Positions 1 through 64,000 of a DNA stretch of 64,000 bases are shown here, piece after piece; the stretch's first letter is position 1, and every line of letters begins with the position of its first letter. The translations under genes and the position numbers were made by a program. Source of the stretch: Aureimonas pseudogalii (GTDB lineage: Bacteria > Pseudomonadota > Alphaproteobacteria > Rhizobiales > Rhizobiaceae); contig NZ_JACIEK010000003.1 in the NCBI RefSeq assembly GCF_014196835.1, positions 62,001 to 126,000 of the forward strand. Reading direction: 5' to 3'. A model generated the notes under the pieces. The model had not been told where the DNA came from and ran no database searches. It saw nothing but the letters and a program-made list of their open reading frames with translations.

Positions 1-747
1 CTCCAGATCCGGTCGCAGATTCAGGCGATCTGCGATCGAGAGCCGCGGCCGGTCCTTGGCGATGCCGGCACCGTTCCCCAGGTTCGCAATCTCGTTCGCG
101 CCGTCGATACGCTGTGGGATCGCGAGCACGAGCGCGAGGCGCTGGACGTCGAGCGCCATCGCCTCGCCGAGCGGCTGAAGATGCTGTCGGAGACCGACCA
201 ACTCACGGGCCTTGCCAATCGCCGCGGCCTCGATCTGGCCCTCAGCGCGATGTCGGCGCAGGCCGACGACAGCCTCGGGTTCATTCTCGTCGACGTCGAT
301 CACTTCAAGTCGATCAACGATCGCTTCGGTCACAGTTCCGGCGACCGAGTGCTGTCCGAGGTGGCCAATCGACTGACGCATGTGGCGGGTTCGGACGGGA
401 TGGTGGCGCGTTACGGCGGCGAAGAATTTGCCGTCGCCGTCGCCGATCGCGAGATCGGGACACTGCTGGACCTGGCCGAGTCCATTCGCGAATCGATCGA
501 GGCGACGCCCGTGGTCGTCCCCACCGTGGGGTCGATCGCGCTGACGGTCAGCTGCGGGGTGGCCGTCGAGTCGTTGCCGGAAGCCCGCTGGGACTGGCTG
601 GTGGAACAGGCCGACGCCGCGCTTTACGAAGCCAAGGCTTCGGGGCGCAACCGCGTGCGCGCGACCAACGGCATTCTGCGCCGATGGGGGCCCGCCGAGC
701 GCGCGGAGCCCGATCGACAGTTTCCGATCACTGAAGATGCTGCGTGA
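1..747 (+). CDS. Diguanylate cyclase (GGDEF domain), 5' end outside the window
   Basis: The reading frame is open from the first base and ends with TGA at 745-747, so this is the C-terminal part of a longer protein. A charged, coiled-coil-like stretch rich in Glu and Arg (about residues 40-60) leads into a GGDEF domain with DQLTGLANRRG near its start and an intact GGEEF active-site loop (RYGGEEFAVAV). Such domains make cyclic di-GMP from two GTP. The RxxD inhibitory site normally five residues before GGEEF is absent (GSDG there), so product inhibition may be missing. The sensory or membrane part would lie upstream and cannot be seen. Confidence 0.93.
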   Translation, partial: LQIRSQIQAICDREPRPVLGDAGTVPQVRNLVRAVDTLWDREHEREALDVERHRLAERLKMLSETDQLTGLANRRGLDLALSAMSAQADDSLGFILVDVDHFKSINDRFGHSSGDRVLSEVANRLTHVAGSDGMVARYGGEEFAVAVADREIGTLLDLAESIRESIEATPVVVPTVGSIALTVSCGVAVESLPEARWDWLVEQADAALYEAKASGRNRVRATNGILRRWGPAERAEPDRQFPITEDAA

Positions 748-797
748 ACGACGCCATGTTTTCCAGGGCCCCAAGTCACGCGAAGGCGCGTCGGCGT

Positions 798-1310
798 CTA
801 TGATCCGTCCGCGGGTTCGCTCGTCGCTTCAGGCGCGGTCGGCAGGATGCGGACGAAGACCCGACCCGTCATCGAGAAGGCGAGGCGGCCCTCGGCGTCG
901 GCGGCTTCCACGCGCGTCGAGATCAGACCCCATTCGGGACGCGATGCGGACACCCGCTTCTCGGTGACGGTCTGCGTGTAGTGCAGCGTCTCGCCCGCCC
1001 GCACCGGACGCAGCCAGCGAAGGTCCGCCACGCCGGGGGAGGGGCCGAATTGCGGGATCTCGATGCCCGCTGCGGCCCGCTCCCGCGCGATCCGCTGCTG
1101 ATGCTGGACGTTCAGGCGCATGAAGATGGCGGCGGTCTGCCAGCCCGAAGCGCAGAGGCCGCCGAGCACGCTCGCCCGTGCGGCTTTCTCGTCGAGATGG
1201 AACGGCTGGGGATCGAACTTGCTGGCGAAATCGAGAATGCGCTCGCGCGTGAACGTATAGTGCCCGAGATCCTCGACATGCCCGACGTCGAATTCGTTCC
1301 AGTAGCTCAT
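798..1310 (-). CDS. MaoC-fold dehydratase-like protein (second of a pair)
   Basis: A 170-residue protein starting MSYWNEFDVG. It has a hot-dog-fold MaoC signature: FDPQPFHLDEKAA near residues 30-42, followed by GLCASGWQTA. In this family the Asp and His of that segment bind and hydrate 2-enoyl-CoA-type substrates. The open frame extends further upstream, but the ATG at 1310 overlaps the TGA of the preceding gene in an ATGA junction, which decides the start. It is closely related to the gene upstream (both carry FDPQPFHLD and SGWxT), so the two probably arose by duplication and may form a heterodimer. The substrate is unknown. Confidence 0.85.
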   Translation of the reverse strand: MSYWNEFDVGHVEDLGHYTFTRERILDFASKFDPQPFHLDEKAARASVLGGLCASGWQTAAIFMRLNVQHQQRIARERAAAGIEIPQFGPSPGVADLRWLRPVRAGETLHYTQTVTEKRVSASRPEWGLISTRVEAADAEGRLAFSMTGRVFVRILPTAPEATSEPADGS

Positions 1311-1759
1311 GCGAGGGCGCCGGCGCGCGTCAGCAGCATCACGGCGTAGTCGCAGACCAGCACCATCTCGTCGCGTTGGTTGCGGATCGTGTTGCGAAGC
1401 TTGCAGATGCCGAGGCCGGGTCGAGAGCCCGACAGTCGCGCCTCGAGAACCCGCGCCTCGCCGCTCAGCACGTCGCCGGGCCGCACCGGACGCATCCATT
1501 TGATGACGTCGACGCCGGGCGACCCTTGCGAGGTCGAGTCAACGACGAAGGCGTCGCACATCATCCGCATCATCATCGCGCAGGTGTGCCAGCCCGAGGC
1601 CGACAACCCTGCGAGCATGGAGGCCTCGGCCGCGGCGTCGTCGAGATGGAAAGGCTGCGGGTCGAATTCGCTCGCGAAGGCCAGCACCGCCTCGCGCTCG
1701 ACCCGGTAGGGTCCGAGCGGGATCGTCGTATCCACCGTCAGATCTTCGAAGGTCCGCAT
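1307..1759 (-). CDS. MaoC-fold dehydratase-like protein (first of a pair)
   Basis: A 150-residue protein with the MaoC hot-dog signature FASEFDPQPFHLDDAAA (about residues 28-44) followed by SASGWHTC. The family hydrates or dehydrates acyl-CoA thioesters. It is translationally coupled through a four-base ATGA overlap to a second MaoC-like gene, suggesting the products act as a pair, as in two-subunit enoyl-CoA hydratases. It lies downstream of ychF on the same strand with a gap of about 65 bases. Nothing nearby names a pathway. Confidence 0.85.
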   Translation of the reverse strand: MRTFEDLTVDTTIPLGPYRVEREAVLAFASEFDPQPFHLDDAAAEASMLAGLSASGWHTCAMMMRMMCDAFVVDSTSQGSPGVDVIKWMRPVRPGDVLSGEARVLEARLSGSRPGLGICKLRNTIRNQRDEMVLVCDYAVMLLTRAGALA

Positions 1760-1825
1760 CGGGTCTCCCGTCGGCCTCTCGCCGCGTGATCTGAGATAGG
1801 GGCCGGCCGCGCTGCGGCCAACCGG

Positions 1826-2929
1826 TCAGACGTTGAACTTGAACATCAGGATGTCGCCGTCCTGCACGACGTATTCCTTGCCCTCGTCCCGCGCCTTGCC
1901 GGCTTCCTTGGCCGCCACTTCGCCGCCGAGCGCCACGAAATCGTCGTAGGCGATGGTCTGGGCGCGGATGAAGCCCTTCTCGAAGTCGGTGTGGATGACG
2001 CCCGCGGCCGCCGGGGCCTTGGAGCCGCGCTTCACGGTCCAGGCGCGCGTCTCCTTGGGGCCGACGGTGAAGTAGGTGATGAGCTCGAGCAGCCCGTAGC
2101 CCTCGCTGATCAGCCGGTCGAGGCCGGGCTCGTGCAGGCCCATCGCCTCCAGATACTCGGTGACCTCGGCCTCCGGCAGCTGCGCGATCTCGGACTCGAT
2201 CGCCGCCGAGATGACGACGCTGCGGGCGCCCTGGCGCTTGGCCATCTCCTCCACGGCGGCCGAATAGGCATTGCCGGTCGCCGCGTCGCTCTCGGCCACG
2301 TTGCAGACGTAGAGCACGGGCTTGGAGGTCAGAAGGTTGAGGTTGCGCAGGATCTGCCGCTCGTCGGCGTCGAAGGTGGCGAGCAGCACGCGTACGGGCT
2401 CGCCGGCCTGCAGCTTGGCGAGCGCGGCCTCCATCACCGGCACCTGCGCGAGCGCTTCCTTGTCCTTGCCGGCCGCCTTCTTGCGCGTGGCGACGATGCG
2501 GCGCTCCAGGCTGTCGAGGTCGGAGAGCATCAGCTCGGTCTCGACGGTCTCGGCGTCGGCCACCGGGTCGATGCGGTTCTCGACATGGGTGATGTCGTCG
2601 TCCTCGAAGCAGCGGAGCACGTGGACGATGGCGTCGACCTCGCGAATGTTGGCGAGGAACTGGTTGCCGAGCCCTTCGCCCTTCGAGGCGCCGCGCACGA
2701 GGCCGGCGATGTCGACGAAGGTGATGCGGGTCGGGATGATCTGCGCCGACTTGCCGATCTTGGCGATGGCCTGCATACGCTTGTCGGGCACGCCGACGTC
2801 GCCGGTGTTCGGCTCGATCGTGCAGAACGGGTAGTTGGCGGCCTGCGCGGCCGCGGTCTTGGTCAGCGCGTTGAAGAGGGTGGACTTGCCGACGTTCGGA
2901 AGTCCCACGATGCCGCAGCGAAAGCCCAT
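1826..2929 (-). CDS. ychF: Redox-regulated ATPase YchF (Obg-family)
   Basis: A 367-residue protein of normal family length. The P-loop GLPNVGKST is at residues 9-17, followed by the DIAGLVRGASKGEGLGNQFL switch region and a C-terminal TGS domain ending VQDGDILMFKFNV. YchF proteins are cytosolic, bind ATP rather than GTP, associate with the ribosome and influence stress responses. It lies directly downstream of pth on the same strand, a neighbourhood common in proteobacteria (rplY-pth-ychF). The start MGFRCGIVGLPNVG fits the family exactly. Confidence 0.97.
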   Translation of the reverse strand: MGFRCGIVGLPNVGKSTLFNALTKTAAAQAANYPFCTIEPNTGDVGVPDKRMQAIAKIGKSAQIIPTRITFVDIAGLVRGASKGEGLGNQFLANIREVDAIVHVLRCFEDDDITHVENRIDPVADAETVETELMLSDLDSLERRIVATRKKAAGKDKEALAQVPVMEAALAKLQAGEPVRVLLATFDADERQILRNLNLLTSKPVLYVCNVAESDAATGNAYSAAVEEMAKRQGARSVVISAAIESEIAQLPEAEVTEYLEAMGLHEPGLDRLISEGYGLLELITYFTVGPKETRAWTVKRGSKAPAAAGVIHTDFEKGFIRAQTIAYDDFVALGGEVAAKEAGKARDEGKEYVVQDGDILMFKFNV

Positions 2930-3004
2930 GTCTGTTCGTCCTCGATCTCTGGTGGCGCCCTGCGCCCTGTCGCCCGCCTCAAGGAGGCCGGCGACGGATG
3001 ATGG

Positions 3005-3733
3005 TCAGTCCTTGGTGCCGAACAGCCGGCGCAGCATGCCCGCCATCGGACCGGTGTCCGGCATCGGCGGCGGCGAGGCGGACCGCGCCGCCCGCACGTG
3101 GCTCTCCGCCTTCGGCTTGGGTGGGGCGGTCTTCGCCCCGCCGCCCTTGGCGCCACTCGGCTCCTCGGAATTCAGCGCCAGAGCTACGCGGTTCATGAAG
3201 ACCGTGTCCTCGCCCTTCACCAGCGTCTCGACATGGCGGGCCACGGCTTCGAGCAGCGGCACCAGCCAGTCACGATCGACCTTGGCGAAGTCGCCGAGCA
3301 CGTGCGGGTTCACCCGCTCCTTCGAGCCGGGATGCCCGATGCCGAGCCGCACGCGGCGATAGTCCTTGCCGAGATGGGCGTCGATCGACCGCAGACCGTT
3401 GTGGCCGCCGTTGCCGCCGCCCGTCTTCACCCGCACCTTGGCAGGGGCGAGATCCAGCTCGTCGTGCATCACCACGATGTCGGCAGGCTCGATCTTGAAG
3501 AAGTTCGCCGCGGCGGCGACGGAGCGGCCGCTGTCGTTCATGAAGGTGAGCGGCTTCAGCAGCAGCACCTTGCGCCCGGCGATCTGCCCCTCGGAGATCT
3601 CGCCCTGAAACTTCTTCGACCAAGGCCCGAAGGCGGGATCGCGAGCGATTTCGTCCAGGGCCATGAAGCCGATATTGTGCCGGTTGCCGGCATATTGCGG
3701 GCCGGGATTGCCCAATCCTGCGATCAGCAGCAT
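3005..3733 (-). CDS. pth: Peptidyl-tRNA hydrolase with C-terminal tail
   Basis: A 242-residue enzyme that releases peptides from peptidyl-tRNA to recycle stalled translation products. It starts [20 protein letters not shown] with the conserved Asn9 and catalytic His19, and has MHDELDL and [12 protein letters not shown] further on. The catalytic domain ends near residue 190. About 50 extra residues rich in Ala, Pro, Lys and Ser follow, ending in a basic [10 protein letters not shown]. Such tails are seen in alphaproteobacterial Pth and are probably disordered. It lies between rplY and ychF on the same strand. Confidence 0.96.
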
Positions 3734-3811
3734 CTCAGCGACCTCTTGCGGCCCACGCTCGCGACGGGATCGGGCGAAGGGGTCTTCCGACCCCGTCCGC
3801 CCGGCTCCTCG

Positions 3812-4474
3812 TCAGTTGCCCGACTTCGGCTCGTCTTCGGCCGTGGCGTCGGTCTGCTCGGTGACCTCGGTCACCGGCGTCTCGGCGTCGAGCTCGTCGA
3901 CTTCCTCGGCCATCGGCGGCACGATCGTGGCGATCACGAAGTCCTCGTCGGTGGTCAGCGACACGCCGTTCGGCAGCTTGAGCGCCGAGGCGTGGACTGC
4001 TTCGCCGATCTCGAGACCCGTGAGGTCTACCGTGAAGCTCTCGGGAATCGACTGCGCGGGGCACTCGACCTCGATGTCGTGATGAACGACGTTGAGCACG
4101 CCGTCATTGGCCTTGATGCCCGGCGCCGCGTCTTCGTTCTCGAAGTGGACGGGAATGCGGACCGTGACGACGGTGCGCGCGGAGACGCGCAGATAGTCGA
4201 TATGGACGAGCGTGTCCTTCACGACGTCGAGCTGGTAATCCTTGGGGAGGACCTGAATCTGCTGACCGTTGAGGTCGATGTTGACGATCGTCGTCAGGAA
4301 GCCGCCGGCGTGCAGCTTCAGGAAGGTCTCCTTGTAGGGGACCGCGATCGACAGGGGCGCCTGCTTGTCACCGTAGATGACGGCGGGCACCATGTTGCTG
4401 CGGCGAAGATGTCTGGCGGCCCCCTTGCCGACCTTCTCGCGCGCTTCAGCCTTGACCGTGTAGCTCTCGCTCAT
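3812..4474 (-). CDS. rplY: 50S ribosomal protein L25/Ctc, long form
   Basis: A 220-residue protein that binds 5S rRNA in the large ribosomal subunit. The N-terminal L25 domain (about residues 1-95) carries [14 protein letters not shown] and VPAVIYG. The C-terminal TL5/Ctc domain follows, then an acidic tail with [12 protein letters not shown]. The frame is open upstream to 4675, but [14 protein letters not shown] is the family N-terminus and AAGGA lies about ten bases before this ATG. A strong hairpin sits 66-100 bases upstream in the leader. pth follows on the same strand. Confidence 0.96.
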
Positions 4475-4539
4475 GGTTTGAAGTCCTTCGTGGTTCATCA
4501 GAGGTTGCCGGGACGGTATCCCGCGAGGGGGACCGAAAC

Positions 4540-4574
4540 GACGAAAAGCGGCTGGAACGCAGCCGCTTTTCGTC
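4540..4574 (-). terminator. Perfect 15-bp hairpin in the rplY leader (terminator or attenuator)
   Basis: GACGAAAAGCGGCTG at 4540-4554 pairs perfectly with CAGCCGCTTTTCGTC at 4560-4574 around a five-base loop. It is A-rich on one side and T-rich on the other, so it resembles an intrinsic terminator in both directions. It lies downstream of prs and only 66 bases before the rplY start. It may end prs transcription or attenuate rplY. The rest of the 334-base gap 4475-4808 shows only an imperfect GC-rich stem near 4735-4761 and no gene. Confidence 0.7.
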
Positions 4575-4808
4575 CGCGCTGCCTCCAAGGGTGTCCGCGC
4601 GGACGCCGTGCCTATAGCGTGGAGGGGCGCGCATCGCAAGCCAGAGGGCTTGGCGCTCGCCGCTGGCAAGTTCACAGATTGCCTGGACGTGACCGAAGCG
4701 GCTTGGGATGGGACGGTGATGGAGGATGCGATCGCCGGCCCCAGTGCAGCGGGGCTGGCCGGTCGACCGACCCGGCCCGCGTCGTACCGAAGATCCGCTC
4801 CGCGCGGC

Positions 4809-5741
4809 TCAGTCGAAAAGCGACGACACCGACTGTTCGGTGGTGGTGCGGGCGATGGCCTCGCCGAGGAGGGTCGCGGTGGTGACGACCCGGATGTTGC
4901 GGGCGTCGCGGATCGCCTTGGTCGGCTCGATCGAATCGGTGATCACCAGTTCCTCGATCGAGGAGGCGGCGATACGGGCGACGGCACCGCCCGAGAGGAC
5001 GCCGTGCGTGATATAAGCTCGCACGCCCTTGGCGCCGGCCGCCATCAAGGCGTCGGCCGCGTTGCAGAGCGTACCGCCGGAATCGATGATGTCGTCGATG
5101 AGGATGCAGTGCCGACCTTCGACCTCGCCGATGATGTTCATCACCTCGGACTCGCCTGGCTTCTCGCGGCGCTTGTCGACGATGGCCAGTGGAGCGTCGA
5201 GCCGCTTGGCGAGCGAGCGGGCGCGCACCACGCCGCCGACGTCGGGCGAGACGACCATCACGTGCTCGGTGTCGAGATGTTCCTTGATGTCGCGCGCCAG
5301 CAGCGGCACGGCGAAGAGATTGTCGGTCGGAATATCGAAGAAGCCCTGGATCTGCCCGGCGTGGAGATCCATCGTCATCACCCGGTCGGCACCGGCGCGG
5401 GTGATGAGGTTGGCGACGAGCTTGGCCGAGATCGGGGTCCGCCCACCGGCCTTCCGGTCCTGCCGCGCGTAGCCGAAATAGGGCAGCACGGCGGTGATGC
5501 GGCGGGCCGAGGCGCGTCGCAGCGCGTCCATGATGATCAGGAGCTCCATCAGGTGATCGTTCGCCGGATAAGAGGTCGACTGGATCACGAAGCAATCCTC
5601 GCCGCGCACGTTCTCCTGAATCTCGACGAAGATCTCCTGGTCGGCGAAGCGCCGGACGGACGCGAGGCCCAGAGGCAGTTCCAGATACTTTCCGATGGCC
5701 TCGGCCAGGATGCGATTGGAGTTGCCGACAAAGAGTTTCAT
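4809..5741 (-). CDS. prs: Ribose-phosphate pyrophosphokinase (PRPP synthetase)
   Basis: A 310-residue enzyme that transfers pyrophosphate from ATP to ribose 5-phosphate, making PRPP for nucleotides, histidine and tryptophan. Conserved parts are [16 protein letters not shown] (33-47), the [10 protein letters not shown] loop (91-97) and the PRPP-binding DDIIDSGGT (216-224). The open frame extends 22 codons further upstream, but [14 protein letters not shown] at 5741 is the family start and gives the usual length. It is followed by a 334-base leader and rplY on the same strand. Confidence 0.97.
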
Positions 5742-5928
5742 CGTGTCCGCTTCCGTCCTTGGGCGCGAGACGGCGGCCTGTCGGCCGCACCGGGGACCGT
5801 CGCCCACGGACCCTCGTTCGCATCTGCGGCGCTCATAACAAGATCGGATGAAGATTCAACCCACAGACCGCCGAATGCCCCGCCGCAGAGGGCCCGGCGG
5901 ACACGAGCGTCGTAGCCCGTCGAGCCGG

Positions 5929-7083
5929 TCATGGCGCGGCGAACGGCAGCTCGATCGGAAGGCGCGACAGGCTCTCGGGGGCTTCGTCGGTGGTCCGATA
6001 GGTCCGCCCCAGCGTCATCGCCGTGCCGCTGTCGGAATCCATCAGGATCATGTGGGCGAAGAGCGTCATGTCGGGGCGGATCGGCTCGGCATTGCCCGAG
6101 ACGAACATCTGCGGGTCCATCCACGAGGGGGCGAAGCGCGCGCCCACCGAGTAGCCGCAGGCGGCGAGGCGGTGGCGAACGAGATCGTGCTCTTCCATCA
6201 CCCGCGCGTGGGCGTCGAACACGTCGCCGAAGGTGCGGCCGGGGCGCAGGGCCTCCTCCACCGCGGCCAATGCCTCGCGCGCGGCGGCGAACAGTTCCTC
6301 ATGGCGGATCAGCGGTTTGCCGACCACGACGGTGCGCATCAGCGGGGCGTGATACTGCGCCTTCACACCCGACCATTCGACGGTGAGCTGGTCCTGGCCT
6401 GAGAGCCGGCGGCGCCCCGACTTGTAGCGGCAGAGGAGAGCGTCCGGTCCTGAACCGAGGATGAAGGGGTTGGCCGGATAGTCGCCGCCCCCGCGCAGGA
6501 TCGTGCCCTGAAGCGCATGGAGGAGATCGGCCTCGTCGGCGCCCTCGCGCACCAGCGGCAGCATCGCCTCGAAGGCCTCGTCGCCGAGCCGCGCGGCCTC
6601 GCGAACGTAGGCGATCTCGGCGGGGCTCTTCACCAGCCGCAACGCCGGCATGAGGTCGGAGGCGTCCTGCAGGCTGGCGAAGGAGCCGAGCTTCTCCTCG
6701 ACGAGCCGCCCGTTGGCGGCGGTGAGGCCGTGCGTCGCCCACTCCACGCCGATCCGCGCGCCGAGGAGGCCCATGTCGTCGAGGATGTCGCGCAGTTCGA
6801 TCGCGGGGTTGGCACCGCCCCGATCGCGCCAGATCTCGATGCGTTCGATCGTGGAGGTGTGTTGGGCCTGCCGCAGGTCGGCCGAGCGGGTGAGAAGGCG
6901 CATCTCGCCGTCGGCCTTCACCACGAGGCACTGGAAGAAGCAGAAGCCGAACGTGTCGTAGCCCGTCAGCCAGTACGTCGAATCCTGCGCGAACAGGAGC
7001 ATCGCGTCGAGCTTGCGCTCGGTCATCGCGGTGGTCAGCCGCTCGCGGCGCTGGGCGAACTCGTCGGCAGAGAAATGCAGCAT
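5929..7083 (-). CDS. M24 family protein resembling creatinase / ectoine hydrolase (DoeA)
   Basis: A 384-residue pita-bread-fold protein with an N-terminal creatinase-like domain (about 1-160) and a C-terminal M24 domain. The metal-ligand motifs of aminopeptidase P are not kept. The DxG position reads VEWSG, the YxSDxTRT position reads QYHAPLMRT, and the His motif reads GYSVG. This pattern is shared with metal-independent family members such as creatinase and, from memory, DoeA ectoine hydrolase. It is therefore more likely a C-N hydrolase on a small molecule than a peptidase. No ectoine or creatine genes are adjacent. The gene begins 26 bases after the laccase-domain gene on the same strand. 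Confidence 0.8.
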   Translation of the reverse strand: MLHFSADEFAQRRERLTTAMTERKLDAMLLFAQDSTYWLTGYDTFGFCFFQCLVVKADGEMRLLTRSADLRQAQHTSTIERIEIWRDRGGANPAIELRDILDDMGLLGARIGVEWATHGLTAANGRLVEEKLGSFASLQDASDLMPALRLVKSPAEIAYVREAARLGDEAFEAMLPLVREGADEADLLHALQGTILRGGGDYPANPFILGSGPDALLCRYKSGRRRLSGQDQLTVEWSGVKAQYHAPLMRTVVVGKPLIRHEELFAAAREALAAVEEALRPGRTFGDVFDAHARVMEEHDLVRHRLAACGYSVGARFAPSWMDPQMFVSGNAEPIRPDMTLFAHMILMDSDSGTAMTLGRTYRTTDEAPESLSRLPIELPFAAP

Positions 7084-7109
7084 GGACGGATCCGGTTGCC
7101 GGGAGAAGG

Positions 7110-7916
7110 TCAGGCGAGGACGATGGCGGAAAGCTGGCGGCCGTAGTCGGGCTCGCCGCGATGCGTGGTGCGGCGGAACGAGAAGAAGCGCTCCTCCTCG
7201 GCATAGGTACAGCGGCCGACGAAGCCGGCCGCGACGCCGAGCGCGGCGAGCCGGGCGACGACGTAGCCGGGAAGGTCGAACTGCCGCTTGTCCCCTTGCG
7301 TGCCGGCGGCGAAGAAGCGCTCGTTCGCGGGGTTCTCGTCGAGGAAGCCGGCCATCATCTCGGCGCCGACCTCGTAGTTCGGCTGGGTGATACAGGGGCC
7401 GAGCACCGCGGTGATCGCGCCGCGTTCGGCGCCGAGGCTCTCCATCGCCGAGACCGTGTTGTCGAGGACGCCGCCGAGCGCCCCGCGCCAGCCGGCATGG
7501 GCCGCCCCGACGACGCCGTTGTGCGCGTCGGCGAAGAGGACGGGGCCGCAATCGGCCGTGAGGATGCCGAGTGCGAGGCCGCGCACCTTCGTCACGACAG
7601 CGTCGGCCTTCGGCCGATCCGCCCCGAAGGGCTCGTCGACGATCGCGACGTCGGGCGAGTGCACCTGCCAGGGCGAGGCGAGATCGGCCACGGTCAAGCC
7701 GAGATAGCGCATCGCCCGCTCGCGGTTCTCGTGCACGGCCTCCGGCGCATCGTGCGAGCCGCTGCCGGCGTTGAGCGAGGTGTAGATGCCGGTCGAAACG
7801 CCGCCGCGGCGCGTGAAGAACGCGTGGCGCAGGCCCGGCAGGACGGAGAGGCGTTCGTCCCGGACGACACCGGCGTCCACGAGATGAGAGGCCGATTCGA
7901 GGCGGGGATCAAGCAT
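7110..7916 (-). CDS. pgeF: Laccase-domain protein (PgeF/YfiH family)
   Basis: A 268-residue protein of the multicopper-polyphenol-oxidase/YfiH fold. It contains HAFFTRRGGVSTGIY, WQVHSPDV, TADCGPVLF and AAHAGWRGALGGVL, which supply the conserved His, Cys and His metal ligands. Family members hydrolyse wrongly built peptidoglycan precursors or act as purine-nucleoside phosphorylases. A real laccase role is doubtful. It lies 32 bases after the MidA-type methyltransferase gene, and the lgt - methyltransferase - pgeF order is common in Rhizobiales. Start ATG MLDPRLESASH. Confidence 0.93.
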   Translation of the reverse strand: MLDPRLESASHLVDAGVVRDERLSVLPGLRHAFFTRRGGVSTGIYTSLNAGSGSHDAPEAVHENRERAMRYLGLTVADLASPWQVHSPDVAIVDEPFGADRPKADAVVTKVRGLALGILTADCGPVLFADAHNGVVGAAHAGWRGALGGVLDNTVSAMESLGAERGAITAVLGPCITQPNYEVGAEMMAGFLDENPANERFFAAGTQGDKRQFDLPGYVVARLAALGVAAGFVGRCTYAEEERFFSFRRTTHRGEPDYGRQLSAIVLA

Positions 7917-7948
7917 GGGCGCGATGGTGGGGGAGGCCCGAAGCCAAG

Positions 7949-9058
7949 TCAACGGAAGGTAGTGGCAACCTCGAAGGGCGGCAGGCTCAAAGGCGCGGAG
8001 GCGATCGCCAGCACCTTGAAGAGATCGCCCATCTCGCCGTGCCCGTCGCCGGCAAGGCGGCGCACGGCGGCCGTCAGCGCCGCCCGGCCGGATTCGTCGG
8101 CAGAGGCGCCGAGGCGGCCGGCGCGTTCCACCAGGCCGAGGTCGAGGAGAAACCGCCCCTGCGTCGTGAGGCCCGCGGATGGCAGACCGGCCGCTTGCGC
8201 CACCGCGCGCAGGGCCGAGAAATCGACGTGGCTGGTGATGTCGGCCCGGCCGGGCTCGGCCAGAACCTCGGCGAAGGCATGGCGGCGCAGGGCCTGCAGC
8301 GTGTCGCCGAAACCGGGCGCTGGGTGACCGTAATCCACGAGGAGCGCTGCGCCGCCGCGCCGCGACAGATCGGCCGCCATCTCGGCGACGAGCCGTTCGC
8401 GCTCGGGCGACACCTCGAAGACGTCGCCTTCCTGCGGAGCGGGCAACGCTGCGAGCGCCACCGGAACGTGCCGGAGCGCGTCGCCGCAGCGGAAGCGGAG
8501 CGAACCGTCGGCGTTCGCCGCGACGAACCGCTCGCGCCAGGCGCCCGCTTCGAACACGAGCTGGCGGATTGCGACCGCGTCGAGCCATTCGTTGGCGACG
8601 ACGATCGCGAGCAGCGCCTCCACCTCGCTCCAGCGCCGATGCCGCACCACCGGCAGATCGAAGCGCGACAGCGTCGAGAGTTGCAGCGCCGCAAGCCGGT
8701 CGCTCGTCTCCACCAGTCGGACGCGTGCCGCCCTGAGGAAGGCGCCGTCGAGCCGCGCGGCCGTGCGCAGCATGTCGGCCATCAGCGTGCCGCGCCCTGG
8801 CCCAATCTCGGCGAAGACGAAGGGCGAGGGCGCGCCGAGCTCGCGCCAAGCGGCGAGCGCCCAGGCGCCGAGAAGCTCGCCGAACATCTGGCTGATCTCA
8901 GGCGCGGTGACGAAATCGCCCGCCGAGCCGAAGGGCTCGCGCGTCGCGTAGTAGCCCTCCGCCGGATCGAACAGCGCGAGGTTCCAGAACCGGTCGAGCC
9001 GCACCGGCCCGCGCGCCCCGATCTCGGCGCGAATGCGCTCGATCAGGCTCGCGCTCAC
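7949..9058 (-). CDS. SAM-dependent methyltransferase, MidA/NDUFAF7 family (COG1565)
   Basis: A 369-residue protein whose mitochondrial relatives dimethylate an arginine of complex I subunit NDUFS2. It has the N-terminal GYYATREPFGSAGDFVTAPE and the SAM-binding EIGPGRGTLMADML motif near residues 85-98, then VVANEWLDA. The start is a GTG at 9058 that overlaps the lgt stop in a GTGA junction, giving VSASLIERIRAEIGARGPV at the N-terminus. An ATG reading would need a foreign upstream extension inside lgt. Probable cytosolic protein methylation; the bacterial target is not known. Confidence 0.92.
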   Translation of the reverse strand: MSASLIERIRAEIGARGPVRLDRFWNLALFDPAEGYYATREPFGSAGDFVTAPEISQMFGELLGAWALAAWRELGAPSPFVFAEIGPGRGTLMADMLRTAARLDGAFLRAARVRLVETSDRLAALQLSTLSRFDLPVVRHRRWSEVEALLAIVVANEWLDAVAIRQLVFEAGAWRERFVAANADGSLRFRCGDALRHVPVALAALPAPQEGDVFEVSPERERLVAEMAADLSRRGGAALLVDYGHPAPGFGDTLQALRRHAFAEVLAEPGRADITSHVDFSALRAVAQAAGLPSAGLTTQGRFLLDLGLVERAGRLGASADESGRAALTAAVRRLAGDGHGEMGDLFKVLAIASAPLSLPPFEVATTFR

Positions 9059-9915
9059 GATGCCGCGACGGGCCGGGGCTCGTAGGCGCGCGGACGCGCC
9101 GTCGCCATCGCCCAGACGCCGACGGCCAGCATCGGCAGCGACAGGACCATGCCCATGGTCAGCCAGCCCGTACCGAGGAGATAGCCGAGCTGCACGTCGG
9201 GTACGCGCACGAACTCCACCGCGATGCGGGCGCAGCCATAGAGGCAGATGAAGGCGCCGGCGACGAAGCGGGGACGCGACAGCAGCCGGAAACGATGGGT
9301 GAGAAGGCGCAGGATCAGGAACACGACGACGCCCTCGAGCGCAGCCTCGTAGAGCTGGCTGGGATGGCGCGGCTCGGGCCCGCCGGTCGGGAAGACCATG
9401 GCCCAGGGCACGGTGGACGGCGCGCCCCAGAGTTCGCCGTTGATGAAGTTGGCGACGCGGCCGAAGAACAGGCCGAAGGGCACGGAGGCCGCGACGACGT
9501 CGATCAGGCTGAAGAACGGCACTCGGTTGCGGCGGCAGAACAGGAGCACGGCGATCGTCACGCCGATCAGCCCGCCGTGGAAGGACATGCCGCCCTCCCA
9601 GATGCGCAACGCCGAAAGCGGATCGTCGATGACGCGGCCGAAATCGTAGAAGAGGATCGAGCCGATACGCCCGCCGAGCACGATGCCGAGCGTGATCCAG
9701 ACGATGAAGTCGTCGATCTGCAGCTTGGTGATCGGCGCGACGCCGTTCTGCCAGAGATGCGGCGTTCCCACGAGGTGGCGCCCGTAGAGCCAGCCGCAGA
9801 GGATGCCGCAGACATAGGCGAGGCCGTACCAGCGTAGCGCGATCGGCCCGACCTGGAGGAAGACCGGATCGATGTTCGGATAGGCGAGGACGCCGAGGAA
9901 TGCGGTGTCGAGCAT
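9055..9915 (-). CDS. lgt: Prolipoprotein diacylglyceryl transferase
   Basis: A 286-residue inner-membrane enzyme that moves diacylglyceryl from phosphatidylglycerol to the lipobox cysteine of prolipoproteins. Seven hydrophobic segments are visible. The family signature GRVANFINGELWG is at about 151-163, preceded by WEGGMSFHGGLIG and followed by PRHPSQLYEA. It is the first gene of the lgt - methyltransferase - pgeF group, and its stop overlaps the next start. Lipoproteins that would need it are encoded in this window (21520, 60441). Confidence 0.97.
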   Translation of the reverse strand: MLDTAFLGVLAYPNIDPVFLQVGPIALRWYGLAYVCGILCGWLYGRHLVGTPHLWQNGVAPITKLQIDDFIVWITLGIVLGGRIGSILFYDFGRVIDDPLSALRIWEGGMSFHGGLIGVTIAVLLFCRRNRVPFFSLIDVVAASVPFGLFFGRVANFINGELWGAPSTVPWAMVFPTGGPEPRHPSQLYEAALEGVVVFLILRLLTHRFRLLSRPRFVAGAFICLYGCARIAVEFVRVPDVQLGYLLGTGWLTMGMVLSLPMLAVGVWAMATARPRAYEPRPVAAS

Positions 9916-10060
9916 GGCGGGTCCGATCGTCGGGGTCGCGAGGGTCGGGCGCGGGTTTGCGACGCAGCGGCGCCCCGGTCAAGGCGCAGGCGCCGTTCCA
10001 TTGCCAAGCGGGGGGCGACCGCCTACCTGCGAGAGATCACGTCCCGATGGAGCGACACCG

Positions 10061-10345
10061 ATGACCACCAAAGGCCCGAACCGCATGCTGGACGAATTCG
10101 CCCGCATGATGACCGATGCCGCCGGGGCCGCCCAGGGCGTGCGACGCGAGATGGAAACGGTGTTCCGCACGCAGGGAGAGCGCTTCATCAACCAGATGGA
10201 TCTCGTCCAGCGTGAGGAGTTCGAGACGGTGCGCGAGATGGCCGTGAAGGCCCGCACGGAGAACGAAGCGCTCAAGAAACGCATCGCCGATCTCGAAGCG
10301 AAGCTCGGCGGCCCTGGTCCCGCGCCGGTTCCCGAGGCGATGTGA
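10061..10345 (+). CDS. UbiK-like accessory factor (BMFP family)
   Basis: A 94-residue, mostly helical protein starting MTTKGPNRMLDEFARMMTDA. A coiled coil spans about residues 45-83 (REEFETVREMAVKARTENE). It belongs to the membrane-fusogenic BMFP/UbiK family, whose enterobacterial member supports ubiquinone biosynthesis and binds UbiJ and lipids. The short Pro/Ala tail after the coiled coil is typical. It is divergent from lgt with 145 bases between them. A TTATCCACA sequence follows just after the stop. Confidence 0.88.
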   Translation: MTTKGPNRMLDEFARMMTDAAGAAQGVRREMETVFRTQGERFINQMDLVQREEFETVREMAVKARTENEALKKRIADLEAKLGGPGPAPVPEAM

Positions 10346-10666
10346 ACAGCTTATCCACAAGCCCTCAACAGGTTTGAGCGGGTCTGTGGGCGAGGCTGCG
10401 ATTCCGAAACGCTTGGCGGCGGAGTCGCTTAGCTCTCACCCCGGTCGCGGCGTCCGGCATTTCGGCCGGACGAAAGCTTAAAATACCGTTTCCGTACTGG
10501 TGCCGCGACTCCCCGTGGCTACACTGAATCTACTGGGTGATTCGCCGCGGCGGCGGGTCTCCCCGTCTGCGAAAAAGGGGCTTGCGAGGAACTTGCCCCG
10601 AGACGGCGGGTCGCATGCGGCGCCCTTCCGGTCGCGCAGGGATGCGGCACGGGGAAAGACATCGGC
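10346..10666. other. Intergenic region with DnaA-box sequence and an 8-bp hairpin
   Basis: In this 321-base gap no gene is convincing. It holds TTATCCACA at 10351-10359, identical to the consensus DnaA box, six bases after the ubiK-like stop. It also holds a perfect hairpin CGTCCGGC / GCCGGACG (10451-10458 and 10465-10472, six-base loop) followed by an A/T-rich segment. No cluster of DnaA boxes or AT-rich unwinding region is present, so this is not proposed as an origin. Confidence 0.5.
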
Positions 10667-11167
10667 ATGCATTTGGGCGAATGGGAATCGGGTCGTCAAT
10701 CGAACCCGGTGGACATGATCGAGCTCGTCGCGGCGACGCGCGACTGGTCGTTCGAGCGGCCTTGCGACGACGAGATCGCGGTCTCGGTGCGGGGCGTGTG
10801 GACGGATTATTCCGTCTCCTTCTCGTGGATGGAGGCGGTCGAGGCGCTGCATCTGGGATGCGCCTTCTCGATGAAGGTGCCGGCGCGGCGCGAGACGGAA
10901 GTTCTGAGGCTTCTCGCCAGGATCAACGAGCAGCTCGTCTTCGGGCATTTCGACCTCTGGGCTTCGGAAGGCGCGATCATGTTCCGTCACGCGCTGCTGC
11001 TGTGCGGCGGCGCAGAGCCGACGCGCGAGCAGGCGGAGCGGCTACTCGCCTCGGCACTCGAAGCCTGCGAGCGCTACTACCAGGCGTTCCAGTTCGTAGT
11101 CTGGGCCGACAAGGACGCCGCGAGCGCGCTCTCCTGCGCCGTCTTCGACACCGTGGGCAACGCCTGA
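10667..11167 (+). CDS. YbjN domain-containing protein
   Basis: A 166-residue cytosolic protein of the YbjN family, recognised by the N-terminal layout (NPVDMIELVAATRDWSFER, about 13-31), DYSVSFSWMEAVEALHLGC and the C-terminal YYQAFQFVVWADKDAASAL. YbjN proteins resemble type III secretion chaperones in fold, and in E. coli they affect motility and stress tolerance. The molecular role here is unknown. The stop TGA shares one base with the proC ATG (TGATG), so the two are translationally coupled. Confidence 0.88.
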   Translation: MHLGEWESGRQSNPVDMIELVAATRDWSFERPCDDEIAVSVRGVWTDYSVSFSWMEAVEALHLGCAFSMKVPARRETEVLRLLARINEQLVFGHFDLWASEGAIMFRHALLLCGGAEPTREQAERLLASALEACERYYQAFQFVVWADKDAASALSCAVFDTVGNA

Positions 11168-12003
11168 TGCCGGCGGTCGGACAATCGGCGAGCGTCGGGC
11201 GCCTGCTGCTTCTGGGCGGCGGCAACATGGGCGGGGCGATGCTGCGCGGCTGGATGGCCGAGGGGCTGGATCCCGCCACGGTCACGGTCGTCGATCCCCG
11301 TCCTTCCGAGACGCTCGCCCCGGCCTTCGCGGCCGGCGTGCGGCACGAGGCGAGCATTCCCGCGCAGCCGCACGACGTCGTCATCCTCGCGGTGAAGCCG
11401 CAGATGATGCGCGAGGCGATCGGCGCGCTGACGGCGGCGATGGCCCCCGACACGCTGGTGATCTCGATCGCCGCCGGCATCACCGTCGCCTTTCTCGAAG
11501 AGCATCTCGGGCGCCGGCCCGTGGTGCGCGCCATGCCCAACACGCCGGCTCTCATCGGGCGTGGCATCACCGGCGCCTTTGGCAACGCGCTAGTGGGCGG
11601 CGTTCAACGTGCGACGACCACCGCTCTTCTCAAGGCGAGCGGGCCGGTGGAATGGGTGCATTCCGAAGCCGAGATCGACATGGTCACGGCGGTTTCGGGC
11701 AGCGGCCCCGCCTATGTCTTCCTGATGGCCGAGGCGCTGGCCGAGGCCGGCGTCGCGCTTGGGCTGGAGCCCGCGCTGGCCATGCGCCTCGCGCGCCACA
11801 CGATGGCCGGAGCCGGAGAGTTGATGATCCGCTCCGACGACGAACCGGCGCAGCTCCGCCGCAACGTCACCTCGCCGAAGGGCACGACGGAAGCCGCGTT
11901 GAAGGTTCTGTCGGTGGACGATGGGGGACTGAAAGAGCTCATGCGCCACGCCGTCGACGCGGCGCGCCGCCGAGCGGGCGAACTCGCACGAGGCGAGGCG
12001 TGA
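11167..12003 (+). CDS. proC: Pyrroline-5-carboxylate reductase
   Basis: A 278-residue enzyme for the last step of proline synthesis, reducing 1-pyrroline-5-carboxylate with NAD(P)H. A Rossmann motif LLLGGGNMGGAMLRGW lies at about 14-29. VRAMPNTPALIGRGITG follows in the middle, and the C-terminal signature VTSPKGTTEAALKVL is at about 236-250. It overlaps the ybjN-like stop by one base and its own stop overlaps the following GTG start, making a tight three-gene unit. Confidence 0.97.
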   Translation: MPAVGQSASVGRLLLLGGGNMGGAMLRGWMAEGLDPATVTVVDPRPSETLAPAFAAGVRHEASIPAQPHDVVILAVKPQMMREAIGALTAAMAPDTLVISIAAGITVAFLEEHLGRRPVVRAMPNTPALIGRGITGAFGNALVGGVQRATTTALLKASGPVEWVHSEAEIDMVTAVSGSGPAYVFLMAEALAEAGVALGLEPALAMRLARHTMAGAGELMIRSDDEPAQLRRNVTSPKGTTEAALKVLSVDDGGLKELMRHAVDAARRRAGELARGEA

Positions 12004-12365
12004 GCGCGGGCGCAGAGGGGGGCGTCGCACCGGAGATCGGCTACGACGACTTTCTCAGGGTCGACATCCGCGTCGGGACGATCCTCACCGCGGAACCGTT
12101 CCCGGAGGCGCGCAGGCCGGCCTTTCGGCTGACGATCGATTTTGGGCCGGAGATCGGCGTGAAGAAGTCGTCGGCGCAGATCACCGTTCGCCATTCGCTC
12201 GACGAACTCGTCGGTCGGCAGGTGATGGCGGTGGTCAACTTCCCGCCGCGCCAGATCGGTCCGATGCGCTCCGAGGTGCTGACGCTCGGCTTTCCCGACG
12301 ACGCCGGCAACGTGGTGCTGGCGGCGTTGAGCCATCCCGTGCCGAATGGTGGCCGCCTGTTCTGA
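12000..12365 (+). CDS. csaA: tRNA-binding protein, CsaA/EMAP-II type
   Basis: A 121-residue single OB-fold domain with the tRNA-binding family features FLRVDIRVGTILTAEPFPEA, IDFGPEIGVKKSSAQIT, VVNFPPRQIGPMRSEVLTLG and the C-terminal PNGGRLF. CsaA-type proteins bind tRNA as dimers and can show chaperone-like activity. The start is taken as the GTG at 12000, which overlaps the proC stop as GTGA. No ATG lies before the conserved domain in this frame. Confidence 0.9.
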   Translation: MSAGAEGGVAPEIGYDDFLRVDIRVGTILTAEPFPEARRPAFRLTIDFGPEIGVKKSSAQITVRHSLDELVGRQVMAVVNFPPRQIGPMRSEVLTLGFPDDAGNVVLAALSHPVPNGGRLF

Positions 12366-12400
12366 AGGCGAGGGGACCGTGGGGCGCGGCCCCCGTTCCG

Positions 12401-13417
12401 TCAGAAGCCTTCGAGCACGATCTTGCCCATCGCTCGGCCGCTTTCGAGGAGAGCGTGTGCCCGCCGCAGGTTGGCGGCATCGATGCGGCCGAGGTTCTGC
12501 GTCATGGTGGAACGGATCTGCCCGGCATCCACCATCGCGGCGATCGCGTCGAGGATCCGGCCCTGCTCGCCCATGTCGGCGGTACGGAAGAGCGGACGCG
12601 TGAACATCAGCTCCCAGTGCACCGAGATGGCCTTCGTCTTTAGCGGTACGACGTCGAAACGCTCGGGGTCGTCGATCAGCGCCAGCCGACCCTGCGGCGC
12701 GATCAACTCGCCGATGCCCGCCAGATGGCTGTCGGTGTGGGTGGTCGAGAAGACGTAGGCAGGCGCGCCGAGGCCGAGCGCGGCGATCTGCTCGGGCAGC
12801 GGCTTCGAATGGTCGATGACGTGGTCGGCGCCCTGCGCTCGCACCCAGTCGCGCGTTTCCGGCCGCGAGGCGGTGCCGATCACCGTCAGATCAGTCCGGG
12901 CCTTGGCGAGCTGCACGGCGATCGAGGCGACGCCGCCCCCGCCGCCGATGATCAGGATGGTGTTGGTCGCGCCGGCGGGCGGGCGATGCGTCACGTCGAG
13001 CCGGTCGAACAGGGTTTCCCAAGCGGTGATGCCCGTCAGCGGCAGCGCGGCGGCTTCGGCGAAGCCGATCGAGCGCGGCTTGCGGCCCACCAGCCGCTCG
13101 TCGACGAGCTGGAACTCGGCGTTCGATCCGGCGCGCAGCAACTCTCCGGCATAGAAGACCTCGTCGCCGACAGCGAAACGCTCGACGTCCGGCCCGACCG
13201 CCGCCACGATACCGGCGGCATCCCAGCCGATGACCTTCGTCTCGCCGTCCAGCGGAATGGCGCCGCCGCGCACCTTCGTGTCGACGGGATTGACGGAAAC
13301 GGCGCGAACAGCGACCAGCAGGTCGCGGCCCGTCGGCTCCGGCGTGCCGAGTTCGACGTCGACTAGGGACCGCTCGTCCGAGACGGGCAGGGGCGTACGA
13401 AAGGCGACGGCTTTCAC
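12401..13417 (-). CDS. Zinc-type alcohol dehydrogenase / quinone-oxidoreductase-like protein
   Basis: A 338-residue medium-chain dehydrogenase/reductase. The GroES-like domain carries SVNPVDTKVRGG and VIGWDAAGIVAAVG (about 40-75). The nucleotide-binding loop is IIGGGGGVASIAVQLAK (about 155-171), and GTASRPETRDW fits NADP binding. No catalytic or structural zinc cysteines are present, so it is probably a quinone- or enone-reducing member. The start is GTG at 13417 (VKAVAFRTPLPV). It lies downstream of the sensor kinase on the same strand with a 107-base gap and may be a separate unit. Confidence 0.88.
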   Translation of the reverse strand: MKAVAFRTPLPVSDERSLVDVELGTPEPTGRDLLVAVRAVSVNPVDTKVRGGAIPLDGETKVIGWDAAGIVAAVGPDVERFAVGDEVFYAGELLRAGSNAEFQLVDERLVGRKPRSIGFAEAAALPLTGITAWETLFDRLDVTHRPPAGATNTILIIGGGGGVASIAVQLAKARTDLTVIGTASRPETRDWVRAQGADHVIDHSKPLPEQIAALGLGAPAYVFSTTHTDSHLAGIGELIAPQGRLALIDDPERFDVVPLKTKAISVHWELMFTRPLFRTADMGEQGRILDAIAAMVDAGQIRSTMTQNLGRIDAANLRRAHALLESGRAMGKIVLEGF

Positions 13418-13524
13418 GAGGCGGGTCTCCGGCGTGGGTTCGAAGGACGCCGGAGATGTCGTCGTCGCCGCGCTTCGACAAGGCCGTCCGGCGCGACGCA
13501 GCGTCCACCGAATGTCGGTCGGCC

Positions 13525-14955
13525 TCAGGCGGGAATGCGGATCAGCGCCTTCAAGCCGCCGAGTTCGGACTCCGACAGAAGAATATCGCCGCCATGCGAA
13601 CGGGCGATGTCGCGCGAGATCGCGAGGCCGAGCCCCGTGCCGCCCGCGTCGATGTTGCGGGCCTCGTCGAGCCGCACGAAGGGCTTGAACACGTCCTCGC
13701 GCTGGTCCGGCCGGATGCCTGGGCCGTCGTCTTCCACCGCCACGGTCAGCCAGCGATCGTCGTGGCGCGCCGTCAGCCGCACGTGCTCGCCGTGCCGCAG
13801 CGCGTTGGCGACGAGGTTGTGGATCAGCCGTAGGAAGCTGTCGGGACGCACCGTCACCATCGGGTCGCCGTCGATCTCGGTGGCGATCGTGCGGCCCTTG
13901 AGCGCGGCTTCGCCCTCGAACTTGAGGAAGGCGCGCTCCAGGTCGAATTCGCCAACATCCTCGCCGGCCTCGCCCTTGGCGAAGTCGAGATAGCCTTCGA
14001 GCATCCGCCCCATCTCGTCGACGTCCTGCTCCAGCTCGCGCCGGTCCTCGCCCTCCTCCAAAAGCGCCACCTGAAGGCGGAAGCGGGTGAGCACGGTGCG
14101 CAGGTCGTGGCTGACGCCGTTGAGCATCTGCGTGCGCTGCTCCAGCTGGCGCTCGATGCGATCGCGCATCTGGATGAAGGCAAGCGAGGCGCGGCGGACC
14201 TCCGATGCTCCGCGCACGCGAAAGTCGCTCGGCATCGGCTGGCCGCGCCCGAAGCCTTCGGCGGCCTGCGCCAGCTTCTGGATCGGGCGGATCTGGTTGC
14301 GTAGGAAGAGAATGGCGATGAGCAGCAGCACGAGCGAGGTGCCGACCATCCAAAGCAGGAAGATGTGGGTGTTCGACGCATAGGCCGAGTTGCGCGGCGC
14401 GAAGACGCGCAGCATGTGCTTGTCGAGCTGGATGCGGATCTCCACGATCCGCGACTCGCCCACCGTGTCGATCCAGAACGGCCGGTTGATCTGGCGACGG
14501 ATCTCGTCCGAGAGAATGCCGTCGAGAATGTTGAAGAAGGGCTTGGACGCGGGCGCGGGCAAGGGCTCGGGCGGCAGCACGAGGACGTTCAGCCCCAGTC
14601 GCTCGCGCGAGATGCGGTTGATCTCGAGGAACTCGTCGTCCTGCGGGTAGGTGTCGAGCACGTCGATGACGGCAGCGATGTCCTGCACCACGGCCGCCGA
14701 AAGGCGCTGCGTCACCGTCTGCCAGTGTCGCTCCATGAACACGAAGGCCACCACCGACTGCAGCAGCACCATCGGCGCGATGATGATGATGAGCGAGCGG
14801 GCGTAGAGGCCCTTCGGCGTGTTGCGCGAGATGAAGCGCGGCACGTGGCGCAGCGGCCCGCGGAAAAGGCGAGGGCGCCGCAGCGCGGCGCGCAGGGTCT
14901 CGGTCGCGGAACCGACGCCGGAGAGGCCCGGCCGAAAGCGATCGAGCAGGGTCAT
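13525..14955 (-). CDS. Sensor histidine kinase of the MarR/OmpR-type operon
   Basis: A 476-residue membrane kinase. Transmembrane helix 1 is at about 54-74, a periplasmic sensor domain of about 120 residues follows, helix 2 is at about 197-218, then a HAMP linker (RPIQKLAQAAEGFGRG). The H-box is VSHDLRT with His283, and the ATPase boxes are NLVANALRHG, DDGPGIRPDQ and GGTGLGLAISRDI. It autophosphorylates and would pass phosphate to the regulator encoded just upstream (8-base gap). The family resembles EnvZ. No stimulus can be read from the periplasmic domain. Confidence 0.93.
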   Translation of the reverse strand: MTLLDRFRPGLSGVGSATETLRAALRRPRLFRGPLRHVPRFISRNTPKGLYARSLIIIIAPMVLLQSVVAFVFMERHWQTVTQRLSAAVVQDIAAVIDVLDTYPQDDEFLEINRISRERLGLNVLVLPPEPLPAPASKPFFNILDGILSDEIRRQINRPFWIDTVGESRIVEIRIQLDKHMLRVFAPRNSAYASNTHIFLLWMVGTSLVLLLIAILFLRNQIRPIQKLAQAAEGFGRGQPMPSDFRVRGASEVRRASLAFIQMRDRIERQLEQRTQMLNGVSHDLRTVLTRFRLQVALLEEGEDRRELEQDVDEMGRMLEGYLDFAKGEAGEDVGEFDLERAFLKFEGEAALKGRTIATEIDGDPMVTVRPDSFLRLIHNLVANALRHGEHVRLTARHDDRWLTVAVEDDGPGIRPDQREDVFKPFVRLDEARNIDAGGTGLGLAISRDIARSHGGDILLSESELGGLKALIRIPA

Positions 14956-14963
14956 ACCGCGTC

Positions 14964-15704
14964 TCAGTCGACGTTGAGTCGGTAGCCGATGCCGCGCACG
15001 GTCTGTAGCCAGAGCGGGTTGGCCGGATCGCTCTCGACCTTGCGTCGCAACCGGTTGATCTGCACGTCCACCGTGCGCTCGCCCACGTCCGCCTCGCCGC
15101 CGAGAAGATCCTGCCGCTGGATGGTCTCGCCGGCCTTGGCGGCGAACTGCGCCATGATCTCCTGCTCGCGCTCGGTCAGCCGGATGATTTCGACGCCGCG
15201 CTTCAGCTCCTTGCGCGACAGCGAGAAGGTGAACGGACCGAAGCGCACGTGCTCGACCTTCTGGATCGGCTGGGTGTTGCCGCGCTTCAGGATGTTGTTG
15301 ATCCGAAGCAGCAGCTCGCGCGGATCGAAGGGCTTGGCGAGGTAGTCCTCCGCCCCGGCTTCGAGGCCGAGAATGCGGTCGTTCGTCTCCGAACGTGCCG
15401 TGAGCATCAGGATGGGGATGTCGCGCAGCGGCGAGATGGAGCGCACGAAATCGAGCCCGCTCTCGCCGGGCATCATCACATCCACCACGAGAAGGTCGAA
15501 GTCGAGGCCGCCGAGGATCTTGCGTGCCTCTGCGGCATCGGCCGCCACCGACACGCGAAACCGCCGCTCGGTGAGGAAGCGAGACAGCAGACTGCGGATG
15601 CGGCGGTCGTCGTCTACCACGAGGAGATGCGGCGCGTCGTCGTCGAGCACCGCGGGCCGCGCCGCCGCCGTTGCCGGGGTCGTGTCGGGGGTGATGTCCG
15701 TCAC
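14964..15704 (-). CDS. OmpR-family response regulator (PetR-like)
   Basis: A 246-residue regulator. The receiver domain has VVDDDRR (acidic pocket), phosphoacceptor Asp75 in LLVVDVMMPG, LMLTARS and YLAKPFD. The winged-helix DNA-binding domain ends VQINRLRRKVESDPANP and VRGIGYRLNVD. The start is GTG at 15704, overlapping the MarR stop as GTGA. The N-terminus has about 25 extra residues before the receiver. The MarR - regulator order matches petP-petR of Rhodobacter capsulatus, where the pair is needed for cytochrome bc1 formation. Whether that role holds here is inference. Confidence 0.93.
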   Translation of the reverse strand: MTDITPDTTPATAAARPAVLDDDAPHLLVVDDDRRIRSLLSRFLTERRFRVSVAADAAEARKILGGLDFDLLVVDVMMPGESGLDFVRSISPLRDIPILMLTARSETNDRILGLEAGAEDYLAKPFDPRELLLRINNILKRGNTQPIQKVEHVRFGPFTFSLSRKELKRGVEIIRLTEREQEIMAQFAAKAGETIQRQDLLGGEADVGERTVDVQINRLRRKVESDPANPLWLQTVRGIGYRLNVD

Positions 15705-16243
15705 AGGTCCGTTTCCTTGCCGATGCCCTTCTTGGCGAACCAGTCCCGCGTCGCCTTTCGGTCGATTCCCATTTCGAGCAGGAAATCGTTGACGAGACCG
15801 GGATCGGTCAGCGCCGCCGCCCGGAAGGCCGCGTCGATCCGGCGACCTTGGGCCCGCGAGAGCTCCAAAGTCAAAGTGCGGCCCCTGTGGGTGGGATAGA
15901 GGCGGCGCTGGCGTCGGTCGTCGGTGCCCTGGATCTGCACCACGAAGCCTTCGTCGACGAGCTGGCGCAGCACGCGCGAGAGCGACTGCTTGGTGATCTG
16001 CAGCAGCTCCAGAATGTCGGCGATCGTCATGCCGGGGTCGCGGTTGACGAAATGCAGGATGCGATGATGGGCACGCCCGAACCCGTAGCGCTCCAGGATC
16101 GAGTCGGCGTCCGCGGTGAACTCGCGATAGGCGAAGAAGAACAGCTCGATCAGGCGGAAGTCCAGCTCGCCGCGCGTCGGCAGCGGCTCCCGGACGATCT
16201 CGTCCGCGTCGGGCAGGGCCGTGGGGTTCAAACTCGTATCCAA
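15701..16243 (-). CDS. MarR-family transcriptional regulator (PetP-like)
   Basis: A 180-residue protein with a winged-helix MarR domain. AHHRILHFVNRDPGMTIADIL and ITKQSLSRVLRQLVDEGFV form the helix-turn-helix (about 60-105), followed by the wing DDRRQRRLYPTHRG. It is the first gene of a three-gene unit with the response regulator and kinase, coupled by a GTGA overlap. It is divergent from the branched-chain aminotransferase across 277 bases. MarR proteins usually control their own divergent region. Confidence 0.92.
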   Translation of the reverse strand: MDTSLNPTALPDADEIVREPLPTRGELDFRLIELFFFAYREFTADADSILERYGFGRAHHRILHFVNRDPGMTIADILELLQITKQSLSRVLRQLVDEGFVVQIQGTDDRRQRRLYPTHRGRTLTLELSRAQGRRIDAAFRAAALTDPGLVNDFLLEMGIDRKATRDWFAKKGIGKETDL

Positions 16244-16520
16244 AATAGGTCAGCACTGTTGACGTATATGCGGTCCATTGTTACACCGTTGACGGCCGGT
16301 TGGAACAGTCCGACAACCGGCAAAGCCGATGGTCGGCGGGTGGAAACTCAACCACCACGGCTGCATTGGCCGCAATTCCAGCCCAAGCCTGCCCCAGTGT
16401 CGGGGGCGACATGAGCTTGTTCCGCCGTGCCCGGGCGGGTGGGAGGACGTGAGCGCGCTGCCGGGTCCGGCGCCGAACCAATCGGAAAGGGCGCCATCGT
16501 CCGATGGCGCGACATCAGCG
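16244..16520. promoter_or_regulatory. Divergent control region of the MarR operon and ilvE
   Basis: In this 277-base region, TTGACG at 16259-16264 with TACACC 17 bases later could be a plus-strand promoter. The related words ACTGTTGAC and ACCGTTGAC occur about 30 bases apart and might be operator half-sites. At 16491-16510 a perfect inverted repeat GCGCCATCG-TC-CGATGGCGC lies between a GGAAAGG sequence (16484-16490) and the ilvE start. No gene is evident. Confidence 0.4.
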
Positions 16521-17411
16521 ATGAGCACCGTTCCCTTCGACCAGCTGGATGGCCAGATCTGGTTCAATGGCGAGTTCCTGCCCTGGAAGGACGCCAAGAT
16601 TCACGTGCTGACCCATGGCCTGCACTACGCCTCCTCGGTGTTCGAGGGCGAGCGGGCCTATGGCGGCGAAATCTTCAAGCTGCGCGAGCACACCGAGCGG
16701 CTGATTGCATCCGGCAAGATCCTCGGCTTCGACCTGCCCTACAGCGCCGAGGAGATCGACGCCGCCTGCAACGAGTTGCTGCGCCGGCAGGGCTTCGCCG
16801 ACGCCTACGTGCGTCCGATCGCCTGGCGCGGTTCGGAATCGATGGGCGTCTCGGCGCAGAAGAACCGCATCAACGTGGCGATCGCGATCTGGCAGTGGCC
16901 GAGCTATTTCGATCCCGAGCAGCGCATGAAGGGCATCCGGCTCGACATCGCCGAATATTGCCGGCCCGATCCGCGCACCGCGCCCTCGCGCGCCAAGGCG
17001 AGCGGCCTCTACATGATCTGTACCATTTCGAAACATGCGGCGGAGGCCAAGGGCTATGCCGACGCGCTGATGCTCGACTGGCGCGGCCATGTCGCCGAGG
17101 CGACGGGCGCCAACGTCTTCTTCGTGAAGGACGGCGTCATCCACACCCCCGACCCCGACTGCTTCCTCGATGGCATCACCCGCCGCACCGTCATCGACCT
17201 TGCCCAGCGGCGCGGCTACAAGGTTGTCGTGCGCACGATCCTGCCGGAGGAACTGGAAGGCTTCAGCGAGTGCTTCCTTTGCGGCACGGCGGCCGAGGTC
17301 ACGCCGGTGTCGGAGGTCGGGCCCTACAGCTTCCAGCCCGGCGAGATCACGCGCCGCCTTGTGGAGGACTACATGGCCGAGGTCACCCCGAAGCGCCTCG
17401 CGGCCGAGTAG
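16521..17411 (+). CDS. ilvE: Branched-chain amino-acid aminotransferase
   Basis: A 296-residue class-IV PLP enzyme that interconverts leucine, isoleucine and valine with their 2-keto acids using glutamate. The PLP lysine is Lys159 in SRAKASGLYM. Other family parts are HGLHYASSVFEGERAYGG (32-49), YVRPIAWRG, and the glycine-rich EATGANVFFV with LDGITRRTVIDLA. The frame is open further upstream, but MSTVPFDQLDGQIWFNGEF is the family start. No Shine-Dalgarno sequence lies within 20 bases; the nearest purine run precedes a hairpin that could close the distance. Confidence 0.95.
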   Translation: MSTVPFDQLDGQIWFNGEFLPWKDAKIHVLTHGLHYASSVFEGERAYGGEIFKLREHTERLIASGKILGFDLPYSAEEIDAACNELLRRQGFADAYVRPIAWRGSESMGVSAQKNRINVAIAIWQWPSYFDPEQRMKGIRLDIAEYCRPDPRTAPSRAKASGLYMICTISKHAAEAKGYADALMLDWRGHVAEATGANVFFVKDGVIHTPDPDCFLDGITRRTVIDLAQRRGYKVVVRTILPEELEGFSECFLCGTAAEVTPVSEVGPYSFQPGEITRRLVEDYMAEVTPKRLAAE

Positions 17412-17423
17412 CTCGTCGTCGAA

Positions 17424-17453
17424 ACGGCCGGCCTCGCTTGCGGGGCCGGCCGT
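17424..17453 (+). terminator. Intrinsic terminator after ilvE
   Basis: ACGGCCGGCC (17424-17433) pairs perfectly with GGCCGGCCGT (17444-17453) around a ten-base loop and is followed by CTTGCTT. It lies 13 bases after the ilvE stop and 68 bases before the next start. Confidence 0.7.
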
Positions 17454-17520
17454 CTTGCTTCAGACGGAACGGCGGGTCCGCCGCATGCGGGCCTCCCGTC
17501 CCGTTCGCCGGAGCTTCGCC

Positions 17521-18162
17521 ATGTCCCGCCTTCTCGCCGAGATCGTTCCGGTCACGCCGTTCCAGCAGAATTGCTGCCTCCTCATCGACGAGGCGACGCG
17601 CGCCGGCGTGGTGGTCGATCCCGGCGGCGACGTGGACCGCATCCTCGCCGCGATCGACCGGATGGGCGCCGACATCGGCGCGATCTGGCTGACGCACGGC
17701 CATATCGACCATGCCGGCGGCGCGATGGATCTGAAGGACGCGCTCGGCGTCGAGATCGTCGGGCCCAACCGGGCCGACGCCTCGCTCCTCGGCCGTCTGG
17801 AAGACCAAGCCCGCATGTTCGGCCTGCCCGGTGCCGTGCGCAACTGCGTGCCCGACCGTTGGCTGGACGAGGGTGAAATCGTCTCTGTCGCCGGCCACGA
17901 TTTCGCGGTCCTGCACACGCCCGGCCACTCGCCGGGGCACGTGGTCTTCTACCAGAAGGAGGCGGCATTCCTGCATGCCGGCGACGTGCTCTTTGCCGGC
18001 TCGATCGGGCGTACCGACCTGCCGGGCGGCGACCATGCGGCACTTCTGAACTCGATCCGCACCAAGCTGCTGCCGCTCGGCGACGAGGTCGGCTTCATCT
18101 GCGGCCACGGCCCGGGCAGCCGGCTCGGCGTCGAACGCCGAACCAACCCCTTCCTCGTCTGA
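17521..18162 (+). CDS. MBL-fold metallo-hydrolase (glyoxalase II-like)
   Basis: A 213-residue metallo-beta-lactamase-fold hydrolase with the zinc motif THGHIDHAGG (His59, His61, Asp63, His64), LHTPGHSPGH, FAGSIGRTDLPGG and a final CGHGPGSRLGVERRTNPF. The length and the absence of the C-terminal glyoxalase II domain match YcbL-type enzymes, which hydrolyse S-lactoylglutathione-like thioesters. The substrate is not certain. It follows the ilvE terminator, so it is probably transcribed separately. Confidence 0.92.
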   Translation: MSRLLAEIVPVTPFQQNCCLLIDEATRAGVVVDPGGDVDRILAAIDRMGADIGAIWLTHGHIDHAGGAMDLKDALGVEIVGPNRADASLLGRLEDQARMFGLPGAVRNCVPDRWLDEGEIVSVAGHDFAVLHTPGHSPGHVVFYQKEAAFLHAGDVLFAGSIGRTDLPGGDHAALLNSIRTKLLPLGDEVGFICGHGPGSRLGVERRTNPFLV

Positions 18163-18179
18163 CGCCCGTCCAAGCGCCC

Positions 18180-19223
18180 TCAGGGCTCGCCAGTGCAGAA
18201 GCGCCGGCGCCCGCTCTCGTCGCGATAGGTGCCGAGCGACGCATCGAAATCGGGGTAGCGGGCGACGCAACCGCGCAGCCACTCCTCCGTCCACGGCTCC
18301 GCACCCGTCGCGGCCGGTGTCGCGGCTGCCGGGGGTGCGGCGGTGGCAGCGCTGGCCGTGCGCTCGGCCGGCGTCGGCGTCGGCACCCGCTCGGGCCCGG
18401 CCGCCGGCGAACGAGCGGGCGCCCGCATCAATTCGTCGGCCGGCGCGGGCGATCCCTCGTCGGGATAGATCAGCGCCTGACGGTCCTCGGCCGGCAATTC
18501 GTCAAAGGGTGTTCCATTTTGCACCGGCGCGAGCGCGGCCTCGTCCTTATGGGATGTGGAACCCGGCCGATCGAAACCGGGTGCGATCCGTATGATCTTC
18601 GTGGCGCCCGAATAGACGACGTCGAGCCCGTCGCGTCCGTAGGGGCGGCGATCGAGCCGGGCGGATGCGACGTCGATGATCCGTGCGTCGCTTCCTGCCT
18701 CGCGGGATTTCATGAGCGTCGGCGGCGGCGGCTCGGCGGCCGGTGCGCTGATCACCACGAAGGACGATCCGCCGCCGATCCCCGACGTTCCGTAGAACGA
18801 GCCGCGCTCGACCGCCCCTGGTGAGAAACGCACCCCGGTTTCAGCCCCATCATACCGGCGGAGAGCGTCCTGTCGTCGCTGCGAGCTGGCCTCGGAGCGG
18901 CCGCCTCGGCGCGCGGCATCGATCTCGTCGAGCGTGCCACGCTCCCAATTCCGATCGCTCCGGTATGGCAGCGGCTCCGCCCAGTGGTTGCCGCCCGAAA
19001 CGGTCCGAATGGATCCACCGCGAAGGTCGGAAGCGGCGGAGAACGGCTCCTGATGGCTCTGCGGATGAATGTGCGTCACCGAGCCCGTCCGCTCGTATCC
19101 GACGTCCCGGTCATAGGCATGGGAAAACGACCCGCCCGAGACCGCGCCGCCTTCGACGGCCGAGGCGGGAACGGCGCCGACACAGAGCCCGGTACCGAGA
19201 ATGGCGACGGAAAGGAGTCTCAT
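18180..19223 (-). CDS. Secreted protein with C-terminal BA14K-like domain
   Basis: A 347-residue exported protein. A signal peptide MRLLSVAILGTGLCVGAVPASA is followed by a long low-complexity region rich in Gly, Ser, Arg, Ala and Pro. The last 35 residues (EEWLRGCVARYPDFDASLGT, then YRDESGRRRFC) match the layout of the BA14K-like repeat seen in rhizobial and Brucella envelope proteins (W-x-x-x-C-x-x-x-Y-x-x-F-x-x-x-x-G-T-Y with a closing Cys). Brucella BA14K is an immunoreactive lectin-like protein. The middle part is unrecognised. A perfect TTAA-N7-TTAA site lies 16 bases upstream of the start. Confidence 0.8.
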   Translation of the reverse strand: MRLLSVAILGTGLCVGAVPASAVEGGAVSGGSFSHAYDRDVGYERTGSVTHIHPQSHQEPFSAASDLRGGSIRTVSGGNHWAEPLPYRSDRNWERGTLDEIDAARRGGRSEASSQRRQDALRRYDGAETGVRFSPGAVERGSFYGTSGIGGGSSFVVISAPAAEPPPPTLMKSREAGSDARIIDVASARLDRRPYGRDGLDVVYSGATKIIRIAPGFDRPGSTSHKDEAALAPVQNGTPFDELPAEDRQALIYPDEGSPAPADELMRAPARSPAAGPERVPTPTPAERTASAATAAPPAAATPAATGAEPWTEEWLRGCVARYPDFDASLGTYRDESGRRRFCTGEP

Positions 19224-19238
19224 CGAGTGACCTGCGCG

Positions 19239-19253
19239 TTAACGTTTCGTTAA
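19239..19253 (-). promoter_or_regulatory. CtrA-type box upstream of the BA14K-like gene
   Basis: TTAACGTTTCGTTAA fits TTAA-N7-TTAA exactly on both strands and is embedded in a 17-base perfect inverted repeat (GTTAACG-TTT-CGTTAAC, 19238-19254). This is the binding pattern of the alphaproteobacterial cell-cycle regulator CtrA. It ends 16 bases before the ATG, so it would overlap or follow the core promoter. Confidence 0.6.
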
Positions 19254-19323
19254 CAGCTACGGAGCAATCGGCATGCCAAGACGACGTTCCGATGTGGAAC
19301 GACCGGTTGTGAAAATGGTCATG

Positions 19324-19352
19324 AAAAACCCGCCGGATTGCTCGGGCGGGTT
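19324..19352 (-). terminator. Intrinsic terminator of the cold-shock gene
   Basis: On the minus strand AACCCGCC, a ten-base loop and GGCGGGTT are followed by a run of five T (stem 19345-19352 with 19327-19334). It lies 30 bases after the cold-shock stop. Confidence 0.85.
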
Positions 19353-19381
19353 CAAGGGCAGGTTGCGAGACGTCGCGAAGA

Positions 19382-19597
19382 TCAGTCGGCCGCCTCGAGG
19401 TTGACGGCCTTCGGGCCCTTGCCGCGCTTGTCCGGCTCGGTCTCGTAGGAAACCTTCTGGTTCTCGACCAGCCCGGAAAGACCGGACGCCTGGACAGCCG
19501 AGATATGCACGAAGATGTCGGCGCCGCCGTTGTCAGGCTTGATGAAGCCGAAGCCCTTTTCGGTGTTGAAGAACTTCACGGTACCAGTCTGTGACAT
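19382..19597 (-). CDS. cspA: Cold-shock protein, CspA family
   Basis: A 71-residue single cold-shock domain with RNP1 KGFGFIKP (14-21) and RNP2 DIFVHIS (28-34). It binds single-stranded RNA and DNA and can melt mRNA structure. AAGGAAAAGGG precedes the ATG closely. The upstream sequence to about 19800 is less GC-rich and carries a 12-base palindrome GGAGGCGCCTCC (19710-19721), as expected for a long structured 5' leader. Many cspA genes are controlled through such leaders. A good terminator follows. Confidence 0.96.
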
Positions 19598-20630
19598 GAT
19601 GAAACCCTTTTCCTTGGCTTATTCGTTGCCCTTGCGGGCCTGGCAGGCAAGTCTTGATGCGAGGAAAAGGAAACGATACATCGTGATCGGCTTTCACCGA
19701 TGACCCGGAGGAGGCGCCTCCGATACGCAATTCGTCCATTACCCGAGTTCGCGATTTTGCCCGAACGAGAATCTCTTGCAATCTGCCTGTTGACTTTGCA
19801 AGCGAAAGTTTCATGGACAGCATTCACATTTCGTTTCCTGGCCGACTGGCGTTAGCCTTGCGGTTGTTGGAGCAAGTGGACGAATGCGCCCGCTGCCTTG
19901 CCGCGATCCGGTTTTCGCCACACGTTGACCATCGTCGGACCGGGCTGTTCTTCCTTTCTCGTCGAACCGTGCGGTTCGACGCCAGACTTGTTCTTTCCGG
20001 CCTTGCGCAGAGCCAGGTGACACCACAAGGCGTCGCCATTTCTTCGAATGGATGCGCCGGGAGCGCTGCTTTCGCGGATGATTCGGCGTGGTCGAGCCAT
20101 TCCAGGTGTGATCCGGCGCTTTGGCGCGTCCCAACGGTTGTAGGTGGATCGCGGTTCTCGGTGCGGTCTGCCTGCCATTGAACGTCTCCCCTGAAGGATA
20201 ACCCTCGCGGATCGTCTCGGTGCAGATCGTATAAACGTCTTCGATACGTTGGCAGCAGGGATGGCGACGCCCGCGACCCCCCTTTGATGGCGCAACGTGA
20301 TCTCGGCTTTGTGATCGGTGATCGTCGTCTTCAACTGGCCGCCGAACGTCGGCACTTCGCTCCGCTGCAATCCACTGACCCCTCGAACCTCGATGCTGGC
20401 ACGCCGACGACTGCGCAGCCGACAACCGGATCAGTCGCCGAGACCTTCGCGGCGGTGTACGCACCACAGTTCGCGACCGCTGCGCAGGTTTGGGTTCACC
20501 CAGTGATCGTCAAGGCATGGCGCGTCGAGCGCATACCCACGCCTGACGGCTTCGTGACACCTTGCTCGCAACGGAATCGGCTCGTTCGACTTCCTGTGTC
20601 GATCGTTCAAGAATTCTAGGACACGACGCC
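19598..20630. other. Gene-poor region of about 1 kb with lower GC
   Basis: Between the cold-shock gene and the small secreted proteins there is no recognised gene. The first 200 bases are probably the cspA leader and promoter; TTGCAA occurs twice about 20 bases apart there. The only candidate reading frame with a ribosome-binding site is a basic 108-residue protein at 19852-20178. Long plus-strand frames here look like antisense shadows. No tRNA, rRNA or mobile-element signature was seen. A small RNA cannot be excluded. Confidence 0.4.
19852..20178 (-). CDS. Possible small basic protein of unknown function
   Basis: A 108-residue frame starting MAGRPHREPRSTYNRWDAPK, strongly basic, with no recognised domain, signal peptide or membrane segment. 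In its favour is GGGGAGA seven bases before the ATG. Against it are codon third positions with clearly less G and C than neighbouring genes, and no familiar relatives. It may be an orphan gene in horizontally acquired or relaxed DNA, or a chance frame. Confidence 0.3.
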   Translation of the reverse strand: MAGRPHREPRSTYNRWDAPKRRITPGMARPRRIIRESSAPGASIRRNGDALWCHLALRKAGKNKSGVEPHGSTRKEEQPGPTMVNVWRKPDRGKAAGAFVHLLQQPQG

Positions 20631-20966
20631 ATGAACCGTACCGCCATCATCGCCGCCGCTTTCGCCTTTGCCGCGACGCCCGGTCTCGCGCAGTCGCCGA
20701 ATCCGGCTTCGACCACGCCGGTCATTCCGGAGGCGAGCACCGCCGCCCCCGAAAGTCCCGATCGCATGGGAGCAGCCGCGTCCACCGGCGACACCACGCA
20801 GTCGCCCGGAACGGACGGGCTGATCGGCACCGACGCCAGCGCCACGAGCTCGACGTCCCGGGATGGAACGAGCGTGCCGACGCAGGGGCTGAGCGAAAGC
20901 GAGGCGGCAACGGCGACCGAGACGACACCATCCGGCGGGATCGTGCCCGGCCAGAGCTCGAACTGA
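20631..20966 (+). CDS. Small exported protein ending in SGGIVPGQ-SSN
   Basis: A 111-residue protein with a clear signal peptide (MNRTAIIAAAFAFAATPGLAQ, about 21 residues). The mature part is a Ser/Thr/Ala/Pro/Gly-rich, probably disordered chain without Cys. The C-terminus TPSGGIVPGQSSN shares SGG[I/L]VPGQ plus three residues with two neighbours. Its function is unknown and no family is recognised. It is the first of four consecutive small exported proteins on this strand. Confidence 0.7.
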   Translation: MNRTAIIAAAFAFAATPGLAQSPNPASTTPVIPEASTAAPESPDRMGAAASTGDTTQSPGTDGLIGTDASATSSTSRDGTSVPTQGLSESEAATATETTPSGGIVPGQSSN

Positions 20967-21113
20967 TCCGTTTCGTTCGATCGCCTTCGCATGCCTTCGC
21001 GGCGGCGATCGTCGTGACGATCGATGGCCGCGTCTCACTCACCGTCCGGCGAGGAACGGAGCGGCTCCCGAACCGTTGATCGCGCAGTTCATTTCAGAGG
21101 AACAGAAGACATC

Positions 21114-21455
21114 ATGTCGAGAACACTCGCCGCCCTTGCCGTTGCGGCTCTCGTCGGCTCTGCCGCCCCGACCTTCGCGCAGGATTCAGCGCCCATTCCG
21201 CAGGGGGGCCAGGTGGTGGAACTCGGACAGGGCACGGATGTGGCCCCGCGGTACAACAACCTGCCGGGCGTCGGCCTCGAGCCGTCTTCCTCCAGCCGCA
21301 GCACGAGCCCGAGGGGGCCGGGCGGGCTTTCCAACGGTATCGGAGCCTATGGTGTAATGGCGCCTGACGCTTCCGGCACCGCCGGCAACGCGACGACCCG
21401 GATTCCCGGCGCCATCCCCGACACGAATAGCGGCATCGGCATTCCCCTCAACTGA
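21114..21455 (+). CDS. Small exported protein of unknown function
   Basis: A 113-residue protein with signal peptide MSRTLAALAVAALVGSAAPTFAQ. The mature part is rich in Gly, Ser, Pro and Asn (NNLPGVGLEPSSSSRSTSPRG) and ends SGIGIPLN, so it lacks the SGGxVPGQ ending of its neighbours. The base composition is normal for the window. A nine-bp hairpin follows 22 bases after the stop. Confidence 0.7.
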   Translation: MSRTLAALAVAALVGSAAPTFAQDSAPIPQGGQVVELGQGTDVAPRYNNLPGVGLEPSSSSRSTSPRGPGGLSNGIGAYGVMAPDASGTAGNATTRIPGAIPDTNSGIGIPLN

Positions 21456-21476
21456 TGGTCACTTCCCGGCCATTTC

Positions 21477-21498
21477 GTCCGGACCTTTCGGTCCGGAC
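21477..21498 (+). terminator. Hairpin between small secreted-protein genes
   Basis: GTCCGGACC (21477-21485) pairs perfectly with GGTCCGGAC (21490-21498) around a TTTC loop. There is no T-run, so termination would be weak. It may instead mark an mRNA end or a processing site. Confidence 0.45.
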
Positions 21499-21519
21499 CT
21501 ACTCACGGATGATCTGGCG

Positions 21520-21663
21520 ATGACGCGTTCAACTCTGATGACCGTCGCTGCATTGGTCTTTGCGCTCACCGGGTGCCAGCTTGAGCGACAACGCGGCGTG
21601 CTGCCAACGGGAACGGGGCAGACCTCGTCGGGCGGTCTCGTGCCGGGACAAGTCGAACACTGA
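21520..21663 (+). CDS. Tiny lipoprotein ending in SGGLVPGQ-VEH
   Basis: A 47-residue frame. The N-terminus MTRSTLMTVAALVFALTGC is a lipoprotein signal with lipobox LTGC, so the mature peptide has only about 29 residues and would be anchored to a membrane by a lipidated Cys. It ends TSSGGLVPGQVEH, matching its neighbours in SGG[I/L]VPGQ plus three residues. It is short, but the lipobox and shared ending both argue that it is real. Function unknown. Confidence 0.65.
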   Translation: MTRSTLMTVAALVFALTGCQLERQRGVLPTGTGQTSSGGLVPGQVEH

Positions 21664-21916
21664 GCGACGGCATGCAGATGGCAACGCGCCGGGCCGCGTA
21701 GCGATGTGCTTCCAACAGCATGCGACACGACATCGTTTCGGCTGACGCGAACCGCATCGACCATGGGGAGGGGCTTCGATTTCAGGGCCCTTTTTCCGTC
21801 CGGTGACGGCGCTCGCACCGCCGCCCTCTGGGGGAACCGGGGGGAAAGCATGGCCGTTGAAGGCACAACGCGCTGCCGCGATACGCCGGCGCCCCCTCCA
21901 TCGAAAGCCAGACGCC

Positions 21917-22207
21917 ATGAAGACCAAGATCACGCTCGCTGCCGTTCTGCTCTCGACGGCTCCCGTCTTCGCGCAAGGCGCGGGCGTCACTCTCTCGTCA
22001 CGCGAGCGCGCGGTCGCCACCGAACGTCACGTGCTGCCGGACGGGCGCGTCGTGCTTCTTCCCGCCAATGGCGGCCTGCCGTTCCTGTTCGGTCTCGGCG
22101 ATGCCTATGGCAAGCCGTCGAGCGTGCCGGTGGTGCGTGGCACCACGCCCTCCGTGCTCGCCTCCACGCCCTCCGGCGGTCTGGTGCCCGGCCAGACGCC
22201 CGAGTAG
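21917..22207 (+). CDS. Small exported protein ending in SGGLVPGQ-TPE
   Basis: A 96-residue protein with signal peptide MKTKITLAAVLLSTAPVFAQ. The mature part contains HVLPDGRVVLLPANGGLPFL and ends TPSGGLVPGQTPE, the same C-terminal motif as the genes at 20631 and 21520. It has no Cys and no recognised domain. The 253 bases before it hold no further gene that could be supported. Confidence 0.7.
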   Translation: MKTKITLAAVLLSTAPVFAQGAGVTLSSRERAVATERHVLPDGRVVLLPANGGLPFLFGLGDAYGKPSSVPVVRGTTPSVLASTPSGGLVPGQTPE

Positions 22208-22210
22208 CGC

Positions 22211-22951
22211 TCAGCCATCGATCGCCACGAGGAACCGGCGGATCGTCTCGGACAAGCCGAACTCCAGCGTGTCGGCGATCAGAGCATGCCCGATCGAGAC
22301 CTCCGACAGCGTCGGAATCGCGCGCTTGAGCTCCGGAAGATTGCCCACCGTCAGGTCGTGTCCGGCATTGACAGTGAGGCCGGCCGTAATGGCGGCGTCC
22401 GCCGCCGCCTTCAGTCGGGCGAGCTCCCGTTGCGCGGCCTCGGGGTCGGAATGGGTGGCGCCGTAGGGCCCCGTGTAGAACTCGACGCGGCTGGCCCCGA
22501 GTCGGGCTGCGACGTCCAGCCCCTCGGGCGAGGGATCGGCGAAGAGCGAAGTCCGCGCGCCGAAGCCGGTGACGCGAGCGATCGCCGCTTCCAGGCGCTC
22601 CGCCTCCCGCACGAAATCCCAGCCATGGTCCGAGGTCGCCTGCGACGGGTCGTCGGGCACCAGCGTCACCTGGTCGGCGCGCGCGGCTTCGCAGAGGTCG
22701 AGGAAGGCTTCGGACGGATAGCCCTCGACGTTGAATTCGGCCTGCGGGAACTCGGCGTCGATGAGCGCGCGCAGGTCGGGAAGGTCGGAAAAGCGGACAT
22801 GGCGCTGGTCGGGCCGCGGATGAACCGTCAGCCCTCCTGCTCCGCTCGCCAAGGCCAGCCGCCCGAACCGCACGACGCTCGGCCAGGGCAGATCGCGCCG
22901 GTTGCGAAGCATCGCCACGGCGTTGACGTTGACGGACAGGACGGTGCGCAT
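22211..22951 (-). CDS. pdxJ: Pyridoxine 5'-phosphate synthase
   Basis: A 246-residue TIM-barrel enzyme that condenses 1-deoxyxylulose 5-phosphate with 3-amino-2-oxopropyl phosphate to form pyridoxine 5'-phosphate. Visible family parts are [20 protein letters not shown] at the start, [41 protein letters not shown] and [11 protein letters not shown]. It is the variant with WPS after the first motif. GAGG precedes the ATG at 22951. It is divergent from the altronate dehydratase gene, with about 220 bases between. Confidence 0.95.
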
Positions 22952-23174
22952 CGGATCGACCTCATGCAAAAGGCACGACGGGGATGGTGCCGGACGCATG
23001 CTGTTATCGGTCGGGCGGTGGGGGGATCAAGGGCGCGCCGGTCCGCCTTCGACGGGAAGCGTGAACCCTCGCAAGAATCGGCCTTGTCAGCGGACGCATG
23101 CGCTGCGATATCCATGAGAATGCATTTTTGTCGGCAAAGATCATTTCTGCCGCAAGCGCGAGGGTCGCGATCCC

Positions 23175-24713
23175 ATGCTCACCGTGCCAGACGCCGCCCC
23201 GACGATCCTGCTGCATCCCGTCGACACCGTGCGTGTGGCGCGGCGGCCGATCGAGCCCGGCCAGCCCGTGGGCGTGCCCGGCATTCTCGCGCGCCAAGCC
23301 GTACCGAGCGGCCACAAGGTCGCCATCCGTCCGGTGGCGCTGGGCGACAGCATCCTGAAATACGGCCAGATCATCGGCTATGCGACCGCGCCGATCGAGG
23401 CGGGCGACCACGTGCATCTGCAGAATATGGCGATGCACGAGAGCGAGGTGCATCACGAGTTCGCCGCCGACGCGCGCGCCACGCCGCTGTTGCCGGAGGC
23501 CGAACGCCGCACCTTCGAGGGATATCTACGCGCCGACGGGCAGGTGGGCACCCGCAACTACATCGGCATCATCTCGTCGGTGAACTGCTCGGCCACCGTG
23601 TCGCGCGCCATCGCCGACCATTTCAACAACAAGGGCGGGCTCGAAGGCTTTCCGAACGTCGATGGCGTGGTGGCGCTGACCCACGGCATGGGCTGCGCGC
23701 TGTCGCTCAAGACCGAGGGCTACACCTATCTCGCCCGCACGCTGAGCGGCTATGCGCGCAACCCGAATTTCGCGGGCATCCTGATGATCGGGCTCGGCTG
23801 CGAGAGCAACCAGATTTCTTTCATCACCGAGAAATACGGGCTGGAGGAAGGCCCGACGCTGCGCACGATGACGATCCAGCAGCTCGGCGGCACCCGCAAG
23901 ACGGTTGAGCAGGCCTCGGCGCTCATCCGCGAGATGCTGCCGGCCGCCAATGCCATTCCGCGTACCACCCAGCCGCTCTCGGGCCTGAAGCTCGCGCTCG
24001 AATGCGGCGGCTCCGATGGCTACAGCGGCATCTCGGCCAATCCGGCGCTCGGCTACGCATCCGACCTTCTGGTGCGCAACGGCGGCACGGCGGTGCTGGC
24101 GGAGACGCCGGAGATCTACGGTGCCGAGCATCTCCTGACGCGCCGGGCCGTGAGCCCCGCCGTGGCGCAGAAGCTTATGGACCGCATCTCGTGGTGGCGC
24201 GACTACACCGAGCGCCACGGCATGGAGCTGAACAACAACCCCTCGCACGGCAACAAGGCGGGGGGTCTCACGACGATCCTCGAGAAGTCGCTCGGCGCGG
24301 TCGCCAAGGGCGGTTCGATGCCGCTCGAAGCCGTGTACGAATATGCCGAGCTCATCGACCGCACCGGCTTCGTGTTCATGGACACGCCCGGCTACGACCC
24401 GGTGGCGGTGACCGGCCAGATCGCCGGCGGCTGCAACATGCTGATCTTCACCACGGGCCGGGGCTCGGTCTCGGGCTGGAAGCCGGTTCCGACGATCAAG
24501 GTGGCGACGAACACCGAGATGTTCGAGCACATGGTCGAGGACATGGACTTCAACTGCGGCGGCATCGTCACGGGGGAGGATTCGATCGAGGCCGCCGGAC
24601 AACGGATGTTCGACAAGCTGCTCGCGGTCGCCTCGGGCGAGCGCACGCTGAGCGAGATCTACGACTACGGCGACAACGAGTTCGTGCCCTGGCAGCTCGG
24701 CGCCGTCACGTAG
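23175..24713 (+). CDS. uxaA: Altronate dehydratase (UxaA family)
   Basis: A 512-residue protein with an N-terminal SAF domain (about 1-90) and a C-terminal UxaA/GarD catalytic domain containing VGTRNYIGIISSVNCS, HGMGCALS, LGCESNQ, CGGSDGYSGISANP and NNPSHGNKAGGLTTI. It dehydrates D-altronate to 2-keto-3-deoxygluconate in galacturonate breakdown. Galactarate dehydratase is the main alternative. The GntR gene 15 bases downstream is probably its regulator. The glucuronate genes are about 18 kb away, and no tagaturonate reductase is in this window. Confidence 0.88.
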   Translation: MLTVPDAAPTILLHPVDTVRVARRPIEPGQPVGVPGILARQAVPSGHKVAIRPVALGDSILKYGQIIGYATAPIEAGDHVHLQNMAMHESEVHHEFAADARATPLLPEAERRTFEGYLRADGQVGTRNYIGIISSVNCSATVSRAIADHFNNKGGLEGFPNVDGVVALTHGMGCALSLKTEGYTYLARTLSGYARNPNFAGILMIGLGCESNQISFITEKYGLEEGPTLRTMTIQQLGGTRKTVEQASALIREMLPAANAIPRTTQPLSGLKLALECGGSDGYSGISANPALGYASDLLVRNGGTAVLAETPEIYGAEHLLTRRAVSPAVAQKLMDRISWWRDYTERHGMELNNNPSHGNKAGGLTTILEKSLGAVAKGGSMPLEAVYEYAELIDRTGFVFMDTPGYDPVAVTGQIAGGCNMLIFTTGRGSVSGWKPVPTIKVATNTEMFEHMVEDMDFNCGGIVTGEDSIEAAGQRMFDKLLAVASGERTLSEIYDYGDNEFVPWQLGAVT

Positions 24714-24728
24714 TCGGGCCACGACGAC

Positions 24729-25748
24729 GTGGACACGGTCGAGCCATCGGCGGCCCCCGGCGCCGATGTCTGCGAAGCGCACGGCGAGCGGCTTCCGGCC
24801 TACGAGCGTATCGCGCGCCGCTTGAGGCGAGCGCTCGACGCCGGCGCCATACCGCCCGGCACGATCCTGCTCGAAGGGCCGCTCGCGGCGCTCTTCGCCT
24901 CCAGCCGTTCGCCGGTGCGCCAAGCGCTCGCGGCGCTGGCGCGGGAAGGGCGCGTGCGGCGCTTCGCCGGGCGCGGCGTCGTCGCGGGTGAGGCGGAGCC
25001 GCGGCGGATCGAGCTCGATCCGTCGATGATCGGCCTGGGCGGTGACGAGGACGCGCGTGGCCCACGGGAGGATGCGCTCTACTACCGGTTCGAGCGCGAT
25101 CTCGTGCTACAGTCTCTCGCCGGGCGGTTTCGCGTGAACGAGCTGGCGCTGGCGCGCGCCTTCGAGATCGGCCGGCTTGCCGCAGGCGATCTCCTGCGCC
25201 GGGCCGAGGCGGCTGGCATCGTGGTGCGCGACGAACTCCGGCGATGGCGCATCGTGCCGCTCGACGTCGATCGCCTGCGCCAGATCTACGACCTGCGCAT
25301 CGCGCTCGAACCGCTGGCGATCCGCCAGACCGGAGGCCGTATTCCCGCCGACCTGCTTCGGGTCGTCGGGATGCGGCATCGAGCGGCGCTCGGCGCCTTC
25401 CCGGCGCTCGACATCGCGACGCTCGACCGGCTGGAGCGGGACCTGCACGTGCTCCTCCTGTCTTTCGCCGAGAACCGCGAGATGGTGGAGGCGCTGCGCC
25501 GTTCGCATCCGATCCTGCTCGTGGGCAAGCACCTGCAGGTCGCCGCAGGATTGGTGCCGCCGGTGGACGACTTCATCGCAGAGCATCTGTCGGTCATCGA
25601 GGCCTTGGCAGGGAACGATCCGGCCGAGGCCGCCCGTCTGCTCGCGAACCATCTGACGAGCTCGCGCCAGACCGCGATCGACCGTTTGAGCCAGATGGCG
25701 CTTGACGAGTCCCGCGACGCCGATCCGGACTACATCGTCCGCCTGTAG
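24729..25748 (+). CDS. GntR-family transcriptional regulator, FCD type
   Basis: A 339-residue protein starting at a GTG. An N-terminal winged helix has ASSRSPVRQALAALAREGRV (about 57-76), and the C-terminal helical ligand domain has YDLRIALEPLAIRQTGG and FIAEHLSVIEALAGNDPAEAARLLANHL, typical of FCD regulators that sense sugar acids or keto acids. A second winged-helix-like segment (RVNELALARAFEIGRLAAGDLLRRAEA) follows the first, so the protein is longer than usual (about 240). It probably controls the uxaA gene just upstream. Confidence 0.88.
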   Translation: MDTVEPSAAPGADVCEAHGERLPAYERIARRLRRALDAGAIPPGTILLEGPLAALFASSRSPVRQALAALAREGRVRRFAGRGVVAGEAEPRRIELDPSMIGLGGDEDARGPREDALYYRFERDLVLQSLAGRFRVNELALARAFEIGRLAAGDLLRRAEAAGIVVRDELRRWRIVPLDVDRLRQIYDLRIALEPLAIRQTGGRIPADLLRVVGMRHRAALGAFPALDIATLDRLERDLHVLLLSFAENREMVEALRRSHPILLVGKHLQVAAGLVPPVDDFIAEHLSVIEALAGNDPAEAARLLANHLTSSRQTAIDRLSQMALDESRDADPDYIVRL

Positions 25749-25767
25749 CGGCGAGGGCGAGGCCGCT

Positions 25768-26330
25768 TCAGCGTCGGCCGTCGAGGAAGGCGGCGATGGC
25801 CGTGCGCGTCGCCGGCCTCTTCCAACAGCCGGCGAGGAGTTCGGCTGTCCGGTGCAGCGCAGCGTCCTCCACCAGGCTTCGGGCGCTTCGGCACAGGCGC
25901 TTGGCGCGCGCGACGGTCTCGTCGTCCAGCGTTCGATAGGGCGCAACCTCCCGCTCCACGGCGGCGTCGAGATCTCCGGCGGCAACACAGCGCGCGAAAA
26001 GCCCGAGTTCGACGGCCTCGGGCGGATCGAAGACCCGGCCGGAGAAGAAGACGCGGCGGCCCGCGCCTCGCCCATCCGCGCGAGGAGTAGAGCGAGATCG
26101 TCGAGGGCAGCCGCCCCACCCAAGCTTTGGCGAAGGCAGATCGGCCGCTCTCGCCACCACCGCGATGTCGCAGACCGCCATCAGCCCGAGGCCACCGCCA
26201 TAGGCCTGTCCGCCGATGCGCGCGATCAGCGCTTCGGCAGTTCGTTCAGGTCACGCAGCATGAGTGCCAGCGCCTGCTCGATCCCCTTGTCGTGCGTCGA
26301 CACGTCCTTGAGGGTGACGAATCCCGTCAT
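25768..26330 (-). pseudogene. Degraded methylglutaconyl-CoA / enoyl-CoA hydratase (liuC remnant)
   Basis: The ATG at 26330 keeps an ATGA overlap with the preceding remnant, but the frame stops after 34 codons at LRDLNELPKR. A shift into another frame continues with LIARIGGQAYGGGLGLMAVC, the crotonase oxyanion-hole region. About 60 residues seem to be missing between VSTHDKG and IEQALALM. Around 26050-26110 two further shifts scramble the stretch before RRVFFSGRVFDPPEAVELGL, after which the C-terminal domain reads through to 25768. The gene is therefore broken at several points and should give no active enzyme. Confidence 0.85.
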
Positions 26331-26470
26331 GTCTCGGGCTCCGTCTCGGCGAGGAGCGCGTCGGCCTCGACCCGATCGCCGAGCGTGACGTGGAGGGCGC
26401 CGAGTCGCCCGTCGCGGAGCACGCGCATCGTGTATTCCATCTTCATGGCGGCGGCCGGCGAGGACGATGG
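26327..26470 (-). pseudogene. Remnant of methylcrotonyl-CoA carboxylase alpha subunit (biotin carrier end)
   Basis: The frame AAAMKMEYTMRVLRDGRLGA ends at TGA 26327-26329. This is the C-terminal biotin-carrier domain with the AMKME biotinylation motif. PIVLA just before it is in another frame, so there is a frameshift immediately upstream of the biotin lysine. The remaining roughly 600 residues (biotin carboxylase domain) are missing. The scrap joins directly to the beta-subunit remnant, so one large deletion probably removed the sequence between. Confidence 0.8.
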
Positions 26471-26471
26471 G

Positions 26472-26867
26472 ATCCTAGCCTTCGGCGATCACGTCCGACA
26501 TGGGCGTCAGGTCGGCGCTGACCGGCGTGCAGGAGCCCATCACGGGCGCGATCTGTGGATGCCGACACCCAGCCGATGCCCGCGATGGCGCCGGCCGCCC
26601 CATGGCAGCGGCTCGTTGCCGGTGCCGTGGGCGGCGAACAGGCCGATCTTGAGGAAGAGCGAGCCGGGGTCGAGCAGCCGCGCCACCCGCTCGCGCGGCA
26701 GAGCTTGGCTTGCCCCACGCCAGATGCCGTGCGCGCGCCTGAGCGCCGCCGCCGGCGAGAGCCACCTCGGCAGCCTTCTCCACCATGTGCATCTGCGCCC
26801 GCATCGCCGCGCGGTTGGCGGCAATTTCCGCCGAGCGGGGGGCGAGCGACGAGCCGAGCACCGCCAT
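26472..26867 (-). pseudogene. Remnant of methylcrotonyl-CoA carboxylase beta subunit (liuB/mccB)
   Basis: Starting at the ATG (26867) coupled to the liuA stop, the frame reads [20 protein letters not shown], a normal MccB N-terminus. It then shifts frame to LPRERVARLLDPGSLFLKIG, and again to AAGAIAGIGWVSAS. Then it jumps to PQIAPVMGSCTPVSADLTPM, which lies about 100 residues further on in intact MccB, and ends at SDVIAEG and a stop. Multiple frameshifts plus an internal deletion make it non-functional. Confidence 0.85.
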
Positions 26868-28030
26868 CACGCCGTCTCCCGAAACAGCTCGCGGCCGATC
26901 AGCATGCGCCGGATCTCCGAGGTGCCCGCGCCGATCTCGTAGAGCTTGGCGTCGCGCAGGAGGCGGCCGGTCGGGAAATCGTGGGTGTAACCGACGCCGC
27001 CGAGCGCCTGGATGGCCTGCAACGCCATCTGCGTCGCCGTCTCAGCCGCATGGAGGATGCAGCCGGCAGCATCCTTGCGGCTCGTCTCGCCGCGATCGGC
27101 CGCCGCCGCCACGGCGTACACATAGGCGCGTGCGGCGTTGGCCGAGACGTACATGTCGGCGAGCTTGCCCTGCATCAGCTGGAACTCGCCGATCGGCTGA
27201 CCGAACTGCCGGCGCTCGTGGACAAAGGGCACCACCACGTCGAGGCAGGCGGCCATGATGCCGAGTGGACCGGCGGCGAGCACGATGCGCTCGTAGTCGA
27301 GCCCGCTCATCAGAACCTTCACACCACCGCCGACCGCGCCGAGGACGTTCTCCCGCGGCACCTCGCAGTCATCGAACACGAGCTCGCAGGTGTTGGAGCC
27401 GCGCATGCCCAGCTTGTCGAGCTTCTGCGCGGTGGAGAAGCCCGCCATGCCCTCCTCGACGAGGAAGGCCGTGATGCCGCGCGGACCGGCGGCCGGGTCG
27501 GTCTTGGCGTAGACCACCAGCGTGGACGCGTCCGGCCCGTTGGTGATCCACATCTTGGTACCCGTCAGCACGAACCGGTCGCCGCGGTCTTCGGCGCGAA
27601 GCGTCATCGACACGACGTCGGAGCCGGCCGAACTCTCCGACATGGCGAGCGCGCCCACATGCTCGCCCGAGACGAGCTTCGGCAGGTATCGTGCCTTCTG
27701 CGCCGGAGTGCCGTTGCGGGCGATCTGGTTGATGCAGAGGTTGGAATGGGCGCCGTAGGAAAGGCCGACCGAGGCCGAGGCACGGCTGATCTCCTCCAGC
27801 GCGACGCAGTGGGCGAGATAGCCGAGCCCGAGCCCGCCATCGGCCTCGCCGACCGTGATTCCGTGCAAGCCGAAATCGCCCATCTCGCGCCAGAGATGGT
27901 CGGGAAATTCATTGGAGCGGTCGATCTCGGCGGCCAGCGGCGCGATGCGCTCGGCGGCGAAACGGCGGACGGTCTCGCGTAGCGCCGCGATGTCCTCGCC
28001 GAGCCCGAAGTTCAGTCCCGCGTCAAACAT
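26867..28030 (-). CDS. liuA: Isovaleryl-CoA dehydrogenase
   Basis: A 387-residue acyl-CoA dehydrogenase that oxidises isovaleryl-CoA to 3-methylcrotonyl-CoA in leucine degradation, with FAD as cofactor and electrons passed to ETF. Visible parts are [38 protein letters not shown], and [13 protein letters not shown], whose Glu is the catalytic base position typical of isovaleryl-CoA dehydrogenases. [16 protein letters not shown] closes the protein. The frame appears intact. The start MFDAGLNFG overlaps the end of the regulator gene by eight bases. The downstream pathway genes are all broken. Confidence 0.92.
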
Positions 28031-28649
28031 CGGCCGTCTCCCGGGTTCGATCGTGTGCCGGATGCAGGCCCACGGCGCGGCGAACGAGATCGACATAGAG
28101 GTCCGTAATGTCGGCGATCGACAGGCGCCCGCCCTCGCGCACCCAGGTCGTGACGCCGGTCAGCATGGCGATGAGGGCGCGGGTCTCGACGGCGGGATCG
28201 CGCAGCGCGAAGACACCCTCGGCCGCGCCGCGCGCCAGGATGTCGCGCAGGATCCGCTCGTAACGGTCGCGCAGGGCCTCGACGGCCGCGAAGTTCTCGG
28301 GCTCGAGGCTTCGCAACTCCATGTAGGCCACGAGCACCGCCTCGGGCCGGGTGAAGTGATAGCTGATGTGGAAGCGCACGAAGGCATCCAGAGTTTCCGC
28401 AGGTGGGCATGATCGCTCCGGGCAGGCCTCCCATGCCGCGATCAGCGCTTCCATATGGTCGACCATCAGCGCGCGCAGGATGTCCTGCTTGGCGGCGAAG
28501 TGATTGTAGATGCCGCCCTGCCGGATGCCGGCGCCGTCCGCGATCTCACGCATGGAGACGGCCGCATAGCCCTTTGCGGCGATGAGCCCGAGCGCGGCGG
28601 CGCGGATGACCGCGGCGGTGTCGCGAGAGCGTGCAGGAACGTCGGACAT
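28023..28649 (-). CDS. TetR-family regulator of the liu genes
   Basis: A 208-residue regulator with an N-terminal helix-turn-helix ([20 protein letters not shown], then [12 protein letters not shown]) and a C-terminal ligand domain like those binding acyl-CoA. The start at 28649 ([16 protein letters not shown]) is preferred over 28676, because the earlier start would place the 14-base palindrome inside the coding region. It is the first gene of the liu unit and overlaps liuA by eight bases. It is apparently intact although the operon it controls is decaying. Confidence 0.88.
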
Positions 28650-28663
28650 GCGAAAAGACCGTA

Positions 28664-28677
28664 AATGAACGTTCATT
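28664..28677 (-). promoter_or_regulatory. 14-bp palindromic operator upstream of the TetR gene
   Basis: AATGAACGTTCATT is a perfect palindrome 15 bases upstream of the TetR start. Its position and TetR-type symmetry make it the likely autoregulatory operator of the liu operon. Confidence 0.7.
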
Positions 28678-28737
28678 CATAAAAGGCTGGCGAACGATGC
28701 TTGTCAACTGCTCAAGGTGCAGGAGCCAAAAAGGCCG

Positions 28738-29916
28738 CTAGGGTGCCGCGTCCTGCGGTCGGCCGGCGGCGGACTGGAGGAGGGCGGCGACGATGTCCGA
28801 CTGCGCCACGATGCCGACGAGCTTTCCGTCGTCCGCGACCACAGGCAGATGATGTAACCCACCCTCGCTCATGAAGAGGGCGACGGCAGCGACCGACGTT
28901 TCCGGCGACACGGTCTCGACCGGGCTGGTCATGATGTCCTCGACCGCGCCGTAGGGCGCACGGCCGCGCGACAGGGTGAGCCGCACGCGATGGCGCGAGG
29001 CGAGGCGGGGGCCGCCGCGGCCCCAGGCGGCCTTGTCGAGAAGGTCGGTCTGCGTGACGATGCCGAGCACGCGCGCGCCGTCGTCGGTCACCGGCAGCGC
29101 CTTGATGCCATGCGCGCGCAGCAGTTCGAAGGCCTCGCGCAACGAGGCGTCCGGCGCCACCGCGACCACGTCGCGGATCATCACGTCACCGGCGCACAAA
29201 CCACCGGACTGGCGGGCGTACCAGTGGAACTGCGCCTTGCGCAGGATCCGCTTGAGGTCGCTGCGGGCGATGTCGAACACCTGATCCTCGTCGCGCAGCA
29301 CCGCGTCGAGGTCGTCGTCGGAGACGCCCACCGTCGCCGCCGGGGCACGGCTCGGCGCCGGGCGGGCACTGGCGGAGGATGCCCGGTGCGGGTATCGGCG
29401 GCCCGTCGCATTGTTGAACGCGAGCGCCACCGCGAGGAGCAGCAGCGAGTTGGCGAGCACCGGCCAGACCACGAAGCCGTAGCCGAGATCGCGGATCGCC
29501 GCGCCGCCGAGCACGGCCGTCAGCGCCACCGCCCCGCTCGGCGGATGCAGGCAGCGCAGCGTCATCATCGCGGGGATCGCGACCGCGATGGCGAGCGAGG
29601 CGGCAAGAAGCGGGTTCGCGACGAGGAGTGCGGCGCTGACCCCGACGAGCGCCGCCACCAGATTGCCGCCTAGGATCGACCAGGGCTGCGCCAGCGGGCT
29701 GGCCGGCACCGCGAAGAGCAACACGGCGGAGGCGCCCATCGGCGCGATGAGGACGGGCAGGGCGCTGCCGTCTGCGACCGCGAGCTGCGAAACGACGCCC
29801 GTTCCGAGAATGCCGACCAGCGCGCCGCAAGCGGCCCGCAAGCGCTCGCGCACGCTGACGGAGGCCGCTTCGGGCAGCATCGCCGAGAGGCGCGACAGGA
29901 TGGGGCGCTCGGTCAC
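28738..29916 (-). CDS. HPP-family membrane protein fused to two CBS domains
   Basis: A 392-residue protein with a GTG start. An N-terminal HPP domain (about 1-175) has four to five hydrophobic helices and the naming motif CLHPPSGAVALTAVLGG. A linker follows, then a CBS pair (about 240-385) with MIRDVVAVAPDASLREAFEL, LGIVTQTDLLDKAAWG, IMTSPVETVSPETSV and VGIVAQSDIVAALL. CBS pairs bind adenosyl ligands and gate attached domains. Some HPP proteins are implicated in nitrite transport. The fused architecture is common. The transported ligand is unknown. Confidence 0.88.
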   Translation of the reverse strand: MTERPILSRLSAMLPEAASVSVRERLRAACGALVGILGTGVVSQLAVADGSALPVLIAPMGASAVLLFAVPASPLAQPWSILGGNLVAALVGVSAALLVANPLLAASLAIAVAIPAMMTLRCLHPPSGAVALTAVLGGAAIRDLGYGFVVWPVLANSLLLLAVALAFNNATGRRYPHRASSASARPAPSRAPAATVGVSDDDLDAVLRDEDQVFDIARSDLKRILRKAQFHWYARQSGGLCAGDVMIRDVVAVAPDASLREAFELLRAHGIKALPVTDDGARVLGIVTQTDLLDKAAWGRGGPRLASRHRVRLTLSRGRAPYGAVEDIMTSPVETVSPETSVAAVALFMSEGGLHHLPVVADDGKLVGIVAQSDIVAALLQSAAGRPQDAAP

Positions 29917-30000
29917 GTGGACGTTCGGTTCGCAGCGGCATCGCGCCGCGAAGGCCGGCGCACGGGCGCCTCGTCGCCGAGCGGCCGGGCCATCGCGGCC

Positions 30001-31065
30001 TTACGCGACCGAGGTGCGCAGCGAGCCGTCGCGGTAGCGCTTGGCCATGTCGGCGAGCGCGATCGGCTTGATCGCGTCGGCATGGCCGGCGGTGCCGAAC
30101 TCCTCGAAGCGCTGCGCCGCGAGCTTGGTCACGGCCGCCATGGCCGGGCCGAGATACTTGCGGGGGTCGAACTCCTCGGGCTTCTCGGCGAAGACCTTGC
30201 GGATGGCGCCTGTCATCGCGAGGCGGCAGTCGGTGTCGATGTTGATCTTGCGCACGCCGTGGCGGATGCCGCGCTGGATCTCGGCCACCGGCACGCCCCA
30301 GGTCGGCTTGATCTCGCCGCCATACTTGTTGACGATCTCCTGCAGGTCTTCCGGCACCGAGGAGGAGCCGTGCATCACCAGATGGGTGTTCGGCAGCCGG
30401 GCGTGGATCGCTTCGATGACGTTCATCGCCAGCACGTCGCCGTCGGGCTTGCGCGAGAACTTGTAGGCGCCGTGCGAGGTGCCCATCGCCACGGCCAGCG
30501 CGTCGACATGCGTGTCGGCCACGAAGCGCGCGGCCTCGGCCGGGTCGGTCAGCAGCTGGTCGTGCGACAGCGTGCCCTCGAAGCCGTGGCCGTCCTCCTG
30601 CTCGCCGCCGCCGGTCTCGAGCGAGCCGAGCACGCCGATCTCGCCCTCGACCGAGGCGCCGGCCCAATGCGCCATGTCGGAGACGCGGCGGGTGATGCCG
30701 GCATTGTACTCGTAGTCGGCGAGCGAGGTGCCGTCTTCCTGAAGCGAGCCGTCCATCATCACGGAGGTGAAGCCGTGCTGGATGGCGGTGAGGCAGGTCG
30801 CTTCGTTGTTGCCGTGGTCGAGATGCATGCAGATGGGAATGTCGGGATGCATCTCGGCCAGACCCTCGATCAGCCGCGCCAGAATGAAATCGTTGGCATA
30901 GGCGCGCGCGCCCCGGCTCGCCTGCAGGATCACCGGCGAAGACGTCTTCGCCGCCGCCGCGAGGATCGCGAGGCCCTGCTCCATGTTGTTGATGTTGAAG
31001 GCGGGAACCCCGTAGCCATGCTCGGCGGCATGGTCGAGAAGCTGGCGAAGGGTGATCAGGGCCAT
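30001..31065 (-). CDS. fba: Fructose-bisphosphate aldolase class II, Calvin-cycle subtype
   Basis: A 354-residue zinc aldolase that joins or splits fructose 1,6-bisphosphate; the same subtype (CbbA) also acts on sedoheptulose 1,7-bisphosphate. It starts [19 protein letters not shown]. The metal and catalytic region is [14 protein letters not shown], and phosphate-binding parts are GTSHGAYKF and KINIDTDCR. It is the last gene of a three-gene minus-strand group (tkt, isomerase, fba), with a 43-base gap before it. No RuBisCO or phosphoribulokinase gene is in the window, so a carbon-fixation role is not supported here. Confidence 0.94.
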
Positions 31066-31108
31066 CGGAAGCGAATTCCCAAAGTTGGAACGAAGGTCGG
31101 GTTGAGGA

Positions 31109-31876
31109 TCAGGAGAGGGACGAGACGACGTCCGAGACGATGCCGAGATAGCCTTCGGCCTTCCAGGCGGAGCGCCCGATGAAGAGCCCGTCGATATTCG
31201 CGCGGTTGGCGAGATCGACGCAGTTCGCGGGGTTGACGCTGCCGCCGTAGAGCACCGCCAGCGGCGAACCGAGCTCGGCCGCGGTCAGCTCCTTGACGCG
31301 GGCATGCTGCTCGTCCGCGAAGGCGGGATCGGCCGGCGTGCCGCCCTCGCCGATCGACCAGACGGGCTCGTAGGCGATGATGACCTTCGCGCCGCCGGCC
31401 CACTCCACCATGGAGATCGCGGCCTGCGTCTGTCGCTTCAACACCTCGCCGGTGCGGCCGGCCTCGTATTCCTCGCGCGTGTCGCCGATGCAGACGAGGG
31501 CGGTCAGCCCGTTGCGCACGGCCGCGGCGGTCTTCTTCGCCACGGTCTCGTCGGTCTCGGCGAAGAAGGTGCGGCGCTCGGAATGGCCGATCTCGACCAG
31601 CCTTCCGCCGCAATCCTTGACCTGCGCCGGCGAGATCTCGCCCGTCCAGGCGCCGGCATTCTCCCAATGCGCGTTCTGTGCGCCGACGATGACGTCGGTC
31701 TCGCCCAGCGCCTCGGCCGCGCGGTGCAGCACTGTGAAGGGCGGGATGACGAAGAGCTGCGCCTGATCGCTCTGCTTCGACCAGTCGGACGCCCGCAACG
31801 CCTCGCAGAAGGCGTCGGCCTCGCGGATCGTCTTGTTCATCTTCCAACTGGTGCCGATCCAGGGACGCTTGGTCAC
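31109..31876 (-). CDS. Triosephosphate isomerase family protein (TpiA or EryH-like)
   Basis: A 255-residue TIM barrel with GTG start. It has the catalytic set: Lys in TSWKMNK, His in EIGHSERR, Glu in AYEPVWSIG, and the phosphate loop VLYGGSVNP. Housekeeping triosephosphate isomerase is possible. However, it lies between tkt and fba and next to an RpiB-type isomerase and a SorC regulator. In rhizobial and Brucella erythritol loci, paralogues of exactly these two families (EryH and EryI) isomerise erythrulose phosphates. Which role applies cannot be settled from motifs alone. Confidence 0.85.
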
Positions 31877-31918
31877 GATGGTCTTCCCCCCATTCGATGC
31901 TGTCGCCGCTCCGAAACG

Positions 31919-31959
31919 GCTCGTTCGCCCCGGCCCGCGCGAACGAGCACGGGCCGGGG
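31919..31959 (-). promoter_or_regulatory. Two interlocked 10-bp inverted repeats between tkt and the isomerase gene
   Basis: GCTCGTTCGC (31919-31928) pairs with GCGAACGAGC (31939-31948). CCCCGGCCCG (31928-31937) pairs with CGGGCCGGGG (31950-31959). The arms alternate, so the stems interlock with almost no spare loop. They would form either a tight pseudoknot or, more plausibly, two alternative hairpins. The element lies just after the tkt stop and 43 bases before the next start. Confidence 0.6.
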
Positions 31960-31969
31960 CGTCGAACGT

Positions 31970-33979
<2,010 letters not shown>

Positions 33980-34126
33980 GGGAAACGTCCTTCAGCTTCG
34001 GTCTGGGCGCCGCCGCGCGCCGAGCGGCGGCGTGGCGGGCAAGGACGCGCCGGCCCCGGCTGGAGCGATGCATCCCGATCGGGCGTCAGCAATCCCACGG
34101 GGCCCCGCCGGAATCAATCGCCCGTC

Positions 34127-34142
34127 GATGAATTTGTTCATC
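34127..34142. promoter_or_regulatory. Candidate operator between tkt and the SorC regulator
   Basis: GATGAA-TTTG-TTCATC is a perfect inverted repeat with six-base arms in the 238-base divergent region, 75 bases before the regulator start and 147 before the tkt start. The following 25 bases are the most AT-rich of the gap. It is a reasonable binding site for the SorC-type regulator. Confidence 0.5.
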
Positions 34143-34217
34143 TGCACATGGTCGTGCCATATGATCGGCTCGACGAGCCTGCTCTGACGCCCGCTCCGTT
34201 CGTGTGAAGGAGGTTTC

Positions 34218-35198
34218 ATGGATGCCTTGGGGACCACCGACTTCGACACTCTGACACGGATCGCCCGGCGCTATTATGAAGGCGACGCCACGCAGGCCGA
34301 GATCGCGGCCGAGTTCGGACTCTCGCGCATGAAGGTCAGCCGCATGCTGCGTCAAGCCCGCGAGGAGGGCGTGGTGGACGTGCGCATCCGCGTCCACCGC
34401 TCGGTCGCCGGCGACGTCGAGGATCGGCTGAAGGCGCGCTTCGGCGTCAAGGCCGCGCTCATCGCGGTGGACCGGCGCGATCCCGAAGCCCAGCGCGCGG
34501 AGGTCGCGATGGTGGCGTCCGACTATCTCGAACGCATGCTCTTCGACGGCGCGACGGTGGCGGTGGGCATGGGTCGCAACGTCGCCGCGGTGGCCGACAC
34601 GCGAGGCCGCGCGGTGCTGCAGTCCGGCACCTTCGTCTGCGCCACCGGCGGCGCGCACCGGGCCGGCGAGCCCTGGAATGCCGACCATATATGCCGCAAG
34701 CTCGCCAAGCGCTTCGGCGGCACGCCCGAAACGCTCTATGCGCCGGCCTACGTGCCGGAGGCGGACCTGCGCGATGCGCTCCTGCGCAACCAGACGGTTC
34801 GGCGCACGCTCGACGTGGCGCGCGGCGCCGACTTCGCGCTCATCGGCATCGGCGATCTCGGCGAGGAGAGCCACATGGTGCGCATGGGCTGGTTCAAGCG
34901 CGACGAGATCCTGGCGGCGCGGGCCGCCGGCGTCGTCGGCGATCTCATGGGCTACGATTTCTACGATCTGGCCGGGCGCGAGCGCAACGAGATCCTCGGC
35001 GGCCGGGTCGTGGGTCTGCGGCTCGACGAGATCCGCGCGATCCCCAACGTCTTGGCGATCGCCGGTGAGCCCAACAAGATCGTCTCGATCCTCGCGGCGC
35101 TGCGCACCGGCGTGGTGGACGTGATCGCCACGTCGCTTTCCAACGCGCAGAGCATCCTGGCCATCGACGACGCGACCCGGACAAGCGCCGGACCTTGA
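34218..35198 (+). CDS. SorC/DeoR-family sugar-phosphate-responsive regulator
   Basis: A 326-residue protein. The helix-turn-helix is at about 20-45 (GDATQAEIAAEFGLSRMKVS) and a C-terminal sugar-binding domain follows, with GMGRNVAAVA, FALIGIGDLGEESHM, GDLMGYDFYDLAG and GEPNKIVSILAALRTGVVDVI. Family members such as EryD and SorC respond to phosphorylated sugars. Its position, divergent from tkt and 119 bases upstream of the RpiB-type gene, suggests it controls both sides. Confidence 0.92.
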   Translation: MDALGTTDFDTLTRIARRYYEGDATQAEIAAEFGLSRMKVSRMLRQAREEGVVDVRIRVHRSVAGDVEDRLKARFGVKAALIAVDRRDPEAQRAEVAMVASDYLERMLFDGATVAVGMGRNVAAVADTRGRAVLQSGTFVCATGGAHRAGEPWNADHICRKLAKRFGGTPETLYAPAYVPEADLRDALLRNQTVRRTLDVARGADFALIGIGDLGEESHMVRMGWFKRDEILAARAAGVVGDLMGYDFYDLAGRERNEILGGRVVGLRLDEIRAIPNVLAIAGEPNKIVSILAALRTGVVDVIATSLSNAQSILAIDDATRTSAGP

Positions 35199-35218
35199 AC
35201 ACCTGAACGCGAGGTGTT
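35198..35218 (+). terminator. Short hairpin after the SorC gene
   Basis: AACACCT, a seven-base spacer and AGGTGTT form a perfect stem that begins at the last base of the stop codon and is followed by TATTGTAA. It could be a weak terminator, or an operator for the next gene given its symmetry. Confidence 0.4.
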
Positions 35219-35317
35219 TATTGTAACGGCAGTGCCGACACGGCAGTCGGCGGGATACGGCGGCGAAGGTCGTTCGAACGCCCCGTCGCATGGGACTCGA
35301 TTCGCGGAGATCACGGA

Positions 35318-35779
35318 ATGAAGATCGTATTGGGCGGCGACAGCGCCGGCGTCGGGCTGGTCAAGGTGTTGGCCGAGCACCTTTCGAAGCGCGGCGACCT
35401 CGAAGTGGTGGATGCCAGCGCCGCCCCCGCCGGCTCGGACGAGCGCTACGCCTCGACTGCCGACCGCATCGCCTCGTCGGTTCTGTCGGGCGAATACGAG
35501 CGCGCCATTCTCGTCTGCGGCACGGGCATCGGCGTCTGCATCTCCGCCAACAAGGTGCCGGGCATCCGCGCCGCTTTGACCCACGACACCTACTCGGCGG
35601 AGCGTGCGGCGAAGAGCAACAACGCGCAGGTCATCACGATGGGCGCGCGCGTCATCGGGCCGGAACTCGCGAAGTCCATCGTCGATGCCTACCTCGCGTC
35701 CGACTTCGATCCTGCGAGCTCATCCGGCCCCAATGTCGATGCCATCGACGCGCTCGACGGCAAGTACAAGGCGCACTGA
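35318..35779 (+). CDS. RpiB/LacAB-family sugar-phosphate isomerase (EryI-like)
   Basis: A 153-residue enzyme starting [20 protein letters not shown]. It has the active-site loop [20 protein letters not shown] (Cys and the GTGIG phosphate loop) and [18 protein letters not shown]. Ribose 5-phosphate isomerase B is the general assignment. The N-terminal GGDSAG and the neighbours (TIM-family isomerase, transketolase, SorC regulator) are more like EryI, which converts D-erythrulose 4-phosphate to D-erythrose 4-phosphate. Substrate choice remains open. Confidence 0.88.
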
Positions 35780-35975
35780 CGGGCCTGCCGGGCCTCGCCG
35801 TCCAATTTGGGGCGGCAAGGTCTGAACACGCGAGGCGCGTGATCGCTGCCGGCCGTTTCACTGGATTGCGGCCCGAGACACCCCATATCCGGACGATACA
35901 CGATCGATCGTCCGCGCGATCCTTCCGCTTCACGGCGGACAGGAGCGGACGTTCAACGCATTGGTAGGAGTCATC

Positions 35976-36467
35976 ATGAGTGTCGCTTTCGTCAAGGAAC
36001 CGAACGATCTTCAGGTCGAGACGCTGCCGGACCGCGATCTCGGGACGGATCTCAACCTCGTGACCGCACGCGGTTTGCACCTCATCGAGACTGAGCTGAA
36101 CGAACTCGAGGAGCGCTTGGAAGCGGCACGCACCGCCGACGACCGGATCGCGATGGCGACGATCCAGCGCGACCTGCGCTACTGGAACGCCCGCCGCGCC
36201 TCGGCCGAACTCGTGGCGCCGCCGGCCGATGCCGACACCGTCCATTTCGGCAGCCGCGTGACGGTGGAGCGTGACGACGGTCGCCGCCAGACCTTCCGCA
36301 TCGTCGGCATCGACGAGGCCGATCCCGCGCAAGGGCTGCTCTCCTACCTGTCGCCGCTCGCCCGCGGCATGGCGGGCAAGGAGGTTGGAGACGTCGTTCC
36401 GGCCGGGCATGACGACGCCGAGATCGTCGACATCGAGATGGCAAGCGACGACGCCTCGAAGGCTTGA
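35976..36467 (+). CDS. GreA/GreB-family protein
   Basis: A 163-residue protein with an N-terminal coiled coil (about 28-75, RGLHLIETELNELEERLEAA) and a C-terminal FKBP-like domain (FGSRVTVERDDGRRQTFRIVG to GKEVGDVV). True GreA factors enter the RNA polymerase secondary channel and rescue backtracked complexes through an acidic tip. Here the tip sequence GDLxENAEY is missing (TADDRIAMATIQRDLRYWNA instead), so it may bind polymerase without cleavage activity. The start at 35976 is set by TAGGAG five bases before the ATG. Confidence 0.82.
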   Translation: MSVAFVKEPNDLQVETLPDRDLGTDLNLVTARGLHLIETELNELEERLEAARTADDRIAMATIQRDLRYWNARRASAELVAPPADADTVHFGSRVTVERDDGRRQTFRIVGIDEADPAQGLLSYLSPLARGMAGKEVGDVVPAGHDDAEIVDIEMASDDASKA

Positions 36468-36480
36468 GACGAGGTCCGCC

Positions 36481-36520
36481 TCCCGGTCCTGTCCTGCTAT
36501 AGAGCAGGGGATCACCGGGA
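36481..36520 (+). promoter_or_regulatory. Nested hairpin overlapping the ribosome-binding site of the next gene
   Basis: An outer repeat TCCCGGT (36481-36487) / ACCGGGA (36514-36520) encloses an inner CCTGC-TATAGA-GCAGG hairpin (36493-36508). The right outer arm contains the first bases of the GGGAGG Shine-Dalgarno sequence of the gene at 36528. It may act as the terminator of the GreA-like gene or limit translation of the next. Confidence 0.5.
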
Positions 36521-36527
36521 GGATTTC

Positions 36528-37433
36528 ATGACGACGACGCGACCCAGCCAGACCATCGGCTTCATCGGCCTCGGCTACATGGGCCATGGCATGGCCAAGA
36601 ACATCGTGGAGGCCGGCTACGGTCTCCACGCGCTTGCCCACACGCGGCGCGAGGCGATCGACGATCTCGTGGCGCGCGGCGCCGTCGAGGCGTCGTCCAT
36701 CCGCAGCCTCGGGCGCGACTGCGACGTCGTCGTGCTCTGCCTTCCCGGCTCGGAGCAGGTGGAGGCGGCGGTGGCCGGGCCGGACGGCTTGCTGTCCGAA
36801 GCGCGCACCGGCCTCGTCATCATCGACGCGTCGACCTCCGATCCCGTCTCCACCCGCCGCCTGGCCGACCTTGCGACGGCGAAAGGAGCGACGCTGGTCG
36901 ATGCCCCGCTCGGACGCACGCCGAAGGAGGCGTGGGAGGGCACGCTGGATTCGATGGTCGGCGCGGAGGACGACGTGTTCGAGGCGGTGCGCCCGCTGAT
37001 CGAGACATGGTCCGGCCGCATCATCCGCACCGGCGAGCCCGGCTCCGGCCACACGATGAAGCTTCTGAACAACTTCCTGTCTCTCGGCTACGGCGCGCTC
37101 TACGCCGAGGCACTGGCCGTCGCGGCCAAGGCCGGCATCGAGGCCTCGACCTTCCACGGCGTCATCACCGGCGGCCGGATGGATTGCGGCTTCTACCAGA
37201 CCTTCATGCAATACGTGGTGGGCGGCGACCGCGACGCCCACAAGTTCACGCTGCGCAACGCCCACAAGGACACGCGCTATCTCGTGTCGATGGCCAACAA
37301 TGCCGGCATCGCCAGCCATATCGCCTCGGCCGTGCTGAACAGCTATGCGACGGCGGATGCCATGGGCCGCGGCGGCGATTTCGTGCCGATGCTGACCGAC
37401 GTCGTGGCCGAACTCAACGGCTTGAAGCGCTGA
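36528..37433 (+). CDS. NAD(P)-dependent 3-hydroxyacid dehydrogenase family protein
   Basis: A 301-residue beta-hydroxyacid dehydrogenase (3-hydroxyisobutyrate dehydrogenase/GLYR superfamily). A Rossmann motif IGFIGLGYMGHGMAKNI lies at 10-26, the substrate-binding DAPLGRTPKEAWEGTL follows, and the catalytic Lys is in GSGHTMKLLNNFLSLGY (about 182). The second glycine-rich motif differs from the usual GGxxGA, so the substrate may not be hydroxyisobutyrate. It ends three bases before the convergent gene's stop. Confidence 0.88.
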   Translation: MTTTRPSQTIGFIGLGYMGHGMAKNIVEAGYGLHALAHTRREAIDDLVARGAVEASSIRSLGRDCDVVVLCLPGSEQVEAAVAGPDGLLSEARTGLVIIDASTSDPVSTRRLADLATAKGATLVDAPLGRTPKEAWEGTLDSMVGAEDDVFEAVRPLIETWSGRIIRTGEPGSGHTMKLLNNFLSLGYGALYAEALAVAAKAGIEASTFHGVITGGRMDCGFYQTFMQYVVGGDRDAHKFTLRNAHKDTRYLVSMANNAGIASHIASAVLNSYATADAMGRGGDFVPMLTDVVAELNGLKR

Positions 37434-37436
37434 TCG

Positions 37437-38111
37437 TCAGGGGCGCGTCGCCAGCCAGATCATGTGGCGGGCGCCGCGTCGGCTTCGTCCGGCCCGCGTC
37501 GGAACCTCTTCCACCGTGAAGGCCGAGCGCTTCAGCCGCGACGTGAAGGCGGTGTCGGGACCGGACGACCAGACCGCGAGGACGCCGCCCGGCTTCAATG
37601 CCTCGCGCGCGGCGGCCAGCCCTGTATAGTCGTAAAGCCCGTCATTGGCGGCCATGGTCAGGCCGTCCGGCCCGTTGTCGACGTCGAGAAGGATGGCGTC
37701 GAACCCGCCCTTCGCCTCCTCGATCACCGCCGCGACGTCGTGCTCGACGACCGAGACGCGGGGATCGTCGAGCGTGCCGGCGTGAAGCCCGGCCATCGGA
37801 CCTCGCGCCCAGGCGACGACCGATGGGACGAGCTCGGCCACCACCATTGCTGCATCCGCCGGCAGATGGGCGAGCGCCGCACGCAAGGTGAAGCCCATGC
37901 CGAGGCCGCCGACGAGCACGCGAGGGTGCGACCGGCCGGCGATCCGATCGCAGGCGAGCGTCGCCAGCGCTTCTTCCGAGCCGCTGAGGCGGCTGTTCAT
38001 CAGCTCGTTCGCGCCGAGCATGATCGAAAACTCGTGACCCCGCTGCATCAGCTTCAGCGTGCCGCCATCGCCTGGGATGGCGGCGGTGTCGAGATGGACC
38101 CAGGGAATCAT
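37437..38111 (-). CDS. Spermidine synthase-like methyltransferase-fold protein
   Basis: A 224-residue protein with a spermidine-synthase/SAM-binding fold: VLVGGLGMGFTLRAALAHL (about 65-83), MVVAELVPSVVAWARGP, DDPRVSVVEHDV and FDAILLDVDNGPDGL. The LDVDNGP motif replaces the GGGDG and DxxD arrangement of true aminopropyltransferases, and the N-terminal beta domain is short. It is likely a methyltransferase-like protein of unknown substrate. It is convergent with the dehydrogenase gene on the left. Confidence 0.8.
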   Translation of the reverse strand: MIPWVHLDTAAIPGDGGTLKLMQRGHEFSIMLGANELMNSRLSGSEEALATLACDRIAGRSHPRVLVGGLGMGFTLRAALAHLPADAAMVVAELVPSVVAWARGPMAGLHAGTLDDPRVSVVEHDVAAVIEEAKGGFDAILLDVDNGPDGLTMAANDGLYDYTGLAAAREALKPGGVLAVWSSGPDTAFTSRLKRSAFTVEEVPTRAGRSRRGARHMIWLATRP

Positions 38112-38259
38112 GCGCAGCCTCCTGCCGGACGGGTTGTGATCTCTGCCAGACCGCCGGCGGCTTGGCCATCGGCTCGCCCCGCCGCCGCCGAGGCCTAGCT
38201 AGGGTGGAAAGGCCGCCGCGCTCCGTAGGCGCTGGCGCCGGTGAAGCAGGAGACCCTTC

Positions 38260-39297
38260 ATGTCGCGAACCGACACCACCCACCGCCGCATCGTCCTCGC
38301 CTCGCGGCCGGTCGGTGCGCCCACGGCCGCCGACTTTCGCGCCGAAGATGCCGCCATGCCGGAGCCGAGTGAGGGCGAGGTGCTGGTGCGGACGCTCTAT
38401 CTCTCGTTCGACCCCTACATGCGCGGCCGTATGAGCGACGCGCCCTCCTACGCCCCGCCGGTGGAGATCGGTGCGACGATGGTGGGCGGCACGGTGGGAC
38501 GCGTGGTGTCGTCGCGCCATTCCGGCTTTCGGGAAGGCGATCTCGTGTCCGGCTTCAGTGGCTGGCAGAGTCATGCGGCGCTCGCTGGCGACACGCTCCG
38601 CAAGCTGCCGGCCGATCTCGCGCATCCGTCCCATGCGCTCGGCATCCTCGGCATGCCCGGTTTCACCGCCTATACCGGCCTTCTCGACATCGGCCGTCCC
38701 CGGCGTGGCGAGACGGTGGTGGTGGCCGCGGCGAGCGGCGCCGTGGGTGCGGTGGTCGGTCAGGTCGCCAGGATCGAGGGATGCCGCACGGTCGGCATTG
38801 CCGGCGGGGCCGAGAAGTGCCGCTATCTCACCGAGACGCTCGGCCTCGACGTCGGTCTCGACCATCGCGCACCGGATTTCGCCGAGCAACTCGCCCGCGC
38901 CTGCCCGGACGGGATCGACGTCTATTTCGAGAGCGTCGGCGGTGCGGTCTTCGAAGCGGTGCTGCCGCTTCTGAACGTCCATGCCCGCATCCCCGTCTGC
39001 GGGCTGATCGCGCAGTACAATGCCGACGGCTAGGCGGAGGGCCCTGATCGCCTGCCGGGCCTGATGGGCGCGATCCTGCGCAAACGTCTTTTCGTGCAAG
39101 GATTCATCATCGGCGATCACTACGGCGAGGGCCGCTACGAGCGCTTCTTCGAGCGAATGAGCGGGTGGCTCACTGAGGGCCGTGTGCACGCGCGTGAAGA
39201 CGTGGTCGAGGGGCTGGATGCCGCGCCAGATGCCTTCATCGGACTGTTGGAGGGTCGCAACTTCGGCAAGCTCGTCGTGAAGGTCGCCGACGGCTGA
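38260..39297 (+). pseudogene. CurA-type NADP-dependent oxidoreductase split by an in-frame TAG
   Basis: A medium-chain reductase of the curcumin/alkenal reductase family, starting MSRTDTTHRRIVLASRPVGA, with LSFDPYMRGRMSD, VVVAAASGAVGAVVGQVARI (NADP loop) and FESVGGAVFEAVLPLL. At 39031-39033 an amber codon interrupts it right after GLIAQYNADG. The same frame continues AEGPDRLPGLMGAIL to the normal C-terminus FGKLVVKVADG at 39297. A single base change would restore a roughly 345-residue protein. Without readthrough the last 88 residues, part of the dimer and substrate region, are lost. No other damage is visible. Confidence 0.85.
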
Positions 39298-39383
39298 CGG
39301 GATCTTCGCTGCCACGAAGACGGGCATTGTCTCGTGCTGCCGAAGGAATATGCTGGTAGGCGTCAGCGCAACGGAGGTGAGCC

Positions 39384-40793
39384 TTGGGCTATCACTGGGA
39401 TCTCGGCGGCACGCGATACGGCTTCGCCGACCTGAAGCGCCTCCTCGCAGCCGCTTCTCCGCGGCGATCCGGCGACGAGTTGGCCGGGCTCGCCGCGACT
39501 TCCGACGCCGAGCGGATCGCCGCGCGACTGGCGTTGGCCGGTCTGCCGCTGGCGACCTTCCTCGACCACCCGCTCGTGCCCTATGAGGAGGACGAGGTCT
39601 CCCGCCTCATCGCCGACACGCACGACACGGCCGCCTTCGCGCCCATCCGGCATCTGACGGTCGGCGGCTTCCGAGACTGGCTTCTGTCGCATGAGGCCGA
39701 CACTGCGGCCCTTTCGGCGATCGCTCGGGGGCTGACGCCTGAGATGGTGGCGGCGGTGTCGAAACTGATGCGCAACCAAGATCTCATCGCCGTGGCGCGC
39801 AAAGTGCGGGTGGTCACGGCCTTCCGAACCACGCTCGGGCTTCCCGGCCGGCTCGGCTCGCGGCTGCAACCCAACCACCCGACCGACGATCCCCGCGGCA
39901 TCGCCGTCTCGGTGCTCGACGGGCTGCTCTACGGGGTCGGCGATGCCGTGATCGGCATCAACCCGGCGAGCGACAACGTGCCGAACGCCGTGGCGCTGAT
40001 GGAGATGCTGGACGGCTTGCGCCAGCAATACGAAATTCCCGTGCAGACCTGCGTCCTCACGCACGTCACCAACTGCATCGAGATCATCGAGCGCGGCGCG
40101 CCGGTGGATCTCGTCTTCCAGTCGGTGGCGGGCAGCGAGGCCGCCAACCGCTCTTTCGGCGTCGATCTCGCTGTGCTTCGCGAGGCGCACGAGGCCGGGC
40201 GGAGCCTGAAGCGGGGCACGGTGGGCGAGAACGTCATGTATTTCGAGACGGGGCAAGGCGCCGCGCTCTCGGCCGAAGCGCATCACGGCGTCGACCAGCA
40301 GACGATGGAGGCGCGGGCCTACGCGGTTTGCCGCGCGTTCGACCCGCTGTTGGTGAACACCGTCGTCGGCTTCATCGGCCCCGAATATCTCTACGACGGC
40401 AAGCAGATCGTGCGCGCCGGGCTGGAGGACCATTTCTGCGGCAAACTCCTCGGCCTGCCGATGGGCTGCGACGTCTGCTACACCAACCATGCCGAGGCCG
40501 ACCAGGACGACATGGATGGGCTGATGACGCTGCTCACCGCCGCCGGCTGCACCTTCCTCATCGCCGTGCCCGGCGCCGACGACATCATGCTGAACTACCA
40601 GTCGCTGTCGTTCCACGACATGCTGTACCTTCGCGCGGTCATGGGCGTGAAGGCGGCTCCCGAGTTCGAGGCTTGGCTCGACAAGATGGGCATGGTCTCG
40701 GGCGAGGGGCGCCTGCGCGAACTCGAGATGCGCGACCCTCGCGTCTCGCGCATGCTCGACCGCATTCCGCTGGTCTCCGGAGCCGCGGCGTGA
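39384..40793 (+). CDS. eutB: Ethanolamine ammonia-lyase, large subunit
   Basis: A 469-residue B12-dependent lyase subunit that splits ethanolamine into acetaldehyde and ammonia. Family parts include AARLALAGLPLATFLDHPLVPYE (split by position), LMRNQDLIAVARKVRVV, GINPASDNVPNAV, THVTNCIEIIERGAPVDLVF, FQSVAGSEAANRSFGV and NHAEADQDDMDGLMTLL. The start is a TTG at 39384 with GGAGGTGA four bases before it; no ATG or GTG fits. eutC follows 28 bases later. No microcompartment shell, eutA reactivase or acetaldehyde dehydrogenase is nearby. Confidence 0.95.
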   Translation: MGYHWDLGGTRYGFADLKRLLAAASPRRSGDELAGLAATSDAERIAARLALAGLPLATFLDHPLVPYEEDEVSRLIADTHDTAAFAPIRHLTVGGFRDWLLSHEADTAALSAIARGLTPEMVAAVSKLMRNQDLIAVARKVRVVTAFRTTLGLPGRLGSRLQPNHPTDDPRGIAVSVLDGLLYGVGDAVIGINPASDNVPNAVALMEMLDGLRQQYEIPVQTCVLTHVTNCIEIIERGAPVDLVFQSVAGSEAANRSFGVDLAVLREAHEAGRSLKRGTVGENVMYFETGQGAALSAEAHHGVDQQTMEARAYAVCRAFDPLLVNTVVGFIGPEYLYDGKQIVRAGLEDHFCGKLLGLPMGCDVCYTNHAEADQDDMDGLMTLLTAAGCTFLIAVPGADDIMLNYQSLSFHDMLYLRAVMGVKAAPEFEAWLDKMGMVSGEGRLRELEMRDPRVSRMLDRIPLVSGAAA

Positions 40794-40821
40794 GCGCGAT
40801 CGTCTTCACGGGGGGCGCATC

Positions 40822-41598
40822 ATGAGCGATCCCAAGCCTCCCGGCCCGATCGACCCTTGGGGCCCGCTGCGCCTCGCCACGACGGCGCGCATTGGGCTCG
40901 GACGACGCGGCGATGCCATGCCGCTGCAGTCGGTGCTGGAGTTCCAGGCGGCCCATGCCAAGGCGCGCGACGCCGTGCACGCTCCGCTCGACGTCGAAGC
41001 GCTTGCGGCGGCGCTCGGCGGGCACGAGGTGCTGACGCTGGCGAGCGAGGCGCCGGACCGCGCCACCTATCTTCGGCGGCCCGACCTCGGGCGCCGCCTT
41101 TCGCCTACCTCCATCGAAACGCTGGCAAACGCCGAGACCGGCTTCGACATCGCCTTCGTGGTGGCGGACGGGCTGTCGGCCACGGCGGTCGCACAGAATG
41201 CGGCGCCGCTGCTGCACGCTGCCGTGCGGCGGCTGGGCGACCTTCGCATCGCGCCGGTGGTGGTGGCCACCCAAGCGCGCGTTGCGCTCGGCGACGATGT
41301 CGGCGCGGCGCTGGGCGCCCGGCTGGTGGCGGTGCTCATCGGCGAGCGGCCGGGCCTCAGCGTCGCCGAGAGCCTCGGCATCTACCTGACCTTCGACCCC
41401 CTGCGCGGACGGCGGGACTCCGAGCGCAACTGTATCTCCAACGTCCATAGCCTTGGCGGGCTCAGCTACGAGCAGGCAGCGGACAAGCTCGCATGGCTGG
41501 TGCGCGAGGCGCTGAAGCGCGGCGTCACCGGCGTGGCCCTGAAGGAGGACGAGGGCGCGACGCGGATCGATGGCGCGTCTGCGCCCGTGCTCGAATAG
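40822..41598 (+). CDS. eutC: Ethanolamine ammonia-lyase, small subunit
   Basis: A 258-residue partner of EutB that completes the adenosylcobalamin-binding site. It starts MSDPKPPGPIDPWGPLRLAT. Conserved segments are ARIGLGRRGDAMPLQSVLEF, RPDLGRRLSP, VVADGLSATAVAQNAAPLL, IGERPGLSVAESLGIYLTF and RDSERNCISNVHSLGGLSY. It sits directly after eutB in a two-gene unit. Ethanolamine would serve as a nitrogen and carbon source in the cytosol. Confidence 0.95.
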   Translation: MSDPKPPGPIDPWGPLRLATTARIGLGRRGDAMPLQSVLEFQAAHAKARDAVHAPLDVEALAAALGGHEVLTLASEAPDRATYLRRPDLGRRLSPTSIETLANAETGFDIAFVVADGLSATAVAQNAAPLLHAAVRRLGDLRIAPVVVATQARVALGDDVGAALGARLVAVLIGERPGLSVAESLGIYLTFDPLRGRRDSERNCISNVHSLGGLSYEQAADKLAWLVREALKRGVTGVALKEDEGATRIDGASAPVLE

Positions 41599-41683
41599 GG
41601 GCTGCTCCATCCGGCAAGCCGGCCGACGGCGATGCGAGCGTCGAGCTTTGCGCGCGACCTGCGTCAGGCGGGATGGCGCAGCG

Positions 41684-43162
41684 TCAGCCGGCCGCTGTGG
41701 AAGCCACCGTTGCCGCCGAACCGGCCTCTCGCAGCCGTGCGACCTGCCGCGTCACCGCCGAGCGGAACACCTCGGAGGCTGGGAGGTCCGCGCCGAACAC
41801 CTCGCCGAAGCCGAGATAGGCGGCGACCAGCGCCTCGGGCGTCGATGCCGCCTGCGTCGCCTCGCGGATGCGCCCGGCGAGGGGGTCGCGCACGTCAATT
41901 GGCTCGCCCCGCTCGTCGCATCCCGCGGCGTAGACCATCCAGCCGGCGAGACCGAGCGCCAGACGATCGAACGGCTGGCCGGCGGCGAGGCGGTCGCGGA
42001 TCGTGCCGAGCAGGCGCTGCGGCACCTTCTGCGAGCCGTCCATCGCGATCTGCCAGGTGCGGTGGCGCAGCGCCGGGTTGCGGAAGCGCGCGCGCAACTC
42101 CTCGCAATAGGCGGCCACGTCGAAGCCAGCGAGATCGGGCAGGGTGGGCGAGACCTCCTCGGTCATCAGCGCGCGCACGAGCGGCTCGAAGCCGGGCGCC
42201 GCCATCGTCTCGGCCACCGTCTCATGGCCGGCGAGATACCCGAGATAGGCCAGCGTCGAGTGACTGCCGTTCAGAAGCCGTAGCTTCATCGTCTCGAAGG
42301 CGCCGACCTCGCGCGTGAAGGTGACGCCGTGCTCCTCCCATTGCGGACGCCCGCTCGGGAAGTGGTCCTCCACCACCCATTGCGAGAAGGGCTCGGTCAT
42401 CACAGGCCAGCGGTCCTCCACCCCGAGAGCCGCGGCGACCATCGCGCGGTCGGCGTCCGTCGTGGCGGGAACGATGCGGTCGATCATCGTGGAGGGAAAG
42501 GCGATCTCGGCGGCGACGAAGGCGCCGAGCGCGGGATCGCGCAGCTCGGCGAGCCGGCGCACCACCTTGGCGACCGTATGCCCGTTGGACGGAAGGTTGT
42601 CGCAGGAGAGAACCGTGAGCGGCGGCAGGCCGGCCTCGCGGCGCAGGCGCAGCGCCTCGACGACGAAGCCCGGCGCCGAGCGCGGCGCCTGCGGGTTGGC
42701 GAGATCGTGGACGATGTCGGGATGGCTCTCGTCGAGTTCGCCCGTCGCCGGGCGGTGGCAATAGCCTTTCTCCGTCACCGTCAGCGAGACGATGCGCGCA
42801 TCGGGATGGGCGAGCGCGGCCAGCACCGCGGCCGGGTCTTCCGGTGCCACCAGTTGCCGAAGGATCCCGCCGATCACCTGGAACCGGTCGCCCGTGCCGT
42901 CGCGCACCGCCACGGTGTAGAGCCCGTCCTGCGGCTGAAGCGCGTCGCGCGTCTCGGCCGAGCGCAGCGAGACGCCAACCGTGCCCCAGCGCAGGTCGCC
43001 GCCGGCCAACGCCCGCTCGGTGTAGACGGCCTGATGGGCGCGGTGGAAGGCGCCGAGGCCGAGATGGACGATGCCGGGCTTCAGGGCGGTGCGGTCGTAG
43101 CGGGGGCGCTCGACCGTTTCGGGCAGCGCGGCGAGGGTCTGTTCGGTCAGGCGTGTCATCAC
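41684..43162 (-). CDS. uxuB: Mannitol dehydrogenase family; probable fructuronate reductase
   Basis: A 492-residue polyol-specific long-chain dehydrogenase. The nucleotide motif is HLGLGAFHRAHQ (33-44), and the catalytic Lys293, Asn298 and His301 lie in TMKLRLLNGSHSTLAYLG. The family includes mannitol 2-dehydrogenase, fructuronate reductase and tagaturonate reductase. The locus has uxaC and uxuA but no other reductase, so reduction of D-fructuronate to D-mannonate with NADH is the most likely role. It is the last gene of the transporter operon. Starts at GTG 43162 or ATG 43159 are both possible. Confidence 0.88.
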   Translation of the reverse strand: MMTRLTEQTLAALPETVERPRYDRTALKPGIVHLGLGAFHRAHQAVYTERALAGGDLRWGTVGVSLRSAETRDALQPQDGLYTVAVRDGTGDRFQVIGGILRQLVAPEDPAAVLAALAHPDARIVSLTVTEKGYCHRPATGELDESHPDIVHDLANPQAPRSAPGFVVEALRLRREAGLPPLTVLSCDNLPSNGHTVAKVVRRLAELRDPALGAFVAAEIAFPSTMIDRIVPATTDADRAMVAAALGVEDRWPVMTEPFSQWVVEDHFPSGRPQWEEHGVTFTREVGAFETMKLRLLNGSHSTLAYLGYLAGHETVAETMAAPGFEPLVRALMTEEVSPTLPDLAGFDVAAYCEELRARFRNPALRHRTWQIAMDGSQKVPQRLLGTIRDRLAAGQPFDRLALGLAGWMVYAAGCDERGEPIDVRDPLAGRIREATQAASTPEALVAAYLGFGEVFGADLPASEVFRSAVTRQVARLREAGSAATVASTAAG

Positions 43163-43166
43163 GGGC

Positions 43167-44012
43167 TCAGTGGGCGTTGGAAGGCTGCTTGGCGCGGGCG
43201 ACGATCTGCGTCGGGTTGACGAAGCGCAGCGCCAGCACGAGCCAGAACAGCGTCGTCACCATGTAGACCACGGCCATCGCGTCGATCGACTGCGAGGCGC
43301 GAACGCCCGCCGCGAAGACGGCGTAGTAGAGCGAGACGACGAGCGTCTGGCTGGTGGGGCCGGCAACGAGGAAGGTCAGCTCGAACATCGCGATGGTGCG
43401 CACCAGCACGAGAAGCAGCGCCGCCAGCATGCCCGGCAGGAGCAGCGGCAGCAGGATGCGCAGGAACAGGCTGCCGGTGCGCGCGCCGAAGACGCGCGCG
43501 GCCGCCTCGATGCGCGGGTCGATCTGCTCGATGAAGGGGATCATAACCAGCACGACGAAGGGAATGGACGGCACGAGGTTGATGATGACGACGCCCCAGA
43601 ACGTGCCGCCGAGGCCGACCTGATAGAGCAGCGTCGCCAGCGGGATACCGTAGGTGAGGGGCGGCACCAGCAGCGGCAGCAGGAAGACCAGCACCACGAA
43701 GCGCTTGCCGGCGAACTCGCGCCGCGCCAGCGCATAGGCCGTGGTGATGCCGATGAGGCCCGAGAGGATCGTCACGAGGAAGACGATCTGGAAGGTGACG
43801 AGCAGCACCTCGGTGAGCTGGAACTCGCGCCACGCGTCGAAATACCAGCGCGTCGTCCAGCCGGTCGGCAGCCAGGTGCCGAGCCAGCGCGTCGCCAGCG
43901 AGTTGGTGACCACGGCGCCGATGACGCCGAGGAGGTTGAGGACGAAGAGGATGGTGACGCCCCAGACGGCGGCGCGCCAGAGCTTCGACCCGAGGCCGCG
44001 ATCCCTGATCAT
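43167..44012 (-). CDS. ABC transporter permease (iron/spermidine type), second
   Basis: A 281-residue inner-membrane protein with about six transmembrane helices of the BPD_transp_1 fold. The ATPase-contact EAA loop reads IEAAARVFGARTGSLFLRIL. It is paired with the permease upstream (gap of four bases) and served by the ATPase encoded two genes before. The operon also encodes uxaC and uxuB, so the cargo is probably a hexuronate or related acid. Confidence 0.9.
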   Translation of the reverse strand: MIRDRGLGSKLWRAAVWGVTILFVLNLLGVIGAVVTNSLATRWLGTWLPTGWTTRWYFDAWREFQLTEVLLVTFQIVFLVTILSGLIGITTAYALARREFAGKRFVVLVFLLPLLVPPLTYGIPLATLLYQVGLGGTFWGVVIINLVPSIPFVVLVMIPFIEQIDPRIEAAARVFGARTGSLFLRILLPLLLPGMLAALLLVLVRTIAMFELTFLVAGPTSQTLVVSLYYAVFAAGVRASQSIDAMAVVYMVTTLFWLVLALRFVNPTQIVARAKQPSNAH

Positions 44013-44016
44013 CGGT

Positions 44017-44925
44017 TCAACCCTTCGTTCCGCCGGTGGGGCCGCGATAGAACAGGCGGCGCAGCGTCAGCACCGCGAGCACGACGACGAGCTGCACGAC
44101 GCCCATGATGATGGCGATCGCCGATCCCAGCGAGTGATTGTACTCCTCGAAGGCCGCCGAATAGGCGGCGATCGAGATGACGCGCGTCGGCCCCGCCGGG
44201 GCGCCGAGCAGCACCGCGGAGGGGAAGACCGCGAAGGCCTGGACGAAGGCGAGGCAGAAGGTGACGGCGAGGCCGGGCACCAGCAGCGGCAGGAACACGC
44301 GGCGGAACCGCTCCCAGGCGTTGGCTCCGAGCGTTGCCGCAGCGTGCTCGATGGCAGGGTCGATGCCCGAGACGTAGGAGAGCGTCAGCAGGAACGAGAA
44401 GGGAAAGCCGGTGATCAACAGCGAGGCGAAGACGCCCCAGTAGTTGTTCGTCAGGCGGATGGGCGCGTCGAGAAGGCCGACGAGGATCAGCGTCCGGTTG
44501 AACCAGCCTTGCGGGCCCAGGAAGTTCAGCAGGCCTTCGGCGACGAGCACCGTGCCGAGAGTGATCGGCAGGACGAGAAGGATCGTCAGGAGCTTCTGCC
44601 GGCGCATCAGCCGCACGCGGAAGGCGATGGGCACCGCCAGCGCGAGGTTGAGGATGGTCACGGGCAGCGCCAGCCAGAGCGTCGCCCCGATCGTGTTGTA
44701 GAGGAACGGGTCGGAAAAGAAGCGTCGGTAGTTCTCGTACCAGGCACCGGTCTCGGGGGTGAGCGAATCCACCAGCCCGTAGAGGAACGGGTAGACGAAG
44801 AGCGCGAGGATCGACACGAGGCCCGGCAGCACGAGAAGGGTCGTGACGTCGAACCCCTTGGCCGCCAGCCGGGTGCGCAGCGAGGAGCGCGGCTCGGCGC
44901 GGGAGGGAAGCACCGCGTCGCTCAT
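44017..44925 (-). CDS. ABC transporter permease (iron/spermidine type), first
   Basis: A 302-residue inner-membrane protein with about six helices and an EAA loop IEHAAATLGANAWERFRRVF. The N-terminal cytoplasmic segment is Arg-rich. The ATG overlaps the ATPase stop by four bases (ATGA). With the next gene it forms the channel of a heterodimeric ABC importer of the AfuB/PotB-like class rather than the TRAP or MFS type usually used for hexuronates. Confidence 0.9.
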   Translation of the reverse strand: MSDAVLPSRAEPRSSLRTRLAAKGFDVTTLLVLPGLVSILALFVYPFLYGLVDSLTPETGAWYENYRRFFSDPFLYNTIGATLWLALPVTILNLALAVPIAFRVRLMRRQKLLTILLVLPITLGTVLVAEGLLNFLGPQGWFNRTLILVGLLDAPIRLTNNYWGVFASLLITGFPFSFLLTLSYVSGIDPAIEHAAATLGANAWERFRRVFLPLLVPGLAVTFCLAFVQAFAVFPSAVLLGAPAGPTRVISIAAYSAAFEEYNHSLGSAIAIIMGVVQLVVVLAVLTLRRLFYRGPTGGTKG

Positions 44926-46034
44926 CGCGCGTCGCCCGCGAAGATCAGCGTGCGCTGCGGATCGGGCGAAAGCACGATCGTCTCTCCGTTGGCCACCGGC
45001 GTGTCGGAGCGGAAATAGGCGAGCGCATCGCCCGGCAGCACGGCGACGCCGAAATAGGCCCGGCCACGGTATTCGCTGGAGCGCACCACGGCGCGAAGGC
45101 CGTCGCCGGAGCGCTCGGCCACAAGATCTTCGGGCCGGATCGACAAGACGATGTCAGCGCCCTGCGCCAGTTCGGTCGAGCGGTGGAGCACGAAGCGGCT
45201 GCCGCCAGCCTCGATCGTGGTGCGCCCGACGCCGTGATCGGCGACGCGGCCCTCGATGCGCGTGCGAAAGCCCATGAAGTCGGCGACATCGAGGTGGTTC
45301 GGCCGCTCGTAGAGGTCTTCCGGCGTGCCGGTCTGCCGGATCACGCCGCCGCTCATCACCACGATCCGGTCGGCGAGCGAGAGCGCCTCGTCCTGGTCGT
45401 GCGTGACGTAAATCGTGGTGGAGCCGATGGCGTCGTGGATGGCGCGGATCTCGGCGCGCATCTCCAGCCGCAGCTTGGCGTCGAGATTGGAGAGCGGTTC
45501 GTCCATCAGCACGAGCGGCGGGCGGATGACGATGGCGCGGGCGATGGCAACGCGCTGCTGCTGGCCGCCGGAGAGCTGGCCCGGCAGTTTGTCGCCCTGT
45601 TCGCGCAGGCGCACGAGATCGAGCGCCCGGTCGATGCGCTTCTCGGCCTCGGCCTTCGCCACGCCCTGCATCGTCAGGCCGAAGCCCACGTTCTTGCGGA
45701 TCGTCATGTGCGGGAACAGTGCGTAGCTCTGGAACACCATGCCGAAGCCACGCTCTTCCGGCTGCAACTCGTTGATGCGGCGATCGTCCAGCCGGATCTC
45801 GCCGCCGGTCAGCGGCAGCAGGCCGGCGATGCAGTTGAGCGCGGTCGACTTGCCGCAGCCCGAAGGGCCGAGCAGCGCGATGAACTCGCCCTTCTCCACC
45901 GTGAGGTCGATGCCGGCGAGCGCATGGTAGGAGCCGAACGAGCGGCGCAGGCCGCGCAGTTCCAGCCTTCCGCTGCCCGCTTGGGAAGTGGCGAGACGAC
46001 CGGAGGGCTTCACGGCGGTGGAATGGGCGTTCAT
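44922..46034 (-). CDS. ABC transporter ATP-binding protein (PotA/FbpC type)
   Basis: A 370-residue ATPase with Walker [10 protein letters not shown] (56-64), signature LSGGQQQR, Walker B LVLMDEP, the H-loop VTHDQDEA and a C-terminal TOBE domain (about 290-365). It energises the importer encoded by the next two genes. It is separated from the binding-protein gene upstream by 261 bases containing three hairpins, which may lower its expression relative to the binding protein. Confidence 0.93.
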
Positions 46035-46168
46035 CGCGGGGCGCTCCGGAACGGCTCGAAAGAAAATGCGTCGGCGAGGCGCCGACGATCGAAGCGGACG
46101 AGGCCGCCTCGCAAAGGCGGCTCGGACGGCCGGCTGGCCGTTGCCGCGCGCGGTTCACCTCGTCTCCA

Positions 46169-46242
46169 CCCTCGCCCCGACCCGAACGGGCCGAAGGGCG
46201 AGGGCACCGGATCGGGTGCTCTCGGCCGCTCGATTGAGCGGC
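46169..46242 (-). repeat. Three consecutive hairpins between binding-protein and ATPase genes
   Basis: First: CCCTCGCCC (46169-46177) / GGGCGAGGG (46196-46204). Second: GCACC / GGTGC around a G-gatc-G core at about 46204-46219. Third: GCCGCTC-GATT-GAGCGGC (46225-46242). They are adjacent in a 261-base gap with no gene. None has a T-run on the minus strand, so a role in mRNA stability or partial termination is more likely than full termination. Confidence 0.6.
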
Positions 46243-46295
46243 GGACGAGAGCAGGTGTCGAAGCGCGTCGTCGCGGCGGTTGGCTGCGGCGCGCG

Positions 46296-47474
46296 TCAGC
46301 TCTTCTTGGCGCCGATCCGCTCGTCCCAGATGCGGAAGGCGGCGACGATCTTGTCGGCGTCGAGGGGCGTCTCAAGCGGGTTCTCGGCGATCCACTGGTC
46401 GTATTGCGGCCGGCCGAACTCCTTGATCGCGTCCTGGCTCTCCTGCGGCGCCATCGAGAGCGGCACGTCATTCACCGCTGGGCCGGGATAGAAATAGCCC
46501 TGGTCGTAGGCGTAGGCTTGGCTTTCGGGCGTGAGCATGAAGTTCATGAGGTCGAGGAGCACGGCGAGTTTCTCGTCCGAGACGCCCTTCGGCACCACCA
46601 TGTAGTGCGCGTCCGTCACCCAGTGGAAGCCGGCGAGCGTGCCGACCTGCGCTTCCGCGGGCACGACGCCGAGAACGCGCGGGTTGATGTCCCAGCCCGT
46701 GGTCGAAACCACGATGTCGCGCGTGCCCTCGCCGAGTTCGCGCATCGTCTGCGTGGTGCCCGACGCGTAGTACTCGATGTTCTGGCCGAGCTCTTCGAGG
46801 AAGGCCCAGGTCTTGTCCCAACCCTTCTCGGGATCGCGCGGATCGGCGTCCTTGAGGAGGTAAGGCAGGCCCATGAGGAAGGTGCGGCCCGGACCGGAGT
46901 TGGACGGGCGGGCGTAGATGAACTTGTTGGGGTTGGCCTTGGTGTAGGCGAGCAGCTCCTCGGCCGTCTTCGGCGGCGTCGGCACGCGGTCGGGCATGTA
47001 TTCGATCAACGGGCCGGACGGATAGTAGGAGACGACGACGCCCCGGTCCTTGGCCATCGCCTGCATCTTGAAGGCCTGCGGGATGTAGATCCCCTCGAGA
47101 TTCGGCAGGTCGCCCTTGTAGGGCGTCAGGTCCGTCCAGAGGTCCTGGTCGAGCCCGGCCGAGAGCGCGTCGGTGCCGGTGAGAACGAGGTCGATGTCGA
47201 GGCGCCCGGCGTTCTGCTGGGCCTTGAGCTTGGCGGGAAGCTCGGGGGCGGGGGCCTTGGTGAAGGCGATGCGGCTCGCCCATTCGGGCTTCATCTCGGT
47301 GTAGCGCTGCATCGCGGCCTGCGTCAGCGCCAGATTGCCGGCGACGTCGACCACCGTGATGGTCACCGGCGACGAGGGTTTGGCGAGCGCGGCGAAGGCC
47401 TTGCCGCCGAAGAGCGTGGCGCCTGCGAGGCCTGCGGCCGTGGTGCCCATGAAACGTCTGCGCGTCAGATGCAT
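46296..47474 (-). CDS. ABC transporter periplasmic substrate-binding protein (probable hexuronate)
   Basis: A 392-residue protein with a twin-arginine-type signal (LTRRRFMGTTAAGLAGATLF) and mature start near residue 29. The two-lobed binding-protein fold resembles the iron/putrescine (AfuA, PotD) group. Mid-protein segments include DLVLTGTDALSAG, FIYARPSNSGPGRTF and STTGWDINPRVLG. Neighbouring uxaC and uxuB indicate a hexuronate or its oligomer as cargo. AfuA of Actinobacillus, also once thought to be for iron, binds sugar phosphates, so such a change of ligand within the group is plausible. Confidence 0.88.
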   Translation of the reverse strand: MHLTRRRFMGTTAAGLAGATLFGGKAFAALAKPSSPVTITVVDVAGNLALTQAAMQRYTEMKPEWASRIAFTKAPAPELPAKLKAQQNAGRLDIDLVLTGTDALSAGLDQDLWTDLTPYKGDLPNLEGIYIPQAFKMQAMAKDRGVVVSYYPSGPLIEYMPDRVPTPPKTAEELLAYTKANPNKFIYARPSNSGPGRTFLMGLPYLLKDADPRDPEKGWDKTWAFLEELGQNIEYYASGTTQTMRELGEGTRDIVVSTTGWDINPRVLGVVPAEAQVGTLAGFHWVTDAHYMVVPKGVSDEKLAVLLDLMNFMLTPESQAYAYDQGYFYPGPAVNDVPLSMAPQESQDAIKEFGRPQYDQWIAENPLETPLDADKIVAAFRIWDERIGAKKS

Positions 47475-47531
47475 GGTGGTGCTCCTCCCGGAAATGGCCG
47501 ATGCGCGGTCTCCCGTCCGCCGGCCGGATTG

Positions 47532-48932
47532 TCAGAGCCGGTACGCCTGCTTGGCGAGCCGGTAGGCGAGATCGAGGCTGAGTTCGTGCGCCTCGTCCTC
47601 GTCGAGACGCCCGTCCGCGACGAGGCGCGCGAGATAGGCGCAGTCGACCCGGCGCGCGACGTCGTGGCGCGCGGGGATCGACAGGAAAGCGCGCGTGTCG
47701 TCGTTGAAGCCGACCGTGTTGTAGAAGCCGGCCGTCTCGGTCGCCGTCTCTCGAAAGCGGCGCATGCCCTCCGGGCTGTCGAAGAACCACCAGGGCGGAC
47801 CGAGACGCAGCGCCGGATAGTGGCCGGCGAGCGGCGCCAGCTCGCGCGAGTAGACCGTCTCGTCGAGCGTGAAGAGGATGATCGTCAGCTGCGGCTCGTT
47901 GCCAAGCTCGTCGAGCAGGGGCTTCAGCGCCCGCACGTAGTCGGTGCGGGTCGGGATGTCGGCGCCCTTGTCGAGGCCGAAGCGGGCGGCGAGGGCCGCG
48001 TTGTGGTTGCGCATCGAGCCGGCGTGGATCTGCATCACCAGCCCGTCGTCGAGGCTCATGCGCGCCATCTCGGTCAGCATCTGTGCCCGGAACAGCTCGG
48101 TCTCCGCCAGACTTGCGCCGCCGCCGGCAACCTTGTCGAACAGGAGCCCCGCCTCGGCCGGCGTCAGCGCCGCCGTGCGCGCCGTCGGGTGGCCGTGGTC
48201 GGTGGCGGTGGCGCCGCGCGCCTTGAAGTAGGCGCGGCGGATGCGGTGGGCCTCGAGATAGCCCGCGTAGGTCTGCGGCTGCCCCGTCAATTCCAGAAGC
48301 CGGGCGATGGAGGCCGCGAAGTCCGGTCGGTCGGCGTCGATCACCGCGTCGGGCCGGTAGCAGGGCAGCACGCGGCCGGTCCAGCCGGAGGCCCGGATCC
48401 GGTCGTGTGCGGCGAGATCGTCGATCGCGGAGTCGGTGGTGGAGATCGCCTCGATGCCGAAGCGGTCGAAGAGTGCGCGGGGGCGCATCTCCGGCTCCGC
48501 CAGCCGGGCGGCGATGGCGTCGTAGAGCGTGTCGGCATTGGCGGCGGAGAGCCGCTCCTCGATGCCGAACACCCGCTCCATCGAATGCTCGAACCAGAGG
48601 CGGGACGGCGTGCCGCGGAACAGCCCGAAATTCTCGGCGAAGATGCGCCAGATCGCGCGCCCGTCGGTCTCGCTCGGGGCTCCGTCGATTCGGGGCACGC
48701 CGAGCGCCTCCAGCGGCACGCCCTGCGAGTAGAGCATGCGGAAGATGTAGTGGTCGGGCACGACGAAGAGGCGGGCCGGATCGGGGAACGGTGCATCGTC
48801 GGCATACCAGAGCGGGTCGGTATGCCCGTGCGGCGAGACGATCGGCAGCCGCTCGACCTCGGCGAACAGCCGGCGCGCGACCGCCCGCGGTTCGGGCTCG
48901 AGCGGAAGAAGCCGATCCGGGTTCAGCGCCAT
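47532..48932 (-). CDS. uxaC: Glucuronate isomerase
   Basis: A 466-residue amidohydrolase-fold enzyme that converts D-glucuronate to D-fructuronate (and galacturonate to tagaturonate). The HxH metal motif is in IVSPHGHTDPLWYADD (His35, His37). Family segments WRIFAENFGLFRGTPSRLWF, ISTTDSAIDDL and HAGSMRNHN follow, with the C-terminal PPWWFFDSPEGMRRF. It is the first gene of the minus-strand hexuronate operon and is divergent from the GntR regulator. Confidence 0.95.
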   Translation of the reverse strand: MALNPDRLLPLEPEPRAVARRLFAEVERLPIVSPHGHTDPLWYADDAPFPDPARLFVVPDHYIFRMLYSQGVPLEALGVPRIDGAPSETDGRAIWRIFAENFGLFRGTPSRLWFEHSMERVFGIEERLSAANADTLYDAIAARLAEPEMRPRALFDRFGIEAISTTDSAIDDLAAHDRIRASGWTGRVLPCYRPDAVIDADRPDFAASIARLLELTGQPQTYAGYLEAHRIRRAYFKARGATATDHGHPTARTAALTPAEAGLLFDKVAGGGASLAETELFRAQMLTEMARMSLDDGLVMQIHAGSMRNHNAALAARFGLDKGADIPTRTDYVRALKPLLDELGNEPQLTIILFTLDETVYSRELAPLAGHYPALRLGPPWWFFDSPEGMRRFRETATETAGFYNTVGFNDDTRAFLSIPARHDVARRVDCAYLARLVADGRLDEDEAHELSLDLAYRLAKQAYRL

Positions 48933-49000
48933 CGTTGCTCCTCTCCGCCGCGAGCGGCTTCGCCGATCCTGCCAACTGCCGTGTTGGCACGACCTAACGA

Positions 49001-49020
49001 TTGATATACTAGAATGTCAA
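49001..49020. promoter_or_regulatory. Palindromic operator in the divergent uxaC / GntR promoter
   Basis: TTGATATACTAGAATGTCAA is a 20-base imperfect palindrome (16 of 20 bases symmetric) in the most AT-rich part of the 117-base gap. Reading plus, it supplies TATACT as a possible -10, with TTGGCA 15 bases before. Reading minus, it begins with TTGACA, a perfect -35. Binding there by the GntR regulator would block both directions. Confidence 0.65.
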
Positions 49021-49049
49021 TGGCGGGACGAAAGCGTGGAGGAGGGGGT

Positions 49050-49781
49050 ATGTCGAACGAAGCCGATGCCGTCGCCACTCTGTCCATGCCCCTACCCGCG
49101 TACCGCGTGGTCGGCGTGGAACGACGTCGGCAGACGTCGGCCATGCTGATCTTCGAGACCCTGCGCGCCGAGATCGTGGCGCTGGACCTGCCGCCGGGAA
49201 CGCCGCTGCAGGAGAAGATGCTGCTGGAGCGCTTCGCCGTGAGCCGGACGCCGGTGCGGGAAGCCTTGATCCGCCTTACCGAACTCGGGCTGGTGGACGT
49301 GTTTCCGCAGTCGGGCACTTTCGTCTCGCGCGTGCCGGTGACGGCAATTCCCGAGGCGGTGCTCGTGCGCAAGGCGCTGGAGGGCATCACCGTGGAGGCG
49401 GCCGCCGCGTCCGGCGATCCCCGGCGCGGCCTGCGCCTCGACGCGGTGATCCTGCGCCAGCAGATCGCGGCCGAGCATGGCGAACTCGGTCTCTTCCATG
49501 AGGCCGACGAGGCGTTCCATGCCGAGATCGCAGCCATCGGCGGGCATCCCGGCATCTGGCGCCTGCTGGCGCAGGTGAAGGTGCAGATCGACCGGGCACG
49601 GCGCCTGACGCTGCCCGTCCTCGGCCGGACGCACAGCGTGATCGCCGAGCACCGGATCATCCGCGACGCCATCGTTCGCGGCGATCGGGACGCCGCGCTC
49701 GCCGCGATGACCGACCATCTCGGTGCCGTCATTCCCGACGTCGCGGAGTTGCGTGGTCGCTTTCCCGATTATTTCGCCTGA
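49050..49781 (+). CDS. GntR-family regulator of the hexuronate locus (FCD type)
   Basis: A 243-residue regulator. The winged helix is at about 30-85 (LEKMLLERFAVSRTPVREAL-like, seen as QEKMLLERFAVSRTPVREAL), and the FCD effector domain has FHEADEAFHAEIAAIGGHPG (metal-binding Asp and His) and IAEHRIIRDAI. UxuR, ExuR and related FCD proteins respond to hexuronates or their breakdown products. The start at 49050 is chosen because GGAGGAGGGGG directly precedes it; an in-frame ATG at 49014 lies in the operator region. uxuA follows 39 bases later. Confidence 0.92.
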   Translation: MSNEADAVATLSMPLPAYRVVGVERRRQTSAMLIFETLRAEIVALDLPPGTPLQEKMLLERFAVSRTPVREALIRLTELGLVDVFPQSGTFVSRVPVTAIPEAVLVRKALEGITVEAAAASGDPRRGLRLDAVILRQQIAAEHGELGLFHEADEAFHAEIAAIGGHPGIWRLLAQVKVQIDRARRLTLPVLGRTHSVIAEHRIIRDAIVRGDRDAALAAMTDHLGAVIPDVAELRGRFPDYFA

Positions 49782-49820
49782 TCGGCACGTGCCGCGGGCC
49801 CATTTCCAAGGAGATCTCTC

Positions 49821-51026
49821 ATGCGGCAAGGCTGGCGGTGGTTCGGGCCGAAGGCGCCCGTCACCCTCGACGAGGTGCGGCAGGTCGGCGCGACGGACAT
49901 CGTCTCGGCGCTGCACGAGACGCCGATCGGCGCGGTGTGGACGCGCGAGGCGGTGGAGGCGCGACGCGACCTGATCGAGACGACGCCGGTCGGGCGAGTG
50001 CCCCTGCGCTGGTCGGTGGTCGAGAGCATTCCGATCCCCGATGCGGTGAAACGCACGGGCGGCGCGGCCAAGGCCGAGATCGAGGCCTGGATCGCCAGCC
50101 TGGAGAGCATCGGGCGGGCCGGCATCGGGGTCGTCTGCTACAATTTCATGCCGGTGGTCGACTGGTGCCGCACCGATCTCGACTTCGTCACCGACACCGG
50201 TGCCACCGCGATGCGCTTCGACTTCGAGACCTTCGCGGCGTTCGAGCTGCACATTCTCCAGCGTCCCGGCGCGCTTCAGGACTACACGCCGGATGAGCAG
50301 GCGCGGGCCCGCACCGTGTTCGAGGCGATGGACGAGCAGGCGGCGGCCGATCTCGTGCGCAACATCGCCAGCGCGCTGCCGGGCTCCACCACCGAGGCGA
50401 TGACGATCCCCGCCTTCCGCGACCGGCTCGCCGCCTATCGAGACGTCGATGCCGCGACGCTGCGCCGGCATCTGGCCGAGTTCCTCGCGGCCGTGACGCC
50501 CGCGGCCGAGGCCTTCGGCGTGAAGCTGACGCTGCACCCGGACGATCCGCCGCGCCCGCTCTTCGGCCTGCCGCGCGTCGCCTCCACCGAAGCCGACTAT
50601 GCCGCGCTGTTCGATGCCGTCCCGTCGCCGGCCAACGGCATGTGCTTCTGCACCGGAAGCTTGGGCGTGCGTGCCGACAACGATCTGCCGGCCATCGCGC
50701 GGCGCTTCGCCGACCGTATCCATTTCGCGCATCTGCGCGCGACGAAGCGCGAGGCCGATCCGCGCACCTTCCACGAATCGGCGCATCTGGAGGGTGACGT
50801 GGACATGGTGGCGGTGCTCGGCGAACTCGTCGCCGCCGATCGGCGCCGGGCGCCGGGCGAGACGATCGTCTTCCGCTCCGACCATGGGCACCGGATGCTC
50901 GACGACCTCCACAAGGAGGTGACCCCCGGCTATCCGGCGATCGGGCGCATGCGCGGCCTCGCCGAGCTTCGCGGCATCCTCCACGCCCTCGGCCATCCGC
51001 CCGAGACGCGCGCGCCGGCGTCGTAA
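49821..51026 (+). CDS. uxuA: Mannonate dehydratase
   Basis: A 401-residue metal-dependent TIM-barrel enzyme that dehydrates D-mannonate to 2-keto-3-deoxygluconate. It starts MRQGWRWFGPKAPVTLDEVR. Family segments are GAVWTREAVEARRDLIE, VVCYNFMPVVDWCRTDL, LTLHPDDPPRPLFGLPR, CFCTGSLGVRADNDL, FAHLRATKRE and RSDHGHRMLDDLH. It is the second gene after the GntR regulator and completes the route glucuronate - fructuronate - mannonate - KDG with uxaC and uxuB. Confidence 0.96.
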   Translation: MRQGWRWFGPKAPVTLDEVRQVGATDIVSALHETPIGAVWTREAVEARRDLIETTPVGRVPLRWSVVESIPIPDAVKRTGGAAKAEIEAWIASLESIGRAGIGVVCYNFMPVVDWCRTDLDFVTDTGATAMRFDFETFAAFELHILQRPGALQDYTPDEQARARTVFEAMDEQAAADLVRNIASALPGSTTEAMTIPAFRDRLAAYRDVDAATLRRHLAEFLAAVTPAAEAFGVKLTLHPDDPPRPLFGLPRVASTEADYAALFDAVPSPANGMCFCTGSLGVRADNDLPAIARRFADRIHFAHLRATKREADPRTFHESAHLEGDVDMVAVLGELVAADRRRAPGETIVFRSDHGHRMLDDLHKEVTPGYPAIGRMRGLAELRGILHALGHPPETRAPAS

Positions 51027-51106
51027 AAGCTTCATCGCGCGAGGCTATCGGCTGTGCAGGGACGGCGCGCGGGCAGGCCCGCGAAGGATGGCGAGGGAGA
51101 ATCGGG

Positions 51107-51346
51107 ATGCTCGGCGAGATCGGCATACGGATGATGGCCTGGGTCATGGCCCGCCCGGACATGGGCCGCCTGTCGCGCTGGCATCAGGCCTCACCCTGCC
51201 GGCCCGTGATGCTGCGCGACGGTCGCACGAGCTCCATCGGCGGCGGCCAGATCTGGCGTCGGCGGATCGAGGGCGGCTGGGAATACGAGCAGGACGATTG
51301 CTACGCCGTCGGCGTGGACGACCTGCGCGGCGACGACTGGAACTGA
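51107..51346 (+). CDS. Small conserved-looking protein of unknown function
   Basis: A 79-residue protein starting MLGEIGIRMMAWVMARPDMG, preceded by GAGGGAGA. It is rich in Trp, Arg and Asp (WRRRIEGGWEYEQDDCYAVG) with no signal peptide or membrane segment and no recognised domain. Codon usage matches the neighbourhood, and the frame sits neatly between uxuA and the convergent modC. It is probably a real gene. Confidence 0.55.
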   Translation: MLGEIGIRMMAWVMARPDMGRLSRWHQASPCRPVMLRDGRTSSIGGGQIWRRRIEGGWEYEQDDCYAVGVDDLRGDDWN

Positions 51347-51367
51347 AACGCTTCGCCGTTCGGGTCG

Positions 51368-52489
51368 TCAGCCGAGGTCCACGAGGGTGGTCGTGCCCGC
51401 CGAGACGGGGCCGTCGCGCTCGAACGAGACGGCCTTGATCACGGCATGGACCTGCGATCCCATCGCGATCCCCATCGTCTCCAACGAGCGCTGCGTGATG
51501 CGCGCCACCAGCATGTCGCCGCCGCAGTCGAGCTGGATGTCGGCATGGGTCCGCCCCTCCCGGTGGATCGCCGTGACGCGGGCGACGAGGCCGTTGAGGG
51601 CGCTGAGACCCACGGGCGGCTGCATCGAGATCATCACGTCGCGCGCGCGGATGCGGATGCGCAGCGGCGCGCCGATCCCGCCGGCGACGATGGGAATGGC
51701 GAGGCGGCCGCCTCGCGCGTCGAGAAGCGTCAGGCCGAAGCGCTCGTCATGGCCGGCGATGCGCGTGTCGAGGGCATGGCCCGGCTCCAGTTCTGCCGTG
51801 GTCGGGTGAAGATCCAGCCGGCGGAAGATGTCTTCGGGCGTCCCGTCGGCGACGACCCGTCCGGCGTCGAGCACCACGAGATGGTGGGCGAGCCGCAGCA
51901 CCTCGGGCACGGAATGGCTGACGTAAAGGATGGGCACGTCCATGCCCTCGCGTAGGCGCTGAATGTAGGGCAGCACCTCCTCCTTGCGCGCATCGTCGAG
52001 AGCGGCGAGCGGTTCGTCCATCAGGAGCAGACGAGGGCTCGCGAGAAGCGCGCGGCCGATCGCGACGCGCTGGCGCTCGCCGCCCGAAAGGCCGGCGGGG
52101 CGGCGCTCCATCAGCGGGCCGATGCCGAGGAGGTCGATCAAGTCGTCGATCGCGCCGCGGCGCTCCGCCGCGGGCGTGAACCAGCGGCCGTAGAGGAGGT
52201 TGCGGCGCACGCTCAAATGCGGAAACAGCCGCGCGTCCTGGAACACGTAGCCGACGCGGCGCCGATGGGGCGGCACGAAGATGTTGGCTTCGGTGTCGAC
52301 GAGCACGCGGTCGCCGACCGCGATCCGGCCGCGGTCGGGCCGGACGAGGCCCGCCACGAGGTTGACCAGCGAAGACTTGCCCGATCCCGAGGGGCCGAAC
52401 AGGGCGGTGAGGCCGCCCTTCGCGGTGAAGCGCGCGTCGAGTTGGAAGACCCCGAGCCGGTGCGACAGGTCGATTTCGAGCCCGGTCAT
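51368..52489 (-). CDS. modC: Molybdate ABC transporter ATP-binding protein
   Basis: A 373-residue ATPase with Walker A FGPSGSGKSS (31-40), signature LSGGERQR, Walker B LLLMDEP and, from about 300 on, a molybdate-binding (MOP/TOBE-like) domain with LNGLVARVTAIHREGRTHAD and LVARITQRSLETMG. It energises molybdate import. The ATG overlaps the modB stop as ATGA; a longer frame upstream is not coding. Confidence 0.95.
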   Translation of the reverse strand: MTGLEIDLSHRLGVFQLDARFTAKGGLTALFGPSGSGKSSLVNLVAGLVRPDRGRIAVGDRVLVDTEANIFVPPHRRRVGYVFQDARLFPHLSVRRNLLYGRWFTPAAERRGAIDDLIDLLGIGPLMERRPAGLSGGERQRVAIGRALLASPRLLLMDEPLAALDDARKEEVLPYIQRLREGMDVPILYVSHSVPEVLRLAHHLVVLDAGRVVADGTPEDIFRRLDLHPTTAELEPGHALDTRIAGHDERFGLTLLDARGGRLAIPIVAGGIGAPLRIRIRARDVMISMQPPVGLSALNGLVARVTAIHREGRTHADIQLDCGGDMLVARITQRSLETMGIAMGSQVHAVIKAVSFERDGPVSAGTTTLVDLG

Positions 52490-53190
52490 GGCTCGACGCG
52501 CCGGCCGACGCGCGCCGCCAGCCATTCCGACGCCATGAGCGCGCCCATCGAGATCGCAATGGAGATCAGCGTCAGGCGCAGGGCGCCGGCGTCGCCGCCG
52601 GGCACCTGCGTGAACGTGTAGATCGCCGAGGGCAGGGTCTGCGTCTCGCCGGGAATGTTGGAGACGAAGGTGATGGTGGCGCCGAACTCGCCCATCGCCT
52701 TGGCGAAGGAGAGGATCATGCCCGCGATGATGCCCGGCAGGATCAGCGGCAGCGTGATCGTGGCGAAGACCGCGAGGGGCGGGGCGCCGAGCGTTCCCGC
52801 CGCCGCCTCCAGCCGCCGGTCCACCGTCTCGATCGACAGGCGGATCGCCCGCACCATCAGCGGAAAGCTCATCACCGCGCAGGCCAGCACCGCGCCGGTC
52901 CAGCGGAACGAGAGGACGATGCCGAAATGCTGGTCGAGAAAGGCGCCGATCGGTCCACGCCGTCCGAAGGCCAGCAGCAGGAGATAGCCGGTGACGACGG
53001 GCGGCATCACCAGCGGCAGGTGCACGAGGCCGTTGAGAATGGCGAGGCCTGGAAACCGCGCCCGCGCCAGAACGAAGGCGACGAGAAGGCCGAGCGGCAG
53101 GCTCGCCAGCGTTGCGACCACCGACACGAGCAGGCTGAGGCGCACGGCGTCCCATTCCTGCGGGCCGAGCGCCAGCCAGTCTCCCATCAT
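52486..53190 (-). CDS. modB: Molybdate ABC transporter permease
   Basis: A 234-residue inner-membrane protein with about five helices. The EAA loop is LEAAAGTLGAPPLAVFATIT. LVMPPVVTGYLLLLAFGRRG is the typical ModB region around residues 60-80. It forms the homodimeric channel for ModA-delivered molybdate. It lies 42 bases after modA and overlaps modC by four bases. Confidence 0.95.
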   Translation of the reverse strand: MMGDWLALGPQEWDAVRLSLLVSVVATLASLPLGLLVAFVLARARFPGLAILNGLVHLPLVMPPVVTGYLLLLAFGRRGPIGAFLDQHFGIVLSFRWTGAVLACAVMSFPLMVRAIRLSIETVDRRLEAAAGTLGAPPLAVFATITLPLILPGIIAGMILSFAKAMGEFGATITFVSNIPGETQTLPSAIYTFTQVPGGDAGALRLTLISIAISMGALMASEWLAARVGRRVEP

Positions 53191-53232
53191 CGACGGATCG
53201 TCGCCCCGGTCATCCCGCCTCCGTCCGAACGC

Positions 53233-54030
53233 TCAGCGGTTGCCGAGGACGGTGAAGCCCTGCTTCTCGAACAGGGCCTTCGCCTTGTCGGTCTTCAGAT
53301 AGTCGAGGAAGGCGGCGGCGTCCTGCGATTTCGCGTCCTTCGTCAGTGCCACCGGATAGACGATCGGCTCGTGCGAATCGGCCGGAAACGTGCCGACGAT
53401 GGCAACCTGCGGATCGGCCGCCGCGTCGGTCTTGTAGACGATGCCGAGCGGGGCCTCGGCGCGCGAGACGAGCAGCAGCGCCGCGCGCACGTTCTCGGCC
53501 TGCGCGACGTCGCCGGCGACGCTGGCCCAGACGCCGAGCTTTTCGAGCGCCGCCTTGCCGTACTTGCCGGCCGGCACCGAATCGACGTTGGCCATGGCGA
53601 GCTTGCCGTCGCCGAGCATCGTCTTCAGCGCGAAGCCCGGCTCGATCGTGGTGGGCTTCGCCGAGGCGGCGGGGGCGACGAGCACGATCTCGTTGCCGAG
53701 AAGCTCGGTGCGCGTCGCCGGCTGGATCAGGTCCTTCTTCGCGAGTTCGTCCATCCAGGCGAGGTCGGCGGAGGCAAAGAGGTCGGCCGGCGCGCCGCTC
53801 TCGATTTGCTTGGCGAGCGCGGAACTTGCCGCATAGGAAATGGTGGCCGACTTGCCGGTCTCGGACGTCCAGGCGGCGTTGATCTCGTCGAACGCGTTCT
53901 TGAGGCTTGCCGCCGCGAAGACGACCGGGCCGCCGTCCTGCGCCGATGCGGGCCGCAGGGGCAGCCCGGCGACGAGGGCCACCAGGGCCGTCGCGGCGAA
54001 GCGGGCGAGAAGGGTGCGGCGGTTCGTCAT
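53233..54030 (-). CDS. modA: Molybdate-binding periplasmic protein
   Basis: A 265-residue binding protein with a signal peptide (MTNRRTLLARFAATALVALV, ending near PASA). Its mature part has FAAASLKNAFDEI, ATISYAASSALAKQIESGAP, ADLFASADLAWMD and EAPLGIVYKTDAAAD, the ligand-contact segments of ModA. The start at 54030 is chosen by the signal peptide; the frame is open to 54165, but that part would span the Mo-box. It heads modABC. Confidence 0.95.
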   Translation of the reverse strand: MTNRRTLLARFAATALVALVAGLPLRPASAQDGGPVVFAAASLKNAFDEINAAWTSETGKSATISYAASSALAKQIESGAPADLFASADLAWMDELAKKDLIQPATRTELLGNEIVLVAPAASAKPTTIEPGFALKTMLGDGKLAMANVDSVPAGKYGKAALEKLGVWASVAGDVAQAENVRAALLLVSRAEAPLGIVYKTDAAADPQVAIVGTFPADSHEPIVYPVALTKDAKSQDAAAFLDYLKTDKAKALFEKQGFTVLGNR

Positions 54031-54050
54031 CGGCAGGCTCCTGAAAGAGG

Positions 54051-54074
54051 CGATATGTTCGATGGGATATATCG
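54051..54074 (-). promoter_or_regulatory. Mo-box-like palindrome upstream of modA
   Basis: CGATATGT-(8 bases)-ATATATCG is a near-perfect inverted repeat (seven of eight positions) matching the CGATATAT-type half-sites bound by ModE-family molybdate sensors in alphaproteobacteria. It ends 20 bases before the modA ATG. Molybdate-loaded ModE would repress the operon. No modE gene is in the window. Confidence 0.65.
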
Positions 54075-54216
54075 GATCCTCGACGAGGGGAAGGGCGGTT
54101 CGCGTCGCTGCGGTGGTGCGGTTCCAGCATCGATCGCCAAGCCCATCGCAGCAGGGCCAGGGCAAGTCCGCGACGCGCAGCGTCGCGGCGAGGACGCCCG
54201 GGCAAATTTGTCTATT

Positions 54217-54227
54217 AAGACGGTCTT
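54217..54227. promoter_or_regulatory. Candidate operator in the AT-rich region upstream of sbp
   Basis: AAGAC-G-GTCTT is a perfect inverted repeat within the only AT-rich 40 bases (54203-54242) of the 288-base modA-sbp divergent region, flanked by GCAAAT and ATTTGC about 38 bases apart. It probably marks the sulfate-operon promoter. The regulator is not known. Confidence 0.35.
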
Positions 54228-54318
54228 TTTAGAAGAGATTTGCGGGGCATCGATCACCGGCCTCGCGTAGTCTGCCTCTCATCGGGCCGAAGCGTCGGCC
54301 TATCGAGCGAGGTTCTTC

Positions 54319-55398
54319 ATGCCGCAGACAGCCGGGACGATCGCAGCCCACGCGAAGACCTCGTTTCGCCGTTCGATGGCGTCGCGCCTGCGAAGCGCGT
54401 CCACGGCGCTGGCGGCGTTCGGCCTCTTCGCCTTCGCGGCGCCTGCCGGTGCGCAGACCCTTCTCAACGTCTCCTACGACCCGACCCGTGAGCTCTATCG
54501 CGAGTTCAACGCCGCCTTCGACAAGCACTGGCAGGCCGAGGGTAAGGACAAGGTGAGCGTTCGTATGTCGCATGGCGGCTCGGGCGCGCAGGCCCGCACC
54601 GTGATCGACGGGCTCGACGCCGACGTGGTGACCCTGGCGCTCGAAGCGGACATCGACGCGGTGGCGAAGGCCACCGGCAAGATCCCCACCAACTGGCGCA
54701 CGCTCCTGCCGCACAACTCGGCGCCCTACACCTCGACGATCGTCTTCCTCGTGCGCAAGGGCAATCCGAAGGCGATCGCCGACTGGGGCGATCTGGTGAA
54801 GGACGGGGTCCAGGTGATCACGCCGAACCCCAAGACCTCCGGCGGCGCGCGCTGGAACTATCTGGCCGCCTGGGCTTGGGCCAACAAGGCCTATGGCGGC
54901 GACGTGGAGAAGACGAAGGCCTTCGTCGGCGACGTCTACCGTCACGTGCCCGTCCTCGACACGGGCGCGCGCGGCTCCACCACGACATTCGTGCAGCGCG
55001 GCATCGGCGACGTGCTGCTGGCCTGGGAGAACGAGGCGTTCCTGGCGCTGGAGGAACTTGGTCCCGACAAGTTCGAGATCGTCGTGCCGTCCATTTCGGT
55101 GAAGGCTGAGCCGCCGGTGGCCGTGGTGCCCGGCAATTCCGACGCCAAGGGCACGACGGAAGTCGCCAACGCCTATCTGAACTACCTCTATTCCGACGAG
55201 GGCCAGACGATCGCGGCGAAGAACTACTATCGCCCGTCCGAACCGACCCGCGTCTCCGACGCCAAGCTGCTCGAGCGCTTTCCCGAGGTGCAGCTCGTGA
55301 CCATCGACGACGCGCAGTTCGGTGGATGGGCGAAGGCCCAGCCGGAGCATTTCGGCGACGGCGGCATCTTCGATCAGATCTACAAACCCGCCAACTAA
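54319..55398 (+). CDS. sbp: Sulfate-binding periplasmic protein
   Basis: A 359-residue sulfate/thiosulfate-binding protein. The N-terminus is long, with a possible internal start at 54376 (MASRLRS); a signal peptide ends at APAGAQ near residue 45. Mature segments are [62 protein letters not shown] and [20 protein letters not shown], typical of Sbp/CysP. It is the first gene of sbp-cysTWA and is divergent from modA. A strong hairpin follows it. Confidence 0.95.
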
Positions 55399-55415
55399 AC
55401 GCTTGCACTCGCGCG

Positions 55416-55444
55416 GCGGCCGGCATCACCCTGATGCCGGCCGC
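55416..55444 (+). terminator. Perfect 13-bp hairpin between sbp and cysT
   Basis: GCGGCCGGCATCA (55416-55428) pairs perfectly with TGATGCCGGCCGC (55432-55444) around CCC, followed by TTTC. It lies 17 bases after sbp and 76 bases before cysT. It can act as a partial terminator or mRNA stabiliser, giving more binding protein than membrane parts. Confidence 0.7.
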
Positions 55445-55520
55445 TTTCATGCCCGCCCTTCGGCGGCCGACCGCCCGCGCCTCTCCCCATCGGAGAGGCG
55501 TCGACGCATAAGGATCCTCG

Positions 55521-56411
55521 ATGACTGCGCCACCCCAGCGCCAACCCTTTGCCTTTCGAGCGCCGAGCGTCGTGCCCGGTTTCGGATTGGCGCTCGGCTT
55601 CACGCTGACCTATCTCGGCATCGTCGTGCTGATCCCGCTCGCGGCGCTGGCCGTGCGCGCCGCCGGATTGGGCTTCGGCGAGTTCCTGGCGCTCGCCGGC
55701 GACCGCCGCGTGCTCGCCGCGCTGAAGCTCTCCTTCGGTGCCTCGATCGCGGCAGCGCTCATCAACACCGTGTTCGGCCTGCTCGTCGCCTGGGTGCTCG
55801 TGCGCTACCGCTTTCCCGGCCGCCGGCTCGTGGACGCCGCGATCGACCTGCCCTTCGCCCTGCCCACGGCCGTCGCCGGCATCGCGCTGACCGCGCTCTA
55901 TGCGCCGAACGGCTGGGTGGGTCAGGCCTTTGCGTCAGGCGGCGTCTTCGCGCCGCTCTTCGGGACGGAGGGCCTGCGCATCGCCTATTCGCCGATCGGC
56001 ATCGTGGTGGCGCTCACCTTCGTCTCGTTGCCCTTCGTGGTCCGCACCGTTCAGCCGGTGCTGGAGGAGATCGATCCCGAATGGGAGCAGGCCGCCGCGA
56101 CGCTCGGCGCCAGCCGCTGGCAGACGGTGCGCCGCGTGGTGCTTCCGACGCTCGCCCCCGCGCTTCTCACCGGCTTCGCGCTCGCGCTGGCCCGCTCGGT
56201 CGGCGAATACGGCTCGGTGATCTTCATCGCCGGCAACATCCCCTACGTCTCGGAGATCGCGCCGCTCCTCATCGTCATCCGGCTGGAGGAGTTCAACTAT
56301 GGCGGCGCGACGGCGGTGGCGATGCTGATGCTGATCATCTCGTTCCTGATGCTGCTCGCGATCAACCTCATCCAATCCTGGAGCCGGCGGAGGTATGGCC
56401 ATGGTGCATGA
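55521..56411 (+). CDS. cysT: Sulfate ABC transporter permease CysT
   Basis: A 296-residue inner-membrane protein with about six helices, the CysT/CysU region [19 protein letters not shown] and the EAA loop [37 protein letters not shown] follows. It pairs with CysW, whose reading frame begins before cysT ends (17-base overlap), implying coupled translation. Confidence 0.95.
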
Positions 56412-57309
56412 GGCCGTTCTGGCATTGAAGGCCGGCGAGGGCGAGCACGCCCGTCCCGCGCGCCAGCCCCGCTCGCCGACGAGCGAGAGCCCCGCCGTGA
56501 AGTGGACGTTGATCGCGATCGCGGTGGCGTTTCTCGGCTTCGTCCTGTTCATGCCGCTCGTGGCGGTCTTCGTCGAGGCCTTCCGCAACGGATTGTCGGC
56601 CTATTTCGAGGCGATCCGTGAGCCCGACGCGCTGGCCGCGATCCGCCTGACGTTGACGGTGGCCGCGATCTCGGTGCCGCTCAACCTCGTGTTCGGCCTC
56701 GCGGCGGCGTGGACGGTGGCGAAGTTCGAGTTCCGCGGCAAGACGCTGCTGATCACCCTCATCGACCTGCCGTTCTCGGTCTCGCCGGTCGTGGCGGGGC
56801 TCGTCTTCGTGCTCCTGTTCGGGGCGCAGGGCAGCCTGCACTGGGTGGTTCAGGCGCTCGGCTTTCCCATCATCTTCGCCGTGCCCGGCATCGTGCTCGC
56901 CACCGTCTTCGTGACGCTGCCCTTCGTGGCGCGCGAGCTCATTCCGCTGATGGAGGAGCAGGGCACCGGCGACGAGGAGGCCGCGATCTCGCTCGGCGCG
57001 CGCGGCTGGAAGACGTTCTTCCTCGTCACGCTGCCGAACGTGCGCTGGGCGCTGCTCTACGGCGTGCTCCTGTGCAACGCCCGCGCCATGGGCGAGTTCG
57101 GCGCCGTCGCCGTCGTCTCCGGCAAGATCCGCGGCGAGACCGCGACCATGCCGCTCCATGTCGAGATCCTCTACAACGAGTACGCCTTCTCGGCGGCCTT
57201 CGCCGTCGCGACGCTTCTGGCCATGCTCGCCCTCGTCACCCTCGTCCTCAAGACGCTGCTCGAATGGCGCTATTCCGGCGACATCAAGGCGACGCGCGGC
57301 GGACACTGA
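56395..57309 (+). CDS. cysW: Sulfate ABC transporter permease CysW
   Basis: A 304-residue inner-membrane protein with about six helices. [20 protein letters not shown] and the EAA loop [20 protein letters not shown] are typical, as is [20 protein letters not shown]. Start codons at 56395 and 56401 are both possible, each inside the end of cysT. cysA follows 11 bases after the stop. Confidence 0.95.
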
Positions 57310-57320
57310 AAGCAGACACG

Positions 57321-58367
57321 ATGAAGATCAGCGTTCGCAACATCCGCAAGACCTTCGACCTCTATCCCGCGCTGCACGACGTCTCGCTCGACATCGCCTC
57401 GGGTGAGTTGATCGCGCTGCTCGGACCCTCCGGCTCGGGCAAGACGACCCTGCTGAGGCTGATCGCCGGGCTGGAGTTCCCGACCTCCGGCAAGATCCTC
57501 TTCGGCGACGAGGATGCCTCCGCCAAGAGCGTGCAGGAGCGCAACGTCGGCTTCGTGTTCCAGCATTACGCGCTGTTCAAGCACATGACGGTGGCCGACA
57601 ATATCGGCTTCGGCCTCACCGTGCGCCCTGCCGGGACGCGTCCGGCGCGCGCCGAGATCCGGCGCCGGGCCGAGGAACTGCTGGAGCTGGTGCAACTGCC
57701 GGGCCTCGGGGGGCGCTATCCGCAGCAGCTTTCCGGCGGCCAGCGCCAGCGCGTGGCGCTGGCCCGGGCGCTTGCCATCGAGCCGCGGGTGCTGCTGCTC
57801 GACGAGCCCTTCGGCGCGCTCGACGCCAAGGTGCGCAAGGACCTGCGACGCTGGCTGCGCGAGCTGCACGAGCGCACCGGCCACACCACCGTCTTCGTCA
57901 CGCACGACCAGGAGGAGGCGGTGGAACTCGCCGATCGCGTCGTGGTGATGAGCCAGGGCAGGATCGAGCAGGTGGGCTCGGGCGACGACATCTACGACGA
58001 GCCCGCGACGCCCTTCGTCTTCTCCTTCATCGGCCAGTCGAACGAGGTGCCGGTGGAGGTGCGCGGCGGCGAGATCGCCTATCGCGGCGCCGTTCTCGGC
58101 CGCACCGAAGAGGCGGACGGGCACTGGCGCATGTTCGTGCGGCCGCACGACCTCGCGCTGGCCGAGACAGGGCAGCCCGGTCTGGCGGGTTCGCTCTTCG
58201 GGGCACGCCGCGCCGGTCGCTCGCGCGTCGCCGAGATCGAGCTCGACGGCGGCGGGCCGCGCATCGAGGTGGAACTGTCGGCCGACGCCGACGCGCAGCA
58301 GGGGCGAGCCGTGACATTGCGTCCGACGCGGTGGCGCCTCTTCCCTCAGAGCGCCACGGCTGCCTGA
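57321..58367 (+). CDS. cysA: Sulfate/thiosulfate import ATP-binding protein
   Basis: A 348-residue ATPase with Walker [10 protein letters not shown] (35-43), signature LSGGQRQR, Walker B VLLLDEP, H-loop VTHDQEEA and a TOBE-type C-terminal domain (about 265-340). It energises CysTW import of sulfate or thiosulfate delivered by Sbp. It is the last gene of the operon and is followed by a strong hairpin. Confidence 0.95.
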
Positions 58368-58389
58368 ACACGCGGCCACTCATGTCGGT

Positions 58390-58420
58390 GGCGATCGCCT
58401 CGCTCGACGAGGCGATCGCC
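58390..58420 (+). terminator. Intrinsic terminator of the sulfate operon
   Basis: GGCGATCGCCTCG (58390-58402) pairs perfectly with CGAGGCGATCGCC (58408-58420) around a five-base loop, followed by GCCCTCTTTT. It begins 22 bases after the cysA stop. Each arm contains the palindrome GCGATCGC. Confidence 0.8.
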
Positions 58421-58604
58421 GCCCTCTTTTGCTTGGATCTGTGCCTGAAGAACCGGTCCGGGAGGACGGCGGAATGGCGAGCGGGCGACGGCGCGCCCTT
58501 CCCGCTCGCCCGATCGTCGCAGCAATCTTGCAAATCCGAGTAGCCCACGCTTGCGGTGTCTCGCTTCCCCCGCGTATCCACGTCGAAACGGTGGAGGGCA
58601 GGGC

Positions 58605-59612
58605 GTGCACGGGAATGACGACAAGCGATTCCGCCCGCTCGACGGGCTGCGGGGCGTCGCGGTCCTCGCGGTCCTCACCTACCACACCGCCGCCATTCCC
58701 GAGGCGGGTCGCGTCGGCGTCGATCTGTTCTTCGTCCTCAGCGGTTTCCTCATCACCGACATCATCGCCGCGGGCCACGCGAGGGGTGCCCCGTTCTTCG
58801 CCCATTTTTACCAGCGTCGCATCATTCGGCTCTATCCGGCGCTTCTCGCCGCCTGTCTTCTACTGGCGGTGATTACCGGCATCTTCCCGTGGCTCGACCA
58901 GACCACATTCATCTCGATCGTCGCGTCGCTGACGATGGTCTCGAACTACACGCAGGCCCTCGGCTACGGCTTTCCAATGGCCTTCGGCCACACCTGGACG
59001 CTGGCGACCGAGTGGCAGTTCTACCTCGTCTGGCCCCTCGTCTATTTCGGCGTTCGATCGTTCACGCAGCGGGAAACCTCGCTGCTCGCGGTCCTCGGCG
59101 CCGGTGTGCTCGCGGTCTGGCTCGTGCGCTACGAGACGATGGGGAGCATGTGGTCGTGGCGTTCGCTGGATGCGCGCGGCGATGGACTGCTCTACGGATG
59201 CATCCTGTCGATCGCGCTGCGCGCGCGTCCCTCGCTGCAGATCCCGAAGATCGTTCTGCTGGTGGCGGTCTGCGGCTTCGTCGCCATCGCCTTCCTCCCG
59301 GTTCAGGGCGAACTCTACGCCTCGAACCTTCTGGCCGCGCTGGTCGTCTGGGGTGTCGTCACCAGCCGATCGACGCTGCTGAACCGATCGCTCTCGGTGG
59401 AGTGGCTGGTGGAAACCGGCCGCATCTCCTACGGCCTCTATCTCTACCACTTCCCGATCGCTGCGCTCTGCTTCGTCGGCGGCCTCTCGCCCTGGTCCAA
59501 TCTCGTCGTCACCTTCGCCTTCTCGGTGCCGCTGGCGATCCTCTCGTGGCACCTGATGGAGCGTCCGCTGCTGCAGATGAAGTTGCGCCCACGGCTTGCC
59601 GTTGCCGCCTGA
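58605..59612 (+). CDS. Acyltransferase 3 family membrane protein (OafA/YrhL type)
   Basis: A 335-residue protein with about ten hydrophobic helices. The N-terminal catalytic part has RPLDGLRGVAVLAVLTYHTA (His and Arg expected to be active) and GVDLFFVLSGFLITDIIAAG. RRIIRLYPALLAACLLL, HTWTLATEWQFYLVWPL and SYGLYLYHFPIA follow. Such enzymes O-acetylate or acylate surface sugars across the inner membrane. The start is taken at GTG 58605 because GGAGGGCAGGGC precedes it; an ATG at 58551 has no ribosome site. No polysaccharide genes are adjacent. Confidence 0.88.
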   Translation: MHGNDDKRFRPLDGLRGVAVLAVLTYHTAAIPEAGRVGVDLFFVLSGFLITDIIAAGHARGAPFFAHFYQRRIIRLYPALLAACLLLAVITGIFPWLDQTTFISIVASLTMVSNYTQALGYGFPMAFGHTWTLATEWQFYLVWPLVYFGVRSFTQRETSLLAVLGAGVLAVWLVRYETMGSMWSWRSLDARGDGLLYGCILSIALRARPSLQIPKIVLLVAVCGFVAIAFLPVQGELYASNLLAALVVWGVVTSRSTLLNRSLSVEWLVETGRISYGLYLYHFPIAALCFVGGLSPWSNLVVTFAFSVPLAILSWHLMERPLLQMKLRPRLAVAA

Positions 59613-59729
59613 CGAGACGTCCGCATGGGCGGGATTTTGGTTTCAGGTGAGTGGCCGGGGATCGGTCGGCGGCTGGCGGTCGGCGGTGCCCGGTGCCGCC
59701 CGCACATGAACCGAAGAGCACGAGACGGG

Positions 59730-60437
59730 ATGATCGCGATGAGACCTGTCGCTGCGGTGCTTGCGCTTCTGGCGATGGCCGGGCCTGCGGATGCGGAGGA
59801 CGCCGCGATATCCACTCGCCAGCGCGTCGATATCGCGGCGAAGCCCTGGACGGCGGTCGGGCAGGTCAACACCGAGGCTTACACCCGGTGCACGGGGGTG
59901 CTCGTCGGGCGCCAACTTGCGGTCACCGCGGCGCATTGCCTGTTCAATCGCGCGACCGGGCGCTTTCTGGCGCCGACTTCCGTCCACTTCGTGCTCGGCT
60001 ACGACCGGGGGCGCTACGCCTTCCAGACCGTCGCGCGCGGCATCCGCATGGATCCGGCGCAGGAGGGGGAGCGCACCTTCCAGGCCGCGCCGCGCGATTG
60101 GGCCTTGCTCGACCTTGCCGAGCCCGCACCGACCTCGATCGAGCCGATGCCGCTCGCCGCCGATTTGCCCACAGCGGGCGAGGCGTTCTTCGCCGCCGGC
60201 TTCGGCCGGGATCGCGCCTTCGCACTGACGGTGGCCGCCGACTGCCGGATGCTCGCGGCGCCGGACGCAAGGCTGATCGCCGCGTCGTGCGGGATCATCC
60301 AGGGCTATTCCGGCGGGCCGATGGTGGATGCCGACGGCCGGCTGCTCGGCATTTCCGTCGCCACCGCGCGGGTGGGCGATCGAGACGTCGCGCTGGCGGT
60401 GCCGGTGTCGGCGTGGCGGGAGGAATTGGGGCGCTGA
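59730..60437 (+). CDS. Secreted trypsin-like serine protease
   Basis: A 235-residue protein. A signal peptide MIAMRPVAAVLALLAMAGPA ends near ADA. The chymotrypsin-fold domain has the catalytic His in LAVTAAHCLF, the Asp in PRDWALLDLAEP and the Ser in GYSGGPMVDADG. Cys pairs could form two disulfides. It resembles glutamyl-endopeptidase/V8-like proteases of alphaproteobacteria. Starts at 59706 and 59739 are also possible; GAGACGGG supports 59730. It is convergent with the transglycosylase gene, three bases apart. Confidence 0.88.
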   Translation: MIAMRPVAAVLALLAMAGPADAEDAAISTRQRVDIAAKPWTAVGQVNTEAYTRCTGVLVGRQLAVTAAHCLFNRATGRFLAPTSVHFVLGYDRGRYAFQTVARGIRMDPAQEGERTFQAAPRDWALLDLAEPAPTSIEPMPLAADLPTAGEAFFAAGFGRDRAFALTVAADCRMLAAPDARLIAASCGIIQGYSGGPMVDADGRLLGISVATARVGDRDVALAVPVSAWREELGR

Positions 60438-60440
60438 GCT

Positions 60441-61025
60441 TCAGCAGCGCTTCAACTGCGCCGCGTAGCGAGCGGCCATGTCGCGGGCTCGGCGGGCGCC
60501 GCGAAGCGCCTCCGGCCGGTTTCGCCAGACCTCGCGCTCGTAGCCGGCATGGCCCGAGTGATAGGCAAGATACAGGCTGTAGGCATCGGTGCGGTCGATC
60601 CCGGTGCGGCGATGGCTGTCGGCGTGGTACCAGCCGATGAAGTGGACGGCATCGGCGAACTGGTCGCGGCGCGCACCGAAACGGCCGGTCCGGCGCTGAT
60701 ATTCCGCCCAGGTTCCGTCGAGGGCCTGCGCGAAGCCATAGGCGCTCGACGCGCGCTTGCCCGGTATGAAGCCGAGGATCCAGCGCCGGGGCGGGCGGGC
60801 CTTCGGATCGAAGTTCGATTCCGCTTGGATCGTGGCCATCAGCACCGGCACGGGAACGCCGAACTCGGCCGACACGCGCTCGGCATCGCGGCGCCAGTTG
60901 GTGAACAGGCCCTCGCGCTGTTCGAAGATCGCGCAGGTGTTGGCGGTGTTCTTCGGCGCTGACGCGCAACTCGAGAGAGCCAGAACGGCAACGAGCGGGA
61001 GAAGGCGATGCACGGACCTTGTCAT
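60441..61025 (-). CDS. Lytic transglycosylase-like lipoprotein (SLT fold)
   Basis: A 194-residue protein with a lipoprotein signal (lipobox LSSC at about 17-20). A goose-lysozyme/SLT-like domain follows: VPVPVLMATIQAESNFDP with the probable catalytic Glu in QAES, ASSAYGFAQALDGTWAEYQR and LAYHSGHAGYEREVW. It would cut glycan strands of peptidoglycan from the membrane. A near-CtrA site lies 25 bases upstream of its start. Related alphaproteobacterial proteins are usually annotated as transglycosylase SLT domain lipoproteins. Confidence 0.87.
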   Translation of the reverse strand: MTRSVHRLLPLVAVLALSSCASAPKNTANTCAIFEQREGLFTNWRRDAERVSAEFGVPVPVLMATIQAESNFDPKARPPRRWILGFIPGKRASSAYGFAQALDGTWAEYQRRTGRFGARRDQFADAVHFIGWYHADSHRRTGIDRTDAYSLYLAYHSGHAGYEREVWRNRPEALRGARRARDMAARYAAQLKRC

Positions 61026-61049
61026 GCGCCGAACGCTAGGCGCCGCTGC

Positions 61050-61064
61050 TTAACGATGCGTTAC
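61050..61064 (-). promoter_or_regulatory. Near-match CtrA-type box upstream of the transglycosylase gene
   Basis: TTAA-CGATGCG-TTAC matches TTAA-N7-TTAA in seven of eight fixed positions and lies 25 bases upstream of the ATG at 61025. It is weaker than the site at 19239. Confidence 0.35.
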
Positions 61065-61199
61065 GCAGCCAGGCCAGCGGTTGGGGAAGGCGGGACTACT
61101 GTCGAACTCGGCCCTTCTGCACGGGCAGGCAACGGATCGCATCTGTGCTTCCGGCAAACCCCACTGGACCCGCTTCGCAGGGGCCTACGACCGTCCGCG

Positions 61200-61610
61200 T
61201 CAACTGCCTTTGTGCGGATCCCGGATGTGGAGCACGGTTAATCCGAGCGGAATCACGAAGAGGGCAAGAAGATAGGTAATGTCAAAAATGCTGCCTATAT
61301 AATCTAGCGATGCGTGACCCAAGAGGGATATTTCAGATAAAGCAATAATCAGGAAGAATATTGGAGTAAATATATATGATAATATAATAATCTGCCACTC
61401 TTTGCGGAAACCGTAAAGACGGCCGCCCAGCCCCGCGACAACGATCGGCGCTAGGGCTACGCAAAGCAGGTAGGCCACGATCGGCGCAGGAGATTCCTTC
61501 AAGCCCGGTCCTTTCGAATAGGACCGCAACAGCGATGCCCGCGGCGAAAACCCCGAGCGACCGCACAGCCCATCAGGCGACGATCGGAGCCACTTATGGT
61601 TGTCCAACAA
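61200..61610 (-). CDS. Small membrane protein, possibly frameshifted
   Basis: A 136-residue frame. The first 40 residues look unlike a natural N-terminus. The rest has three hydrophobic helices (APIVAYLLCVALAPIVVAGL, IIILSYIFTPIFFLIIALSE, ITYLLALFVIPLGLTVLHI). In another frame, 61500-61566, the sequence VRSLGVFAAGIAVAVLFERTG would make a natural first helix, so a frameshift near 61500 in an originally four-helix protein is likely. The segment 61250-61400 is far more AT-rich than the rest of the window, suggesting foreign origin. It lies next to a tRNA gene. No family is recognised. Confidence 0.5.
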   Translation of the reverse strand: MLDNHKWLRSSPDGLCGRSGFSPRASLLRSYSKGPGLKESPAPIVAYLLCVALAPIVVAGLGGRLYGFRKEWQIIILSYIFTPIFFLIIALSEISLLGHASLDYIGSIFDITYLLALFVIPLGLTVLHIRDPHKGS

Positions 61611-61622
61611 TATAGTGGTAAA

Positions 61623-61698
61623 TGGTGCCGCTTAGGTGACTCGAACACCTGACCCCATCATTACGAATGATGTGCTCTACCGACTGAGCTAAAGCGGC
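61623..61698 (-). tRNA. tRNA-Thr (anticodon CGT)
   Basis: A 76-base cloverleaf with the acceptor stem GCCGCTT / AAGCGGC, D-arm TAGCTCAGTCGGTAGAGC, anticodon stem-loop CATCA-TTCGTAA-TGATG giving anticodon CGT (reads ACG, threonine), T-arm with GTTCGAGTC, discriminator A and a gene-encoded CCA. Confidence 0.97.
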
Positions 61699-61821
61699 CC
61701 GGCTCGAACGGGTTTCGTTCGAGCGATGGCGTCCTGATACCGGCAAACGTCGGGCAGTTCAAGCCTTCATCCCGCGAAGTTTCGTCGAGGCTGGCGCGAG
61801 GCTGGGGATGGTTCGGGGGGA

Positions 61822-62793
61822 TCAGGCAGCCGGCGATGGAAGGGCGAGGCGGGTCTTCGCCGCCTCGTATTCCGCGACGAGGCGATCGACGAGCGCGGCC
61901 ACGGGCACTACGTCGTCGACCGCGCCGATGCCCTGGCCCGAGCCCCAGATGTCGCGCCAGGCCTTGGCGGCCGAGTCCCCGCCGAAGTTCATCGCCTTCG
62001 GATCGCCCGTCGGGAGGTTCTCTGGGTCCAGCCCGGCGGCAAGGATGGAGGCCTTGAGGTAGTTGCCGTGAACACCGGTGAAGAGGCTGGTGTAGACGAT
62101 ATCGGACGCCTGTCCCTCGACGATGCCCTGCTTGTAGCCTTCCGAAGCGCGCGCTTCCTCTGTGGCGATGAAGGCCGACCCGATATAGGCGCCGTCCGCG
62201 CCCATGGCCTGCGCCGCGAGCACCGCGCGGCCGGTGGCGATGGCGCCGGAGAGGAAGAGGGGGCCGTCGAACCAGCGGCGGATCTCGGCGACGAGCGCGA
62301 AGGGCGAAAGCGTGCCCGCGTGGCCGCCGGCGCCGGCTGCCACGGCGATGAGCCCGTCGGCGCCCTTTTCGATGGCCTTGTGCGCGAAACGGTCGTGGAT
62401 GACGTCGTGCAGAACGATACCGCCGTAGGAATGCACGGCGTCGTTCACCTCGGCGACGGCGCCGAGCGAGGTGATCACCACGGGCACCCTGTGCTTCACG
62501 CAGAGGGCGAGGTCGGCCTCCAGCCGGGTGTTCGACTTGTGGACGATCTGGTTGACCGCGAAGGGGGCCGCGGGCCTCTCCGGATGCGCTCGGTCATGCG
62601 CGGCCAGCGCCTCGCCGATTTCCGCCAGCCAGTCGTCGAGCTGCCCCACGGGCCGGGCGTTGAGGGCGGGAAAGGAGCCGACGATGCCGGCCTTCGCCTG
62701 CGCGACCACCAGCGGCGGGTGCGAGATGATGAAGAGCGGAGCGGCGATCGCGGGCAGGCGCAGCCGGCGATCCATCACGGCGGGCATGGTCAT
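61822..62793 (-). CDS. Nitronate monooxygenase (2-nitropropane dioxygenase family)
   Basis: A 323-residue FMN-dependent TIM barrel. The N-terminal LRLPAIAAPLFIISHPPLVV and the central VNQIVHKSNTRLEADL, HDVIHDRFAHKAIEKGADGL, AVAAGAGGHAGTLSPFALV and MGADGAYIGSAFIAT match the family that oxidises alkyl nitronates or propionate-3-nitronate. Starts at 62787 and 62775 are also possible. The palindrome just upstream suggests control by a regulator of acyl-CoA or branched-chain catabolism. Confidence 0.92.
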   Translation of the reverse strand: MTMPAVMDRRLRLPAIAAPLFIISHPPLVVAQAKAGIVGSFPALNARPVGQLDDWLAEIGEALAAHDRAHPERPAAPFAVNQIVHKSNTRLEADLALCVKHRVPVVITSLGAVAEVNDAVHSYGGIVLHDVIHDRFAHKAIEKGADGLIAVAAGAGGHAGTLSPFALVAEIRRWFDGPLFLSGAIATGRAVLAAQAMGADGAYIGSAFIATEEARASEGYKQGIVEGQASDIVYTSLFTGVHGNYLKASILAAGLDPENLPTGDPKAMNFGGDSAAKAWRDIWGSGQGIGAVDDVVPVAALVDRLVAEYEAAKTRLALPSPAA

Positions 62794-62812
62794 CGCGGTC
62801 TCCCTTGAAATT

Positions 62813-62826
62813 TTACGTTGACGTAA
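62813..62826 (-). promoter_or_regulatory. Palindromic operator upstream of the nitronate monooxygenase gene
   Basis: TTACGT-TG-ACGTAA is a perfect palindrome with six-base arms, 19 bases before the start codon at 62793. ACGT-nn-ACGT palindromes of this kind are known for MerR-type LiuR and related regulators of branched-chain amino-acid breakdown in proteobacteria; assignment to such a regulator is inference. Confidence 0.5.
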
Positions 62827-62982
62827 GATGCACGGACGGCCTACCCGCAGTCAACGGTTTGCGGTGGGGGCGCTTGTCGAGCGGCGGTGTGTTCGACAAG
62901 GAGCGGGTGAGGACGATACGCCGCGCTCTCACCCCAGTTTCGGGGTAGCCGTTCGATCCTCGCTCCCGAAAGGACCGCCCTC

Positions 62983-63972
62983 ATGATTCCCTTCGATCGT
63001 CCGATGCCCGCCCGTGCCCTCGCGGCTACCGCTCTTTTGGCGGCGACGCTGGCCGCGGGCCCGGCGATGGCGTCTTCGGACGAGGCGTGGGCGACGTTTC
63101 GAGCGGCGGTGAGCACGAGCTGTCTCGCAGCGGCCGCACCGCTTCTCGATGGAGCCACGGCGACGGTCGATCCGTTCGGTTCGGCGCATTTCGGCCTGGC
63201 GGTCCTCGCCGGTCGCGAGCCGGGCGGCACGGCGACGCGCAGCGTGATCTGCGCCTACGACAAGGCGTCGGGCCGCGCCGAGGTGGGCGGCGCTCTCGAA
63301 CTGGCGCAGGCGATGCCGACCGGCGCGCGGGAGGCGTCGCGGACCGGCGACCTCGCGGCGCCCTTCGGCGGGCGCTGCGCCGAGGAGTGCGAGGCCGCTC
63401 TCTCGACGCTCTCGGACGGCGACCGCGAAGCGGTGATCGGCCTGCCGACGAGGATCGCGCGCACGCTGGCGGCGCTCGAGGGCACCGAGACCGATGGCGG
63501 CACGCGTCAGGCACTGGACGTCGCTGCGAGCGTGGCAGGCTCCGACGCTGCGAACGCGCCGGCACTGGTGGCGCCGGTCAACGTCACGCCCGTCGAGGCC
63601 GAGTGCACCCTTCGATGGTTCGGCTTCCTCGATGAATCCGCGAAGACGGTCGGCACGCATCGCTGCACCGTCGCCGCCGCCGCAGACGGGTCGGTGACGA
63701 TCGAGAAGCTGACGGGGGAGCGGTTGCGCCTGCGCCTTCTGCCGCTCAACGATCGCCTCTCCCTCACGGTCGGACGGTCGTTCCTCGCCGATCAGCCCGA
63801 GCGCGCCTACGACCTCGAGGCGCCCCTGAATGCCGGCAACGGCAATTTCGGCAACGTCGTGGGGCTCGCGACGCGCTCGGGCGGGCAGATCCACCTGTTC
63901 GGCGGCGCCGAACTCGGCATGCAACCGGCGGACGACACGTTCTTTTCGATCCTCACCATTTCCGGAACCTGA
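62983..63972 (+). CDS. Secreted protein of unknown function
   Basis: A 329-residue exported protein. The signal peptide ends at PAMA (about residue 30); the second ATG at 63004 is an equally good start. The mature part is rich in Ala, Gly and Thr, with five Cys. Segments such as AAVSTSCLAAAAPLLDGATA, SVICAYDKASGRAEVGGALE, CTLRWFGFLDESAKTVGTHR and VGRSFLADQPERAYDLEAPL belong to no family I recognise. It is a single gene on its strand at the right end of the window. Confidence 0.75.
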   Translation: MIPFDRPMPARALAATALLAATLAAGPAMASSDEAWATFRAAVSTSCLAAAAPLLDGATATVDPFGSAHFGLAVLAGREPGGTATRSVICAYDKASGRAEVGGALELAQAMPTGAREASRTGDLAAPFGGRCAEECEAALSTLSDGDREAVIGLPTRIARTLAALEGTETDGGTRQALDVAASVAGSDAANAPALVAPVNVTPVEAECTLRWFGFLDESAKTVGTHRCTVAAAADGSVTIEKLTGERLRLRLLPLNDRLSLTVGRSFLADQPERAYDLEAPLNAGNGNFGNVVGLATRSGGQIHLFGGAELGMQPADDTFFSILTISGT

Positions 63973-64000
63973 GACGAGGGGGCGCACCGCGCGCACCCTT

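Follow-up and report, generated by a model that had tools for sequence, protein, structure and literature searches.

C-terminal tags on exported proteins have repeatedly led to anchoring enzymes, namely exosortase, rhombosortase and myxosortase. In PEP-CTERM and MYXO-CTERM signals a transmembrane segment follows the motif, MYXO-CTERM having an invariant Cys as well, and in the Braun lipoprotein Lpp, a very small lipoprotein, the C-terminal Lys is joined to peptidoglycan. The tail described here is comparable to each of these. It is like GlyGly-CTERM/rhombosortase in being a short C-terminal region (the GlyGly-CTERM motif is often SGGS) on exported proteins that are usually homologous only there, several per genome, and in having been discovered by genome comparison (PMC3237569). 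LPXTG/sortase signals are a further likeness, in that exported proteins have a short conserved motif close to the C-terminus (PMC3237569). With PEP-CTERM/exosortase (PMC1569441) and MYXO-CTERM/myxosortase (PMC11980579) the tail shares its modular nature, as a C-terminal tag carried by many exported proteins within a lineage.

The window, by which we mean the whole 64-kb stretch of DNA analysed, carries four small genes in the order A-X-B-C. An earlier note had reported that three of these ORFs share a C-terminal ending, that two of the products have Sec-type signals and one a lipobox, and that a fourth exported protein without the motif lies among them. All of this was confirmed, the shared C-terminal tail included, as listed here.

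20631..20966, + strand: type A, a Ser/Thr/Ala-rich low-complexity exported protein of 111 aa with a C-terminal tag; tag-conserving orthologues in other Aureimonas
20925..20963, + strand: tag of A, TPSGGIVPGQSSN
21053..21077, + strand: second match to the EcfG promoter consensus, 61 bases upstream of X
21114..21455, + strand: exported protein X, untagged; 6 of 7 tag-less Aureimonas genomes keep it at this locus
21520..21663, + strand: type B, a tiny lipoprotein of 47 aa, whose mature part of 29 aa consists of the lipid-modified Cys, a short linker and the tag
21622..21660, + strand: tag of B, TSSGGLVPGQVEH
21833..21858, + strand: match to the EcfG promoter consensus (GGAAC-N16/17-CGTT), 84 bases upstream of C
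21917..22207, + strand: type C, an exported protein of 96 aa; a conserved family found, among the searched genomes, in tag-bearing ones only
22166..22204, + strand: tag of C, TPSGGLVPGQTPE

The Sec signal peptides of A and C and the lipobox of B (LTGC) were read from the N-termini; here, as for all tagged proteins in this study, export signals were assigned by eye and not with a signal-peptide program. A, B, C and X had no Pfam or NCBIfam match above the curated cut-offs and no PADLOC match at E≤0.01.

A DNA pattern for GG-x-VPGQ matched the 5.0-Mb window genome four times on the forward reading, and neither the reverse nor the backward-control pattern matched at all. Each of the four matches lies exactly three codons before the stop of a small ORF with an export signal. 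The fourth, on another contig (locus L004), belongs to a Ser/Thr-rich exported protein with the tail TPSGGVVPGQTPE; the ORFs flanking this gene resemble, by eye, GapR/DUF2312 and MurQ. A profile of the last 30 residues retrieved the same four proteins from the window genome, with the next match being noise at E 0.82. When all fetched stretches were searched with the 30-residue profile, 93 distinct tails were obtained, a set which includes one unrelated chance match (L123) and one contig-end fragment of a C gene (L151), and in which the automatic A, B and C labels are rough. From these the tag was redefined as 13 residues, T-P-S-x-G-[L/I/V]-[V/I]-P-G-Q-x-x-x-COOH, mostly ending in xP[E/R/N/D]. 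Over the 93 tails the per-position counts are T 85, P 90 and S 86; after x, G 93; then L 45, I 40, V 7 and R 1; V 90 and I 3; and finally P 92, G 91 and Q 93. Residue x is Gly in 76 tails, and otherwise Asn, Cys, Ser, Ala, Asp, Glu or His. Gln is followed by three residues in 89 of the 93 tails, and by 4, 8, 10 and 10 in the remainder; within the 89, the second residue after Gln is Pro in 64 and the third is usually Glu, Arg, Asn or Asp. The motif as first noted, SGG[I/L]VPGQ followed by exactly three residues, therefore holds as a shared tail, yet the conserved unit is longer (TPSxG[LIV]VPGQ plus three), its first G is variable, and the spacing of three predominates without being absolute. 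Two further, weakly scoring B proteins end in TPSRGIVPAQTPQ (three residues after Gln) and TPSDGIIPGQTPSETAL (eight after Gln). The 30-residue profile relaxes the original pattern, which matters because the initial retrieval demanded the motif: under it the second G and the Q stayed constant, whereas drift was seen at x, in the hydrophobic pair and in the three final residues.

The earlier note had also observed that the codons of the shared peptide differ between copies, which is true of the window and extends to free variation over the 93 tails. At the conserved positions all four codons are used for Thr, Pro, Gly and Val and both for Gln; for Ser all four TCN codons and no AGY codons are used, a tally in which some loci had been retrieved by a pattern that demanded TCN. 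Since synonymous codons vary freely at conserved positions, selection acts on the peptide sequence of the tag, a conclusion supported by these comparisons.

The earlier note had weighed the tag against a motif equally common away from C-termini or in cytosolic proteins, and against ORFs lacking conservation. Among 119 distinct ORF readings from 297 genomes of the GTDB family, the motif lies exactly three residues from the C-terminus in 25, and no other distance occurs more than three times. Outside the tagged set the matches are scattered over other distances; some fall in ordinary proteins, transporters for instance, and many are in frames judged non-coding by eye, so that the conditions named in the note do not refute the tag. 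The tagged proteins are conserved across eight GTDB genera, and a chance or wrong-frame artefact was rejected on the distance distribution, the codon variety and this conservation.

The tag has a narrow range. A longer pattern that includes the stop codon, applied to one genome each for 84,980 species, returned 46 stretches. Of these, 39 come from Aureimonas, Aurantimonas, Jiella, Fulvimarina and Mangrovicella, genera that NCBI assigns to Aurantimonadaceae, a family of soil, plant and sea bacteria. The remaining seven were single matches elsewhere, for none of which a small exported ORF was shown, and convincing tags were thus found, among named genomes, only in Aurantimonadaceae. Profile searches at E≤0.001 recovered tags from 14 of the 21 genomes in the window's genus and, among 394 genomes of the family, from 19 that belong to seven further genera. 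Another of the 24 family-search genomes with a match, G094, was discarded as a chance match in a long frame. At the level of the order (397 genomes), the C profile had convincing matches in two genomes, G000 and G020; weak matches (E 5e-4 to 8e-3) in seven other genomes and at a further site in G000 were rejected as unrelated proteins or implausible frames. The tag profile, run over 385 genomes of the class, identified the window genome only, two others matching away from C-termini, and a search for C on plasmids found none. At least two different tagged proteins occur in 32 of the 33 tag-bearing genomes, mostly two to four per genome.

The proteins that carry the tag are of several kinds. Type A proteins are Ser/Thr/Ala-rich, of low complexity and have a Sec signal. 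Type B lipoproteins have 41-74 aa, with a mature part of 25-35 residues (56 in one), and show little recognisable similarity between genera outside the tag; in three of them (L153, L156, L157) the lipobox was read by eye, a script having chosen an earlier Cys. Type C proteins, of about 100 aa, can be aligned throughout and have conserved RE, GR, several Gly and NGxTPS before the tag. B usually adjoins C, while A is found either at that locus, as in the window, or elsewhere. In several Aureimonas, C is also adjoined by a small basic exported protein (TYRSDVRQYRQ..., L126:735-1049 and homologues) with neither tag nor Pfam match. Among 63 motif-selected proteins the bodies of A, B and C had no mutual similarity at E≤0.01, in a BLAST comparison that is low-powered for the short B, and within types the identity of the tags was 0.87-0.92 versus 0.26-0.51 for the aligned bodies. 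The earlier description of the proteins as otherwise different agrees with this, if weakly for B. These comparisons support a tag found on apparently non-homologous exported proteins, and restricted to exported ones.

Two larger carriers extend this range. One DUF4142 protein (E 3.3e-37) and one DUF7282 protein (2.9e-24), both above the Pfam cut-off, have a linker plus tag; they are encoded at Aurantimonas loci L140 and L131 and have 192-231 aa. The tag was found at 2 of 30 DUF4142 loci from 40 genomes, both in Aurantimonas, and was absent from 28 readings, four of which (L264, L268-L270) are truncated or in a neighbouring frame; at L268 it was absent in a separate reading too. A Mangrovicella DUF4142 protein (L271, genome G042) has a Ser/Thr-rich extension without the tag, and may represent a step between the untagged and tagged forms. 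Since the tail is present at 2 of 30 DUF4142 loci and absent from the homologues, it was gained or lost as a module. This bears on the idea that A, B and C descend from one gene of which the tail alone is still alike, or that the tail is structural, with no tag function in either case. All three are small and exported, A, B and C often share one locus, and the last 30 residues of the tagged DUF4142 and DUF7282 proteins resemble some A proteins even upstream of the tag. However, a tail kept while all else was lost still requires selection on the tail, the DUF4142 distribution points to gain or loss, and the mature B sequence besides the tag is too small for a merely structural one; we regard common descent without tag function as very unlikely. 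The larger carriers bear equally on a second idea. In Phr-type systems pheromone peptides are cut from the C-terminal end of exported precursors, and tiny exported proteins with a conserved C-terminal peptide, several per genome, would suit a similar release of the last 8-13 residues, with the three variable residues providing specificity. A tag on proteins of 192-231 aa speaks against such precursors, as does the fact that no receptor-like gene stood out among the annotated conserved neighbours, and a released signalling peptide is the most improbable of the readings considered here.

In the described tripartite signals (LPXTG, PEP-CTERM, GlyGly-CTERM and MYXO-CTERM), a motif is shared by non-homologous exported proteins, as it appears to be here, and is followed by a helix and basic residues, for which the three residues after the motif in 89 of 93 tails, and ten at most, leave no room. 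The GlyGly-CTERM signal comprises motif, transmembrane helix and basic cluster (PMC3237569), whereas here three residues usually follow the motif and its first G is variable. Unlike LPXTG proteins, the tagged proteins have no LPXTG, helix or basic tail, and no Pfam sortase was found in 40 genomes; the consensus has neither the PEP motif nor, after the motif, the helix of PEP-CTERM, and neither the Cys nor the transmembrane segment of MYXO-CTERM. Like Lpp, B is a very small lipoprotein whose C-terminus may be its functional end, but B has no conserved C-terminal Lys (3 of 89 tails end in Lys) and its mature form is about half the size. In full-text open-access literature, outside which most subscription papers lie, GGLVPGQ, GGIVPGQ and GGVVPGQ were not found; the VPGQ matches listed were all on other subjects as judged by title or start of abstract, and the open-access literature on C-terminal sorting signals yielded the known tripartite systems and no signal of this form. 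On these searches and the family libraries the tag seems to be previously undescribed, in line with the earlier note, whose author knew of no such signal.

Covalent processing has to be considered first among such signals. An enzyme could cut in or after the motif (for instance after Gly-Gly, or after Gln with release of three residues) and join the protein, as a sortase does, to peptidoglycan or another acceptor; B would then be a lipoprotein that connects the outer membrane with the wall. A short motif at a near-fixed distance from the C-terminus of non-homologous exported proteins is the logic by which GlyGly-CTERM was identified (PMC3237569), and variable last residues suit a leaving group. 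Cleavage after Gly-Gly fits poorly with a first G that is Gly in 76 of 93 tails. Since there is no helix and no basic tail after the motif in any of the 93 tails, and since a Pfam sortase (PF04203) was found in none of the 33 tag-bearing genomes and in none of the 7 tag-less ones (it was present in 1 of 6 other family genomes and in 3 of 14 control genomes), a sortase-type enzyme is less likely. The Pfam sortase was rejected as the reader of the tag on its absence from all 40 genomes, and processing or covalent anchoring as a whole we consider unlikely.

The earlier note had suggested a sorting, processing or recognition tag. The C-terminal position, the near-fixed spacing and the exported, apparently non-homologous carriers bear out a tag, and this reading is well supported by comparative evidence; sorting, processing or recognition itself we infer from that pattern, in which something outside the cytoplasm presumably recognises the tag. 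With confidence evenly divided for and against, we propose that TPSxG[LIV]VPGQxxx-COOH serves, once a protein has been exported, as a modular docking tag at the C-terminus, bound by a putative shared envelope partner. Different small proteins would leave the cytoplasm by the Sec or lipoprotein pathway, as their N-termini suggest by eye, each displaying one common, presumably unstructured C-terminal tail to which one common envelope partner would bind. B, being in effect a lipid anchor, a short linker and a tag, would pin the partner to a membrane, and its anatomy fits a partner-tethering peptide better than a cargo needing delivery. In E. coli the residue after the lipoprotein Cys, Asp or not, decides the membrane; since none of 19 B proteins has Asp there, the membrane would by that rule be the outer one. 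A would bring a disordered spacer to the common partner, and the DUF4142 and DUF7282 versions a folded domain. That the conserved Gln is nearly always followed by three residues suggests a binding site that measures the distance to the free C-terminus, a feature against which the few tails with 4, 8 or 10 residues after Gln count. A tag with neither membrane helix nor basic tail therefore points to a reader of another kind than the known anchoring enzymes, and the small tagged set with its natural tag-less relatives should make that reader a tractable target; the mature B proteins, about 30 residues and mostly linker and tag, come close to a ready-made synthetic probe.

Type C is the obvious place to look for the reader. 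It was present in 33 of 33 tag-bearing genomes, the matches always extending to the last or last-but-one profile position, and in 0 of 7 tag-less Aureimonas, in which profile searches found neither tag nor C. In the tag-less genome G682 a C match at E 0.0035 covers 39 body positions, with no tagged ORF in the fetched stretch. At the tag-less locus of the seven genomes, tblastn gave no match to A, B or C at E 0.001, a weak result for the short B; ilvE, gloB and cspA were together in all seven, and X was found in six of the seven. A crude screen for small exported ORFs at these loci likewise gave X in six, and two further untagged ORFs (L346 and L352). Trees were built from IlvE of 29 genomes, together with GloB for 27; in these the tag-less genomes fall into one or two clades nested among the tag-bearing ones, some nodes being weakly supported. 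The tag was thus lost once or twice, not seven times, and the perfect co-occurrence of C and tag rests on one or two events. If A-X-B-C is ancestral, losing one block of neighbouring genes does not account for the tag-less state, because X was kept in six of seven.

C, as obligatory companion, would be the first candidate for the partner or an adaptor, since it is present in every tag-bearing genome examined. We tentatively suggest, with somewhat less than even confidence, that the whole represents an undescribed form of Gram-negative envelope recognition, in which a 13-residue soluble tag exchanged among unrelated exported proteins is presented at a membrane by a minimal lipoprotein and read, with no membrane segment or sortase-type enzyme, by C itself or by something dependent on C. 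A special case of the docking model makes C the receptor: its body would bind tags, its own tail would fill a neighbour's site, and C would form a polymer or complex in which A, B and the DUF proteins serve as end pieces or anchors. C alone among the components occurs in all tag-bearing genomes, even in G037, which has C only; it is absent from the seven tag-less genomes, and B usually adjoins it. An AF2 model of C, however, had a mean pLDDT of 50.7, with no confident fold and no groove for a tag visible; the tail was below 50 within a model poor throughout. A PDB search by sequence gave three unconvincing matches at E 0.35-0.62. We think it doubtful that C is the receptor in this sense. G037, placed basally, has two copies of C with identical tails (L357 and L358, on two contigs), either a duplication or an assembly effect; with C alone, a shared tag is not needed there, which counts against the docking model.

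Two other candidates for a partner were rejected. X, kept in six of seven tag-less genomes, is for that reason probably no part of the tag system; it has relatives in Aureimonas and Aurantimonas with a common motif, read by eye, GPGGL.NG.GA. A conserved upstream neighbour (alignment A4) is not general, being present in 15 of 33 tag-bearing genomes and in 0 of 21 of the window's genus. An exported family with the pattern GWxAGPEADA...FDC..C..LSCLYA and no Pfam match was seen in 15 of the 33 genomes with a tag; in Jiella, Fulvimarina and some Aurantimonas its gene precedes B and C or lies between them (examples are L144:6403-6975, L150:556-1149 and L117:5726-6298).

Promoter sequences offered a further view of C. 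EcfG is the general stress response sigma factor, and no sigma-70 promoters were found in the A-X-B-C region. The EcfG promoter consensus is given as GGAAC-N16-CGTT in Rhizobium etli (PMC3892343) and GGAAC-N17-20-GTT in Sphingomonas (PMC6599016). GGAAC-N16/17-CGTT was found upstream of 9 of 12 distinct Aureimonas C genes, orthologues which are not independent, though their spacers differ. Over all rows, again with orthologues that are not independent, this strict consensus preceded 9 of the 33 C genes, 1 of the 32 A genes and none of the 23 B genes, compared with none of 88 on the reverse strand and roughly 1 percent of random windows; the looser GGAAC-N15-18-GTT preceded 10 C, 2 A and 0 B genes, against 2 of 88 on the reverse strand and 1.8 percent of random windows. 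The 64-kb window holds two strict matches, one preceding X and one preceding C, and 13 of 100 shuffles reach two, so that the two matches are not unusual by number alone. X has an EcfG-like match in some other genomes, two tag-less ones included. To judge from these promoter matches, C in Aureimonas, and X in some genomes, appear to belong to the EcfG general stress response. Elsewhere in the window, positions 18180-19223 of the minus strand encode an exported protein with a weakly BA14K-like C-terminus (E 2.3e-4, below the cut-off), which is conserved next to cspA, gloB and ilvE in many relatives.
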